From positions 1-53,123 of the forward strand of contig DAIDKH010000026.1 in the NCBI GenBank assembly GCA_027450145.1: 53,123 nucleotides of DNA. The letters run 5' to 3'. Below are positions 1-53,123 of the stretch, one piece after another; within the stretch, counting starts at the first letter, position 1, and each line of letters starts with the position of its first letter. The position numbers and the translations under genes were made by a program. Under the pieces are notes generated by a model. That model was not told where the DNA came from. It saw nothing but the letters and a program-made list of their open reading frames with translations, and did not search any database. The DNA is from Chthonomonadaceae bacterium. Lineage in GTDB: Bacteria > Armatimonadota > Chthonomonadetes > Chthonomonadales > Chthonomonadaceae.

Positions 1-1014
1 GTTAACGTACTTCTCGAAAATGTGTCCCAGCACATCTGGGTTTATCTCGTTGTCGTTTCGCAGCGGTCGGTCATCCAGATGCCAGATATATTGGTCAAAA
101 AATTGAAACAATTTCTCGAATGCAGCATCCGGTATCTGTATTTCAGGATATTTGCGCTCCAGGATATGTTGTGCAAAGATGCCGCCGTTCAGGTAGGGCA
201 CATTGCCTAAGAACGCCTCTAGGTCGTGGTTTTCATCGGCACCGCGTTCTGAGGGATTCTGGCCCAGCCCCTTGTGAAACAGCCGCAACAGAAAGATGCG
301 ATAGAAATCATAAAAACGGTCCGGCTCCTGTTGCTGCAGCTTGTGCAGCCGGTTCTCGAGGTAATTGACCTCGCTGTTAAGTAGACCTTTTTTCTGTATG
401 AAATAGAGAAACATGAGCCGGTTTAACAGAACCGATGCGTACCAAGAGCGGTCTGCCTCTGCCTCAATCCCCTCAATAGAGTTCAGGAACGCCTTGTGTT
501 CGCTCGAAAACTTTTCATAAAACTTTTTGGTTACCTTGCCCGCATCGAAGGCGCGGGCCATTGAGCTGGTAACAGCATACAGCGACAGATTTTTTTCCTC
601 TTCCAGGGAGATGTACAGTTCCGAAAGGCTCTGCAGCAACCCTTCGCCTTTCCCGCCTGTATGCAGCCTGCGCTCGCGGCACTGCTCGGGCTCCCCTTCG
701 CGGCGCCGTATCCACTGCCAAACCTGTTCCCCAGTTGCACGGCACGAAAATACTATGATATGCTCGTGCCGCTGCCTCGTCACTGCGCGCTCTATTTTGC
801 GGCGTAGCGCGCTGTCTGGCAGGCCTTCTTCAGCACTGCATTCGCACACCAGTGCGAGCACCTCTTTTTTCTCGGCACAAGCGCGCAGCACATAATCATT
901 GCCGTCAGCTTCTATTCGTAGAGACGCGCTGCACTGGTTCCAGCCCAACTCTTGGGTAAATAAGTCTGCAAAGTTAAAATCCAGCAGGTAGCGGCGCGCA
1001 TTTTCTCGTGACAT
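1..1014 (-). CDS. N-terminal part of Eco57I-like DNA methyltransferase (cut by window edge)
   Basis: The reading frame is open from an ATG at 1014 to the left edge of the window (338 codons), so the gene continues outside. The visible part is mostly helical. It ends in INPDVLGHIFEKYVN, which in large Eco57I/type IIG-like N6-adenine methyltransferases sits just before the SAM-binding domain; the methylase motifs themselves would lie beyond the edge. The ATG is two bases after the stop of the upstream helicase gene, with a GTGAGG-like ribosome site, so the two are co-transcribed and probably translationally coupled. Family knowledge: such methylases pair with PLD/SNF2 helicases in restriction-like defence loci. 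The family call is an inference because the catalytic motif (NPPY) is not in view. Confidence 0.62.
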   Translation of the reverse strand, partial: MSRENARRYLLDFNFADLFTQELGWNQCSASLRIEADGNDYVLRACAEKKEVLALVCECSAEEGLPDSALRRKIERAVTRQRHEHIIVFSCRATGEQVWQWIRRREGEPEQCRERRLHTGGKGEGLLQSLSELYISLEEEKNLSLYAVTSSMARAFDAGKVTKKFYEKFSSEHKAFLNSIEGIEAEADRSWYASVLLNRLMFLYFIQKKGLLNSEVNYLENRLHKLQQQEPDRFYDFYRIFLLRLFHKGLGQNPSERGADENHDLEAFLGNVPYLNGGIFAQHILERKYPEIQIPDAAFEKLFQFFDQYIWHLDDRPLRNDNEINPDVLGHIFEKYVN

Positions 1015-1016
1015 CC

Positions 1017-4000
1017 TCACTGGGTGGGTACCTCCTCGTTCGCTAATCCCATAGAGCATATAATGCGCGGCTCCTGTCGCTGCACCTCTTCAATTGGCAG
1101 GCATAACTGTGATGTGCTGTAAAGTTCCACCGCTGCTTCTGCAAGCTCCTGTACTTGGGCCCGATGCCTCAGTAAAGCGTTGAACCGCTCAGTCGCCCTC
1201 TGTTTCAATGGGGAGCGAATCAGCGTCTCCAACACGCGCTTCACCTGCGCCGCCTCGTCAGATGCCGCCCAGAGAGTGCGCTGCCTCTCCTCGTCCTCAA
1301 GCAATTTCTTCAGGTGATCGTACACCCTCCTACGTGCCCCCGACGATTTTCCCAACGCGCCGGCGGTGCCAGTATCCTCCTGCAACATACTCGTAACCGC
1401 GCGGCTTATCAGCGCGTGGTATTCCGGAAGGCGCGGAAGCGCCGGAGTATCCCTGGTGCATTCAGCAGCACGTAGAATGGCGTACTGGCTTTCGGTCACT
1501 CTGTTTCGATTTCTGTCCACCCAGGCAAGGGCGTCGTTTCCCGCAGCAGTCTCAAGGTACACAAGCGCGCCCTCGGGTTGTGTTGGGGATGCCTTGTGCG
1601 GCCGCGTAGCATACACAACGTCCGGTAATGCTGGCACGATCTCCTTCAGCCTCGGGTCGGCAGCAATGGCATTGCTCCATACCTGCCAGGCGTAGGACGA
1701 AAGGTCCACTTCTGTGTCCATGTCATCGTCAAGTATGCCGGCCTGTTCGCTGTAGAGGTTATGCAGCATCTTCTGCTGCTGCTCCTCCTCAAAGAACTGT
1801 TCGTCTGTGCCCACCACCTCGGCATTCTCCTGCAGGCGCGCCATCAACCTGCTGCGCAGTTGTATAATTCGTTCCACCCCTTCGTCCGGTAAGAAAGAGT
1901 AGCAACGAATATCCGCAGACTGCTGCCCTATGCGGTCCACCCTGCCGGCACGCTGTATGAGCCGAATAATAGCCCACGGCAGGTCGTAATTCACTACAAT
2001 GCCCGCATCCTGGAGGTTTTGCCCCTCTGAAAGCACATCCGTCGCGACTAGTACGCGCAGTTGATTCTCAGGCGGATATTGTTCCTCCTTCCCATTGCTT
2101 CCCGGGGAGAATCTCCAGACAGCTTCGGTAGGATTACTAGAATTTCCATCCACGCTCTGCAGGTCATGTACTCCCATGTTCTGCAACGTGCATTCAAGGT
2201 ACAGCGCTGTGTCTGCATACTGCGTGAATACCAGTATCTTCTCATTTGGGTGGGTTTTTTGAATTAGTTTGTACAGCGCAAGTAATTTTGTGTCCTCGGC
2301 CGCATTCCACTGCGGGCACATTTGCAGGATACGTTGCAGGCTTTGGTTATCCTGCGCCAGATGGTCCTTGAGTCCAGGGTGCATCCATGCGGGCTGCAGC
2401 CACCGAAAGCGCTTTTCATAACGGCCGCGATAGAGGTTGTAAAGATTTTCCGCCTTCAGGTTCATACCCGCATCCACAGCCTCCGCGCCCTCCTCCAGTG
2501 CATCGCCTGGTATATCGATGTCCGGGTCGATGTCTTCGGCAGTGCTGCCTAACAATTCTGCATCCTGTGTACCAAGCGGCAGCGGGAGGTTTTGCTGCAA
2601 GGCGTAAATGTATACGGCATTTCGCAAAATGTGCCTGTGAACGCTGAGCAGAAATGCCTCTCCAGAGGATTCCAGGCGCTTAAAGAGGTTGGTGCGGCAA
2701 AAGCCCATCAGGCGCTTTCCTGCCCGTGAGAGATCAGCAAGTATCTCCTTCTGGTCCTGCGGGATGTTCGCTGGCGCTGCGGCCCGTTTGTAGCCATCAA
2801 GACCATACCTGGGCAGGTGCAAACTGTTGATACAATCGACTATTTCCTTTGAGTAGAGCATACGATACTGCCTGCCCGATGGAAATTGAATGTTACAGGG
2901 AATTCTGGCCGGGAACCAGGAGCGCTTGCCACTTGGCAGCTGTAAGTACTTTCGCCCTGGCACTACAGGCTGCTGGCACCTGCTGCAGATCCCCTGCTTA
3001 AAGTGCGCCTCGTTGCCGCATGCGGGACACTGCGCAAGCGCATAGTTCTCCAATATAAAGGTTCTGGTGCGCCTTACCATGAAGAGGCGGAGCAGCTCGC
3101 GCCAATCGTCGGGATGTTCGGAGAGTTCGAAGGCTGCCAAACAAGAGGGAGAGACCTCTTTGTCCGCTAGCTCGATTTCACCCCGCTCCCTCAAAAAGCG
3201 CTCCGGGCGCACTCCCAAATCCGCCTTCTCATCCAGAAATAGCCTCAACTGGCTGGAAAGGTCGAGGTACGATTTATTGTACGGCGTCGCTGTCAGCAAT
3301 ATGCACTTGCTGTTGTTTGTCTTTACATACTCCTGTATAGCGTGCCACGTTTTGCTCTTTCGACTGCGAAGGTTGTGGCTTTCGTCTAACAGCACAATTC
3401 GGTACGGCCGCGCATCCGGAAGCTCTTTTACAGCCTTGGAATAGGGCACAACTCTGGCCCGCAGGCGGTACTGATGGATGTACTCCTCCCACATGGGCAC
3501 CAGGTTTTTGGGGCAGAGTAACAGGGTTTCGTAGCCCATATCTTCTTCGAACAGCGCAGCAAGTGCTGCCGCCATATGTGTCTTGCCCAGCCCTACTACG
3601 TCCCCGATTATCACTCCGCCACGTCTATCAAGGTGCCTTGCTGCTATTTTCACGGCAGCTTCCTGATAAGCCAGCAATTTATCGGCCACCTCACGAGGTA
3701 GTTGGAAGTCGGCCATGCCGTCGCGTGCCTCTCGTGAGAGATGCCATGCCATTTTAAGGTAGATGTGGTACGGTTTTACCATGTCAGGCCTTGCCCAACT
3801 CTCTTCCAGCACCTTAATGAGACTTTGAGTGATGTCAATGCTCCAGCGGTCGTTCCAGCGGTTCTCAAACCACGTTTTCAACTTGCGCGCGGCATCCTGG
3901 TCCAGCACATCCACATTCAGCTCCCCCTGTCCGCTCAGGCCAGAAAATGTGAGGTTGCTGCTCCCCAGAAATGCGGTAATCGGGTTGTTGGGGTCGTCAC

Positions 4001-4496
4001 GGTAGAGCAGGTAGAGCTTGGCATGCAGCAAATGACGCAGGTGGAGTTTTACGTTAAGCCTGCCGGTTTTCAGCTGCTGCAAAAGTCGCTGAAGGCCATT
4101 TTCATCGTCATCGCTGGGAAATCCTAGAGTGATCTGCTCGCGAAATTCTGCTGCAAGCTGCTCACGCATGGCGTTAGCGATGCGGTTGTCAATCGTCGCC
4201 TCCGTCGCCTTAAGGCTCATTCGCTCGCGCAGTTCGTCGGCAGGGGTTTTCTGCATCCCTATCAGGAGGCGGCAGCATTTCCCACGACCACCCTCCCATT
4301 GCTGTACCCGCTCGTCCAGATGACGCCACCCACGAAGATTGAAATATCCCACGCAAAAGTCAGCATGGGTAGAGAGATGAAGCGTCTCCTGCAGCGCGCT
4401 TAGCAGGTTCTGCTCTATGTTGTCGAAGATGCGGGGCACTGGCATTCTCCAGCCGCGACGGTCGGTTCTATTAGTGGTTGTTCGCTGTTTGAACAA
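1017..4496 (-). CDS. Phospholipase D-like / SNF2-family helicase, restriction-type
   Basis: The protein has 1159 residues. Residues ~25-230 form a PLD-type nuclease domain with a visible HxK element (HAKLYLLY) and GSSN. A superfamily 2 helicase core follows from ~270: Walker A (GDVVGLGKT), DESH box, LTATPYN, and a C-terminal lobe with QRAGRVDRIGQ. A four-cysteine zinc ribbon (CPAC...CSRC) is inserted between the lobes. The ATP-driven motor probably moves on DNA while the PLD domain cuts it. It is the first gene of an operon whose second gene is the methyltransferase at 1-1014, so a restriction-modification or anti-phage role is likely. It is not DISARM as usually defined, because PLD and helicase are fused and no drmA/drmB is visible. 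An internal ATG at 4445 is an alternative start that removes a basic 17-residue leader. Confidence 0.85.
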   Translation of the reverse strand: MFKQRTTTNRTDRRGWRMPVPRIFDNIEQNLLSALQETLHLSTHADFCVGYFNLRGWRHLDERVQQWEGGRGKCCRLLIGMQKTPADELRERMSLKATEATIDNRIANAMREQLAAEFREQITLGFPSDDDENGLQRLLQQLKTGRLNVKLHLRHLLHAKLYLLYRDDPNNPITAFLGSSNLTFSGLSGQGELNVDVLDQDAARKLKTWFENRWNDRWSIDITQSLIKVLEESWARPDMVKPYHIYLKMAWHLSREARDGMADFQLPREVADKLLAYQEAAVKIAARHLDRRGGVIIGDVVGLGKTHMAAALAALFEEDMGYETLLLCPKNLVPMWEEYIHQYRLRARVVPYSKAVKELPDARPYRIVLLDESHNLRSRKSKTWHAIQEYVKTNNSKCILLTATPYNKSYLDLSSQLRLFLDEKADLGVRPERFLRERGEIELADKEVSPSCLAAFELSEHPDDWRELLRLFMVRRTRTFILENYALAQCPACGNEAHFKQGICSRCQQPVVPGRKYLQLPSGKRSWFPARIPCNIQFPSGRQYRMLYSKEIVDCINSLHLPRYGLDGYKRAAAPANIPQDQKEILADLSRAGKRLMGFCRTNLFKRLESSGEAFLLSVHRHILRNAVYIYALQQNLPLPLGTQDAELLGSTAEDIDPDIDIPGDALEEGAEAVDAGMNLKAENLYNLYRGRYEKRFRWLQPAWMHPGLKDHLAQDNQSLQRILQMCPQWNAAEDTKLLALYKLIQKTHPNEKILVFTQYADTALYLECTLQNMGVHDLQSVDGNSSNPTEAVWRFSPGSNGKEEQYPPENQLRVLVATDVLSEGQNLQDAGIVVNYDLPWAIIRLIQRAGRVDRIGQQSADIRCYSFLPDEGVERIIQLRSRLMARLQENAEVVGTDEQFFEEEQQQKMLHNLYSEQAGILDDDMDTEVDLSSYAWQVWSNAIAADPRLKEIVPALPDVVYATRPHKASPTQPEGALVYLETAAGNDALAWVDRNRNRVTESQYAILRAAECTRDTPALPRLPEYHALISRAVTSMLQEDTGTAGALGKSSGARRRVYDHLKKLLEDEERQRTLWAASDEAAQVKRVLETLIRSPLKQRATERFNALLRHRAQVQELAEAAVELYSTSQLCLPIEEVQRQEPRIICSMGLANEEVPTQ

Positions 4497-4697
4497 TAAC
4501 GCGTTTACAAACTTTCTGTTCGCTTTTTCGTATCTAAATTCCTGCTTGGGCGTGGTCCGGTGTCATTGCCACTGCGCGGCGCACGACCGAGGCAGCGGCA
4601 AGCCACTGCACGTGGGCGGTTCAAGCAGGTTTTTGCTGCGGTGTGGCACGCCGCCGCCTGCCAGCAGCATATCGCGAGTAGTTGCAATAATTTATAG

Positions 4698-4703
4698 TAT
4701 AAT
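4698..4703 (+). promoter_or_regulatory. Candidate -10 box for the HsdR-N-like gene
   Basis: A perfect TATAAT lies 55 bases before the ATG at 4759, in the AT-rich end of the 262-bp gap between two divergent genes. I see no convincing -35 hexamer at 16-18 bases, so an extended or activator-dependent promoter would be needed. The rest of the gap (4497-4690) is GC-rich with no feature I recognise. Confidence 0.35.
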
Positions 4704-4758
4704 CGAGTTATATGGGCGCTTGTTCAATCAGCCAATAGTCGCCGTATGGAAGCACTTT

Positions 4759-5856
4759 ATGAGAACAGACAGTCCACTTCAATCTCTCACCACTCTACTG
4801 CACGACCTTGAACGGCGTTCTCATGACGGGCTTGTAACTACCAGCATAAGCGCAATAAGCACAGAGTTGGTTGAACCCATCTTGTCGTGCCTAGGCTGGG
4901 ACGTGGACGCTCCAGACCAGATTATTCGCAACGATAGCCGCATAGGTGTTACGGCGCATTTTACGCTGCTGGACGAGGAGGCGCACGTCGTTAGTATTGT
5001 CCAATGCGTCTCGGATACGGCAGGCGAGACGGAGAGAGAAATACTGTTTGCAGCCGCCAACTATGCCGAAAGCACCAGGATCGAGTCGGTTATTGTTACA
5101 AACGGCCTGGAATGGAAATTCTTCAACGTTGGAACCATTAATCCTCACAAGCCAGACTTCCGCGTAGACCTGCACCTCGACCGATTGCCAGCCTGTGCCG
5201 CCATTTTAACGTCCTATTTGGATCACTGCCTTGGATCGCACCCATGCCTGACCACTTCAGGTCAATCGCAACCATCAGGTTGGCGTGTCGGCGGTTCTAC
5301 CCAAATATCTTTGGACGAGAGCACTTCCGTACCTCGAAGCCGCCGCCATTACCTTAACAAGCAAACAGACGAATGGCTCACGTTACCGCAAGTTGCGGAG
5401 ATTGTCACCTATTCGAAACCGAGCCGCTTTCGGCTTCCGGATGAACGCGAACTTGCGTTGAAAACCTGGCGTGAGGTCCTGGTGGCAGCATGCGAATTTA
5501 CGCTTGAACAAAACCCATATCTGGCACTCCCGTTTCGCGACGTTTCGGCAAACAGCATCAACTTAATGAGCCTGGCACAGGAATACCAGACTAGCAAGGT
5601 TGCCGTAATCGATATAGCAGAGAAAAGAGTATTCGTTTATATTCATTACAGTGCAAGAGCCGCATTGGCGAATATAGCCCACGTATTGCGTGCGGCGGAA
5701 TTTCCCGACCGTGTTGAACCGGCGGTTATTCTAGATGCAGTGAGAAGCAGTGCCTCAAGGCGCCAGTTCCGAGAGGATTCGGCCGCCACATACACGCCCG
5801 GCGGTGTCGACGAGCAATTAACTTCACGAACGTTGACTATGGAGTTCGATGGATGA
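4759..5856 (+). CDS. HsdR-N-like nuclease-fold protein, probably inactive site
   Basis: I chose the ATG at 4759; the open frame further upstream is antisense to the helicase gene. The 365-residue product has an N-terminal region resembling the type I restriction HsdR N-terminal (PD-(D/E)XK) fold: a helical start, a conserved glycine/aspartate turn (GVTAHFTLLD), a core strand (HVVSIVQC), then a helix with AANYAESTRIESVIVTNGLEWKFF, the usual 'TNG..W' signature. The strand that normally carries ExK reads SIVQC, so the catalytic Glu and Lys appear lost. The C-terminal ~170 residues are not recognised. It is divergent from the helicase/methylase operon and followed three bases later by a coiled-coil gene. 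I infer a DNA-binding or sensor component of the island; function is unproven. Confidence 0.6.
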   Translation: MRTDSPLQSLTTLLHDLERRSHDGLVTTSISAISTELVEPILSCLGWDVDAPDQIIRNDSRIGVTAHFTLLDEEAHVVSIVQCVSDTAGETEREILFAAANYAESTRIESVIVTNGLEWKFFNVGTINPHKPDFRVDLHLDRLPACAAILTSYLDHCLGSHPCLTTSGQSQPSGWRVGGSTQISLDESTSVPRSRRHYLNKQTDEWLTLPQVAEIVTYSKPSRFRLPDERELALKTWREVLVAACEFTLEQNPYLALPFRDVSANSINLMSLAQEYQTSKVAVIDIAEKRVFVYIHYSARAALANIAHVLRAAEFPDRVEPAVILDAVRSSASRRQFREDSAATYTPGGVDEQLTSRTLTMEFDG

Positions 5857-5859
5857 CGT

Positions 5860-6774
5860 GTGCACCTTCACGACCTTGAAGATCTTAAGGGCCAAATCGC
5901 TAACCTAAAACTGCAGGATTCCACATCACGAATCGAGACCGCAATTGCCAAACTCAACCTGGCTCTAAAACTTGCGGAGGAAAAGCAACAAGACGAGCCT
6001 GTTTTGAAGGTTCTCGAAACCTTAACTACTCGTACTAATCTCCATACTCTGCGAACCAGTGTGCTGTAAGTTAGCAACCTCACCGGTCACCTCGAGTCAA
6101 CAAAGGCGGCATTACGGAATAAACTTGAAGAATTACAGAGGCGAATTGAGGAAGAGGAGGCGCAAGTCCGCGGCCTCCTACATTCAGTGGAAAAAGTTAC
6201 CTCCGCTGCATTGGCAGCCGCCACACTTGAAAGCCTTATAAGCGACCATAGTGCGCTGCGCGACGAGCCCGAATTTGACGAGGTCGGTAAAGCGATTGGC
6301 CGTGTAAGAAAGCTGAAGGAATTCTACGAGGCTTTAGGCACACTCGATCAACGTGATCTAAAACGACCTGACGAGTTCCATGACCTACAGGCAGCACTTG
6401 CAAACCTGCAGGGACAATATGGGGAGTGGCTGAACGAACCGCAGCTCACCAGTTTAGGTTCGATATCTCAAGGTCTAGAGAAAAAGCTTGCGATGGCTAC
6501 CTCGAACGCTAACAATTGGCTAAACGAACTGAGTGCACGAAGCGGTGGCAATGGCAATAAAGTCGCCATCCTTAATGAGCTTGAAACCGGAAATCCGTTT
6601 CTACCTCTGGAGCGCGACGGTGAACGACGAGCCCTCATTGCGGAGTTGCAAAGAGTGGCAGAACAGGATAAGGTGCACCAGTTCATTGAGCAGTTCAGGC
6701 GAATTGGAAAAAGGAAGACAATTGAACAGGCAATTGAAGCGCTAAACACACTGCTTAACGAAATAAGCGACTAA
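5860..6774 (+). pseudogene. Coiled-coil protein gene interrupted by in-frame TAA
   Basis: From a GTG at 5860 one frame encodes 69 residues of heptad-rich sequence (DLEDLKGQIANLKLQ...), meets TAA at 6067-6069, and continues without a shift for another 234 residues of the same character (KLEELQRRIEEEE...) to the stop at 6774. Both sides are charged, helical and repeat-like, so this looks like one ~303-residue protein broken by a single nonsense change; CAA to TAA is the simplest. A distal product could reinitiate at GTG 6187. The gene starts three bases after the HsdR-N-like gene and probably formed its operon partner, perhaps a structural or oligomerising component. No known family is recognised. 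Confidence 0.6.
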
Positions 6775-6789
6775 CTGTGATGCTGCGAT

Positions 6790-6831
6790 GGCAGGTGCGC
6801 CACTGATTTGCATTTGGCGCGGCTACCTGTC
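6790..6831 (+). other. Long imperfect hairpin before FecCD permease gene
   Basis: An outer 7-bp arm pair (GGCAGGT with ACCTGTC, one G-T) is continued by a 6-bp inner pair (GCGCCA with TGGCGC) around a 12-base loop, with a 4-base bulge on the 3' side. It lies between the coiled-coil gene and the TTG start at 6907. No T-run follows, so it is a weak terminator candidate. It could be a leader structure of the transporter gene. Confidence 0.4.
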
Positions 6832-6906
6832 ATACTTCACCTAAGGCCGCGATCCGGCAGGCTGCAGGCGCGGGCTCACATACGCGCGTATGAGGAGTTT
6901 TGCGCA

Positions 6907-8022
6907 TTGTCGACAGTACAGATACCACCGCAACAGGCCGCGGACCGCACAGTGGCGACATCGCAATCCTCAGGCGGGCCGAAGCGAACGGCGGGGCCCT
7001 TTCTGCTCGCCAGCCTCATATTACTGGTGGTGCTTACTCTCGATCTCTGGCTAGGTGAGCCGTCGGTAGAAAAGGTTGTTACGCCTACCGTGGTGTTTCA
7101 AGCGCTTATGCACCACGTGACGGGTAATCCGGCCTGGAAGCCACTGGTTCCATGGGCAGATAACATCGTTTGGCAAATACGCCTGCCGCGGGCACTGGGG
7201 GCGGTGCTCGTGGGCAGCCTGCTCGCATTGGTGGGCGCCGCGTTTCAAAGCCTCCTCATGAATCCTCTGGCCGATCCATATACGGTGGGTGTTGCATCTG
7301 GATCCGGAATGGGATCGGTAGCGATCATTCTTCTTGGCGGCTCTGCATGGCTTGGCGGATATGCACAGACCGTCGCGGCCTTCTTTTGCGGCCTTGGCGC
7401 AGTATGGCTCGTCTACAAACTCAGCCAGGTTAACGGCCGCACGTCGCCACACACATTCCTGTTAGCTGGCACCGTTGTGGGTGCATTCTTCTGGTCGCTC
7501 ATACCGCTCATGGTCATGTTGGGTTCACAAGCGGGAGAGAATCGCCAGGCAAGAATTCTTGCGGCACTCTTTGGCAGTCTTGAGGCCGTGGGCTGGCGGC
7601 ACGCGCTACTCCTCGCAACCATAGGCGCTATTGGCTCACTCATATTGTGGAAGTCTGCCACAGAACTGGATCTCATGGCCTTTGGTGAGGAGACCGCTCT
7701 GCACCTGGGCGTGGACACACAGAAGTTCCGGTTAACCGTTCTCTCGGCAGGCACTCTCCTTACGGCAGCGGCGGTGGCCGCAGCAGGAGTAATCGCCTTC
7801 GTGGGGTTCGTAGCTCCGCACGCCGCGCGTCGCCTCGTGGGTCCAGCACATAGGAGGCTGCTGCCATGCTCTGCCCTTGTGGGGGCTGTGATGCTTGTTG
7901 CCAGCGATCTGATCGCACGCGTCTGGCTTCATGACGTACCAGTGGGGGTGGTGACGTCGCTGTTTGGAATTCCAATTTATGCAGCCCTGCTGCGAAAATC
8001 TACACCTGGGAGAAATACGTGA
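6907..8022 (+). CDS. FecCD-family ABC transporter permease
   Basis: This is an integral membrane subunit that imports iron-siderophore, haem or cobalamin compounds together with a binding protein and an ATPase. The TTG at 6907 is preferred because GAGGAG lies nine bases upstream and the product (371 residues) then has normal family length. Visible family marks are LPRALGAVLVG, the block GAAFQSLLMNPLADPYTVGV, and VAAAGVIAFVGFVAPHAAR, among ~9-10 hydrophobic segments. No binding protein or ATPase gene is next to it, which is unusual; partners must be elsewhere or the system is reduced. Its stop overlaps the GTG of the next gene by four bases. Substrate cannot be read from sequence. Confidence 0.9.
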   Translation: MSTVQIPPQQAADRTVATSQSSGGPKRTAGPFLLASLILLVVLTLDLWLGEPSVEKVVTPTVVFQALMHHVTGNPAWKPLVPWADNIVWQIRLPRALGAVLVGSLLALVGAAFQSLLMNPLADPYTVGVASGSGMGSVAIILLGGSAWLGGYAQTVAAFFCGLGAVWLVYKLSQVNGRTSPHTFLLAGTVVGAFFWSLIPLMVMLGSQAGENRQARILAALFGSLEAVGWRHALLLATIGAIGSLILWKSATELDLMAFGEETALHLGVDTQKFRLTVLSAGTLLTAAAVAAAGVIAFVGFVAPHAARRLVGPAHRRLLPCSALVGAVMLVASDLIARVWLHDVPVGVVTSLFGIPIYAALLRKSTPGRNT

Positions 8023-8669
8023 GTAAGAAACCTGCCAAACGACACATCAAAAAAATGTCGACTTCAAAAAAAGCACCTAACAGCCAGGCAGGCACAGCAA
8101 CTCGGTCCACACGACCCGGTGTTATGACTGTTGACCCATCGATTGAGCGTGAGGTTCAAAAGGTTTTCACTGGCTACCTCATCCACATGGCGATTACGTT
8201 GCTCATAACCATGCTGGTCGCGCTCTTAATTGTCCACATCGCAAAAATGGAGAAGTCAATTGGTCCGGGTGTCGTCTTCATGTCGGTTATGTTGGGTTTA
8301 TTGTTTACGTACCGCCGTGGTGTCGCACAGGTTTTTAAGGAAGTGCGCAAGCTAGGTAGCAATCGGCTATCCCAACGTCGATACGCAGATGCAGTCTTTG
8401 CGCTTGAACATTTTCACCGCATGGGAAATATGGGCTTCGATAAAGACGGTGGTGCCCATTACGATCTCATGCTCGCATATCAGGGGATGGGTCAAAAGGA
8501 GCGAGCAGCCGATATGGCCACATGGCTCACAAAATACCGTGCACGAAGTCCCTACACGGCTAAGCTTGCCGCTGCGGCCACACTCGTACCCGATCCTAGT
8601 CTAGATCAGGAGTCTCCACGAGTTGGTGACGTAGTCAACACAGAGGACTCCGAGGCACCCAAACAGTGA
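8019..8669 (+). CDS. Two-helix membrane protein with TPR-like C-terminus
   Basis: The 216-residue protein has a basic, Ser/Thr/Lys-rich N-terminus (~1-35), two membrane segments (~52-74 and ~82-98), and a soluble helical tail whose pattern (YADAVFALEHFHRMG ... YDLMLAYQGMGQKERA) resembles one or two TPR units. The GTG start overlaps the stop of the FecCD permease gene (GTGA), so translation is coupled and the protein may be an accessory of that transporter. Its 3' end overlaps the convergent zinc exporter gene by 64 bases. No family name is recognised. Confidence 0.7.
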   Translation: MSKKPAKRHIKKMSTSKKAPNSQAGTATRSTRPGVMTVDPSIEREVQKVFTGYLIHMAITLLITMLVALLIVHIAKMEKSIGPGVVFMSVMLGLLFTYRRGVAQVFKEVRKLGSNRLSQRRYADAVFALEHFHRMGNMGFDKDGGAHYDLMLAYQGMGQKERAADMATWLTKYRARSPYTAKLAAAATLVPDPSLDQESPRVGDVVNTEDSEAPKQ

Positions 8670-9607
8670 AATGGACCATCGTGCGTGCAGCCGTCACATT
8701 CCGTCTCGATAGTGCTATGGTCGACCTGGTACCGCGATTCAAGTAGGCTCTTGACCGACTGAACTATTTTGCTGGTCTCTTCGTTCTGGTTCGGGTCAAC
8801 GTTGAGGTGGCACGAAAGGGCGTTCATCTCGTCCGCAATCGACCACACGTGCAGGTCATGAACTGCGGCTACTCCAGGAATGGCGAGCATATCGGCGGTC
8901 AATGCCTCTAGATTGATGCCCTTGGGAACACCCTCCAGCAGGACGTTGACTGTTTCGGAAATGATAGCCCAGGATGATAGACCAATGATTGCCGCAAGCA
9001 ATATTGAAATCGCCGGATCAAGCAGCTGCCAACCGGTGTAATGTATGATGACACCTGCCACAACCACGCCTAACGATGCTACTGCATCCCCTGCCATGTG
9101 CACAAAGGCACTACGGACGTTCACACTGTGCGCCGCCTCGCCTCGCAAACCAAGGGCGATGGCAAGATTTATGACAATGGCAGCACTTGCAGTGACGATC
9201 ATGATATTTGAGTGAACAGCTTCGGGGTGAAAGAAACGGCTAATGGCCTCTTCACCTATGAGCAGTGCAATACCAACCAGCGTCACTGCATTGGCCAGCG
9301 CGGTGAGGATAGACACTCTGTGATAGCCGTAAGTACGCCGCTGCGATGCAGGTTTGGTTGCTGCATGTATTGCGTACCAAGAAAGCATTAGAGCAAATGC
9401 ATCCGTAAAGTTGTGCCCCGCATCGGATAGGAGAGCCAGGCTGTTCGCGCGTGCAGCCGCGATCAGCTCGAAAACTACGAAGCCCAAGGTGAGCGCCAAG
9501 GAAGCTGCCAGTCGCGGGCCGGCAATACCGCGTGCACTGTGCGTATGGCCAGGACCGCCACCGCAGCAGTGATCATTATGGTCGTGCGTGTGCATCGTAT
9601 CACTCAT
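8606..9607 (-). CDS. CDF-family zinc/cation exporter (CzcD/ZnT type)
   Basis: A 333-residue cation diffusion facilitator that exchanges cytosolic Zn(II) (or Co/Cd) for protons across the inner membrane. The N-terminus is metal-binding and His/Cys-rich (HTHDHNDHCCGGGPGHTH). Six membrane segments follow; segment 2 carries HNFTD and segment 5 carries HMAGD, the paired HxxxD ligands of zinc-selective members. The cytosolic ferredoxin-like domain (~205-310) contains VHDLHVWSIADEMNALSCH, typical of CzcD. It lies 26 bases downstream of the NicO-like gene in the same direction, suggesting a two-gene metal-efflux operon. Confidence 0.95.
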   Translation of the reverse strand: MSDTMHTHDHNDHCCGGGPGHTHSARGIAGPRLAASLALTLGFVVFELIAAARANSLALLSDAGHNFTDAFALMLSWYAIHAATKPASQRRTYGYHRVSILTALANAVTLVGIALLIGEEAISRFFHPEAVHSNIMIVTASAAIVINLAIALGLRGEAAHSVNVRSAFVHMAGDAVASLGVVVAGVIIHYTGWQLLDPAISILLAAIIGLSSWAIISETVNVLLEGVPKGINLEALTADMLAIPGVAAVHDLHVWSIADEMNALSCHLNVDPNQNEETSKIVQSVKSLLESRYQVDHSTIETECDGCTHDGPFHCLGASESSVLTTSPTRGDS

Positions 9608-9633
9608 TAAGCGCTAACTCCCTGGTTGGTCCA

Positions 9634-10362
9634 TCACTTTATAACAGTCATCAGTGCGATTCCAAGAACCACCATTAATGCTCCTGCAAGCATCCCCTCG
9701 TACCTCTCTAACCAGGCGAGTTTGAGCTGAGCTAGACCCGAAAGCGATAGCGCCACCAACAGTACCATAAGAGGAGGAGTAATGAGAAGGAACAGTAAAC
9801 TAATTCCTACAAGGACCCATTCATTCATGCCAGAGCAACCTACGTACAATGGAAGCATATCGAGACACGGCGAAAACACTAAGCCAAGTACCAGCGCCCC
9901 CATGGCAGCTTTATCAGCGCGACTGAGGGGCCCATCGGGCTCATGTGTATGCCCAACACGGTCATGTTCGGCTTCATGGTGGTGCTCGTGGGTAGCTCCC
10001 GGAACGTGCAAATGCAAGTGGATGTGGCCAGTTCCCCGAATGTTCGTCACGATGAATACTGCACCCAGGGTCACGAGAACCAGAGATATTCCTGCTTGCT
10101 CCGCCCAAGGTGGTAACTCACGCAATATAGCAGCACCGGCCCGAGCTAGTAATAGGCCTAAAATGGCAGTAAGCAGCACATGCCCCGTGCCGGCAGCAGC
10201 AACCGACATTAAAGTGCGGCTTCTGCTCCACTTCCTCGCTCGCCCCATAAGAACGAAGGAGAGCCAGTGGGATGGCAACATGGCATGCATCACTGCAATG
10301 ATGGCAGCCCCCAATAATATAGCTCCTACAGTTGTGGAAGCTGCCTGGAAGTGAAAATCCAT
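9634..10362 (-). CDS. NicO/RcnA-like metal permease with His-rich loop
   Basis: The 242-residue membrane protein has ~6-7 hydrophobic segments. An early segment carries VMHAMLPSHWL, resembling the histidine signature of nickel/cobalt permeases and related UreH/NicO proteins. A central cytosolic loop is packed with histidines (HIHLHLHVPGATHEHHHEAEH). A later segment has FSPCLDMLPLY, matching the proline/cysteine element of this superfamily. It probably exports Ni, Co or another divalent metal, fitting with the zinc exporter gene directly downstream. The exact metal is inferred only from context. Confidence 0.72.
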   Translation of the reverse strand: MDFHFQAASTTVGAILLGAAIIAVMHAMLPSHWLSFVLMGRARKWSRSRTLMSVAAAGTGHVLLTAILGLLLARAGAAILRELPPWAEQAGISLVLVTLGAVFIVTNIRGTGHIHLHLHVPGATHEHHHEAEHDRVGHTHEPDGPLSRADKAAMGALVLGLVFSPCLDMLPLYVGCSGMNEWVLVGISLLFLLITPPLMVLLVALSLSGLAQLKLAWLERYEGMLAGALMVVLGIALMTVIK

Positions 10363-10410
10363 TTAAACGCTTGTTCTTTTCATGCCAAATACCAGTACGA
10401 AATTAACTTG

Positions 10411-10425
10411 GTACATTATATACCA
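10411..10425. promoter_or_regulatory. AT-rich imperfect dyad upstream of metal efflux operon
   Basis: A 15-base sequence beginning GGTACATT and ending ATACC matches its own reverse complement at 12 of 15 positions. On the minus strand it contains TATAAT (10420-10415), placed about 50 bases before the ATG of the NicO-like gene. An operator overlapping a -10 box would fit metal-responsive control. No regulator gene is adjacent and the -35 is weak, so this is tentative. Confidence 0.25.
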
Positions 10426-10479
10426 TGAAACCTGTGGCGACCTGCCCCCAACGGTTTCCCTGCCAGAAGGAGAAGTTCT

Positions 10480-11874
10480 ACGACGAAATCGTTACTAGAT
10501 GATACTATTGCTGCCGTTGCTACCGCCCCAGGGGCAGCCGGCCTGGCAGTTGTGAGAATAAGTGGCCCCAGGGCGTTAGAGGTATCTAAGGCAATCTTTG
10601 TGCCTCGTTGGCCGCAAAAAAGAGTTCAAGCACCTTACACTGCGCGCTACGGAACAATAGTCGACGAGCAGCGAAATAAAATTGACGACGTGATCCTGTT
10701 AGTAATGCACGCTCCCCACTCCTACACGGGAGAGAATACGGTAGAGATATCGTGTCATGGTGGCAATACCGTTACGGCAATGGTGCTAAATGAAGTGTTA
10801 CGTTTTAATATACGCCTGGCAGATCCCGGTGAGTTCACGATGCGTGCGTTTCTGAATGGACGATTAGACCTTGCACAAGCAGAAGCGGTGGCAGACCTGA
10901 TCAATGCGAGAACACAGGCAGCAGTACGATCCGCTAGACGTCAACTTGAGGGCGGTCTTTCGGGTTTATGTACGCAGTTGAGGAGCGACGTTGTTGGTAT
11001 TCTGGCCGCCGTAGAGGTAACCATTGATTACAGTGATGAAGTACCGGAACTTGATCTGGGCTCAATCATCCAGAGTATCAGAGGGGTGATTCGCAAGCTT
11101 GAGCGGCTATTGGCCAGCAGTATTAGCGGCCGTCTGTTTCGCGAAGGGCTGCATGTGGTCATACTCGGTAAGCCCAATGTAGGTAAATCTTCGCTGCTTA
11201 ATCGCCTGCTTGGTTATGACAGAGCGATTGTAAGCGATACAGCAGGTACCACAAGAGATGTGCTTCAGGAAGCCGCAAACATCCGTGGCGTCCCTGTAAC
11301 GCTCGTGGATACCGCAGGTTTACGTGAGACCAACAATGCCATTGAACGCCAAGGCGTAGAGCGCGCAGAAGGAGCGGCGATTGCAGCAGATGCCGTCATC
11401 GTTGTAGTGGATGCGGTCACAGGAATAACCAGCGACGACAAGCGCGCTCTTACTACCGCCCGCAACTTAGGCATACGGGTCGTTCCTGTAGTCAATCGCT
11501 GCGACCTCACGCCGGTCAGCCAGTCCAGCAGCGTCGCTAAGGAGCTGAGCCAGTCGCTGGGTAAGGATTGCACGGCCTTGCAGGTTTCCGCCCTTACCGG
11601 AACCGGTATTACTGCCCTTCAAGACACCATCGCACCTGTAGATGTCGCCGATGGGGAATATGCGTACGTAACGAATATGCGTCACGAAATTGCGTGCCGT
11701 GCTGCTGTGGAAAGTCTACAGCGAGCAGTGCTAGCCACTGAGAGCGGTATGCCATCAGATTTCATCACGATTGATCTTCACGGTGCGATTGATGCTCTCT
11801 CGGAGATTACGGGCGAAGGAGCACCCGATGAACTCATTCATCGAATTTTTAAAGACTTCTGCGTAGGTAAGTAA
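10480..11874 (+). CDS. mnmE: tRNA modification GTPase MnmE (TrmE), apparent ACG start
   Basis: MnmE with MnmG makes the cmnm5U34 modification of tRNA wobble uridines. The conserved N-terminus DDTIAAVATAPGAAGLAVV is encoded from 10498, upstream of the first in-frame GTG (10552). The only in-frame ATG/GTG/TTG/CTG before it is a CTG at 10432. AAGGAG at 10467-10472 is followed seven bases later by ACG at 10480, so I take ACG as the start (464 residues, normal length). The G domain shows GKPNVGKSSLLN (P-loop), DTAGTTRD (G2), DTAGLRE (G3) and VNRCD (G4, usually NKxD). The C-terminal FCVGK carries the catalytic cysteine. Identity is certain; the start is inferred. Confidence 0.93.
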   Translation, partial: TTKSLLDDTIAAVATAPGAAGLAVVRISGPRALEVSKAIFVPRWPQKRVQAPYTARYGTIVDEQRNKIDDVILLVMHAPHSYTGENTVEISCHGGNTVTAMVLNEVLRFNIRLADPGEFTMRAFLNGRLDLAQAEAVADLINARTQAAVRSARRQLEGGLSGLCTQLRSDVVGILAAVEVTIDYSDEVPELDLGSIIQSIRGVIRKLERLLASSISGRLFREGLHVVILGKPNVGKSSLLNRLLGYDRAIVSDTAGTTRDVLQEAANIRGVPVTLVDTAGLRETNNAIERQGVERAEGAAIAADAVIVVVDAVTGITSDDKRALTTARNLGIRVVPVVNRCDLTPVSQSSSVAKELSQSLGKDCTALQVSALTGTGITALQDTIAPVDVADGEYAYVTNMRHEIACRAAVESLQRAVLATESGMPSDFITIDLHGAIDALSEITGEGAPDELIHRIFKDFCVGK

Positions 11875-11932
11875 TTCCCGGGTGGTTGTATAATGACCCT
11901 AACCCGTTGAACTTTATTGGTTGGGAGAGAGA

Positions 11933-13261
11933 ATGGAAAACAGTGCTGGCACTTTACTCGCCGAGTTAGACCGCAAAACAGACCGGTGCATTCGGTGTGG
12001 ATTCTGTCTGGACGCCTGCCCGACCTTTCGCTTAACCGGGCAGGAGACACTAAGCCCTAGAGGTCGCATTTATCTAGTAAGAAGCTGGCGCGAGGGGGTC
12101 ATTAAGCTCGACAATAACGTAATGCATGCTCTAGACACATGCCTGGGATGTCGCGCTTGTGAGACCGCATGCCCGAGTGGAGTAGAGTATGGCTCCATAC
12201 TGGAACTGGCTCGCGCCCAGGTAGAAGCGGGCAACTTGAGAGCACCGCTACAGAAATTAGCGCGCCAGCAACTCCTTAGAGTATTAACAAACCCTGGAGC
12301 GCTATCCTTTACGCTAACGGCGGGCCGATATGCGAAGGCATTCACGAACGGACGAATGCCGTCAATAATCGCGCACGCACTGTCCGGTGTGACCGCTACA
12401 CCCCCGATGCTTCCGCAGGCTCATGGATCAGCCAACGACCGACCTTTGCCCGAGCGATCACCCGCACTCACAGCTAAACGGCACACAGTGGCCATTCTCG
12501 AGGGCTGCGTAATGCGCGTACTGTTTGCTGCCACCAACCACGCCACCGTACGCGTGCTGCAGGCAAACGGCTGCGAGGTTATAGCCCCCAAGTCTGTTCA
12601 ATGTTGCGGTGCTTTGCACATCCACGCAGGTCAGCACGAGGAGGCACTAGGTAAGTTCAAGGCGCTCATCGATAGCTTTGAGCCGTACATTGACGGAATT
12701 GACGCCATCGTCATCAATTCTGCCGGTTGCGGTTCCACACTACGCGAATATGGCGCCCTACTTGAGCACGACGACGACTATCGCGATCGGGCCAAGAAAC
12801 TTAGTGCCAAGGTGCGCGACATCTGTGAGTGGCTTGCCGAGATCGGTCCCGCGAAAATGGTTAACGAGATTAACGAGACTATTTCCTACCATGATGCATG
12901 CCATTTGGCGCACGGGCAAAAGATACGGGAACAGCCACGTTTACTCCTGCAACAAATACCAGGGATACAGCTCGTTGAAATGCAGGAGGCAGATACGTGT
13001 TGCGGAAGCGCAGGAACTTATAACATCACACAGCCAATCCTGGCTGCGCAGTTGCTTGCGCGCAAGATCGAACATATTCAGGAGACCGGCGCGACCACCA
13101 TTGTGACGGGTAATCCTGGCTGCCTGGCGTGGATTGAACAAGGATTAAAAGAAAAGGGTTTGCGTGTAAGAATCTGTCACCCCGTAGAGTTGCTCGACTA
13201 CGCCTACAGCCATCCATCTCAAGGTGAGTTAGAGGGGACCGAAACAAACGCAGTCGGCTAG
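11933..13261 (+). CDS. glcF: Glycolate oxidase iron-sulfur subunit GlcF
   Basis: This electron-transfer subunit of glycolate dehydrogenase works with the FAD proteins GlcD and GlcE and passes electrons to the membrane quinone pool. Two 4Fe-4S motifs lie near the N-terminus (CIRCGFCLDACP and CLGCRACETACPSG). Two CCG domains follow, with CCGALHIHAG and CCGSAGTYN. The ATG at 11933 has GGGAGAGAG directly upstream. glcD/glcE are not adjacent, so the subunit is encoded apart from its partners here. A lactate-utilisation LutA-type protein is the closest alternative, but that is shorter (~240 residues) than this 442-residue protein. Confidence 0.9.
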   Translation: MENSAGTLLAELDRKTDRCIRCGFCLDACPTFRLTGQETLSPRGRIYLVRSWREGVIKLDNNVMHALDTCLGCRACETACPSGVEYGSILELARAQVEAGNLRAPLQKLARQQLLRVLTNPGALSFTLTAGRYAKAFTNGRMPSIIAHALSGVTATPPMLPQAHGSANDRPLPERSPALTAKRHTVAILEGCVMRVLFAATNHATVRVLQANGCEVIAPKSVQCCGALHIHAGQHEEALGKFKALIDSFEPYIDGIDAIVINSAGCGSTLREYGALLEHDDDYRDRAKKLSAKVRDICEWLAEIGPAKMVNEINETISYHDACHLAHGQKIREQPRLLLQQIPGIQLVEMQEADTCCGSAGTYNITQPILAAQLLARKIEHIQETGATTIVTGNPGCLAWIEQGLKEKGLRVRICHPVELLDYAYSHPSQGELEGTETNAVG

Positions 13262-13281
13262 CCCACTGATGCTAGCCGACT
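13252..13281 (+). terminator. Perfect 11-bp hairpin at glcF end
   Basis: AGTCGGCTAGC pairs perfectly with GCTAGCCGACT around an 8-base loop; the left arm includes the glcF stop codon. A second 7-bp palindrome (CTCAATT-AA-AATTGAG, 13284-13299) follows at once. The T-run is weak, but the position between convergent genes supports a bidirectional terminator. Confidence 0.6.
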
Positions 13282-13317
13282 ATCTCAATTAAAATTGAGC
13301 CAAGACGATTAATCCCG

Positions 13318-13512
13318 CTAAGCTGGCTTGGGCGAATTCTTGCCGTGTGTCTCGACTCCATCCGCCAAGCGTGCATAGGTAAACGCTCGCTGAACGTGTG
13401 CACCCGGCGTAACGTTGGCGCTTGGTTGGGATACAAGCGCATGCTGACACAATATTAAGCCTGCCAAGGCTACTCCGGCTGCTATGAAAGACTTCAGGGG
13501 GAATGTTTTCAC
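13318..13512 (-). CDS. Small exported-peptide gene overlapping TPR regulator
   Basis: It encodes 64 residues from a GTG whose last two bases lie inside the TGA of the upstream sigma/TPR gene (GTGA overlap), with AAAGGA nine bases before it. The product has a short basic start (MKTFPLK), a hydrophobic core (SFIAAGVALAGLILC) and a plausible signal-peptidase site near VSQPSA, leaving a ~30-residue polar tail ending NSPKPA. No lipobox is convincing. Placement and architecture resemble Phr pheromone precursors that follow Rap TPR receptors in Bacillus. It could instead be a small secreted protein or anti-sigma-like peptide. No homologue is recognised. Confidence 0.62.
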   Translation of the reverse strand: MKTFPLKSFIAAGVALAGLILCQHALVSQPSANVTPGAHVQRAFTYARLADGVETHGKNSPKPA

Positions 13513-15059
13513 AGTGATTGTTCCTTTCCTAACTCTTCCTCAAGCCAATACCACCAGGCAATGAGGTCGCTGTCTCGAATTTGAGCAAGCGTTTGCAGAA
13601 GCTTTTGCGCGGGGCATTGAGCAGTATCATTCGACACCATCGCCTCGAGTACGCCTCTCGCTTCTATGTAGTATCTATCCTTAACATACGCTAAAATGAG
13701 GTTGCTAGCGCGCATTGGTGAGGGCCGCTGCATTGCCATTCTTGCGTAAAGCGTTGCACGCTCAATATTTCTATCGCGGTTCCTGCCTGAATCATACCAC
13801 GTTAGATAGATATCGGCCGCATTAGTAGCGGCAATATATCGCTCCGCTCCTGAGTCTGGCCTATCTATGATAGTAAGAAACAGTTCAAGGGCTTCCCGAA
13901 GCCTACCCAGCTGCATAAGTAACACACCGGCCTCGTTAAGAGCTGCGTAGAATGCTGGCTGAACATCGTGCGCTTCTCGGTAGAGCTTAATTGCAGCTTC
14001 CAGGTTACCGGCCCGCCGTTCACGGCGTGCGCTGTCATACAACATCTGTGCAGCTGCATCACCTGCACAAGGATTATCGTCGAGGGTGTAGGTGTCCATC
14101 ACGCGCATCATACGGCGCATTTCGGGAGTAGGCGGCTCCTGCGTGCGAGGCGCGTTTACTTCGTTAATAATTGCTTCCTCAACGTCTGGCGAGTCACCTT
14201 CGGAACATGCAGCGCGCTGCTGCCAGGTGTACTGAAGTATTCTCTCGAAGAGGCGAGCTTGACGATCGACGTTCCACCCCGTATTTCTGCGAACTTTTGA
14301 GGTCGGACGGCTGACACGCGGCTGCGCGATAATCTGAGAGTAAACATTTTCGCTGCCGCACTGCCGTGCCACCAATCGGGCTAATGCCGCACGAGCACGA
14401 CACACGTTCTGTCGTTCCCTATCTGTCTCAGGACCAACTGCTTCGCCGCGCTCACGACGTCGTTCGCGCTCCAGATCTAACTGAAGTGCGCTGTAATAGC
14501 TGGGCGAGAGCTGCTCCATCGCCTTTGACAGAGCAGCTCGGAACTCCGCCTTCTCGTCCTGTTCTATCAGGGCTTCTTCGGGTCGACTATCGCTCGAAGG
14601 GTCTGCCAGAGTGTCTCTCAGGCAAATGGCGTTATCACCCAGTGTGCTAAGCGGCTGATCTAAAGAGACGGTAGGTACCTCGTGCCGCGCCGCTCTCCCC
14701 TCATCACTCAACACGGACCTTATTGCCCGCGCCAGATAAGCTACTGGATCGGGAAATATCTTGCCCACTGCAGTAGCAAACGAATAAAGCTGCAAGGACG
14801 CATGCGACGAATAGTGCCGTACGGCCACTCGTGCCATCTTGATGCAGGCTTCCTCTAGAGCTGAATAAGCGTCATTCGCACTCATTCGTGCCGGGATCAT
14901 TTTGCCATCGGGCATCAATCTTGGGCTCGAAAGGTAGCTAACGGTACGGGCTCCATACTGAGAGAGAATAAGCTCAGCAGCGCCTAAAATGTCAGGCGCG
15001 ACAGTGCCGGCTGCTACGCCGGTTGGAGCTGATTTTACTCTAATTTCAAGTTGGTTCAC
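13509..15059 (-). CDS. Sigma-70-like protein with C-terminal TPR domain
   Basis: I prefer GTG at 15059, which has a strong GGGAGGGG four bases upstream; an ATG at 15113 would add 18 residues with a poor ribosome site. Residues ~60-135 look like degenerate sigma region 2 (FPDPVAYLARAIRSVLSDEGR). The phrase VSLDQPL...LRDTLADPSSDSRPEEAL resembles the linker before region 4, and QLSPSYYSALQLD...RQNVCRARAALARL resembles a region-4 helix-turn-helix. Residues ~330-510 are TPR-like (GNLEAAIKLYREAHDVQPAFYAALNEAG..., LGRLREALELFLTII). It may be a transcription factor whose activity is controlled through the TPR domain. The overlapping exported-peptide gene downstream suggests a ligand. Promoter recognition is unproven because region 2 is weak. 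Confidence 0.7.
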   Translation of the reverse strand: MNQLEIRVKSAPTGVAAGTVAPDILGAAELILSQYGARTVSYLSSPRLMPDGKMIPARMSANDAYSALEEACIKMARVAVRHYSSHASLQLYSFATAVGKIFPDPVAYLARAIRSVLSDEGRAARHEVPTVSLDQPLSTLGDNAICLRDTLADPSSDSRPEEALIEQDEKAEFRAALSKAMEQLSPSYYSALQLDLERERRRERGEAVGPETDRERQNVCRARAALARLVARQCGSENVYSQIIAQPRVSRPTSKVRRNTGWNVDRQARLFERILQYTWQQRAACSEGDSPDVEEAIINEVNAPRTQEPPTPEMRRMMRVMDTYTLDDNPCAGDAAAQMLYDSARRERRAGNLEAAIKLYREAHDVQPAFYAALNEAGVLLMQLGRLREALELFLTIIDRPDSGAERYIAATNAADIYLTWYDSGRNRDRNIERATLYARMAMQRPSPMRASNLILAYVKDRYYIEARGVLEAMVSNDTAQCPAQKLLQTLAQIRDSDLIAWWYWLEEELGKEQSL

Positions 15060-15692
15060 CGGTCCCCTCCCTATACACTCGAGAGTCTCCACTACTGTCT
15101 CATGAGTGTACATACGGAATAGACGCCCGTATGTGACAACTTGTTCGCGAACTTTGCAGTTATAAACTTAAAGTGTATTCAGCATTGGGCTAACACGACC
15201 TTGTGCGGCAGTAACAACGCGGGTATCAGTGCATTTCAGAAGGGATTGGTGTACATCTCACCACGAATTCGATTTCTTACGGCACAGCCCGGTCTACCTG
15301 CAGTCATGTGGTAAGAGTAGAACGTGCAGGCAACTAGCCTGTCATAAGTGATAAAGATGGCAGCACAAACCACCACATCCTTTAGCCGACAGTCGTAGCG
15401 GTACTGGTATGTAGACGATAACTCTACTACCTAAAAAATTATTAGGTTTATTATGGCAAGAACAACTCATTTGCGTGTATTCTGTTACCGGTTCACATCG
15501 GCAAATGAACGGTAACTCGCGCGGGGATCTTGACGCGGGTTCGGATTTGCGTGGAAACAACTTGGTAGGTTTTGTTGGACCAACAATTATCAGCTACCGT
15601 AGTGATGCAATGCGACAACTTAAAGCTCCATTTAACTGTCATGCTACACTATTGACTCGCGTCATCACGATGGGCGCATCTGGAAGGAGCAA
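15060..15692. other. Long gap between sigma/TPR gene and cinA
   Basis: This stretch should hold the promoters of both divergent genes. I see a small AT-rich stem (ACCTAA...TTAGGT near 15430-15450) and scattered AT-rich patches (e.g. 15160-15175), but no clear -35/-10 pair. A 73-codon plus-strand frame at 15475-15696 has no ribosome site and atypical composition, so I do not call it a gene. Confidence 0.4.
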
Positions 15693-16943
15693 GTGAAATT
15701 GCGAGCTGAAGTCGTTTCAGTTGGCACGGAGTTGTTGCTAGGGCAGATCGTAGATACAAATGCAGCCTATCTTGCGAAAGCACTTTCCGCGGTTGGAGTT
15801 TCTGTCTACCGCAGGTCTACTGTCGGTGACAATATGGATCGCCTCGTAGCGGCACTTACAACTGCCTTTGCAGACAACGATATTGTGGTCACAATTGGTG
15901 GCCTTGGTCCCACTTTAGACGATATCACCCGCGAGGGCGTGGCTAAAGCACTGGGTGACTCGCTAGTTCAGGATGACGCGATCGCCGCAAATCTCAGCAA
16001 GTTCTTTGCGGATCGCGGAATTCCCATGACCGAAAGTAACCTTCGTCAAGCAAGGGTCCCGGTTCACGGGAGAGCGATTGATAATCCGAACGGTACTGCT
16101 CCGGGTCTGCTCTTTGTGAAGGACGACAAAATTGCTATATGCCTACCAGGTCCTCCCAATGAGTTCATCCCCATGGTGGATGACTTCGTTACTCCGTACT
16201 TACTAGAAAAAACAGGTAACAGAGGCACTATTCGTTCGCGCATACTCAGGGTCATCGGGATGGGCGAAAGCAGTGTGGAGCAGATCGTTAAAGATCTAAT
16301 GCATGATGATAACCCCACGTTGGCTCCCTATGCCAAGATTGGTGAAGTTCACCTTCGAATTACAGCGCGCCATGATACTGCTGAACAGGCCGAAGAACTA
16401 GTGGAGGAGCGAGCGGCACTTGTTAGAGCGAGACTAGGCCGGCTGATTTACGGCGAGGACAATCAGACTCTTGAGCAGGCCGTGGTTTCATTGTTATTGG
16501 ATAACGGGAGTACGGTATCAGTGGCTGAAAGTTGTTCCGGAGGCCTTTTGGCAAAACGCATCACGGATATTCCGGGCAGCTCGAGGGTATTTCCAGCTGG
16601 CCTGGTTTGCTATAGCAATGCTGCGAAAGAAGACTTGGCCGGTGTCAACCCATCCACCATCGAAAAACATGGCGCCGTTAGCCACGAGGTCGCCGCAGAA
16701 TTAGCGTACGGAGTTCGCAAACGCTTTTCGACCACGTACGGGATAGGTATCACGGGGATTGCTGGTCCGGATGGCGGAACCGAAATGAAGCCAGTGGGCC
16801 TTGTTTTTATCGCTCTTGCAGATGCGCAAGGCTGCAAGGTAGAGCGTGCGCATTTACTGGGTTCCAGGTCGGTAGTTCGTACTCGTGCAGTTCAAACGGC
16901 ACTGAACCTTCTACGATTGAGCCTGCTTACGCAGCGGCACTAG
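15693..16943 (+). CDS. cinA: CinA-like nicotinamide-nucleotide amidase
   Basis: A 416-residue two-domain protein. The N-terminal molybdopterin-binding-like (COG1058) domain has VSVGTELLLGQIVDTNAAYLA and GGLGPTLDDITREG; family members hydrolyse ADP-ribose-type pyrophosphates. The C-terminal CinA domain (~255-410) has VAESCSGGLLAKRITDIPGSS and GITGIAGPDGG, the NMN deamidase active region that recycles pyridine nucleotides. GTG at 15693 has GGAAGGAG five bases upstream. The 3' end overlaps the convergent c-di-GMP gene by 17 bases. Confidence 0.95.
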   Translation: MKLRAEVVSVGTELLLGQIVDTNAAYLAKALSAVGVSVYRRSTVGDNMDRLVAALTTAFADNDIVVTIGGLGPTLDDITREGVAKALGDSLVQDDAIAANLSKFFADRGIPMTESNLRQARVPVHGRAIDNPNGTAPGLLFVKDDKIAICLPGPPNEFIPMVDDFVTPYLLEKTGNRGTIRSRILRVIGMGESSVEQIVKDLMHDDNPTLAPYAKIGEVHLRITARHDTAEQAEELVEERAALVRARLGRLIYGEDNQTLEQAVVSLLLDNGSTVSVAESCSGGLLAKRITDIPGSSRVFPAGLVCYSNAAKEDLAGVNPSTIEKHGAVSHEVAAELAYGVRKRFSTTYGIGITGIAGPDGGTEMKPVGLVFIALADAQGCKVERAHLLGSRSVVRTRAVQTALNLLRLSLLTQRH

Positions 16944-19137
16944 CCTGTGATGCCTCTATCATAGCGATGAAGGCCGACACTGCCCGTGGATCGAAATGCG
17001 AACCAGAATTGGCACGCAGGTAGTCTAGAACCTTTTCAACGCCCCACGCCCGCCGGTACGGCCTATCGGAGCGCAGTGCATCCCAAACATCGACAACAGC
17101 AAAAAGGCGGGCAGCAATAGGAATGGCTTCACCGCGCAATCCTTGCGGATAACCGGTGCCATCCCACTTCTCGTGATGACTGTACGGTATGTCTATCGCA
17201 GGCTTAATGAACGCAATATGGCGCAACATCTCGTAGGCAAGGACGGGATGCTTGCGCATGGTGGCGTATTCTTCTGATGTAAGATCACCGGGCTTGTGCA
17301 AGATAGCATCCGGTATTCCAAGCTTTCCAATATCATGAAGAAGGGCCCCCCATTTTACAAACAACACCTCCTCCTCGTTCATGCCTACAAACCGTGCGAG
17401 TTGTACCGTGAGGTTTGTTACCCGCTGGCTGTGCCCCTCCGTCTCTCGGTCACGCAGTTCCAACACCCCGGCCCAGGCTGTTATGGTGGCGTCATACGTT
17501 TCAATAAGACTGTCGTCAGTCTCACCCATGGTCTCCATTAGGTCAGATTCCTTTTGGAGCACTATTTCATGAAGGCACTCGGAATAGGCTGCCTCAATTG
17601 ACGCATTGACTCTGGTTTCGTGAAGTTCGTCACTTGAAATATCACCAAATACGGCCACTCTGTTGCGGCCACTCTGTTTGGCGTGATACAGAGCCTGATC
17701 TGCGGCGGTAACTAATTGCGACGGGGATGCAATCTCCCCCACAAGCTCGGCAACGCCAATGCTAATTGTGACATTTACAAGACGCCAGTCTGCCTCTGCA
17801 ATGGTGGTACGTATTCTCTCTGCGAGAACTCGCGCCTCTTCTACTGCTGCGCCCGGCAGGATGACAGCGAATTCCTCGCCACCGTATCGCGCACAAGTAT
17901 CCTGATTGCGTACACAAAGCGGGAGCATCGATGCGATCCGTCTCAGAACGTCGTCGCCCTCAGGGTGCCCATATCGGTCGTTGTAGCTCTTAAATGAGTC
18001 GACGTCCATAATCATAAGTGAGAGGGGCGCCCGTGAGGAGACCGCAGCGCTGTACTCTGTGCGCAGCACTTCCTGAAAAATACGGTGGTTTTTAAGGCCG
18101 GTAAGCCCATCGGTTGATGCCAGTAGTTCCAGGCGCTGATTAGTATGGTAGAGTTCGGCTCTGCTCTCGGCAAGCTCTCTAGCCTGTATCTCGGCGGCCG
18201 ATGCTCGGTCATTCAGTTGAACGGACAGTTCCGCTAGCGCCTTGTTTGTTTGCTCTAGTTGTACATTAAGTTCTAACAGTCGTCGACGCGAAATTGCCAA
18301 CTCCGAAACGTCTTGAATTGTGCCTAGAACCTGAGAGACACGCCCATCTGGAAGCCGCGTAAATACCGTGTTTCGGCAGTGCAGCGTAATCCACTCACCG
18401 TTGCGATGACGACCTCGAAACTCAAGATTAGCCACCGCGCCATCCGGCTGGTCGGCTAAGTTCTCGAGGTGAGCGCCGTACCGTGGAAGGTCATCGGGAT
18501 GAATTAGCTGGGATATCACATCGCTGCCCATCGCGATCACCTCATCCGCGCTGTATCCAAAAGTAGTCGCCTTGGATCGGTTAAGAAACACCGTCCGACG
18601 TTCTATCAGGTCGTACACATAGATCTGTACGGGCATCGCATACGATATCTTCTCCAGGAAATCACTCTGGCTTTTAAGCTCTAATTCTGCGTTTTTACGT
18701 GCCGTTACGTTAGTTTGAATGGCGATAAAATGAGTGATTTCACCGGAGGACTTGCGCACGGGGGTGATGTGCAGTTGCAGCCAGTAGGAACTTCGGTTGC
18801 GATGATAGTTGATGATCTCTACAGATACCGGCTCGCCTTTGTCTATTGCCTGCCGCAATAGCGCCCGTGTGGCCGGGTCAGTATCTGGACCCTGGAAATA
18901 TTTGCTTGGCCGCTGACCGATCATCTCGTTAATGGTGTAACCACACAGCTGTTCTGCAGCAGCGTTCATCAGAATAATCCGCTCGGAGGCGTCGGTGATA
19001 AGTATTCCATCATGCGTTACCGCGGCAGCAAGAGCGAGCAGATGACTGTTCGCAATTAACTGCTCAGTGGCATTAGATGCGGTTTCATCTATTTTCAGGC
19101 TGTCCACACCGTCGCTTTGAAACGCTAACTCCGACAT
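16927..19137 (-). CDS. PAS-PAS-GGDEF-HD-GYP cyclic-di-GMP signalling protein
   Basis: The order is PAS (~30-150), a second PAS/PAC (~160-285), coiled coil (~290-340), GGDEF (~345-510) and HD-GYP (~560-725). The cyclase motif YGGEEF is intact and preceded by an I-site (RNQD, five residues upstream), so product inhibition is expected. The phosphodiesterase domain keeps HDIGK, HHEKWDGTGYPQGL and VVDVWDAL. Both making and breaking c-di-GMP are therefore possible from one cytosolic polypeptide; no membrane segment or receiver domain is seen. ATG 19137 is chosen over a TTG six bases upstream. Confidence 0.93.
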   Translation of the reverse strand: MSELAFQSDGVDSLKIDETASNATEQLIANSHLLALAAAVTHDGILITDASERIILMNAAAEQLCGYTINEMIGQRPSKYFQGPDTDPATRALLRQAIDKGEPVSVEIINYHRNRSSYWLQLHITPVRKSSGEITHFIAIQTNVTARKNAELELKSQSDFLEKISYAMPVQIYVYDLIERRTVFLNRSKATTFGYSADEVIAMGSDVISQLIHPDDLPRYGAHLENLADQPDGAVANLEFRGRHRNGEWITLHCRNTVFTRLPDGRVSQVLGTIQDVSELAISRRRLLELNVQLEQTNKALAELSVQLNDRASAAEIQARELAESRAELYHTNQRLELLASTDGLTGLKNHRIFQEVLRTEYSAAVSSRAPLSLMIMDVDSFKSYNDRYGHPEGDDVLRRIASMLPLCVRNQDTCARYGGEEFAVILPGAAVEEARVLAERIRTTIAEADWRLVNVTISIGVAELVGEIASPSQLVTAADQALYHAKQSGRNRVAVFGDISSDELHETRVNASIEAAYSECLHEIVLQKESDLMETMGETDDSLIETYDATITAWAGVLELRDRETEGHSQRVTNLTVQLARFVGMNEEEVLFVKWGALLHDIGKLGIPDAILHKPGDLTSEEYATMRKHPVLAYEMLRHIAFIKPAIDIPYSHHEKWDGTGYPQGLRGEAIPIAARLFAVVDVWDALRSDRPYRRAWGVEKVLDYLRANSGSHFDPRAVSAFIAMIEASQASAAA

Positions 19138-19345
19138 TGGCAACTAAAGTCCTATTCTGAATATTGCTAATTTAGCGTGTGCGTTCCAACAAAAGTTGGG
19201 TAACGCCGAATTGATAGGCAAACGTACAACCTCACCAAACTTGTAAACCAATCGTAACCTTATATATCTCGGACCTATTATCGGCCACCGCCCTCTCCAT
19301 ATTTAGGATTGCGGCGTATGATATAATGAATTGAGGTCATTCCTA

Positions 19346-21094
19346 ATGCCAGCCGACAGAAGCAAGATAAAACGCGGGCAAAACTACCGTAAAATGCTGC
19401 CATGGTTGACGCTGGTAATTGTTTTCGCCACTGTTTTTGCGGTCTATCGCTGGGCTGCTCCACCCAAACTCGCCTTTAGCAATATTAGCAACGGAGGCGA
19501 ACACCAGGTCATTACTCTTCACAATAGCGAGTTCCGGCATGTGGTCGATGGTCACGTGCAATGGCAGCTTACTGCCGATCTTGTTGCTGCCAAACGTCCT
19601 GCATCCGGAGTAACACATATGATTGCTAATGCAGTTCTCAACAACATACACAACGCAAAGGTATTCGCTCCACCGTCATCTACACGGGGCACCAGTAAGG
19701 AGGATGCCCGTCCAGCAATGGCATTTAGCGCCGGTACTGGAGCATATTCCGTAGGAGCATCTGGTGTGCTTGGCTCTGATATCGCCAAGTACGGACTTGC
19801 GCAATGGAATTTTACGCTGAGTAGTGGTGTTAGGCTTAGTACTGCTCAACGGGAACAGATCACCGCGCCAAGCCTCTCTCTCGTGCAATACATAAGCCGC
19901 CAAACTGGTAAAGTACAGCAAGAAGTAATCTGCCAGCAGGGCGCTACAATTTCGAAAGGCACTACCAGTGTGCACGCGGTCAATCTGCATTACCATCCGT
20001 CACTACAGAGTGCCAGTGCATCCGATGGTGTCACCATCACCATTCGGCCCTCCAAGGGCAAGCAGAGCGTCTTTAACACAAGCACTGCCTTCTGGACTCT
20101 GCGGGACAGCACAGTACGTTGCCCCAATCAGGTCACAGGTATGCTTGACGGATACGCCATTACAGCAAACAACGTCTCATTAAACGCCAAAGTACATACC
20201 ATCGCCGCGAACAGCGCCTCGATAAACATGGAGGCGGTTCCTTCGCACGAGAACATTCCTGGCGCTCAACCGGCAAATTCCCCTGGCAAATCACCACACA
20301 CCAAGGGAAACAGCACACCATTAGCGGGCTATGCCATTGTAACGTTTAACCCACTCTCTGGAAATCAGAGCAAAGGACTGTATCGTGGATATAACTTCAC
20401 TTATGTTCACAAGGATGAAACGGCCAAGGGAGATTACGCTGTGTGGAACAGTCGCGATCAACTTCTCACGGCGAAGGGGCACCTCGTTTATGACAGCAAC
20501 GACTATGGTGCAACATGCTCTAGTGCACAGGTCAACCGTAGAACCCACGAACGCATTTTTGAGGGTACGGTTATTCTTACAATAAAGCCTCGCAAATTGA
20601 ATGGAACTTCGGCGGGCACCGCAGTGTCTCCACCCAGTACTGCCGCAGGAAACTCAAGCAATCAGGAAGCCCGCGATCATGACATCATCGTTCATTGCGA
20701 CAAGGTAGTGTTCAGTTCCATTACGCGAATAGCAAAACTCACGGGCCACCTTCTCTTCCTACAAAACTACGTAGATAAGAAGGGAAAGAAGATCTCACGG
20801 AACGCAACCGCTGAATACGCTGTGTACGATGACAACGAACAGACGCTAACCCTCTATCCTCCGGTTCGCTACCACGACAGTGAAGGTGAAGTGCTGGCTA
20901 CAGATGATCCGCTCGTTATAAGTACTCGGACCAATGACGAGAGTTTTACAGGTAAGGCAACAACGATCTTCATTCCGGATTCGGTTCTTAAGGAGAGCAG
21001 AACTAATAGCTCGCAGCCCGAAAAGTCATCGCAGCACCCACCTTCAATTGAGCCTAAAAACAAACCGCGGAGCATCGCCACAGGTGGCCATTAA
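19346..21094 (+). CDS. LptC-like LPS-export protein, long form
   Basis: One N-terminal membrane anchor (~16-38, MLPWLTLVIVFATVFAVYRW) is followed by a periplasmic part rich in beta strands. The segment ITLHNSEFRHVVDGHVQWQLTADLVAAKR is typical of LptC, which bridges the LptBFG ABC complex and the LptA filament. Further OstA/LptA-like strands extend to ~540, where LTLYPPVRYHDSEGEVLATDDPLV recalls LptA/LptC repeats. At ~580 residues it is three times the length of E. coli LptC (191), as if LptC and LptA-type domains were joined. The tail is low-complexity. GAGGT lies upstream of ATG 19346. Its presence argues for an outer membrane. Confidence 0.72.
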   Translation: MPADRSKIKRGQNYRKMLPWLTLVIVFATVFAVYRWAAPPKLAFSNISNGGEHQVITLHNSEFRHVVDGHVQWQLTADLVAAKRPASGVTHMIANAVLNNIHNAKVFAPPSSTRGTSKEDARPAMAFSAGTGAYSVGASGVLGSDIAKYGLAQWNFTLSSGVRLSTAQREQITAPSLSLVQYISRQTGKVQQEVICQQGATISKGTTSVHAVNLHYHPSLQSASASDGVTITIRPSKGKQSVFNTSTAFWTLRDSTVRCPNQVTGMLDGYAITANNVSLNAKVHTIAANSASINMEAVPSHENIPGAQPANSPGKSPHTKGNSTPLAGYAIVTFNPLSGNQSKGLYRGYNFTYVHKDETAKGDYAVWNSRDQLLTAKGHLVYDSNDYGATCSSAQVNRRTHERIFEGTVILTIKPRKLNGTSAGTAVSPPSTAAGNSSNQEARDHDIIVHCDKVVFSSITRIAKLTGHLLFLQNYVDKKGKKISRNATAEYAVYDDNEQTLTLYPPVRYHDSEGEVLATDDPLVISTRTNDESFTGKATTIFIPDSVLKESRTNSSQPEKSSQHPPSIEPKNKPRSIATGGH

Positions 21095-21267
21095 TAGTCT
21101 TGTTGGGGTTTCGCGCAGCGGAATCTGAGTTCAGTCTAATTTCGGTTATCCAAATACTGCTGAGCAGAAATCTACGTTACCTACTCGAAAGTGCTCGGCA
21201 GTAAGGTGGCATAGTGCAACTGATTAGCTAGCTGTGGAATGTATTTACTTGTGACAGGGAACGGTGA

Positions 21268-23226
21268 TTGACGCCTGAAAATACCCGGTTTTTGTCCGGA
21301 CTCAATGACATACAACGATCTGCAGTTCTGCACGACAATGGCCCGTGCGCGGTTTTCGCAGGGCCTGGCAGTGGCAAAACAAGGGTCGTTACATTACGCG
21401 CAGCACGGCTTGCATCACAGGGTTCACAGATACTGGTGACAACCTTTACCACCGAGGCCGCCCGTGAGATGGAGACCCGGCTAACTGGAATGTTGCCTGC
21501 TCCCGCTATGAAACTAGTTACAGTATCGACCCTCCACGCCCTGTGCCTTAAAGTGTTGAAGGCGGAGTTACCTAGCTTCAAGCTCGTTACAGATCCTCAC
21601 CAGCAACGCTCCTTGGCAGACCTTGCAGGCGCTCGTGATATTGAAGGTGGGTGTCGGGCATTTCTCAGCCAGGTTTCGCTAGCGAAGAACATGGGCAATA
21701 CGCACAAAACCTACAAGCCGGACGACTCCGGCGGAGATCGTGAATTTGCTCGTACCTGGCGTGCCTATGAAAAGGTCAAGGCAGATAGAGGCCTGTTTGA
21801 TTTCGATGATCTTATTCTCGCCGTGCGAGATCTGCTTTCCAGTAACGAACAGACGCGCGCCAAATACGCCTCTCAGTATGGATTTATTATTGTAGACGAA
21901 TGCCAGGACATGAACGGCCCGCAGTTTGCCATCACGCTGTCACTGGGCAGGGATCATCGCAATGTGATGCTGGTGGGTGATTTAGATCAATCCTTATATG
22001 CGTTTCGAGGAGCGGATGCTACAACTTTTAGAGCATTTGCAAAGCACCAGGCAACCAAGGTGTTTGAACTAAGTCACAATTACCGCAGCACACAATCCAT
22101 TATGCAGTTTGCAGACTCCCTTATTAAGCAGGACGAAAACCGCCACCCACTGCCATTTCAAGCCACACGAGATGAAGGTCTGCCAGTGCGGTGGACCCGT
22201 TTGAACGATGCAGATGATGAGGCCGAGGAGACTGCCCAAGAGATTTTAGAACTGCATAAGGCCGGACTGCCTTACAACGATATAGCCATACTTTTTCGCG
22301 TAAACGCACAGAGCGAGGCGTTTGAACGCATACTTGCTGCCCACGAAATCCCATTTGCCTCTAAGCAGGATGGCGATTTTTACGCCCGTAAGGAGGTTCA
22401 GGGTCTTATCACATACCTTCAGTATCTTGCTCCCGATGAACACACCAATCAGGCATATGCTGACGAATGGCTGTTAGCGCTGTTGAACGTGCCCGATCGT
22501 AAAATCCACCGCGACGTCGCACAACAACTGATACATGTCGCCCAAATGCGCAATCGCAAGGTCCGTGACATACTTAGCGAGTTTCCTGCTCCTGACCTGC
22601 GCTCCTTTAAGGGCATTAAGCTGCTTGCAGACCAACTAGCTCAATTGGAGACTGCAGTTTCGCAGTGCACAAATGCTGGTCAGATTGTGGCCAAAATACG
22701 AAACATTACCGGCTATGACCGCTGGATACAACATGATCCTCGTGGAGTACGAGAGCAGGAAGACGACGATAGGATCGTCAATATCGCCCGCGTTGAGGAG
22801 GCCGCTGGGCACTATGCAACTGCCGCCGATTACCTTAAGGCAGTACGCATGGTTCGAGAGGCCAAGCAGAAGCGCAGCAAGGATCGTCGCGGCCACAAAC
22901 ATATCGACGAGATTACACTCGTCACTGGGCACGGTGCCAAAGGGCTGGAATGGAAGGTCGTTTTCGCGGTTGGCTGGTCAGAGTTCATATTGCCACACCG
23001 CAAGGCTGTCAACTACGACGAGGAACGCAGGATTGCCTATGTTATTGCGACGAGAGCGCGCGACCGGCTGTATGTATCATCAATTGATCGATGGAATGAT
23101 TCGATCACCGCGCCGTCACGCTTCCTCACTAGTCTGAATCTGGTAGCGTCTGCTTCGCCTGCACGAGACGTAGCAGCAAAATCGCTAGAGACGCCCAATT
23201 CGCTGCTAGGTGGACTCTTTGACTAG
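21268..23226 (+). CDS. UvrD/Rep-family ATP-dependent DNA helicase
   Basis: A 652-residue superfamily 1A 3'-5' helicase. In order: Q-motif region (LNDIQRSAV), Walker A (GPGSGKT), TFTTEAAREMETR (Ia), VDECQDMN (II), GDLDQSLYAFRGA (III), YRST (IV), TGHGAKGLEWKVVF (V) and VIATRARDRLYVS (VI). The TTG start at 21268 follows AGGGAACGGTGA and leaves a normal N-terminus. It lacks the usual ~70-residue C-terminal tail of UvrD and belongs with the shorter Rep/PcrA-like members. Likely roles are repair or replication restart. It is monocistronic, with 170-bp and 180-bp gaps on either side. Confidence 0.95.
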   Translation: MTPENTRFLSGLNDIQRSAVLHDNGPCAVFAGPGSGKTRVVTLRAARLASQGSQILVTTFTTEAAREMETRLTGMLPAPAMKLVTVSTLHALCLKVLKAELPSFKLVTDPHQQRSLADLAGARDIEGGCRAFLSQVSLAKNMGNTHKTYKPDDSGGDREFARTWRAYEKVKADRGLFDFDDLILAVRDLLSSNEQTRAKYASQYGFIIVDECQDMNGPQFAITLSLGRDHRNVMLVGDLDQSLYAFRGADATTFRAFAKHQATKVFELSHNYRSTQSIMQFADSLIKQDENRHPLPFQATRDEGLPVRWTRLNDADDEAEETAQEILELHKAGLPYNDIAILFRVNAQSEAFERILAAHEIPFASKQDGDFYARKEVQGLITYLQYLAPDEHTNQAYADEWLLALLNVPDRKIHRDVAQQLIHVAQMRNRKVRDILSEFPAPDLRSFKGIKLLADQLAQLETAVSQCTNAGQIVAKIRNITGYDRWIQHDPRGVREQEDDDRIVNIARVEEAAGHYATAADYLKAVRMVREAKQKRSKDRRGHKHIDEITLVTGHGAKGLEWKVVFAVGWSEFILPHRKAVNYDEERRIAYVIATRARDRLYVSSIDRWNDSITAPSRFLTSLNLVASASPARDVAAKSLETPNSLLGGLFD

Positions 23227-23407
23227 TCATCGCCACGGTCAGTCTTCGTCGTGTACCGCACGTCCGCCTCGAAAATTGGTGCTGCTCTAATCTATCGCAG
23301 CCGTGACATAGGCACGCCTCCAGTGTGGACCAATATTCCTAGTACCGCTCACCAGAGGCTTGGTTCAATAACTGGCAAATTTTTGGTGAGGTGTTGTAGA
23401 ATAGAGT

Positions 23408-23545
23408 ATGAATAAACACTCAAATAAGCAATGTCGGCTAACAGGATTTCTAAACTACGCTAGGCGCTTCGATTTCGCGGATGCTTCCGGCGTCATTACT
23501 TGCAATACAGCATGTGCTTGCTGGCTCAGGGCGTTTGCGCAATGA
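23408..23545 (+). CDS. Cys-containing 45-residue leader ORF coupled to SEC-C gene
   Basis: ATG at 23408 opens 45 codons ([20 protein letters not shown]...) that end at TGA 23543-23545, overlapping the ATG of the next gene (ATGA). The tail has three closely spaced cysteines (TCNTACACW). The downstream gene has no good ribosome site, so it may rely on translation of this frame. No ribosome site is obvious for the leader itself, so expression is uncertain. Confidence 0.35.
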
Positions 23546-24471
23546 AACAATCTTCCAAAACTTCAGGACACAGTGCAGACCTAGCCGCTCATAAAGCATT
23601 GCCACAACCGTACCAACGCCTCTTTTCGGATGGCCGCCCAGACGCCTATGGTCCCCTTTTCTGGAAAGGTATTTTAGAAGACCTTGAGGGCCGGCCCCGT
23701 AGCGAAGTAGTTGATGCACTTACGCGAATGTCACTCGACAGGTCGTATATCACCTATTCACGTCGCAAGGAAAACGATCCACGCGGTGATACGCCTGCCA
23801 GGGCTCTGCATGCGCTAACCGAATTAGGGCACGATGCGTTTCCTGCAGTAAAACGAGTATTGCCACTGCTCTGGACTTTTGATGACACTCTGACCGACGC
23901 AGTTGTTGCGTTTTATCGCTCTCAGGGTCCGGCTATGCTCCCCATTATAGAGGAGTGGCTTAATTCACGATGGACAGATGACAACAACCCCGCAGCGTTC
24001 CTGACCGAGGTTCTTGGTGTTCTGCCTAGCGACTACCCCGATTGCAGAGACGAGGTTACAGACCTCCTCAAGAGGACCGTGGATAACACCGAGAATTCCA
24101 AGGAGACTGTTGCGTGGTCTATCTTTTGCCTGCTAGAACTGGAAGACAGGAGTGCAATTGATACTATCCTCGCTGCGTCTATGGCAGACCGGGTTGATAC
24201 AGAGATAATCACCCTACAGGACACTCTAGACGAGTTCAATATAGAAATCGTACCCGATACTGCGCCGGGGCTTATCCAGGTGATGTCTGCGGTTCCGCGG
24301 CAGGGGCGAGTGCAACCTGAGTTTGCACAGCCTGAACATACCGAGACCGATCACATTAGGGATCCGGCAACAAACGTACCGTTCGTACACAGCGAACAAG
24401 TGGGGCGTAATCATCCCTGCCCCTGCGGTAGTGGTAAAAAGTATAAAAAATGCTGTGGGTTTTCTGTTTGA
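23542..24471 (+). CDS. SEC-C motif protein with HEAT-like helices
   Basis: The 309-residue protein starts at ATG 23542. The body is alpha-helical with HEAT-like spacing ([42 protein letters not shown]). The C-terminus is a textbook SEC-C zinc motif ([19 protein letters not shown]), the same metal-binding tail found on SecA, where it helps contact SecB or ribosomes. The function of free-standing SEC-C proteins is mostly unknown; protein quality control or metal-dependent protein contact is plausible. An ATG at 23500 would add 14 residues but has no ribosome site. It is followed 21 bases later by another helical protein gene. Confidence 0.8.
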
Positions 24472-24492
24472 GCAACTGTGGAGGGCACATTC

Positions 24493-25119
24493 GTGAACGA
24501 CTACATTGCAGCGGCGTCATTAGGTTGCATAATGACCACGGGAGGGATTAGCGCAATACTTGGCAACTCAACTTTGCGGCCAACCGAATGTTGCCTGGCG
24601 TGCCTAATCCTAGTAGCTAAGGCTTTACCGTCGCTTATTTCAGCAATTAGACGTGAACTGCGCCTCGAAAAGATCTACACCGCGCTTGAAGCCAGTGATA
24701 GTCAAGAGCAATTGGAGATCCTCCTGGATCCTGATGTCGACCATACTGCCTTCCTTGAAGCCGCTGATGCAGCCAGTCGAACCAGCATGGTAAACGTCCC
24801 CATACTGCTTTTTGCCCTCGAGCAGACCCTTGAGCAGCAATCACCTGGCTGGAGCGAGCGTGCAGAAGCGCTTTTGAAAGCGATTGAGCTCATTGCAGAT
24901 GAAGATGCCGTTCCAACTCTGCGCAAAATGATCCACGTACAGGGTATCGGAATCAACCAACCGCTTAAAAGAGCCATCAGAAGGATTGAGCCACGCAGTA
25001 GACTGCTTATGCCAACATTTAGCACGAACGTGGAGACATCTTGGCTTCTTCGTTACCCGAATGAGCATCACTGTGTAGACGCTTTGTCCTTACGCTGTGA
25101 ACTGCGCCAAATGTCGTGA
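24493..25119 (+). CDS. Helical protein of unknown function
   Basis: GTG at 24493 is chosen because GGAGGG lies seven bases upstream; an in-frame GTG at 24478 lacks a site. The product has 208 residues. It is rich in helices and leucine, with a pattern (ALEQTLEQQSPGWSERAEALLKAIELIADEDAVPTL) that resembles one or two HEAT/armadillo units. The N-terminal 40 residues are more hydrophobic (LACLILVAKALPSLISAI) but do not make a clear membrane segment. It is probably co-transcribed with the SEC-C gene. Its end overlaps the convergent secreted-protein gene by 52 bases. Confidence 0.6.
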   Translation: MNDYIAAASLGCIMTTGGISAILGNSTLRPTECCLACLILVAKALPSLISAIRRELRLEKIYTALEASDSQEQLEILLDPDVDHTAFLEAADAASRTSMVNVPILLFALEQTLEQQSPGWSERAEALLKAIELIADEDAVPTLRKMIHVQGIGINQPLKRAIRRIEPRSRLLMPTFSTNVETSWLLRYPNEHHCVDALSLRCELRQMS

Positions 25120-25625
25120 TTGCGTTGCCAAACTAAGGGCTTCCCCGCTACAGTAGTTTTGGCACGCACGCTACGCGATACAACCATCCGCCAGCCAGCT
25201 TTCTGCATCACCCACTCGTCTACCACGACACCGGTAATCGCCCACGGGCTGAGTTTACCAACCGCACTTCTCACCTTTCCAGTAAAGGTGGATTTACAAA
25301 ACACTATTTGGCGGTTGTCCCTATTTTCAATCTTCAAAATTTTGAAGATTGCGCGAAAGTGGCTAACCATTGTAAGTGTCGTATGAACAAGCCGGGACGT
25401 AGTTTGGTAGTCAGTATACTGCCCCTGTAATCCGACATCGTGATAGTCTTTCGAACAAAACTTCATGTACCCTTTAACACTACCCGAGTCTAGCGCCAAG
25501 GCCTGCAGGTGGTAGCACTGTTCAATCTGCCTCTTCACCTGCTGTGGGCTTGAAGGCAGAGCAGTGGAAAAGCCCGGAGCACTAACTAACAGGGCTGCTG
25601 CGGTTAGGGCGGCCCAATGTGCCAT
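25068..25625 (-). CDS. Secreted NTF2/SnoaL-like protein
   Basis: A signal peptide (~1-22, AALTAAALLVSAPGFSTA) precedes a ~160-residue domain with the NTF2-like layout: an N-terminal helix (QQVKRQIEQCYHLQALALDSG), a KGYMKFCSKDYHDVG element, strands, and a closing strand with WRMVVSRSVRA after VVVDEWVMQKAG. Such folds bind small molecules or act as periplasmic accessory domains; no catalytic residues can be assigned. AGGAG lies seven bases before the ATG. It appears to be a single-gene unit. Confidence 0.65.
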   Translation of the reverse strand: MAHWAALTAAALLVSAPGFSTALPSSPQQVKRQIEQCYHLQALALDSGSVKGYMKFCSKDYHDVGLQGQYTDYQTTSRLVHTTLTMVSHFRAIFKILKIENRDNRQIVFCKSTFTGKVRSAVGKLSPWAITGVVVDEWVMQKAGWRMVVSRSVRAKTTVAGKPLVWQRNHDIWRSSQRKDKASTQ

Positions 25626-25715
25626 TGTTTTACTCCTGCAATGTCGACTTTAGATCCGCCGACATAACGGCATTTTCGGTAATCAGCGTGCCTCCCTGCA
25701 GGGCACAGAGTACCC

Positions 25716-26561
25716 TCAGGGCAATATTGTTCGCATGGCCTGCGAAGTCCTTATTAACTTGGCACGATTGGTGGTAAGCAACTTAAGCTCTGCTGAGAAC
25801 GGCTCAGCAACCACAGGGCCATTGTATCCCACAGTACGCAGCCCACTTATAAACGACGTAATGGGTATAACGCCCGTAGCACTGGGAAGTTCTCTCTCTC
25901 CGTCCAGCAGTTCATCACGTGGAACACCTGCAGGTGCGTCGTTAACGTGCACGTATACGATCTGCTCCGCAGTTAGCGACAATAGATCCTCCACCGTTTC
26001 ACGCGCCGTGTACCAATGCCAACTATCCACAAGAAGCCCCGTGTTGTGTCCTATCATATCGGCAAGCTCCAGCATGCCCTTGGAGGTATAAAGAAACGGA
26101 TGTTTGAACTGGTTACGAAGCGACTTGGTACCTATGTATTCAATCCCAAATCTGCAGCCCTCATTGGCAAGTATTTCGGCAACCGGAGTAAGCCGAGCAA
26201 CATGAAACTGCAGGTTCTCTTCCAGTGTGCGGTCGTTACTACCTGGCAGAATGTAAGTAGTACAGCGCGTGCAATTGAGCGCAACGGCAGCTTTGACCTG
26301 TGCAGGAAATACCTTAATGCCCGATTTCCACTCCTCGTCAGTACCGCGCCAGTTGAACGGCACACCAAAGCCTGCCGCCTGAATTCCTGCTGCTTCAAAC
26401 GGCTGTCGCAGTTTGTCACCCCCCTCGTTGCCTATTCGTTCAGCAACTTCTACTGCATTGATCTCCACCCCCTGAAATGAACCTTCCACTGCTGCCTCCA
26501 CAGCAGCTTCAAGGTTCGCTGGGTGGATACCAATTGCCCCGGGGCTAAGCGCTCGATACAT
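25716..26561 (-). CDS. Sugar phosphate isomerase/epimerase-type TIM barrel
   Basis: ATG at 26561 follows AAGGAG, giving 281 residues of the xylose-isomerase-like TIM-barrel superfamily (with AP endonuclease 2, IolE and IolI). Visible barrel marks are GSFQGVEINAVE, GFGVPFNW, GIEYIGTK, LLVDSWHWY (Asp/His metal-binding strand), VYVHVNDAP and VVAEPFS (final Glu). A divalent metal and isomerisation or epimerisation of a keto- or aldo-sugar or inositol are expected. It sits 25 bases after a gluconolactonase-like gene, so both probably act in oxidative sugar catabolism. The substrate is unknown. Confidence 0.85.
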   Translation of the reverse strand: MYRALSPGAIGIHPANLEAAVEAAVEGSFQGVEINAVEVAERIGNEGGDKLRQPFEAAGIQAAGFGVPFNWRGTDEEWKSGIKVFPAQVKAAVALNCTRCTTYILPGSNDRTLEENLQFHVARLTPVAEILANEGCRFGIEYIGTKSLRNQFKHPFLYTSKGMLELADMIGHNTGLLVDSWHWYTARETVEDLLSLTAEQIVYVHVNDAPAGVPRDELLDGERELPSATGVIPITSFISGLRTVGYNGPVVAEPFSAELKLLTTNRAKLIRTSQAMRTILP

Positions 26562-26586
26562 CGCATACTCCTTCCGCCAGTGCGTA

Positions 26587-27480
26587 TTAGTTGGCCCGAT
26601 TTGTTGGAGAACAGAAGAGTGGAAGGCCAGCATGATTCATTCGGATTTTGAACAATGCGCTTGTTGATGGATCGGTTATATACAGCGTTTTCAGATCACT
26701 GTCACCAAATTCAACATTGGTCGGTCCTTCAGGGCTGCCTATTGGCATCTGAATCCGTCCAACAATACGACCGGCCGTATCCAGTTCCAGAACCACATGT
26801 GCTCCGTAGTGCGCAATCCATAGATGCCCGCGCACGTCAACAGCCATACCATCCGGTTCACCGGGACCACTCGATTCGAGAGATGCAAACTCACCCAACT
26901 CACCCAAACTTCCATCCGCATGTATATCAAAACAGAGTATGCGGTTCAATTGGCTCTCGCAAACATAAAGAGTACGTCCATCCGCAGTGAGCGCTAGACC
27001 GTTGGGGAATGCAAGTCCTCCTGCAACTCGGCGCACTTTATTGGTATCTGCTTCTACTCGATAAACGCTGCCAATGGGATTGTCCCTGCCCGACCCACCT
27101 GGATCGGTAAAGTAGAGATTACCAGAAGCGTCAAAAGCAAGGTCATTAGGGGCCCTAAACGGCTGGCCGTCACACTGGTCGGCGATTAAAATCTGCTCAC
27201 CATCCGGGCGTATCGATACTATAGCATTTCGGCCAAAATCACATACCCACAGCGCCCCGTCGCGGTTAAACGTCATTCCATTTGATTTACGAAAAGTATA
27301 GGGCGGCGCCGATGAATGATTTGCGCGATAGGGGGTGGTTATTTCACCGTCCACGGTGAGACATGTAATATAGTCGGCCTGGCAATTGGAACAATAGATA
27401 TTCCCCTTGCCGTCATATGCGGGTCCCTCTGGAAATTGGAGATCAGACACTACAGTGTGCAAACCAGGAGTCGGAAGCAT
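26587..27480 (-). CDS. SMP-30/gluconolactonase-family lactone hydrolase
   Basis: A 297-residue six-bladed beta-propeller. The metal ligands of the family are recognisable: Glu in FPEGPAYD, Asn in FPNGLALT and Asp in EPDGMAVD, with the extra Asn in APNDLAFD. Members hydrolyse sugar lactones to aldonic acids using Ca or Zn. No signal peptide is present, so it is cytosolic. It is the first gene of a two-gene operon with the TIM-barrel isomerase, consistent with a sugar oxidation route. Confidence 0.9.
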   Translation of the reverse strand: MLPTPGLHTVVSDLQFPEGPAYDGKGNIYCSNCQADYITCLTVDGEITTPYRANHSSAPPYTFRKSNGMTFNRDGALWVCDFGRNAIVSIRPDGEQILIADQCDGQPFRAPNDLAFDASGNLYFTDPGGSGRDNPIGSVYRVEADTNKVRRVAGGLAFPNGLALTADGRTLYVCESQLNRILCFDIHADGSLGELGEFASLESSGPGEPDGMAVDVRGHLWIAHYGAHVVLELDTAGRIVGRIQMPIGSPEGPTNVEFGDSDLKTLYITDPSTSALFKIRMNHAGLPLFCSPTNRAN

Positions 27481-27817
27481 TTACAACGCCCTTTCAGATT
27501 AATAAAACGCTAGCAGTGTATAGTGTTCACGCTCAGCATGAAATAATCCTGCATGGGCTGCCTTAACCGTGAGACTAGGAATGTGACAATGAATTCTAAT
27601 GGCACTGTTGACGGGAATTCACGTTGGTCGCAGTGATTGCTATTACCTGCGTCCTAGAGTCCTTACCATGATCCGTAGTTGGGTACAACACGGTAAGTAC
27701 ATTGGAAATATGGGAGACTGATGTGGATGCGGTTATGCCGCTGGATGAAAGCGGAGCGATGTGCATAATTCAAATCGCTCCGCTAATGAATGGTGCTTGG
27801 TTCGACTGCTACACCAG
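27481..27817. other. Gap between gyrA and lactonase gene
   Basis: Apart from the gyrA terminator hairpin (27750-27784), this stretch shows no coding frame with a ribosome site. The lactonase promoter would be expected near 27500-27550, but I cannot point to a convincing pair of hexamers. Confidence 0.4.
27750..27784 (-). terminator. Hairpin downstream of gyrA
   Basis: An 11-bp perfect stem (AGCGGAGCGAT with ATCGCTCCGCT) with a 13-base loop begins 34 bases after the gyrA stop. On the minus strand it is followed by only TTTC, so it is a modest intrinsic terminator. Confidence 0.6.
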
Positions 27818-30328
27818 CTAATTAGCGTCCGAAGACGCATCTTCATCGTCTATCTGCTCGGTGTCCACCACCCGTTCTATGGTTACTACGCGGTCGCCTG
27901 TTTCCAGGTTGATCAGGCGCACACCCTGTGCGGTGCGACCAGTATTACGAATGGTGGACACATCCATACGTATAGTGATCCCCTTTTCGGTAAGCACCAT
28001 GAGCTTGTCCTCAATTTGTACCACGGCAACATCTACAATGGGCCCGGTTCGCTCCGTGATATTCATCGTTCTGACACCGCGACCACCCCGGCCCTGAGCA
28101 TGATAGGAGTTCATGGTCGTTCTCTTCCCGTACCCATTGACGCTCGCCACAAGCAGTTCTGACGTATCGTCCACCACGTCCATGCCCACTACACTGTCCA
28201 GTAGCTCGCCCTTTTTGGCGTCGCGCATTTCGATACCACGCACCCCACCTGCAGTACGACCACGATTAGGAATGCTGTCTTCGTTCATGCGTACCGACAT
28301 GCCGTTGCGGGTAACAAGAATAACATCCTTGCTGCCATCGGTGTGCCGAACCCAGTTAAGGTTGTCGCCTTCGGCAATATCGAAGCATTTAAGGCCATTG
28401 CTACGCAGATTGGCGAAATAGGAGAACTCTGTACGTTTAATTTCGCCGTGCTCGGTAGCCATCACAAGAAAACCGCCCTCATTAAGGGACTTGATGGGAA
28501 GAATGGCGGTAACCTGATCTCCAGGCTCGGTTTGAATAAAGTTGTTGAGATGCTGACCACGGGCCTGCCTGGTGCTCTGTGGGACCTCAAACGCCTTCAG
28601 ACGATATACACGACCACGATTTGTAAAGAACAGAATGTAGTGCGTCGTTGTCGCTACAAAAAGATGTGCAGGTTGATCCTCTTCTTTCAGGTTGGCTGCA
28701 ACAACGCCCTTTCCTCCACGTCGCTGAGTACGGAAAGCATCCATGGGAACTCGCTTGATGTAGCCATCACGCGAGATTGTGACGAGCGTCTTCTCTTCAG
28801 GAATGAGGTCGTCTTCTGATATTTCGTCGGCTTCGGTAAGAAAAATGCGAGTGCGCCGATCATCGCCATATTTGTCGCGAAGAGCCTTAAGTTCCGCCTT
28901 TATCATCTGAGTCACACGAGCTGGCTCAGCAAGTATGTCTTCCAACCGTGCGATCTCGCGAAGTAGCCCCTTGTAGTCATCTTCAATCCGGCGGCTCTCC
29001 AGTTGTGCAATCTGGCGTAACTGCATGGATAGGATTGCATCTGCCTGAAGTTGGGTTAGCCCATATGTCGCGCACATTTCGGCACGCGCAGCGTCACTAC
29101 TAGGCGAGCGCCGAATGAGAGCGATAATTTCATCAAGGAAATTGAGCGCTATCTGCAAACCTTCCCTAATGTGGGCATCCCGCTGAGCCTTTGCCAGCTC
29201 AAACCGGGTACGACGCACCAACACATCGCGCCGGTGAGCCAGGTGCATCTGAATCGCTTGCGGCAGGTTAAGCAGACGCGGCTGACCATTAACCAGAGCG
29301 AGCATGATGATACCAAACGTTTGACGTAGCGAAGTATGTTTCAAGAGGAAGTTCATGATCCTGCGCGGCATAACGTCGCGTCGGAGTTCAATGACTACCC
29401 TCATACCATTCTTATCGCTAAAGTCGTTTAGAGCAGTAATGCCTTCCACTCGTTTCTGACGCACCAGGTCTGCAATGTGCTCAATAAGCCGTGACTTATT
29501 CACCTGGTACGGCAGCTCAGTTACGATGATGGCGTTCTTGCCGTTATCCATTGGCTCAATCTGCATCTGGGCTTGCATAATTACGCGCCCACGACCAGTA
29601 TTGTAGGCTTCTCGTATTCCACGGGTGCCAAGTATCATACCAGCCGTGGGAAAATCGGGGCCTGGTACAATTTGCATCAATCGGTCGGCGGTGGCATCAG
29701 GATGATCAAGCACGTAAAGCGAGGCATCTACGATCTCGCGAAGATTGTGCGGTGCTACGCTTGTAGACATTCCTACAGCAATTCCCTCGCCGCCGTTGCA
29801 GAGGAAATTTGGGAATTTACCCGGTAGGACAACCGGTTCCTCTCGCGTCTGATCGTAGTTGGGCATGAAGTCGACAGTATCACGCTCAATGTCTTCCATC
29901 ATCTCGAGAGCCAGGGGAGTGAGGCGGCACTCTGTGTAACGCTGTGCAGCGGGAGGATCCCCATCGACGCTGCCAAAATTGCCTTGAGGATCGATGAGCG
30001 GGTATCGCATGCTGAAGTCCTGGGCCATTCGAACCAGCGTGCCATAGAGCGCAGCATCGCCGTGAGGGTGGTAGTTACCCATGGTATCACCCACTACCTT
30101 GGCGGATTTAACCCTTGCGGACCCGGGACCAACATTGAGTTCACGCATGTCGTATAGAATTCGACGCTGGACCGGCTTGAGCCCGTCTCGAATATCGGGC
30201 AGTGCGCGCGACACGAGGGTGGAGACCGCGTAACCCAGATATGACCGCCGAAGCTCCTGCTCAATGTCTATGGATGTGATAGCGGAACCTGGCCCTTGGG
30301 GTGGCTGGGGTACGTCGTCATTACTCAC
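27818..30328 (-). CDS. gyrA: DNA gyrase subunit A
   Basis: GyrA breaks and rejoins DNA in the A2B2 gyrase that introduces negative supercoils. At 836 residues the length is normal. The catalytic tyrosine is Tyr131 (AQRYTECRL), and the GyrA-box QRRGGKG is present, which separates it from ParC. The beta-pinwheel C-terminus shows the repeated blades (e.g. [26 protein letters not shown]). The quinolone-resistance region reads [17 protein letters not shown]: the E. coli Ser83 and Asp87 positions are Ala92 and Gly96. GTG start with AGGAG seven bases upstream. gyrB is not adjacent. Confidence 0.97.
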
Positions 30329-30793
30329 GTTTTGTCTCCTAATGTTGCCCGCAAATACAATTATTTGGCAGATTTAAGCACTATATTTTACCTTAAAATT
30401 GCCTGTTTCTTCTGCCCCGTTACGTCCCAAAGGGAACAAACATGCTGCCTATTCAACGCGATACACATGGAATGTACGTCGCCTGGGTAACGACGATAGT
30501 TCGGGATTTAAGAAGCCTGTTGCGCCCACCGTACAACCTGGATTAAAGCGGCAATGACTTCAGGAAACCAATGGACAGAATACTACAAAACATTACTGAC
30601 ATTCATCGATAAGAAAGCCAGGTTTGAGGACCACACCCAGCAATTTCAATGGAAAGGTTCAATAAAGCAATACCTACGACGCTCGGGTTAGTAAGAGGCG
30701 ACACATGAGGAATGGAAACTGAGGCGCACTCGTTTGGCCCTATTTCCGAGGACCAAACCAATATAAACCGCTGCATTGCAGCAGGTGGGCTAC
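30329..30793. other. Gap upstream of gyrA
   Basis: This 465-bp stretch should contain the gyrA promoter; an AT-rich patch at 30375-30400 (minus-strand TAAAATATAG) is the best -10 candidate. A 64-codon minus-strand frame (30603-30797) starts inside the stop of the dehydrogenase gene but shows no known domain; I do not call it. No structured RNA was recognised. Confidence 0.35.
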
Positions 30794-31798
30794 TCAATAT
30801 CCGCGAGCAGGATCATATTGATTAATCAGTGGTTCCTGGCGGAGCCATCGCTCAATATTATCTGCCAAAATGCGAGCAAAGCGTGCAAAGTACTGCGGTG
30901 TCGCCCCGCTAACGTGAGGAGTAATCAGCACATTGTCCAAATGCCACAGAGGGCTCTCAGGTGAAAGTGGCTCGGTCTCAAACACATCGAGACCAGCTCC
31001 GGCAATGTGACCGGACTGCAGAGCACTTATCAGAGCCTGTTCATCGACCACTTTTCCTCGTGCGATATTGTAAAGGTAGCTCCCGCGTTTCATTGCCGCC
31101 AAAGATTGCGCATTGATGAGATGGTGGGTCGCCTGTGTATAAGGTACGGCAAGGCACACATGGTGAGACTCCTGCAAGAGGGTTGTCAACTCTTCTGGAG
31201 GCAGCATCTCATCTGGTTGAGTATTGCCGTAGGTCTGATGTGGATTTCGTTTAGTGGCTATTACACGCATACCACAGGCCTTTGCGCGTAGGCACAACGG
31301 TTCTCCAATTCGTCCATACCCAACTATTCCTAGTGTCTTACCAAACAGTTCGTCTGGCTCGGGATCCGTTGGGCTTTGGGCCCATGATCCGTGCATCTGC
31401 GCTTTGAAGAAATGCTCCATGCGCCGCGTAAACATCAACATCAGCATAAGCACGTGATCAGCAATGTTAGGCCCGTGAACACCATTAGCCGATGTGATCC
31501 TAAGGCCACGTTCTAACATGCCAGGTTTTAGTTTTCCATCCAGACCGGCGCTCCAAAATGCAATCCATTTCAACCTGGAGGCACGATGAAGCTCTGCGTC
31601 AGATAAATACCCACAAACAAGAACATCCGAGTCCTCAATTGCGCCGGAGATTGCATCCGGTTCAGGGAAATTTAGGGTTATTGCATCCCGGATGCTAGAC
31701 CTTGATAGCAGATTGCTCTTAAATATTTCCGCATCAGAGGCTTCCCAAGGGATCCTGCTAGGGGGTAGAAACGTTACGTTCAGTTTGGTTGTTGGCAA
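30794..31798 (-). CDS. D-isomer-specific 2-hydroxyacid dehydrogenase
   Basis: A 334-residue NAD(P)-dependent oxidoreductase of the phosphoglycerate/hydroxypyruvate reductase superfamily. The Rossmann motif is VGYGRIG; the catalytic residues are Arg in NIARGKVVDE, Glu in FETEP and His in TPHVSG. The N-terminal substrate domain is divergent, so the substrate cannot be assigned (glyoxylate/hydroxypyruvate-type is plausible). TTG start; it overlaps the 3' end of the EI-like gene by 41 bases, so it is the last gene of the long leftward operon. Confidence 0.9.
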   Translation of the reverse strand: MPTTKLNVTFLPPSRIPWEASDAEIFKSNLLSRSSIRDAITLNFPEPDAISGAIEDSDVLVCGYLSDAELHRASRLKWIAFWSAGLDGKLKPGMLERGLRITSANGVHGPNIADHVLMLMLMFTRRMEHFFKAQMHGSWAQSPTDPEPDELFGKTLGIVGYGRIGEPLCLRAKACGMRVIATKRNPHQTYGNTQPDEMLPPEELTTLLQESHHVCLAVPYTQATHHLINAQSLAAMKRGSYLYNIARGKVVDEQALISALQSGHIAGAGLDVFETEPLSPESPLWHLDNVLITPHVSGATPQYFARFARILADNIERWLRQEPLINQYDPARGY

Positions 31799-33005
31799 GC
31801 GTTTCGCTCCTGTCTCTATCGATCAATTCCAGAAGAGTTTCACGGCATTCCGAAAAACTGAGCTCACGAATCTGGTCTTTGGTACCACGTACCGAGTTTA
31901 CGGGCACCACCACACCATGCACACCCGTAGCAACCATACATTTTAGCTCGCAATCCTCAAGCCGATCGGTACACAGCACAATAACTGGAAGCCCCGCGGC
32001 CGTGCCAGCGGCCGAAACTGCATCCAACATCTCCACAGTAAGACCCGAGACAAGTAGGCGAGTGGCGCCAGCTTCACCAAGCTGTTCGATATACCTGTTA
32101 AGTATTCCCTCATGCAGAAGACGCTCGACTTCATCCCGCTCTAGCCATGCTGCCAGTTTAGGAGCAGCTACAAGGCTGCCGTCGGAGAGGCAGTCAGCCT
32201 CAGTTTCAGCCAGTTCCTGAGTAAGTTCGCCCAAGCCGAGGCTCTGTAAGTGCGCCCTAGGCGGTACAGCGAGTGTAATATCGCTACGCAACCCTGCCTC
32301 CAGTACCACCGTGGGTGCTAGTAGGTAACGATCTGCAAGTAACAAAGGTTTTCCTGATGTTCTATCGAGCAAATCCACCATCGCTGCGCGCTGTCGAAGT
32401 TCGTCGACCTCACATGGCAACGCGGTCGACTGCGTAACTGCAAGCACCATATCAGCGCCAACGTCCAGGGCATCCTGCGCATCTACCAGCGATTGAGCAA
32501 TGGCGGCCACAACGATGGTGCGACCGTCCATGGTCTCCGCGGGCAGATGCACGCTGTCGATAAACACCCTGGTTCGCGGCGCGAGGCGATTAATTTCGGT
32601 TTGGTATTGGGCTACCGCGATGCCGTCAGGATCCGACATCACAATTCCGCGTTCTGCGTCTACAACCACCAGCATATCATCCTGAACCACGTCCATCAGT
32701 CCAGGTAGGTCTACGACGGCAGGCAAATCCGAACCAGGCGCATTTTCCCCGCACGTTACCGCTGCTATGCCCACCACGTTGGCCCACTCGATTGCTGATG
32801 CAAGACTAACAGCCGTACCGTATTCGTGAGCGACTAGTACCACGTCAGGAGCCTCTGCCTCCTTAGAAGCGGCAAGAAGTTCAGCAGCACGAGGGGTGGG
32901 TGACGGCGCTTGAACGAAGCCTCTATGTACGGTGACCACACAAGCAGTGCCGAGTGCTACACCGGAACCCAGTCCCTTTCCCAGGAATCTAGCCATAACG
33001 TCCAC
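31758..33005 (-). CDS. PTS enzyme I-like protein lacking the catalytic histidine
   Basis: The 415-residue protein starts like enzyme I (GKGLGSGVALGTACVV versus GIAASPGIAIG) and keeps the swivelling phosphohistidine-domain frame (PDVVLVAHEY..., VVDLPGLMDVVQDDMLVVVDAERGIVMSDP). The GGxxSH motif that bears the phosphorylated His is replaced by an IEWANVVG region. A reduced TIM-barrel-like half follows (GADMVLAVTQSTALPCEVDEL; GKPLLLADRYL). It probably no longer transfers phosphate and may be a regulatory or scaffold paralogue. GTG 33005 or ATG 32996 could be the start. It is embedded between ABC transporter genes and the dehydrogenase, an unusual context. Confidence 0.6.
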   Translation of the reverse strand: MDVMARFLGKGLGSGVALGTACVVTVHRGFVQAPSPTPRAAELLAASKEAEAPDVVLVAHEYGTAVSLASAIEWANVVGIAAVTCGENAPGSDLPAVVDLPGLMDVVQDDMLVVVDAERGIVMSDPDGIAVAQYQTEINRLAPRTRVFIDSVHLPAETMDGRTIVVAAIAQSLVDAQDALDVGADMVLAVTQSTALPCEVDELRQRAAMVDLLDRTSGKPLLLADRYLLAPTVVLEAGLRSDITLAVPPRAHLQSLGLGELTQELAETEADCLSDGSLVAAPKLAAWLERDEVERLLHEGILNRYIEQLGEAGATRLLVSGLTVEMLDAVSAAGTAAGLPVIVLCTDRLEDCELKCMVATGVHGVVVPVNSVRGTKDQIRELSFSECRETLLELIDRDRSETLANNQTERNVSTP

Positions 33006-33018
33006 TCACTTTCCGGGC

Positions 33019-33762
33019 TTAATGCGCTGACTCGTCCTTTATCGCGCCGACCGCTAGTTCAATGTCCGCCCGTTCCTCAATTTTTGCGATTTTACCGTCA
33101 CGAATCCACACTACTCTATCTGATACGTCTACCATCTTGTAATCGTGCGTAGCCGAAATGATTGTTACGCCCTGTTTTTTATTAAGTTCACGTAAAAGAG
33201 CAATTATCTCTTCGCCCGTTTTAAGATCCAGGTTACCTGTTGGCTCATCGGCTAGTACGATGGACGGATTGTTAGCCAAAGCCCTTGCAATTGCTACTCT
33301 CTGCTGTTGCCCTCCGGACAGCTGGGTAGGTCTGTGGTGCAGTCGATGGCCCAACCCCACTAGATTGAGAACTTCGATGCCGCGTTCAATACCGTCATCT
33401 GTAGTTAAACCCGCAAATACCGTGGGTAACGTTACGTTCTCTAGGGCTGTCATGCTAGGCAAAAGGTTGAACGTTTGGAATATGTAGCCTATAGTGTGGC
33501 AGCGAAGGTATGCTAGTTCCCGTGCATCCAGTTGGGCCATATCTACATCGTTGATGAAGACCGAGCCAGAGTCGGGTTTATCCAGTCCGCCGATAGCATT
33601 GAACAGCGTACTCTTACCGGAACCAGATGGACCCATGATAGAAAGGTATTCACCACGTTTAATATCGAGGTCTACCCCATTAAGCGCACGCACAGACTCT
33701 TCGCCCATGCGAAATTCCTTAACCAGTCCCTTGGTCCTCACCACATACTCATTGGCAGCCAT
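33019..33762 (-). CDS. LolD/MacB-type ABC transporter ATPase
   Basis: A 247-residue nucleotide-binding subunit. Walker A GPSGSGKST, Q-loop YIFQTFNLLPSMTALENV, signature LSGGQQQRVAIARAL, Walker B VLADEPTGNLD and H-loop SATHDYK are complete. The pattern matches the LolD/MacB/FtsE subfamily, which powers export or mechanotransmission through FtsX-type permeases. The FtsX-type permease gene is 54 bases upstream in the same operon. ATG 33762 (MAANEY) is preferred; a start ten residues earlier is possible. Confidence 0.95.
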   Translation of the reverse strand: MAANEYVVRTKGLVKEFRMGEESVRALNGVDLDIKRGEYLSIMGPSGSGKSTLFNAIGGLDKPDSGSVFINDVDMAQLDARELAYLRCHTIGYIFQTFNLLPSMTALENVTLPTVFAGLTTDDGIERGIEVLNLVGLGHRLHHRPTQLSGGQQQRVAIARALANNPSIVLADEPTGNLDLKTGEEIIALLRELNKKQGVTIISATHDYKMVDVSDRVVWIRDGKIAKIEERADIELAVGAIKDESAH

Positions 33763-33816
33763 ACGTAAACGTTCCCCCTGTTCTTCGTACAAAACTTGAT
33801 GCCGAAGCGCATTCTA

Positions 33817-34443
33817 TTAGATTTCGGATCGAAGTGCTGCAGCAGGCGGCATTTTTGCCGCGCTTCGCGCAGTTGGAATGCAGGCGATCAACGTAATAAA
33901 TAGTCCTATTAACACGGACTGTACCGCCTGAACCGCAGATCCGCCAAAAAACGCACTGGTTAGATCGCGAGCACCTCCTCCAAAGAGGTGCGGAATGACC
34001 ATGATCAACCATCCAAAGAACCATCCAATCATGGATCCTAAAAGACCCATGATGCCAGCTTCGATAATAAACAAGGTCACGATGAACTGGTCCAAAGCGC
34101 CCAGGCACTTCATTGTTCCAATCTCACGGAACCTCTCGGTAACCGACATCAACATGCTGTTCATAATGCCAACAAAACAGACAAGCAGGGCCATAATTGC
34201 CAAAAAGCTGTGACGGCTGCGTGCAGCTTCTGCGGCGGCGCCAGTCTGTGTAATCGGGAATAATACAACAGTACGTACAGAGCTGAAGAACGCTATACCA
34301 AGCATAATGCCGCTCGCCGTAATGAGTGACCGACCAAGCCGAATTTTAATCGACTTCATGCTGATCTCCCACGCCTTACTGAATGGCAGCGTAATCTGCT
34401 GCTCTGGAGTGCCCACCGATGCGGGCACAGTGTGCGTACTCAT
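33817..34443 (-). CDS. Short FtsX-type ABC permease
   Basis: At 208 residues, one cytosolic N-terminal region is followed by a first membrane segment (SLITASGIMLGIAFFSSV) and three C-terminal segments. The FtsX signature is ...VTERFREIGTMKCLGALDQFIVTLFIIEA... with a tail SAAKMPPAAALRSEI. The usual large periplasmic domain between segments 1 and 2 is reduced to ~25 residues, so it is a minimal permease. With the ATPase gene downstream it forms a MacB/LolCE-like exporter half. AAGGAGAG precedes the ATG. Confidence 0.85.
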   Translation of the reverse strand: MSTHTVPASVGTPEQQITLPFSKAWEISMKSIKIRLGRSLITASGIMLGIAFFSSVRTVVLFPITQTGAAAEAARSRHSFLAIMALLVCFVGIMNSMLMSVTERFREIGTMKCLGALDQFIVTLFIIEAGIMGLLGSMIGWFFGWLIMVIPHLFGGGARDLTSAFFGGSAVQAVQSVLIGLFITLIACIPTARSAAKMPPAAALRSEI

Positions 34444-34458
34444 TCTGCGGTCTCTCCT

Positions 34459-34902
34459 TTACCCTGCCTTACGTGTCTTCTTGAAGAACGCTATAAAGTG
34501 ACGGTCATGCAGCATCTCGAGGAAGAGCGTAACCGACACCTCAGCCTCGCGGCGATTCATGTGATAGTGTCGTCCCGTCTGCTGGACGATTGACTCTACT
34601 GTGTTTGTACCATCGCACAACTCCCACACGAAGGAACCAACCTCATCGAGTTCAACCTTTCGCTGCGAGGGGGCCTGTGCCCATTTTGCGATCGCCCGTG
34701 TTACAGGGCCAACATTCTTGTTGGCAGGAACAATCAGCACTACGTCACCGTTAGCCCCTTTCTCCCAGGTCAGCTGGTTATTGTGCAACGGCCGCAAGTT
34801 CATGACGAGCTTACGGTCAGTAACAGGCGGAGCAATCTTAAGGAATGGCAGGTACTTACCCGCAGCATACTTTAGTTTTCTGCCAAGTTCGTTAGATGGC
34901 AT
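34459..34902 (-). CDS. PqqD-domain (RiPP recognition-like) protein
   Basis: A 147-residue protein whose C-terminal ~90 residues match the PqqD fold: VELDEVGSFVWELCDGTNTVESIV, then a helix and EVSVTLFLEMLHDRHFIAFF. PqqD domains bind peptide leaders and hand them to radical-SAM or other modifying enzymes. No precursor peptide or modifying enzyme is visible nearby, so the partner is unknown. The N-terminal ~50 residues are basic. It lies between an unknown protein gene and the FtsX permease gene with gaps of 9 and 15 bases, and so belongs to the export operon. Confidence 0.8.
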   Translation of the reverse strand: MPSNELGRKLKYAAGKYLPFLKIAPPVTDRKLVMNLRPLHNNQLTWEKGANGDVVLIVPANKNVGPVTRAIAKWAQAPSQRKVELDEVGSFVWELCDGTNTVESIVQQTGRHYHMNRREAEVSVTLFLEMLHDRHFIAFFKKTRKAG

Positions 34903-34911
34903 ATACTTTCC

Positions 34912-36003
34912 TCATTGGCAGCAAATCACCGAATCGGCCACCATTTTCCACAGACCCGTGGTTTTGCGGCTGGTAAGCGCCTGCACCGAGTAGATTCTGT
35001 TTTGGTCCTCACACAACCACACTCCACCCTCAAATCGAACAGCCAATGGCCTCGCCAGGCCACGAGCACTGCGAAATACTTTGAAACGATCCATAAGGTT
35101 TAAACGGCCGGTGTAATAGTGTGCTTCATGGCCCGATTGCAGTGTAAGAACGGATGCGTCCATCGATTTTAGTCGCACGGTAACGTTGGTGGCCAGCCAC
35201 TCCTCTAGCTTGAACTTTTTTAATGTCATAGAGGCGAGCCCCCATCGATCGATCACGATCATTTCACCACCGCGTATAAAGACAAGCCTTAGATGACCAG
35301 ACATTACCTGCTGTTGATGAAGTTTAAACGTTTCTGGTATCTTAACCTGCAGATCGTACAGTGCCCAGAGATCGAGTGAGTCATCACTGTGGTCCCTTAA
35401 TGTAGCAAAAAGACCAGCAGCTACAGACTGTACCTGCCCCCCATCACGTGCAATGCCAATCACCTGTGCCACAACCACACGATTGCATTTAGTGCAATGC
35501 CATATCTTGCCCTGCCCACGTCCACCACCCACCCAGGAAAACGGAATGGCGGTCCTCTCTAACTCATCGCCTTCCACTTTTTCGGGCCTCGTGCTGCTCT
35601 CAAAGCTCGTTCCAGCTTTCTTCGCAGACTTGCCGGCGTCCTTCAGCACCTTGTTGAGGAGCCGTCTCAGATCGGGTGGCTTCTGCTGCGGCGCAGGTCG
35701 GCCAAGAAGTTTACGAACTTTTGGCGCAAAAACATCGTAAAGCGTACCCACCTTGCGATCTGTTTCAGCGGCATCCTGCCAGCGAATCTGTACGGTAACT
35801 GCTGCATCCCCAGGTGCATCGGCGCGTATGTATCCAGCCTCACGCTCCATTGAAAAAGAGGTGAGATTCCACTCTGGTGGGAGAACGCATCTAATGCCCT
35901 GCCAGCCAATTACAGTCATCGGCAGTGGTGGCAGTTCGTTTAGCAAGGTACGCTTCTTGTGTGGTCTTGGCAGCGATTGCGCTAGCATTGACTCGTCCGT
36001 CAT
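34912..36003 (-). CDS. Unknown protein with zinc-ribbon-like CTKC element
   Basis: The 363-residue cytosolic protein has two parts. The first (~30-220) starts with beta-rich sequence (GIRCVLPPEWNLTSFSMEREAGYIRA...) and later holds a single CTKC after KIWH. The second (~225-360) again has strand-rich sequence (LDLWALYDLQVKIPETFKLHQQ). The repeated 'P.EWNL'/'PETFKL' phrases suggest two copies of one fold. ATG overlaps the TGA of the preceding gene (ATGA), so translation is coupled to the H-x9-DG protein. No family is recognised; context implies a role with the PqqD protein or the exporter. Confidence 0.6.
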   Translation of the reverse strand: MTDESMLAQSLPRPHKKRTLLNELPPLPMTVIGWQGIRCVLPPEWNLTSFSMEREAGYIRADAPGDAAVTVQIRWQDAAETDRKVGTLYDVFAPKVRKLLGRPAPQQKPPDLRRLLNKVLKDAGKSAKKAGTSFESSTRPEKVEGDELERTAIPFSWVGGGRGQGKIWHCTKCNRVVVAQVIGIARDGGQVQSVAAGLFATLRDHSDDSLDLWALYDLQVKIPETFKLHQQQVMSGHLRLVFIRGGEMIVIDRWGLASMTLKKFKLEEWLATNVTVRLKSMDASVLTLQSGHEAHYYTGRLNLMDRFKVFRSARGLARPLAVRFEGGVWLCEDQNRIYSVQALTSRKTTGLWKMVADSVICCQ

Positions 36004-36821
36004 CTGGGTGTTACCGCATCTATATGCCCGTCAAGATACAATACGTAATCCTTGCCATGGTGTCTGCCAGGCTTAGGGAGACTTTTGAATGCGTCTGCTG
36101 CGGATGCCGCCAAATTGCTCGAGTCGTAAAGTAGCGGTGTAGTGCTAGCACCTTTCATCTGCTTGAGCGAGGTGGCTGACCCCAATGATTTACCGGCAAC
36201 CGCCGTATTGTACGCGTACCCAAACTTGCTATCGTGTCCATTTGAAACCGCTGGACAGTGAAGCTCGCTATTGTGCGGCACCCGTGATACGAAATCATTG
36301 TTCCCTGCCCAATTAGCCGATGGAGGAAGACCTCCCCAATCTTCTGCATACATGTTCATCGCCGAATAGAGTGCCTGCAAGTTCTGCCGACAGGTCTCAT
36401 GACGTGGACTGTCTGGATCGCTTTTGGCGCTTTGCGCGGGCTCAAGAGCTTCAGCAATCGTTAGAACTTGTCCCACACTTCGTTTAATTCCTACAATCGC
36501 TCCGATAACCAGGAGCATTGAAATGAGCAAATTTGCAAGCGCTGTACGGTAGGCTGTTGTGCGAAGCCCTCGCCCACAACCATATCCGCCTATAATGGCA
36601 ACTACCATCGCAATAGATGCCAACACGGCAAGACGTGTGACCAGTGAGCCGTATTTGACTGCTATTCCGTGCGTACCGGCAATGATCACAACTGCAACAA
36701 TAACGGCCGCCAGTAATGACGCAGTAGCGCCTCGCTTACCAGGTACCAGCTTCCCAGTTGCCAAACCACCCAAAAAGCAGACCACCGCCATACCAGAGAG
36801 CCCTAACACGACTTTTAGCAA
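36000..36821 (-). CDS. Multi-helix membrane protein with C-terminal H-x9-DG domain
   Basis: The 273-residue protein has four hydrophobic segments in the first ~115 residues. A pseudopilin-like extracytoplasmic domain follows: ETCRQNLQALYSAMNMYAEDWGGLPP, then cysteine-containing LHCPAV and FGYAYNTAVAG. It closes with HHGKDYVLYLDGH, the H-x9-DG ending of DUF1559-type proteins of Planctomycetes and Armatimonadota. Those normally carry a prepilin leader; here four membrane helices replace it. The role is unknown, perhaps as an envelope sensor or surface element of the operon's export complex. Confidence 0.72.
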   Translation of the reverse strand: MLKVVLGLSGMAVVCFLGGLATGKLVPGKRGATASLLAAVIVAVVIIAGTHGIAVKYGSLVTRLAVLASIAMVVAIIGGYGCGRGLRTTAYRTALANLLISMLLVIGAIVGIKRSVGQVLTIAEALEPAQSAKSDPDSPRHETCRQNLQALYSAMNMYAEDWGGLPPSANWAGNNDFVSRVPHNSELHCPAVSNGHDSKFGYAYNTAVAGKSLGSATSLKQMKGASTTPLLYDSSNLAASAADAFKSLPKPGRHHGKDYVLYLDGHIDAVTPR

Positions 36822-36872
36822 AATCGAACTTATTCTTCTGTCCCCCTTTTAGAACATGTGTTGAAGCCTGCC

Positions 36873-38948
36873 TTAGAAAGGCAGGTAGTTTACAGACTTG
36901 GCAATAAGTGCCAAGGCGATTGACGCCATCGCAATAAGCCCCGTGCCACATGAGAAACCCGCGAGCAGAACTGGCGTATATTTGCGCCAGTTCTCCAAAC
37001 CGTAGCGTCGTTCGAAGTACGTCTTGCTAAGATATGCACCAACGAACGTGGTGATGACGTCAGGCGGATTTGCACCTATACCTCCCACAAATCCGTAAAA
37101 GAATAGGACCGGGATCCGTACCAGCGTAAACAGTCCATAAAGACCGAGCCCACTGAAGATACCCCATGCTATACGAGAATAGTTAATAGATTCGTGCACC
37201 CACTGCATTCCGCCGCCCTTTGAGTTGATGCGATCGAACATAGCTTCGAATGTGGCGGCGATGGGCCACATTTTATTCGCAAACGGAAACTGCGATGACG
37301 GTATTTGGTTGGTATGCCAGAAAAACGCCCAGAATACAAAGCTAGCCGGCAAGACCACAAAAAACATGAGCGTCTCGGCCTTAATCAGGCTAACGAATTT
37401 TGTTCCGGTCAATTCCAGTTCGCGGAATCTTTGCGCAAGGTACCCAAAGTCGTTCAGTGGTATCGGCGCATACCAGGCATCTACGTGCGTATATCCAGAC
37501 TCCATAATGGATATCTGTTTGAGGAAGGGTACCGAAACGCTGCTACCAGTAAGTCCGTTCATTCTCGCCGACACATATGAGTTGAACGGAGACCATATTA
37601 TTCCGTAGAATACAAGCAAAAGTACCGGAAACTGGTGCGAGTCCTTACTGAAGAGATATTCACATAACAGCATGTAGAAAATGGTTACTGTTGCCCATAT
37701 GAGAAACGGAATCCACATTGGAAGATCGCCGCGCCCCTTGGGCAGTTCCTTGCGCATCCCACGGTTAGCGCGGTTCCTTCTCGCCTCAGTCAGCACTTTC
37801 ACAACGCTGGTAGCGCCTATCAACGCAACCGAAATCTGCAGGCCAATATTCACGGACATCCAGAATTTTATGTCCGTAACCTGCTTGGTGTAAATCCCAT
37901 TCATACCCGGTGACCAGCCTCCGGTCGCCGCATTGCCAAAGACCCCCAGATGGTAGAAGAATGGCGCGCCAAACACCCTGAATAGCATTGATCCAGCCAT
38001 AGACCCTGCCACAATGGGATAGGGAATCACGAAGCCTATGAGTGCGTTTCCAATGTTAGGGTTGAAACCTGTGATGGCGCCAGGCAGAATTGATTCGGTG
38101 TTTACAGTAGTGTCAAGAAACGGAATTGGCAGCAATTGCAATGCGTGTCCAAACACTACACCAGTAAACACTGGAATGGCAATGTAAAGAAATCCGAAAA
38201 TAAGACCCACCATAGCGCCGATAGAGAACACCCGCCATCGCCACGACTCCTCTTTAGATGCGGCTTCCGCAAGAGCGGTTGCACCAGACGCAGCAACTGG
38301 AGCCATAGGGAATGGCAGTTGTTCTATGTCCGATGTAATTCTAAAGAGGAAGTAACCTGCACTGATCCAGTTAAAGCGGCCCAGTAGTTCACCAATCACC
38401 AGCAGCCCAATGGGAACTTCCCATGCCGCACTAAAGAACGTTCGGTGAAGCAACGCAGGGGAGCCCGCAGGAGGCACAACCCACCGGGGTATGCTGTGTG
38501 CCACAATGGCCGCTTGTGGCGATTGTATGAAATACTGGGCCCAAATCAGGTACCCAAATGAACCACCGCTGATCCCCTTGTCGGCGGCAAGACCTGTAAG
38601 TGCAGCGGCTACGTAGTAGAGAATGTAAATCTCCTGCCGCCTCATGGGGAGAAACGACCTGCGCATTATTTCGGAAAAAAGTACAATAGTGACCCACTCG
38701 GCGGCAGGGCCTAATCCCTGACCGGCGACTAGACCCAGATAAAGCGCACCAGGAAGCATGATAAGTGCCACGAAGAGCGTACCGATGACCGTTTTGCCAC
38801 TAAAGCCATCGGCAAATTGCTGTTCTCCCTGCTCGTCGTTGGCCTCAACTTCCACCTGTTGCCTAGCAAGCGCTATCTCGTTGTCTACCGCCACGCGTGT
38901 TGCCTCCTCACCGAATTTCACCACCTGCGAATCTTCCGACCAAATCAC
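36873..38948 (-). CDS. OPT-like multi-spanning permease (DUF6785/6784 type)
   Basis: A 691-residue integral membrane protein with ~14 hydrophobic segments after a cytosolic Glu-rich N-terminus. The patterns GLVAGQGLGPAAEWVTIVLFSEI, GFNPNIGNALIGFVIPYPIVAGS and a C-terminal FYGFVGGIGANPPDVITTFVGAYL resemble the oligopeptide-transporter-like superfamily. That family moves small peptides or metal chelates; the substrate here is unknown. GTG start. It sits between the 122-residue membrane protein gene and the H-x9-DG protein gene, all in one direction with gaps near 50 bases. Confidence 0.75.
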   Translation of the reverse strand: MIWSEDSQVVKFGEEATRVAVDNEIALARQQVEVEANDEQGEQQFADGFSGKTVIGTLFVALIMLPGALYLGLVAGQGLGPAAEWVTIVLFSEIMRRSFLPMRRQEIYILYYVAAALTGLAADKGISGGSFGYLIWAQYFIQSPQAAIVAHSIPRWVVPPAGSPALLHRTFFSAAWEVPIGLLVIGELLGRFNWISAGYFLFRITSDIEQLPFPMAPVAASGATALAEAASKEESWRWRVFSIGAMVGLIFGFLYIAIPVFTGVVFGHALQLLPIPFLDTTVNTESILPGAITGFNPNIGNALIGFVIPYPIVAGSMAGSMLFRVFGAPFFYHLGVFGNAATGGWSPGMNGIYTKQVTDIKFWMSVNIGLQISVALIGATSVVKVLTEARRNRANRGMRKELPKGRGDLPMWIPFLIWATVTIFYMLLCEYLFSKDSHQFPVLLLVFYGIIWSPFNSYVSARMNGLTGSSVSVPFLKQISIMESGYTHVDAWYAPIPLNDFGYLAQRFRELELTGTKFVSLIKAETLMFFVVLPASFVFWAFFWHTNQIPSSQFPFANKMWPIAATFEAMFDRINSKGGGMQWVHESINYSRIAWGIFSGLGLYGLFTLVRIPVLFFYGFVGGIGANPPDVITTFVGAYLSKTYFERRYGLENWRKYTPVLLAGFSCGTGLIAMASIALALIAKSVNYLPF

Positions 38949-38995
38949 CTAGCCCACGTATCGCACAACACCAGATATATTTGCCTTATCTCCAG

Positions 38996-39364
38996 CTACT
39001 GCTCCAGAACGTTGGTATTGGCGCCAAAACCAAAATAGTACAGCACTGCCAGATTAACCAGCGGCACCAGCATCAAGATACCTAGCCATTGCGGCTGATT
39101 GAAAGTATCCGCCAACCCCATACCAATCCAAACTGACACGCCAAGGTTTACAAAAGGCACAAACATCAGAAGCAAACACCACCAGTCACGTCCCGCTATA
39201 TCTATAAGCAGCCACATTTGAGCGATTGGAATGAAGGCAAGCCACGGCATATCATGCCCCACTCTTCGCGCCATCGCCATCACTGGTAACGAACCCACGA
39301 TGTATATAACCAGCGCAATCATCAAGACAATCGAAAGTCCCATCGCCTGAGCAAAGTCACTCAT
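38996..39364 (-). CDS. Small four-helix membrane protein
   Basis: The 122-residue protein has four hydrophobic segments and short polar turns (ARRVGHDMPWLAFIPIAQMW, AGRDWWCLLLMFVPFVNLG). This is the layout of small DUF5684-like inner-membrane proteins. The ATG has GGAGG close upstream. It is encoded 32 bases after the giant pseudo-M28/FtsX protein gene and 47 bases before the OPT-like gene. No catalytic residues can be assigned. Confidence 0.7.
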   Translation of the reverse strand: MSDFAQAMGLSIVLMIALVIYIVGSLPVMAMARRVGHDMPWLAFIPIAQMWLLIDIAGRDWWCLLLMFVPFVNLGVSVWIGMGLADTFNQPQWLGILMLVPLVNLAVLYYFGFGANTNVLEQ

Positions 39365-39396
39365 GTTAGTCCTCCAATGTTCAGTCTGTCTGTTGC

Positions 39397-42300
39397 CTAG
39401 CCGGGTACTGCCTCCGCTTCAACGTCCCCTGAGAGATATCGCTCGCGATCCGCTTGTTTAAGCGTACGCCAAATGAGGAACTGCTTTCTTAGAGTGTTCA
39501 GGAAGCGGCGGTTTACACGCTTCCAGTTGGAAATGTCACCCGAGACACGGGTAATAAGTAGATGGATTTCATAAACATCGGCAGTATCGGTCGGCGTTGT
39601 CTCAACCGCGACCATCTGAGATACTCCGAGATCAAAAGGCGCAAGCCAAGCCATGCAGCCAATACGATAAGCATGCCCGTTTGCACTCTCAAACTCGTCT
39701 GTCACCACCTGTTGTGTCACAAAGTCACCGATGCTGTACTCCTCGTATGCCTTCAACCACTCCATGAGGAAGGAGTTAAGTCCGCTAGCCTGGTCGCCTG
39801 TCACTGCGAACGGAAGCGGTATTTTCCAGTTGTCGCCTTCAGGTTCAGGTGTCTTCCACGTACGGTCTACCGCAGGAGTTGCTACCTCCGATGCCTTTCT
39901 CGCAGGATAAACGGTGGACAGCAACACTACAGTCACTACAATAAGTGTGGTACCAACGGCACTTGTACTAGAGAAGTTAAGGTACAGCGCCGGCGCCCAT
40001 CCGGTGATAACCAACAGCTTGCTTAGGAACTGCCCCAGCAAGTAGCCTGCTACAGATCCGAGAATGGCGTACACGAGGGCCTCTGCAATAAACAACATAC
40101 CAATGTGGGAGGGCGCGAGACCAATGGATGAGAAGATGTGAATCTCTCTGATGCGCTCATATACGGAGTTAAGCATCGTGTTTAGAACGATGAGTGAGGC
40201 AAGAATTATCGGGAATAGCACCAGTTCCAAGCCACTAGAAGAGGTCGCCGCTATGGATGAGTACCGGTAAACCGCACCTATCTTCGCCGGTGTTGTGGCA
40301 TTAGCATTAAACACCTGGCCAGCGTAAATATTAAGATCTAAGCGGTGCATCAGCGGATCGAGCCGTTTCAGAACTTCGGTCGGATTGCTAAAATCAATCG
40401 CGATCGACCGCAATTGCGCGCCCATATCCATCGCGGTACGGTACGGGATGAAGAAAACCATATCCGGCTCTAGGTGAATGTAGTTCTGAAATCCCTGGCT
40501 GGAGCCTGAACTGCCCGAACTGCTCTGGGACTGCTTACTCATCGCAATAAAGTCAACCGGAGTGAGCATCTCGTTGTCTAGATCGTCAATACGCTTCAAC
40601 TTTTGGGAATCGAGTATGCCTATCACGGTGTAAGGCACACCGCTGTAATTCACCTTGGCGGTACCCACGTCGCGTAAACCGATGTGAAGTGCTTGGGCAA
40701 TGGTATCGGGCAAGATGATGTCATAACGATCACCCGGCCTGAACCATCGGCCAACTACGTTCCCCTTGTCGTCCTTCAAGAGGGCATCTTGAGGCTTTGT
40801 TATATACGCTTCATCCCAGGAAAGGCCGCATAGGGCTCTCGCATCATACGAACGGTCTGCGCGTTGCAGTGTTAAGAATGACTGCTCACCAGGTGATGTG
40901 CCATAGAACCATGCGCGCGGCGCCACGTGGTAATTGCGCGAATATTCGTCGCTTAGAATTCGGTATGCCGGTTCCTGCAGCGGGTCCCACATCGGTGTAC
41001 GAATCATGATGCCGTTGTATCGAGGACCATAATCACTCGGTGCCGGAACCTTGTTAAACCGCATGACTTGCACAACAGAAGTGAAGGATAACACGGTAAA
41101 TGTAAGAAGCACGAGGGTGATGCAGGTTAGCGCCGTTCGGGTCTTCCGTCGCCTCATGTTGGAAATACCCAAATTGAAGGCTGCGAATGCTACAGACACG
41201 CGACCAATGTCTGCCTTGTGTACACCCGCTGCACTTTCGCCCATTTGCTTCACTTGTTCTTCGAACTTGCCTGTGATCATTGCAATAACCAGCACAGAAA
41301 GGGCAAGCATGATGAAGGCGAGGAGAACAATTATGGGGTTAGTTGTCAGATCAAATGCAGGATGGATGTACCTGAAGCAGGTAAATATTGCCAGGAATAT
41401 GAGGAACGCCGCACTTAGCTGCCGCTTAAGGTCGAAGAAACCAAATAGCAGCCGCTCACTAAAGTACGCAAATGGCATGAGAAGGGCGAGATAAAATATG
41501 ACACCTTCAACAACATCCATCGCCGTCTGTTGAACATCGGGATAGGCGCGGCTCTCCAGGCCCCAAGCTTCTCTAGACCGCGCATCAAATAACTCCCAGT
41601 TTTTCTGAGCGCGTGCCTGCTTCGCCAGCGCAATCTCCTGCGCAGCCAGGTTGTGAAGGCCTGGCACACCCTCTTTGGAGTTCATGTTGAGAATGCGGTA
41701 GTTGGCAAGACGGCGCATGCGGTAGTCGTCTAACTTCCACATATCTTCCGCAACATGCAGGGCAGTATCGTAGATTGCCCCTGATTTCGCAATTTCACCA
41801 CCGGTGCCGGTAGAAGCTGCCGAAGTACTGGAAGCAGCGGTCGCGCCTGTAATGCTTGCGTCCTGCCGTTCTGCACTGCTACCTGCAACCAGATACCCTA
41901 TACCCGTAGGATTCGGCGATAGGCCCCGCTCGTTAAATGGATCAGACGGATCGTACTTCGAATTTATGAGCAGAAGGCGGGTGTCACCTGGCCCACTTGT
42001 CATCGCAATCTTCATCCGCGTACCCGGCTGGGCGAAGAGTACCGCCATGTCTTCCACATACGACGACGAGTTGGCATCGTCCTGTGGCGCCATGGTGTAC
42101 CCGTACATACGCGGAGTGCCGTCTGTTTCACCATCGTAGACGCTTATGCCTGTGAGCGCCTGCAGCGATTGCTGATCTACCAGGTCGTAAATCGCAGTGG
42201 GAACGCATCGAAAAACCACGATAGGCGTTGTGCGCCGAGCAGTGGTTACTTCAATGCTTAACGGTATTGCCTCAGCACCTTCGGGACCACGATCTGGAGC

Positions 42301-44541
42301 ATAATCTATTTCACCACGGTGCGGATCTGGTTCAGTTAGAGCGGGGTTGCTCGGATCCGGGCGCATTGACCGTTGATCGATATGATAAGCCGCAAGATTG
42401 ATATTTTTGTTCGAGCCGTATGCCGTTAGGGGCGCGACACCATGGAACGAGTAATAGTCCAAACAGGGATACAGCTTGCCATTTATACCGGTGGCCTCGC
42501 CCGTTGCCTCATCGTAATGCTGAGGTAGACCGTCTGGACCTAAGGCAATATCGCCCATGTTATTGGGGGTCGACCATTGTGCCTCGGTGATCATGTTGCC
42601 ACGAACACCCATGAAGCTCTTTGTCTGGTTACGTAAAACAACTAGCGTGTCACATAGCTTAGGATCCGAGCTGGCGATGAATGACTTCTTCGGGTTGAAG
42701 ATCTGCACCTGCCCGTTCACGGTTGAAAAGCCACCCTGCAGTGCCATTCTCGACCATTGTGGGGCGTCGGAAATGGGCATGTGGCGCATGTCGGTGTCAC
42801 TCTGAGCATTGGAGTCGGTGACAATGTGCCACATAAGGCAGTCCATCAGCTTTACCTGTGTGGCAAGGTTCGCGATATTTACATGGTTGGCGGTATCAAA
42901 GGGTGTGTCGATCAGGTTACGGCTATCGTTGGTCGTAGCAAACGTTATTCCATTCCCGCCTGCCATAGTCACGGGCTCTGAATCGAAAGCAGGTTGTCCC
43001 GGAATGTAGTTCCGCCAGTTTTTGCCATTAACGGGATTAACACCGTCGTCGAAATACCTGGTGGAATCGAACCCAAATGTCTGGCCAACGAGAGCAGCAT
43101 TCTCTCTACAGATACGCGCTATATCACTGAATCGCCCCTGAATATCCTCGCGAAAATCGTAGAACCAGCCCTTGTAGAATATCCCAAAAGAATTGGACTG
43201 GCTTGTAAGGTCAAGCCCAGTCCACAACAGAATTTTAGGGGGGTTGGGCAGCGACTCCGCATGAGAACCTGCATAAAAGCCACCATTTAGAGCCAGCATA
43301 ACTGCAAGCGCAATGCCGGCCGCAACTGTTCCACCCGTGACGCGCTTGCCCGATGACGACCTTGCCCGCAATGCCGAAACAAATACTGCCCCAAAGAAGA
43401 GGAGAAATATGCCCAGCCAAATCCCCACGCGCGTCTCGTTGGTCTTGGCCATTGCAGATTGAATGATTCCAGGTGGCATCCACGAGTCCATATGTGCATT
43501 AAGGTATTCGCGGATCCCCTGAAGTGCCTGAAAGTGTGCGCTCGTAGCTACAAACCACATCGTTCGCTTGGGTGGATGAGCCTTAAAATAGCGCATCATT
43601 TCCAGCATCGCGGCCATGCCGCACGTAGTATCTGCCCCGGGGGCCAGCGCAGGAACGATGGAAATGGAATCGTAATAGCTCTCCACGGCGATAACCTGGC
43701 TCGCCATCTTGGGGTCGGAGCCTGGTATTACAGCGGTAAAGTTGCGGCACGTTTCATTGCGCCACGGCATGTTGCAGAAAAGCCGCACTTGCGGAGGAAG
43801 CCCCGCCGCACAGGCCGCAAGCAACGGCGCAGCCTGGCTTTGAGTCATGTAAAACCTGGGGATGGAAATGGGAATACCGATAAACTTGGAGTCAGCCTCA
43901 CCTCGAAGTGTCGAGTCAGGTGCTACAAAAATTACTGCTTTCGCACCCAGTCGCGGTGCGTTTAGCCACTGTTGCCCGCAGTTGAAGTTAACAAGAACAA
44001 TGGAGCCTTCCACTGTTTTGCCGTTGAAGTTGTTAAGATCCCCATTTCCAACGTAGATAACGGGCCCCGTCAGGCCATTGACTGGAAGCGTAGAAGTACG
44101 TACCAAGTTTGGCCATAGCGGGTACATACTTAAGTGCGACGCCGGAGAACCTGCTTTGGCCGAAAGTAGCTGGGCATACGCCCCTTTCGCGGGATTGGAT
44201 ACACCGTCATCGTAGGGAACGGTGACATTAAACGTGTCAGTATGCACGTTGCCGGTGCCTACGATGCCGCACATCTGTTGGTAAACGTAATCCGCGGCCT
44301 TTTTCTCGCCCGGGTAGCCCGCCACTCTAGACCCCATGTTACTTAGTGTGTCTATCGTGTTCTTCATGCGGGACGCCGAGACATAGCCATAGATCTGACG
44401 GTAGGCACTTTGCAGGTCAGTAGGAACGGGATCAGCATGTGCGCATGAACAGAAACTTATGACAGAAGCGAATACGGCAGCAACCAGGGCGAATGCGCTT
44501 CGACGCTTATATGCTAGCAGACCGTTCCCCAAACAGGACAT
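39397..44541 (-). CDS. Giant fusion: degenerate M28 peptidase fold + FtsX-type permease
   Basis: At 1714 residues it begins with a signal/anchor (~14-36) and an M28-like zinc-peptidase region (~40-360) with a PA-type insert (~130-250). Metal ligands are missing: AHYDS reads SYYDS, GADDN reads GADTT, and the catalytic Glu-Glu loop reads SAHFQALQG. Membrane segments follow at ~380-420, then a large extracytoplasmic part (~430-1000). Two or three segments (~1020-1110) lead to an FtsX-type first helix (MRRRKTRTALTCITLVLLTF). An extracytoplasmic domain and three C-terminal FtsX helices with SVYERIREIHIFSSIGLAPSHIG come next. A soluble tail (~1570-1714) is unrecognised. It presumably assembles with the operon's ATPase; peptide-bond cleavage is unlikely. 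Confidence 0.85.
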   Translation of the reverse strand: MSCLGNGLLAYKRRSAFALVAAVFASVISFCSCAHADPVPTDLQSAYRQIYGYVSASRMKNTIDTLSNMGSRVAGYPGEKKAADYVYQQMCGIVGTGNVHTDTFNVTVPYDDGVSNPAKGAYAQLLSAKAGSPASHLSMYPLWPNLVRTSTLPVNGLTGPVIYVGNGDLNNFNGKTVEGSIVLVNFNCGQQWLNAPRLGAKAVIFVAPDSTLRGEADSKFIGIPISIPRFYMTQSQAAPLLAACAAGLPPQVRLFCNMPWRNETCRNFTAVIPGSDPKMASQVIAVESYYDSISIVPALAPGADTTCGMAAMLEMMRYFKAHPPKRTMWFVATSAHFQALQGIREYLNAHMDSWMPPGIIQSAMAKTNETRVGIWLGIFLLFFGAVFVSALRARSSSGKRVTGGTVAAGIALAVMLALNGGFYAGSHAESLPNPPKILLWTGLDLTSQSNSFGIFYKGWFYDFREDIQGRFSDIARICRENAALVGQTFGFDSTRYFDDGVNPVNGKNWRNYIPGQPAFDSEPVTMAGGNGITFATTNDSRNLIDTPFDTANHVNIANLATQVKLMDCLMWHIVTDSNAQSDTDMRHMPISDAPQWSRMALQGGFSTVNGQVQIFNPKKSFIASSDPKLCDTLVVLRNQTKSFMGVRGNMITEAQWSTPNNMGDIALGPDGLPQHYDEATGEATGINGKLYPCLDYYSFHGVAPLTAYGSNKNINLAAYHIDQRSMRPDPSNPALTEPDPHRGEIDYAPDRGPEGAEAIPLSIEVTTARRTTPIVVFRCVPTAIYDLVDQQSLQALTGISVYDGETDGTPRMYGYTMAPQDDANSSSYVEDMAVLFAQPGTRMKIAMTSGPGDTRLLLINSKYDPSDPFNERGLSPNPTGIGYLVAGSSAERQDASITGATAASSTSAASTGTGGEIAKSGAIYDTALHVAEDMWKLDDYRMRRLANYRILNMNSKEGVPGLHNLAAQEIALAKQARAQKNWELFDARSREAWGLESRAYPDVQQTAMDVVEGVIFYLALLMPFAYFSERLLFGFFDLKRQLSAAFLIFLAIFTCFRYIHPAFDLTTNPIIVLLAFIMLALSVLVIAMITGKFEEQVKQMGESAAGVHKADIGRVSVAFAAFNLGISNMRRRKTRTALTCITLVLLTFTVLSFTSVVQVMRFNKVPAPSDYGPRYNGIMIRTPMWDPLQEPAYRILSDEYSRNYHVAPRAWFYGTSPGEQSFLTLQRADRSYDARALCGLSWDEAYITKPQDALLKDDKGNVVGRWFRPGDRYDIILPDTIAQALHIGLRDVGTAKVNYSGVPYTVIGILDSQKLKRIDDLDNEMLTPVDFIAMSKQSQSSSGSSGSSQGFQNYIHLEPDMVFFIPYRTAMDMGAQLRSIAIDFSNPTEVLKRLDPLMHRLDLNIYAGQVFNANATTPAKIGAVYRYSSIAATSSSGLELVLFPIILASLIVLNTMLNSVYERIREIHIFSSIGLAPSHIGMLFIAEALVYAILGSVAGYLLGQFLSKLLVITGWAPALYLNFSSTSAVGTTLIVVTVVLLSTVYPARKASEVATPAVDRTWKTPEPEGDNWKIPLPFAVTGDQASGLNSFLMEWLKAYEEYSIGDFVTQQVVTDEFESANGHAYRIGCMAWLAPFDLGVSQMVAVETTPTDTADVYEIHLLITRVSGDISNWKRVNRRFLNTLRKQFLIWRTLKQADRERYLSGDVEAEAVPG

Positions 44542-44713
44542 GGACGCTCACCTTTCACATTACCGGGGTAGCAGCACAGTCCCAACACTGTGCAATGAAT
44601 AGCCAGATGCCACGAACACCGACGCATTAGACAGAGATTTATTCAGTTTGTTACTGAATTCACTGCACGTCGGAGCATAGAATAATACACACCGGGGATA
44701 TTTCTCATTGCAC

Positions 44714-44742
44714 ATAATAACATAACGCCAAAAAAAATACAA
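44714..44742 (-). promoter_or_regulatory. Candidate sigma-70-type promoter of the export operon
   Basis: On the minus strand TTGTAT (44742-44737) is separated by exactly 17 bases from TATTAT (44719-44714). Transcription would start near 44707 and leave a ~165-base leader before the ATG at 44541. This is the best promoter match in the window. The remainder of the 44542-44903 gap shows only this and the flotillin terminator. Confidence 0.5.
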
Positions 44743-44828
44743 GTACAAGGACTTAGGGTGCGCTAAGGGCTCGAACAGCGCATTCGACAGTTCAATTTCT
44801 GCTATTTTGTACTATTCAAACTTAACTT

Positions 44829-44870
44829 GCACGAACATCCCTAGATATCACGACCGAGGGATGTTCGTGC
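44829..44870 (-). terminator. Perfect 14-bp inverted repeat after flotillin gene
   Basis: GCACGAACATCCCT and AGGGATGTTCGTGC pair perfectly around a 14-base loop, 34 bases beyond the flotillin stop. On the minus strand the following bases (AAGTTAAGTTTG) lack a proper T-run, so termination may be partial; a protein-binding dyad is the alternative. Confidence 0.6.
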
Positions 44871-44903
44871 CTCTGTTACGTTTCGCCTACGTTTACGGGG
44901 TCG

Positions 44904-46274
44904 TTACCGTCGCAATGTAGAGGGTGGCGCCACAGGTTTCGCTGCCGCCGACGGTGATGGTGGCTGCGGAGCGGCTTCGATAGCTGCCTGCCCGTTCTTT
45001 GGGCCGTTTGCCTGCACAACGGCATTGGCACCGCCGCCGGTGATTACTTGCGCGGCCATTAGCGTTTGTACGACACGCATCACGTCATCGGAGCCCGAGG
45101 AAACAGCACTATGACCGCCATCACCACTGGTGCCGAAGTTGACAAATTGCCCATTAGCCAGAGCCAAAGAGACCTGCTTGGTAAGTTCTGGCGCCATCTC
45201 CAACCGCCTCAGATCCAGGTAAGCTCCGCCGGATTCGATGAGCGCTTGTGATTTGAGGCGAATTGCTTCAGCCTCGGCTTCGGCTACGGCTTTTATGCGC
45301 GCAGCCTGTGCGCGACCTTCCGCCTCTTGTTTAATCACGTTCTGATCTGCATCTGCCTGCGCCTGCGTGATTTGTGACGCTGCCAGTTCTGCCATGCGTT
45401 GCTCACGCACCGCGGTTTGCCGCTCTGCTTCAGCACGTGCGACCGAGGCGCCGTTGGCGGCGATCTGCATGTTGAGCGCCTTTTCCTGGTCGTTCACTTT
45501 CTGCTGGGCTTCAAGTTCGGCAATGCGAGATCGCTGCTGCTCCTGAGCTTGCACCACATCCGCGCTGGCCTTTGCGCGTGCAGCAGACTCACGGCGACGT
45601 GCATCGGCGACCTCACTGAGAACCGCCTTGATGTTCAAGCTGTTAAAAGTTAGACCCAAGTCCAGCAATTCGCGAGAACAGGCCTCTTTGATGATCACAG
45701 CCAGCTCATCGTCATCGCCGCGGGTAGTAAGCGCGCCAGAAGCAGGTGCATTGGCGACTAATGCGGTGGAAGCAGCCATCACGGGCGTCGAAGCGCGCGC
45801 ATTGAACAGCTGATCATGTTTCAGAAGGTTGATTGCCCTCCTACCAGCAGATGACAGAACGTCTGTAAGCGTGGACATCTGCTCCATCGACGGCTTGGAG
45901 AAAAACTTATTCGCAGCGGTATTGACCATCGAATCGTCTTCACCGACGCTCACAATTGCCGAAGCTCGAACGGTTACCTTTACGGGAGCCGGGCGGCCAT
46001 TGGTATCGACATCAGCAGTCTGGTCAGTAATCTCAATATCCACATTGATTGCCTGAGCAGGAATGGAGCGGTTCTGTGTGAAGAAGGGAATCACAAGCGC
46101 TTTCGTGGGACCTCGAAATATCCGGAGGCCGCCGGCCTTCCACCAGTTGACCAGCAGGATTTCGCCAGCATCCACACCACGTAAAAATGTAGTGACAAGT
46201 ACGCCAATAAGACCTACAACGATAGCCAAAACGACTACAACGAGCGCAATCACACTAAAAATCGGACTCTGCAT
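44904..46274 (-). CDS. Flotillin-like SPFH-domain protein
   Basis: The 456-residue protein has an N-terminal membrane segment (~5-30), an SPFH/band-7 domain (~35-230; VDAGEILLVNWWKAGG, PVKVTVRASAIVSVG), a long Ala/Glu/Gln coiled coil (~235-355; RRRESAARAKASADVVQAQEQQ), and a tail with FVNFGTSG. Flotillins oligomerise into membrane microdomain scaffolds that organise signalling and transport complexes. The Pro/Ala-rich C-terminus is non-conserved. AAGGAGG lies seven bases before ATG. It is preceded in the same operon by an NfeD-like gene, the standard partner. Confidence 0.92.
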   Translation of the reverse strand: MQSPIFSVIALVVVVLAIVVGLIGVLVTTFLRGVDAGEILLVNWWKAGGLRIFRGPTKALVIPFFTQNRSIPAQAINVDIEITDQTADVDTNGRPAPVKVTVRASAIVSVGEDDSMVNTAANKFFSKPSMEQMSTLTDVLSSAGRRAINLLKHDQLFNARASTPVMAASTALVANAPASGALTTRGDDDELAVIIKEACSRELLDLGLTFNSLNIKAVLSEVADARRRESAARAKASADVVQAQEQQRSRIAELEAQQKVNDQEKALNMQIAANGASVARAEAERQTAVREQRMAELAASQITQAQADADQNVIKQEAEGRAQAARIKAVAEAEAEAIRLKSQALIESGGAYLDLRRLEMAPELTKQVSLALANGQFVNFGTSGDGGHSAVSSGSDDVMRVVQTLMAAQVITGGGANAVVQANGPKNGQAAIEAAPQPPSPSAAAKPVAPPSTLRR

Positions 46275-46312
46275 AACACCGCCTCCTTTTAACCCAACGA
46301 TTGAACGGCTAA

Positions 46313-46927
46313 CTAATTCTCCAGGCGCAAGGTAACTTGAACCCGTTCATGTGCGGCATCCACCTCTTCAATGCGAAGCGTGTCTCCTACATTTACCGGC
46401 AACGCTGCCTGCTCCGGCGAGAGATGAGCGGTGAGTTGTACGGCTCGTCCATCCCGAATAACCTGCACAATTCCTTTGCCATTGTGAAATGCTGTTAGGG
46501 CAGTTGCCCGCTCAAATGTCAAATCGGTCATTGGTGAAGCCGGGCGTCCCTGAAATCCCATTAGAATCTCCCAGACACGATTCACCACAAGCCGCTCTAA
46601 TGCTATCGCAGGAATGATCGCGAGGAGAGCACTCAGCCCTGCCGTAGCCCCAAGCATACACGCCCCGTAACCCAACGCTCCGTAAAGTGCTGCAAAACTG
46701 AAGATCACCCGCGGCTGAGTGAGACGCAGTAGGCCTCCGTTTGACCGCACAGAGCCAGCCTTCAGACCAGAATGGATCGCGCCGTGTGAATTCGCAGATG
46801 CAACGTGGCCCGAATGTACTGCTGCATGGCCAACTCCGGAATGATGGGCATGGCGGCCAAAAACTGGCAGAGCCATGAGTATAAGGCCGGCAAGACCTCC
46901 AACCATGATTACCAGAAACGTTTGCAT
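46313..46927 (-). CDS. NfeD-like membrane protein with His-rich segment
   Basis: I chose ATG 46927 (MQTFLVIM), nine bases after GGGGAG; two earlier in-frame starts (46948 GTG, 46933 ATG) are too close to it. The 204-residue protein has an N-terminal membrane segment, a His-rich linker (FGRHAHHSGVGHAAVHSGH), two or three further segments (~75-125), and a C-terminal OB-like strand domain (GVQV-type VQLTAHLSPEQ, VNVGDTLRIEEVDAAHERVQVTL). This layout matches short NfeD proteins that accompany flotillins. The His-rich linker is unusual and could bind metal. Confidence 0.75.
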   Translation of the reverse strand: MQTFLVIMVGGLAGLILMALPVFGRHAHHSGVGHAAVHSGHVASANSHGAIHSGLKAGSVRSNGGLLRLTQPRVIFSFAALYGALGYGACMLGATAGLSALLAIIPAIALERLVVNRVWEILMGFQGRPASPMTDLTFERATALTAFHNGKGIVQVIRDGRAVQLTAHLSPEQAALPVNVGDTLRIEEVDAAHERVQVTLRLEN

Positions 46928-47319
46928 GTACATGAACTCCCCATTCACAATACGCCGGCTTCCGTGATAACAGTGTCACGATGTTTACACACTAACAATA
47001 ATTCTCTAATAATAACTGCTCTTCCTGCACTGCCAAATTCCTCAACCGGACGACAAATTGGCCGAAAAAGAGACCAAAGGTTTATTCTTTCACGAATCGG
47101 ACAATCAAATGAAGGAATTGTAAGTTTTAAAGGTATATAATGAAGCGATACTACATAACCTGTAGATTTTACTAGCACATCCCGACATTTCTATCAGGTG
47201 CGGCGCAAAACTGTTGTGTTTACATAGAGCGGCCGTTAAGGCACTGTCGAGTTCCCCATCGGCGGTCCGTACACCTTCTCCGCAAGTCTTTACCTCGCGT
47301 TATCGCGAAGGAGGTAGAT
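46928..47319. other. Gap between divergent NfeD-like and subtilase genes
   Basis: The gap holds an AT-rich region with TATAAT at 47136-47141 (plus strand) but no good -35 at the right distance. The subtilase ribosome site AAGGAGG is at 47308-47314. A 77-codon minus-strand frame (46945-47178) has no ribosome site or known domain and is not called. Confidence 0.4.
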
Positions 47320-49167
47320 GTGTGCTTCTATAATTCAATGTTGCCCGACCCCCGGGTGCAGCAAAGATGGACCAGCCGTGTTCAGGTGACCGGCTGCGCA
47401 CGACCAATACTGCTATGTGCGGTTCTTTTTTTCTCATTTTCTCCAAAATCTTCCAGTGCGGCTACTCCGGTTCAGGATCCCGCGATTCCTCGTGTAGCCA
47501 AGGCTCAGACAAAGCTCCTCAGCGAGATGCAAGCTGCGCCCAACAGACAGTTTTCCGTTATAGTTGAGACCCGCAATGAGGCAGGGTCCTCTACAACTCG
47601 CTCCAACCAGTCTGTGTTCCAGAGTAGTTTCCTGGCTGGAATAAGGTCGACTGATATTCCAGGTACACATTTCCAAAACATGAGAGTTTCGTTTGGACAG
47701 TTGCATGAGTTACTGCACAACCCCAATGTCTTACACATCTCGCCTAACCAGTCAGTAACCGCCTGTTCCGATGAATCAATGCCCGCGGTAGGTGCAATCT
47801 ATGCGCATCAGGCGTTAGGCAAAACTGGACGCGGCATTACTATTGCGATTGTAGACAGTGGTATTCAGCCGGGTCCAGACCTATTGCCGAACAGGATTAT
47901 AGGCTGGCACGATTTTGTGAATAACCGGCCATATCCATACGATGATTTCGGTCACGGAACCCATGTTGCCGGTATCGCTGCGGGCAGCGGACTGCTCGCC
48001 TCTATCTTTCACTACACAGGTGGGCTCGTAAAAACAGCGCCACTGGCCCAGTTGGTCGGCGTAAAGGTACTGGACGCCAACGGCGAAGGCACCGAAAGTA
48101 ACGTCATCGCAGGTATTGCATGGTGCATCGCGCACGCCAATCAATACCATATTCGCATCATCAACCTGAGCCTTGGTATGGCAGTTACCCAAAGTTACAA
48201 AACGGAACCTCTGTGCCAGGAATGTGAGCAGGCGTGGCGTGCAGGTATCATCGTGGTCTGCGCGGCAGGCAACGAGGGCCGCAGTATTCCAGACGACCCC
48301 GACAGCCCAACGGCCTACGGCACCATTGATGCTCCGGGCAATGATCCCAGCGTAATCACTGTTGGCGCAATGAATGCCAACAACTCACCTAACCGTAGCG
48401 ACAACCAGATCTGTACGTACAGCAGCCGTGGACCCAGCGCAGTCGACCTCGTTGCAAAACCAGACATCGTAGCACCGGGCAACGAATGCGATAGCGCTTC
48501 TGCTTGGGGCAGCACGCTGTTTACCCAATATCCTGGAAACCGAGTAAATCCCCACGCCTACAATGGCTGGGGTCCAACTGGCGCCTATTTCCAGTTAAGC
48601 GGTACATCCATGGCTGCGCCGGTTGTTTCGGGGGCCGCGGCCCTGCTCTTACAAGAGAATCCCTCGCTTAGTCCTGACACGGTGAAAGCCCGCTTAATGC
48701 TTAGCGCCGATCCATGGGGCAACGGCGACCCATTTACGTACGGGCTAGGTTACCTTGACATACCTGCTGCTCTAAAGTCAACATTCGTCGTTCCTGCAGG
48801 TAGCAACGCGCAGAGTCCCACCGTTGCACTCAATCCCGATGGCTCACTAAGTTTCCAGAACGTGATTTGGGGGAGTGGTATGGTGCAAGGATACAACTGG
48901 ATATGGGGCACAGCCATTGCAAATGGCAACCTCATATGGGGCAACAACCTGATTTGGGGTAAAGACGTTGCCATATCAACGCCAGATGGCAATCTCATAT
49001 GGGGCAAAAACCTGATCTGGGGCAAGGGTATATTCAGTACCCAACCGGATGGCAACCTGATATGGGGCAAAAACCTGATCTGGGGTAAGGGACTGTGGGC
49101 TGGTAGCCCCTCCGCATGCTCATTGTCGCTCGAGGACGCAAAGATGATAATGACTGATGGCGACTAA
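47320..49167 (+). CDS. Secreted S8 subtilisin-like protease with NLIWG repeats
   Basis: GTG at 47320 has AAGGAGG five bases upstream (an ATG two bases earlier leads to a short out-of-frame product). The 615-residue preproprotein has a signal peptide (~26-48), an I9-type inhibitor propeptide (~55-145) and a subtilisin domain. The catalytic triad is complete: Asp179 (VDSGI), His212 (GHGTHVAG) and Ser430 (GTSMAAP), with oxyanion Asn in CAAGNEG. A C-terminal repeat region of IWG units follows (~515-595), then a short Ser/Asp tail. It is exported and acts outside the inner membrane. It is monocistronic and ends in a strong terminator. Confidence 0.95.
   Translation: MCFYNSMLPDPRVQQRWTSRVQVTGCARPILLCAVLFFSFSPKSSSAATPVQDPAIPRVAKAQTKLLSEMQAAPNRQFSVIVETRNEAGSSTTRSNQSVFQSSFLAGIRSTDIPGTHFQNMRVSFGQLHELLHNPNVLHISPNQSVTACSDESMPAVGAIYAHQALGKTGRGITIAIVDSGIQPGPDLLPNRIIGWHDFVNNRPYPYDDFGHGTHVAGIAAGSGLLASIFHYTGGLVKTAPLAQLVGVKVLDANGEGTESNVIAGIAWCIAHANQYHIRIINLSLGMAVTQSYKTEPLCQECEQAWRAGIIVVCAAGNEGRSIPDDPDSPTAYGTIDAPGNDPSVITVGAMNANNSPNRSDNQICTYSSRGPSAVDLVAKPDIVAPGNECDSASAWGSTLFTQYPGNRVNPHAYNGWGPTGAYFQLSGTSMAAPVVSGAAALLLQENPSLSPDTVKARLMLSADPWGNGDPFTYGLGYLDIPAALKSTFVVPAGSNAQSPTVALNPDGSLSFQNVIWGSGMVQGYNWIWGTAIANGNLIWGNNLIWGKDVAISTPDGNLIWGKNLIWGKGIFSTQPDGNLIWGKNLIWGKGLWAGSPSACSLSLEDAKMIMTDGD
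48861..49101 (+). repeat. In-gene NLIWG tandem repeat
   Basis: Eight IWG units (NVIWG, NWIWG, then six LIWG) alternate with short spacers; the last two NLIWGKNLIWGKG blocks are encoded by nearly identical 63-bp (21-residue) tandem units starting near 48985 and 49048. Such repeats are known in subtilases and collagen-like or surface proteins of a few phyla, likely forming a stacked beta structure. Unit number may vary by slippage. Confidence 0.85.
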
Positions 49168-49194
49168 CGGAGCTGTGTGATAGGAAGACGTATG

Positions 49195-49231
49195 AAAAAT
49201 GACCGAGGTGGTAAACCTCGGTCATTTTTTT
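49195..49231 (+). terminator. Intrinsic terminator of subtilase gene
   Basis: AATGACCGAGG pairs with CCTCGGTCATT (11 bp, 7-base loop), followed by a run of T. It marks a clean boundary between the core region and the right accessory island. Confidence 0.92.
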
Positions 49232-49258
49232 GACGGCAATAGACCTGCCGCACACGGG

Positions 49259-50117
49259 CTAATCTTGCGGGTGATCGTGTGTTGTCGGCTGCTGCAAACT
49301 GTTACTAAAGGGGGCAAACAAAGTCGCTGGGGAAATTTTCGCTCGCAACAGGTGCAGGATCACTTCGAGTTCTATGCGGGCTTCGCTTTGAAAGCCTAAT
49401 GCGGAAGCGATCCCTGCCGAGTCCGTGTTGAGACGCGTGCAGGTGCATGGGGTCGCCGACAGAAGCCGGTTGGCTGAGGTGGTTGAAGTTGAACTCTCGC
49501 TGCATGTGGGCCAGCGGTTGGCTTTGAACGACAAGAACCAGCTTGTTGTTGACTTGCTCGAATGTTTCGATCTTATGGTGGATTTGTACCGATATCGTTT
49601 TCGCAGTCATTTTCCAGTTCATGCCATACGGTGTGCCAATTGTTTCGGCATCGTCGGCAGGCGACACATTCAGTTCTCTCAGCATGCGTTGACGCTCAGG
49701 CCATACGCTGCCGGTCGTGTCCATCGGTTGCAGTTCGATGCCTACGAAGTCGCGTACCCGCCCGTCCTTGACGGAAACCAGGAAGTAGTCCACGTTCCCG
49801 CCGGGGATGCCGATTTCGGAAACAACGTGGTATTCGTTCCCTGGATCATGCGTTGTAAGCAGGTGCAGGCAATCCGTGAATATCTGCCTGCGCTCCAGCA
49901 GTCGTGCCGGGCAAATTATTATAGGATCGGCAGGTTTCCCGTATAACACCGCGCAGGTGCCGATAGAGATAGCGGGATCGCATTTGCGAACTTTGTAGCA
50001 CCTCCGACCGATATACGGGCATTGTTGCCGCGCGATAATGTCTTGCCAGGCGTGATTGAGTTGTTCTGTGGAGTGGCCGAACAGATCGACAACCTTGCCG
50101 ATAGCTTCGCGGCGCAC
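49259..50117 (-). pseudogene. NotI-family restriction endonuclease, frameshifted
   Basis: From GTG 50117 the frame reads a NotI-like start (cysteines in QQCPYIGRRCYKVRKC, then IGTCAVLYG and IIICPARLLERRQIF) and the nuclease core: SEIGIPGGNVDYFLV (Asp), then DFVGIELQPMDTTGS (E-x-Q variant). After HLSQPASVGDPMHLHA near 49440 the family-conserved tail (LNTDSAGIASALGFQSE... to stop 49259-49261) continues in another frame, and ~15-20 residues seem missing. The gene is thus broken near its C-terminus. It cleaved an 8-bp-type GC-rich site if like NotI. It follows, overlapping, the decayed methylase. Confidence 0.72.
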
Positions 50118-51248
50118 CTTTGCTGGGTCAATTCCAGATACTTGGGCGAAACGTCGATGTCGACAGACCTACGGTTCAGCATACGCGCTGCAGCAAGCGT
50201 CGTACCCGTTCCACAGAAGGGATTAAGGGCGATGCCGTTTTCCGAGCATGTCGCCAGCAGCGGCATACGGCATAGGTCCATCGAATACGGGGCAAAGTGG
50301 AATTCGCGCCCTTAGTATCCTCTGGGATAATCGTCCAAACATCTGCCGGTTTGCTCCCTTTCGGGTGGTACTTAAGGAAGTAGAAGCCCTTGTCGCGCAG
50401 TTCCTTAGCGCGTCCCGATACTCGCTCGTTATCGGAATGCGTTGCCCGCTGCTGTCCACGGATAATCATGCGGAGGTGCGGCAGATCACCTTCCGCAACG
50501 TTTATAAGAATGTTGCCTAATGGTGCAAAAGGAGCGTTCTTCTCGGAAGGCGTCAGGGCCGTGGATAGCTCTTTCTCCCTTCTATACCGAACGCCGGAAA
50601 CACCCGTCGCGGTTACGACCCACCCCTTTACGACCTTTGCCTCGCACGGATCGCCTCAACATCGTAGTAATAGCCCTTCGGCTGCTTCACGAAGTGGAAC
50701 GCGTTTTCATGGACGTTGCCGAGACGATCCCTGCTCGTATCCATGCCACCTTTGAGCTTGTTCCAGACGACGCTGTTGCGAAGTATCCAGTCTTGATTGT
50801 CGGTGAGCTAAAAGGCGATCCGCCAGGGGATACCGACCAACCCCTTGTTGTTGTAACTGTCCCCTATGTTGAGCCAAACCGAACCGGTGCATTTGAGTAC
50901 CCGCCTAATTTCTTTGAATACGGCACAAAGGTTTTTGACATACTCACGGCATTCACGCTCCAGACCGATGCCACCATTATCGTACTCCCGCATCCCCCAA
51001 TATGGTGGCGAGGTCATAACGAAGTCCACGGACTCGGAAGGCAATTTCGCAAGCACGTCTTCCGCTTTGCCGCGTAGCAGGAGGGGCGTCGAGCTGCAGC
51101 CCGTCCGGTAGCTTTCAAATGCTGGGCCGAACTGTTCCGCCACGACCGGCGCAAACCGCTGGTGATCGAAATGCATTGCAAGCTGTTCGTTCAATGCCTC
51201 GCCCTCCGTGCAGGCCGCTTCTCCCGTAACGTCTGTTCCGCTTGCCAC
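50118..51248 (-). pseudogene. N4-cytosine-type DNA methyltransferase relic
   Basis: Pieces of one permuted beta-class methylase lie in order on this strand. They are TSPPYWGMREYDNGGIG (catalytic motif), IGDSYNNKGLVGIPWRIAF, a TAG stop (50810-50808), LTDNQDWILRNSVVWNKLKGGMD and HENAFHFVKQPKGYYYDVEAIRA. A frame change (~50630-50650) leads to the middle insert and PADVWTIIPEDT, a second frame change (~50308-50315), then HFAPYSMDLCRMPLLATCSENG and NPFCGTGTTLAAARML (SAM-binding motif). At least three lesions make it non-functional. The true start is probably TTG/ATG near 51174-51190. It once protected DNA from the NotI-like enzyme downstream. Confidence 0.75.
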
Positions 51249-51445
51249 TGTGTCTCTGCCGCATCAACCTCAGCCTTTGGCGCATTGAACACGCCCCGCG
51301 CTAGGCTCTCAAAGCGTTGGAACGGGATCAGTCCATCTGCATGCGCATCGGCGCAATGCATGGATTGGACGCGCTCTAGTTCGGCTATGTTCTGAAGTAA
51401 ATCCCAGTCTTCGGACGAGCCAGACGCTTCCACGTCTATCAGCAC
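51191..51445 (-). CDS. Small helical protein upstream of methylase relic
   Basis: An 84-residue product from GTG 51445, overlapping the stop of the PIN gene. It has an acidic helical N-terminus and a motif GLIPFQRFESLARGVFNAPKAEVDAAE seen in small proteins that accompany phage or plasmid modules. Its end overlaps the apparent start of the methylase relic. Expression and role are uncertain. Confidence 0.4.
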   Translation of the reverse strand: MLIDVEASGSSEDWDLLQNIAELERVQSMHCADAHADGLIPFQRFESLARGVFNAPKAEVDAAETQWQAEQTLREKRPARRARH

Positions 51446-51915
51446 TCACTTTCGTTATCGAACATATCTATTTGACCATCCACCCAATTGGGTATAGCAA
51501 TTGCAGCTTTTAATTCAGAAATCGAGCCGGACTTACCTAACATTTTCTGTTCGTATGTATTGAACTCTGAAACGTTGGTTATACATGCCGTTGCAATGTG
51601 AATCGCGTCAGGTGGTTTAAGCCCGTGATCCCTTACGATGCCTCGCGCCATGTCTGAAACGCGTCTGTCTACTTGCCGAACAGCTATGTAAGAGTTCTTA
51701 AAAAACTCCGATATAAGCTGTTCTTGCTCTGACTTTGGAAGAGTCGTGTCACATTTGACAACTTCCGCAAGTGTGAGCGCGGAAGTGACTATCGTTATCT
51801 TACCAGCTTCGGCATAAGCAGTAATGTTCCGCAGTATTCGTATGTGCTGCGGTGTTTGCTGGATGCAATGGATAAAGACGCAGCTATCCCAATACACCCG
51901 GTCGCCAAGCGTCAT
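51439..51915 (-). CDS. PIN-domain ribonuclease (VapC-like)
   Basis: ATG 51915 (MTLGDRVYWDS) gives 158 residues. PIN acidic residues are seen: Asp in VYWDSCVFI, Glu in TLAEVVK and Asp in KPPDAIHIATA; the fourth position (usually F.T.D) is a Glu in FNTYEQKML. PIN proteins are Mg-dependent RNases, often toxins of toxin-antitoxin modules. The start lies inside the end of the 276-residue upstream gene (32-base overlap), typical of coupled pairs. The partner is larger than usual antitoxins, so this may be a non-TA PIN module. Confidence 0.85.
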   Translation of the reverse strand: MTLGDRVYWDSCVFIHCIQQTPQHIRILRNITAYAEAGKITIVTSALTLAEVVKCDTTLPKSEQEQLISEFFKNSYIAVRQVDRRVSDMARGIVRDHGLKPPDAIHIATACITNVSEFNTYEQKMLGKSGSISELKAAIAIPNWVDGQIDMFDNESEC

Positions 51916-52693
51916 CGCGGAGTCTCCTAACGTATTCTGCTGGATCGACGCCGCCCGTGATGTCCAAGCCTTCCAAGTCGCTGAACTGCGGTAGTTCGCT
52001 CTGGCTTGGCATGACTTCAATCTCCTGAACGATGACGGACTTTGGATCGCCTTCTCTCGTAAATCTTATTCGGCCATAAATCGTAACACGATGCCCTAAT
52101 GCGTCTCTAGCAACCGTAAGATTTTCATCTGTAAACCTGCACTCAACGCGCTTGCCAGTGAAACGATCATACACGGCAAAAACGCGCTGCTTGTGAATGG
52201 TAATCATCTCAAGAGTACCCTCAAGAGAACCTTCTTCAGCATACTCTTGCGGGATCAGCTTGCTTACGTTTGCAGTAAATTGCTGCGTCGGTGTAACTGG
52301 CGGCGTGTCTTCTTCATAGAAGGTGACAGCACCTATACCGTCATTAAGAACGTTGGCGATTCGTCTAGCTGCATCCAAGCGGGGCAGAGTGAAGTGCGGT
52401 GGCGCAAAGCTGGAAGATTCTTCTATAGCACGTAGACCGCTGGTATAGGCGTGAATGGCGGTATGTGTGACTTCGGTTGCTTCCTCAGATTGCCCCTCAA
52501 TAACCATCGTAAGCGGGCTGTTCATGGAAACAGACACGATTCGCCATTCGATACGGTCCCGTTGATCGGGCGTCAGGTCGCGGGCAATACCGTCCAAAAT
52601 GGTAAGCGTGTTATTCACAACATCCAGAAAGGAGGAGAGCGGAACGTACTCCTCCTTGCCGACCACTCGAATTGTGAGCCTGTCATTCTTCAT
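51884..52693 (-). CDS. Unknown protein, partner of PIN ribonuclease
   Basis: ATG 52693 (MKNDRLTIRVVG) is preferred over a start seven residues upstream. At 269 residues it has an N-terminal alpha/beta part (EEYVPLSSFLDVVNNTLTILDGI; WRIVSVSMNSPLTMVIEG), a central helix, and C-terminal strands with VYDRFTGKRVECRF and GHRVTIYGRIRFTREGDPK that resemble a small beta-barrel. Overlap with the PIN gene suggests co-regulation. It may act as antitoxin or as a ligand- or nucleic-acid-binding regulator. No family is recognised. Confidence 0.6.
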   Translation of the reverse strand: MKNDRLTIRVVGKEEYVPLSSFLDVVNNTLTILDGIARDLTPDQRDRIEWRIVSVSMNSPLTMVIEGQSEEATEVTHTAIHAYTSGLRAIEESSSFAPPHFTLPRLDAARRIANVLNDGIGAVTFYEEDTPPVTPTQQFTANVSKLIPQEYAEEGSLEGTLEMITIHKQRVFAVYDRFTGKRVECRFTDENLTVARDALGHRVTIYGRIRFTREGDPKSVIVQEIEVMPSQSELPQFSDLEGLDITGGVDPAEYVRRLRDDAWRPGVLG

Positions 52694-52722
52694 TGTTCGT
52701 TGGGCGCGGCCCACGCCGCTTA

Positions 52723-53123
52723 CTACGATTGCGAAAACCAGTCTGTTAGTTCTTGAAAGGTAAGCCGTTTTCCTGCTACCTGAGACAAAGATTTTTGAAA
52801 ACCGTCTGCATCCTTGCCCTGCCGGCCAATAAAGCGGAAGGTCTGCTTGTTCGGGTACGCGTCTAGATGAGCAACGTCAACGCTTAAATACATGCCCTTA
52901 TTACTACGCTTGAGCAGGCTCAAGAAGCACTCTATGCCGTTGGAATAGATTATCTGCTCACGAACATTCTCTACTGCATGATCGGCCACGTAATGAGCAT
53001 ATTCCGAATCCAGTCCGGCACACCCACGGTGCGCGTCGGTGAACAGGGAACAGCCATCCTGCACGTTGCGCTGTACCCTGTCACGCAGGGTCGCAGCGGT
53101 CGTGTCACGCACGACATGTGCTT
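52723..53123 (-). CDS. IS1595-family (ISXO2-like) transposase, C-terminal part
   Basis: The frame is open to the right edge, so only the C-terminal ~133 residues are present. LFTDAHRGCAGLD and YAHYVADHAVE are the DDE-domain region around the second Asp. FLSLLKRSNKGMYLSVDVAHLDAYPNKQTFRF is the typical ISXO2 'fWs.lKr...G.y..vs..hL' block with the final acidic residue at NGIECFLSLLKR. It marks mobile DNA next to the PIN pair and R-M relic. I did not find the left terminal inverted repeat downstream of the stop. Confidence 0.88.
   Translation of the reverse strand, partial: AHVVRDTTAATLRDRVQRNVQDGCSLFTDAHRGCAGLDSEYAHYVADHAVENVREQIIYSNGIECFLSLLKRSNKGMYLSVDVAHLDAYPNKQTFRFIGRQGKDADGFQKSLSQVAGKRLTFQELTDWFSQS

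Follow-up and report, generated by a model that had tools for sequence, protein, structure and literature searches.

A TPR-containing, sigma-like regulator coupled to a small gene for a predicted exported peptide in Chthonomonadales-type Armatimonadota: a candidate peptide-signalling pair

A tetratricopeptide-type (TPR) regulator whose stop codon overlaps the start of a small gene raises the question of whether the two genes form a peptide-signalling pair, as had been proposed by a sequence-only reading of the locus. The pair resides in a DNA stretch of 53,123 nucleotides (the window in the following), which is part of a 4.14-Mb assembly representing a diderm member of the Chthonomonadales-type Armatimonadota. 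To answer this question, the locus was compared with its counterparts in the order and in the phylum.

Layout of the pair and its conservation

The features identified are listed in Table 1. Within the window, the GTG start of the small gene lies inside the TGA stop of the regulator (GTGA), and a ribosome site (AGGAAAGGAAC) is located immediately upstream of it, so that the overlap, the 64-residue gene and the ribosome site described previously were all recovered. Moreover, both in the window and in many other genomes, the final regulator codons (GGAAAGGAA, encoding 'GKE') serve at the same time as the small gene's ribosome site. The previously assumed regulator start at GTG 15059 was supported by the congener G001, featuring an in-frame TAA upstream of the corresponding point, and by the onset of conservation at this position. 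The pair is flanked by a convergent gene (11921-13261) and a divergent gene (15693-16943) and, based on the hairpin following the small gene, looks like a complete two-gene operon. Further upstream, a 738-residue protein encoded at 16927-19143 (-) was judged by eye to contain PAS-like, GGDEF-like and HD-GYP-like segments.

Table 1. Coordinates of the regulator/small-gene pair in the window and of its distant counterpart (G073)
Feature	Position	Strand	Remarks
Regulator	13509..15059	(-)	516 aa from GTG 15059; longest ORF from 15113; degenerate ECF-sigma-like half and C-terminal TPR
Sigma-like half of the regulator	14328..14990	(-)	Regions 2.3 to 4.1 recognisable; hhalign vs ECF sigma factors E 3e-6; sigma70-ECF E 2e-4
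Five TPR hairpins of the regulator	13515..14057	(-)	Pfam and AlphaFold
Small exported-peptide gene (predicted)	13318..13512	(-)	64 aa; GTG start overlaps the TGA of the regulator
Signal-peptide-like N-terminus of the small protein	13429..13512	(-)	Basic start; 15-residue core with mean hydropathy 2.37
Heptapeptide DGVETHG (order consensus DGQETHG), followed by tail KNSPKPA	13342..13362	(-)	Motif in all homologous loci
Promoter-like element TGTCAC-N16-CGTATG, conserved	15111..15138	(-)	About 50 nt upstream of the regulator start
Terminator-like hairpin just past the small gene	13251..13282	(-)	12 bp
Divergent TPR regulator / small ORF of G073	L066:1477-2778 / 1305-1463	(-)	Other family of the phylum

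The regulator was detected as a single-copy gene in 29 out of 31 genomes of the order, the remaining two being 64% and 78% complete. Among the 260 genomes of the phylum from outside the order, it was detected in one distant relative only (G073). An attempt to delineate a wider regulator family in the phylum by means of a C-terminal profile was abandoned, as G073 was the sole clear relative recovered, the remainder being generic TPR proteins. In all 29 loci of the order, the regulator is joined to a small ORF encoding 51-80 aa and starting between -29 and +9 nt from the regulator stop. A homologue devoid of a downstream small ORF, named beforehand as a refuting case, was encountered in 0 out of 29 loci.

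As a control for this coupling, genes encoding at least 200 aa were inspected for an ORF of 40-100 codons with a signal-like start within -30 to +20 nt of their stop. Across 21 loci, 19 out of 189 genes featured such an ORF; all 19 represented this regulator (G073 included), whereas none of the approximately 170 other genes did. The pairing is thus far beyond chance. Small ORFs are readily over-called, but a coincidental or misread ORF as the explanation is refuted by the comparative data, namely the control just described and the conservation in 29/29 loci accompanied by synonymous codon change, and its probability is practically nil.

Clustering of the ORFs surrounding 20 loci and those of the window revealed the regulator family alone to be common to all, the next clusters occurring in four loci, and no permease, modification, protease or transporter gene was conserved beside the pair. 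In the cultured species of the order, genes that are grouped in operons elsewhere among bacteria are known to be dispersed (PMC4959169). The pair represents a core trait of the whole order, kept together while the remaining neighbourhood is not.

The G073 regulator was recognised with an E value of 1e-64 and shares 26% identity in the TPR part; a sigma signature was not detectable in it. Its coupled small protein ends in ...FLILELGQPG (tail ILELGQPG) and not in DGQETHG, indicating that the arrangement outlives the peptide sequence. Since G073 is a single genome, its small ORF is recognised by position and signal character only.

The small protein and its heptapeptide

According to hydropathy and charge, the 29 small proteins start with basic residues followed by a hydrophobic core, the weakest core being that of L008 (15-residue mean 1.30), which is in line with the signal-peptide-like N-terminus proposed for the window (Table 1). 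The tail motif [DN]G[QVI]E[TS][HG]G was identified in 29/29 small proteins, with column entropies of 0 to 0.9 bits compared to mostly 2 to 3.7 bits elsewhere outside the start, and the linker between core and tail is essentially free to vary. Codons of the motif change synonymously while the residues stay, indicating that selection acts on the peptide. Hence, conservation does not extend over the whole length of the small protein, the signal region being kept in character only; the tail variation anticipated by the sequence-only reading was not observed, the tail being almost fixed. This distribution of conservation fits a peptide ligand, but lacks the species-to-species variation of Phr-type pheromones.

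The small proteins of families f2 and f3 end exactly with the motif. Members of family f1 possess a further tail after the motif, which is Gly/His-rich in some cases (GGKGGGHSHG, GGGGGNKGSGHWHA), and in G012 the motif is doubled, with its copies 18 residues apart. Deviating versions, read directly, are NGQETHG (G020 and G025) and DGQETGG (G027). A DNA scan with a pattern that does not cover these three genomes yielded a single motif site for each genome of the order, namely the pair locus, other matches falling into large unrelated proteins or other frames. Among these, DGQETHG in a large predicted beta-barrel protein of G008 was considered as a second motif site and judged to be a chance match, as was DGIETHG in large enzyme-like proteins (L095, L096) and in other frames. 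The G008 protein (L097:1060-5262 (-)) is a predicted outer-membrane beta-barrel of 1400 residues with an internal KDGQETHGFSRN, containing the exact heptapeptide.

The small protein yielded no convincing family match, and nothing matching was found in the phage records compared. Likewise, a literature search, the coverage of which left out most subscription papers, returned no match for the motif and no such pair in Armatimonadota.

The regulator and its promoter

The first half of the regulator matched the NCBIfam model sigma70-ECF with 21 bits, which is below the cut-off of 42.9. Profile-profile comparison (hhalign) with the ECF sigma factors of the same genome reached a score of 44, while 20 column-shuffled control profiles scored at most 22. 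The confident alignment spans region 2.3/2.4, the linker and region 4.1, where it stops; in place of the canonical helix-turn-helix of region 4.2, the regulator has one long helix and a second helix of the RQxxCRAR type, and AlphaFold predicted two long helices at this position. Judged by these profiles, the first half of the regulator is sigma-derived, its function as a sigma factor, including promoter binding, being putative owing to the degenerate region 4.2. The designation 'sigma-70-like' given earlier is therefore right with respect to the profile comparison (E 3e-6), and weak with respect to the family cut-off and region 4.2. In genome G000, 26 sigma70/ECF-type matches exceed the family cut-off.

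For the C-terminal part, the TPR domain proposed earlier was confirmed by a Pfam TPR_16 match (E 7e-7) and by an AlphaFold model (29 rows) featuring ten confident helices in five hairpins (residues 356-536, L003 numbering). The nearest solved folds are generic TPRs, and no RRNPP-type domain was among the Pfam families listed for the 29 regulators. In standard TPR geometry, the inner groove is formed by the A helices. Helix A of TPR3 (AATNAADIYLTW) and helix A of TPR4 (PMRASNLILAYVK) showed mean entropies of 0.50 and 0.43 bits, respectively, versus 1.10 and 1.69 bits for their outer (B) helices; with the sigma-like half averaging 1.4 bits, the two A helices are the best-conserved part of the regulator. 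They bear the invariant Asn residues 434 and 474. In other peptide-binding TPRs, Asn residues at comparable positions touch the ligand backbone. The G073 regulator retains both residues and differs around them. This pattern agrees with a ligand that is conserved within the order and differs in G073; TPR3/4 could also bind something else.

At receptor position 427 (L003 numbering; about 13842-13844 in the window), located at the start of TPR3 helix A, the six DG[VI]ETHG genomes have Glu without exception and the two DGQESHG genomes have Ser, while His prevails in the others, making it a candidate contact, for which phylogeny is a confounding factor. Co-variation of motif and receptor was dismissed as a line of evidence: the V/I variants of motif position 3 form one clade and hence provide no independent replicate of a co-change with the receptor. 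In an AlphaFold read-through model of the TPR part and the small protein (G013, stop codons read through), the motif was unstructured (pLDDT about 39) and did not dock; with only three fused rows, this outcome weighs neither for nor against binding.

Three congeners share a conserved block upstream of the regulator, which is otherwise isolated. A bipartite element, TGTCAC-N16/17-CGT[CA], recurs across the order at a consistent distance, 18 out of 29 loci scoring at least 10/12 compared to 0.9 expected from block-shuffled sequence, and several f3 genomes feature a GGAAC- or TGAAAC-type -35 element with CGTCTA instead. The TGTCAC-type element closely matches the ECF41 promoter signature, TGTCACA-n16-CGTC (PMC3426412), and the operon is thus probably transcribed by an ECF sigma factor; a Sigma70 consensus promoter scan found nothing. 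A genome-wide regulon of the element was also sought and discarded, there being no excess over the reversed control. TGTCAC-N16/17-CGTMTA was also seen just upstream of several genes for exported or outer-membrane proteins (L148, L160, L161 (sites near 1411-1500), L147, L150, L162 and L167), including similar large beta-barrel-like ones in three genomes of one genus.

A possible peptide circuit, its alternatives and known systems

Given that the two genes are linked and coupled, and given the signal-like start, the near-invariant motif, the conserved groove and the promoter element observed, we propose that they constitute a self-contained peptide-signalling unit, to which we assign a probability of roughly 0.5. 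The small gene would encode a pre-peptide leaving the cytoplasm through the general (Sec) export route, and processing outside the cytoplasm would release a free heptapeptide, DGQETHG (DGVETHG in the window), family f1 needing extra trimming past the motif. The heptapeptide would then be re-imported, probably by an oligopeptide permease; three genes for oligopeptide-binding proteins (SBP_bac_5) are present in the genome. Once lodged in the conserved groove on the inner side of the TPR domain, it may switch the sigma-like half between an inactive and an active state and thereby change transcription, while the tight translational coupling would keep receptor and signal proportionate. Points speaking against this proposal are the undocked motif of the read-through model, the missing RRNPP-type domain match, the lack of peptide diversification within the order, the additional trimming in f1, the absence of a conserved permease gene beside the pair, and the V/I variants being confined to one clade.

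As the motif is near-invariant across the order, species-specific quorum sensing is unlikely, and a shared condition is a likelier message than species identity. The heptapeptide might report the export or envelope state, or the total density of related cells. Its near-identity, unlike the situation in pherotype systems, suggests a shared cue, perhaps a cell-autonomous report of the export/envelope state. The fuller version of this proposal, namely an order-wide intracellular system of a diderm phylum, in which an exported and re-imported heptapeptide serving as a common rather than species-specific word is read by a sigma-derived TPR regulator of an origin separate from that of the Firmicutes RRNPP systems, appears plausible, with odds slightly short of even.

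Alternatively, the small protein may be an envelope product, the tail of which acts in the periplasm by metal binding or by docking to an envelope protein, with the regulator controlling its expression or sensing another ligand. The D, E and H residues of the motif, the Gly/His-rich tails of several f1 members and the ECF-type upstream promoter are in line with this explanation, and an invariant motif is more readily expected of a structural or chemical role than of a pherotype. However, it leaves unexplained the strict pairing with the regulator, which is kept though all other neighbours are lost, and offers no reason for the highly conserved TPR groove or for the different tail beside the divergent G073 receptor; we regard it as rather unlikely, with about the chance of one case in a handful. 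Still less probable is that the small protein stays uncleaved in the membrane as a single-pass partner, by which the regulator would be tethered or sequestered in the manner of an anti-sigma factor. In most rows, the core is hydrophobic enough to span a membrane (19-residue hydropathy means mostly between 1.5 and 2.7), and co-translation would favour complex formation, but in most rows the residues preceding the core are few and variable, leaving little cytoplasmic part for binding the regulator, and the basic start predicts an outside position for precisely the part that is conserved, the tail.

A ribosomally made, modified or antimicrobial-type secreted peptide under control of the regulator would agree with the short precursor, the conserved C-terminal core and the doubled core in G012. 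Such cores usually diversify, though, no gene for a modification enzyme, protease or transporter is conserved in the vicinity of the pair, and there was no convincing family match; this option is improbable by a wide margin. The peptide-signalling unit outlined above is the best-supported reading and is compared with known systems below.

Receptor-propeptide pairs of this kind have been described from Firmicutes. In the RRNPP/RRNPPA systems (Rap-Phr, NprR-NprX, PlcR-PapR and AimR-AimP), a TPR receptor is likewise adjacent and coupled to a pre-peptide of <100 aa, a short conserved peptide is located at or near the C-terminus, and intragenic duplication, found here in one case (G012), is a shared trait. 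The published signature comprises a propeptide of 10-100 aa at a distance of -60 to 400 bp and a receptor of 250-500 aa, validated for 285-473 aa (PMC10075063); spacing and propeptide length of the pair fit this signature, whereas the regulator, with about 516 aa, exceeds both receptor ranges. Further differences are the occurrence in diderm Armatimonadota instead of Firmicutes, the sigma-like output half without a canonical HTH, compared to HTH or phosphatase-type outputs, and the absence of an RRNPP-specific domain, HTH or Rap-type N-domain among the Pfam families listed for the 29 members. Moreover, Phr pheromones diversify, whereas the peptide of the pair is near-invariant over the whole order, with one other tail in the distant G073 lineage. 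The Rap-Phr-like pair envisaged by the sequence-only reading thus stands with respect to its layout (29/29 coupled, TPR), while RRNPP homology was not found and the tails do not diversify; the pair appears to work like RRNPP systems at the level of layout and is not filed as a member.

ECF41 proteins, the promoter signature of which resembles the element upstream of the pair, carry a C-terminal extension unlike that of the regulator. Closer in architecture is ECF42, in which a sigma-type N-terminal half precedes a TPR extension (about 200 residues) that is presumed to receive a partner (PMC8999054). The regulator also combines a sigma-type half with a TPR extension of about this size (residues 356-536), but differs from ECF42 in its sigma score, being under the curated cut-off, and in its region 4.2 devoid of a canonical helix-turn-helix. 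No exported peptide partner is described in the ECF42 review (PMC8999054), and the pair studied here offers a candidate type of activating partner for TPR-extended sigma factors such as ECF42.
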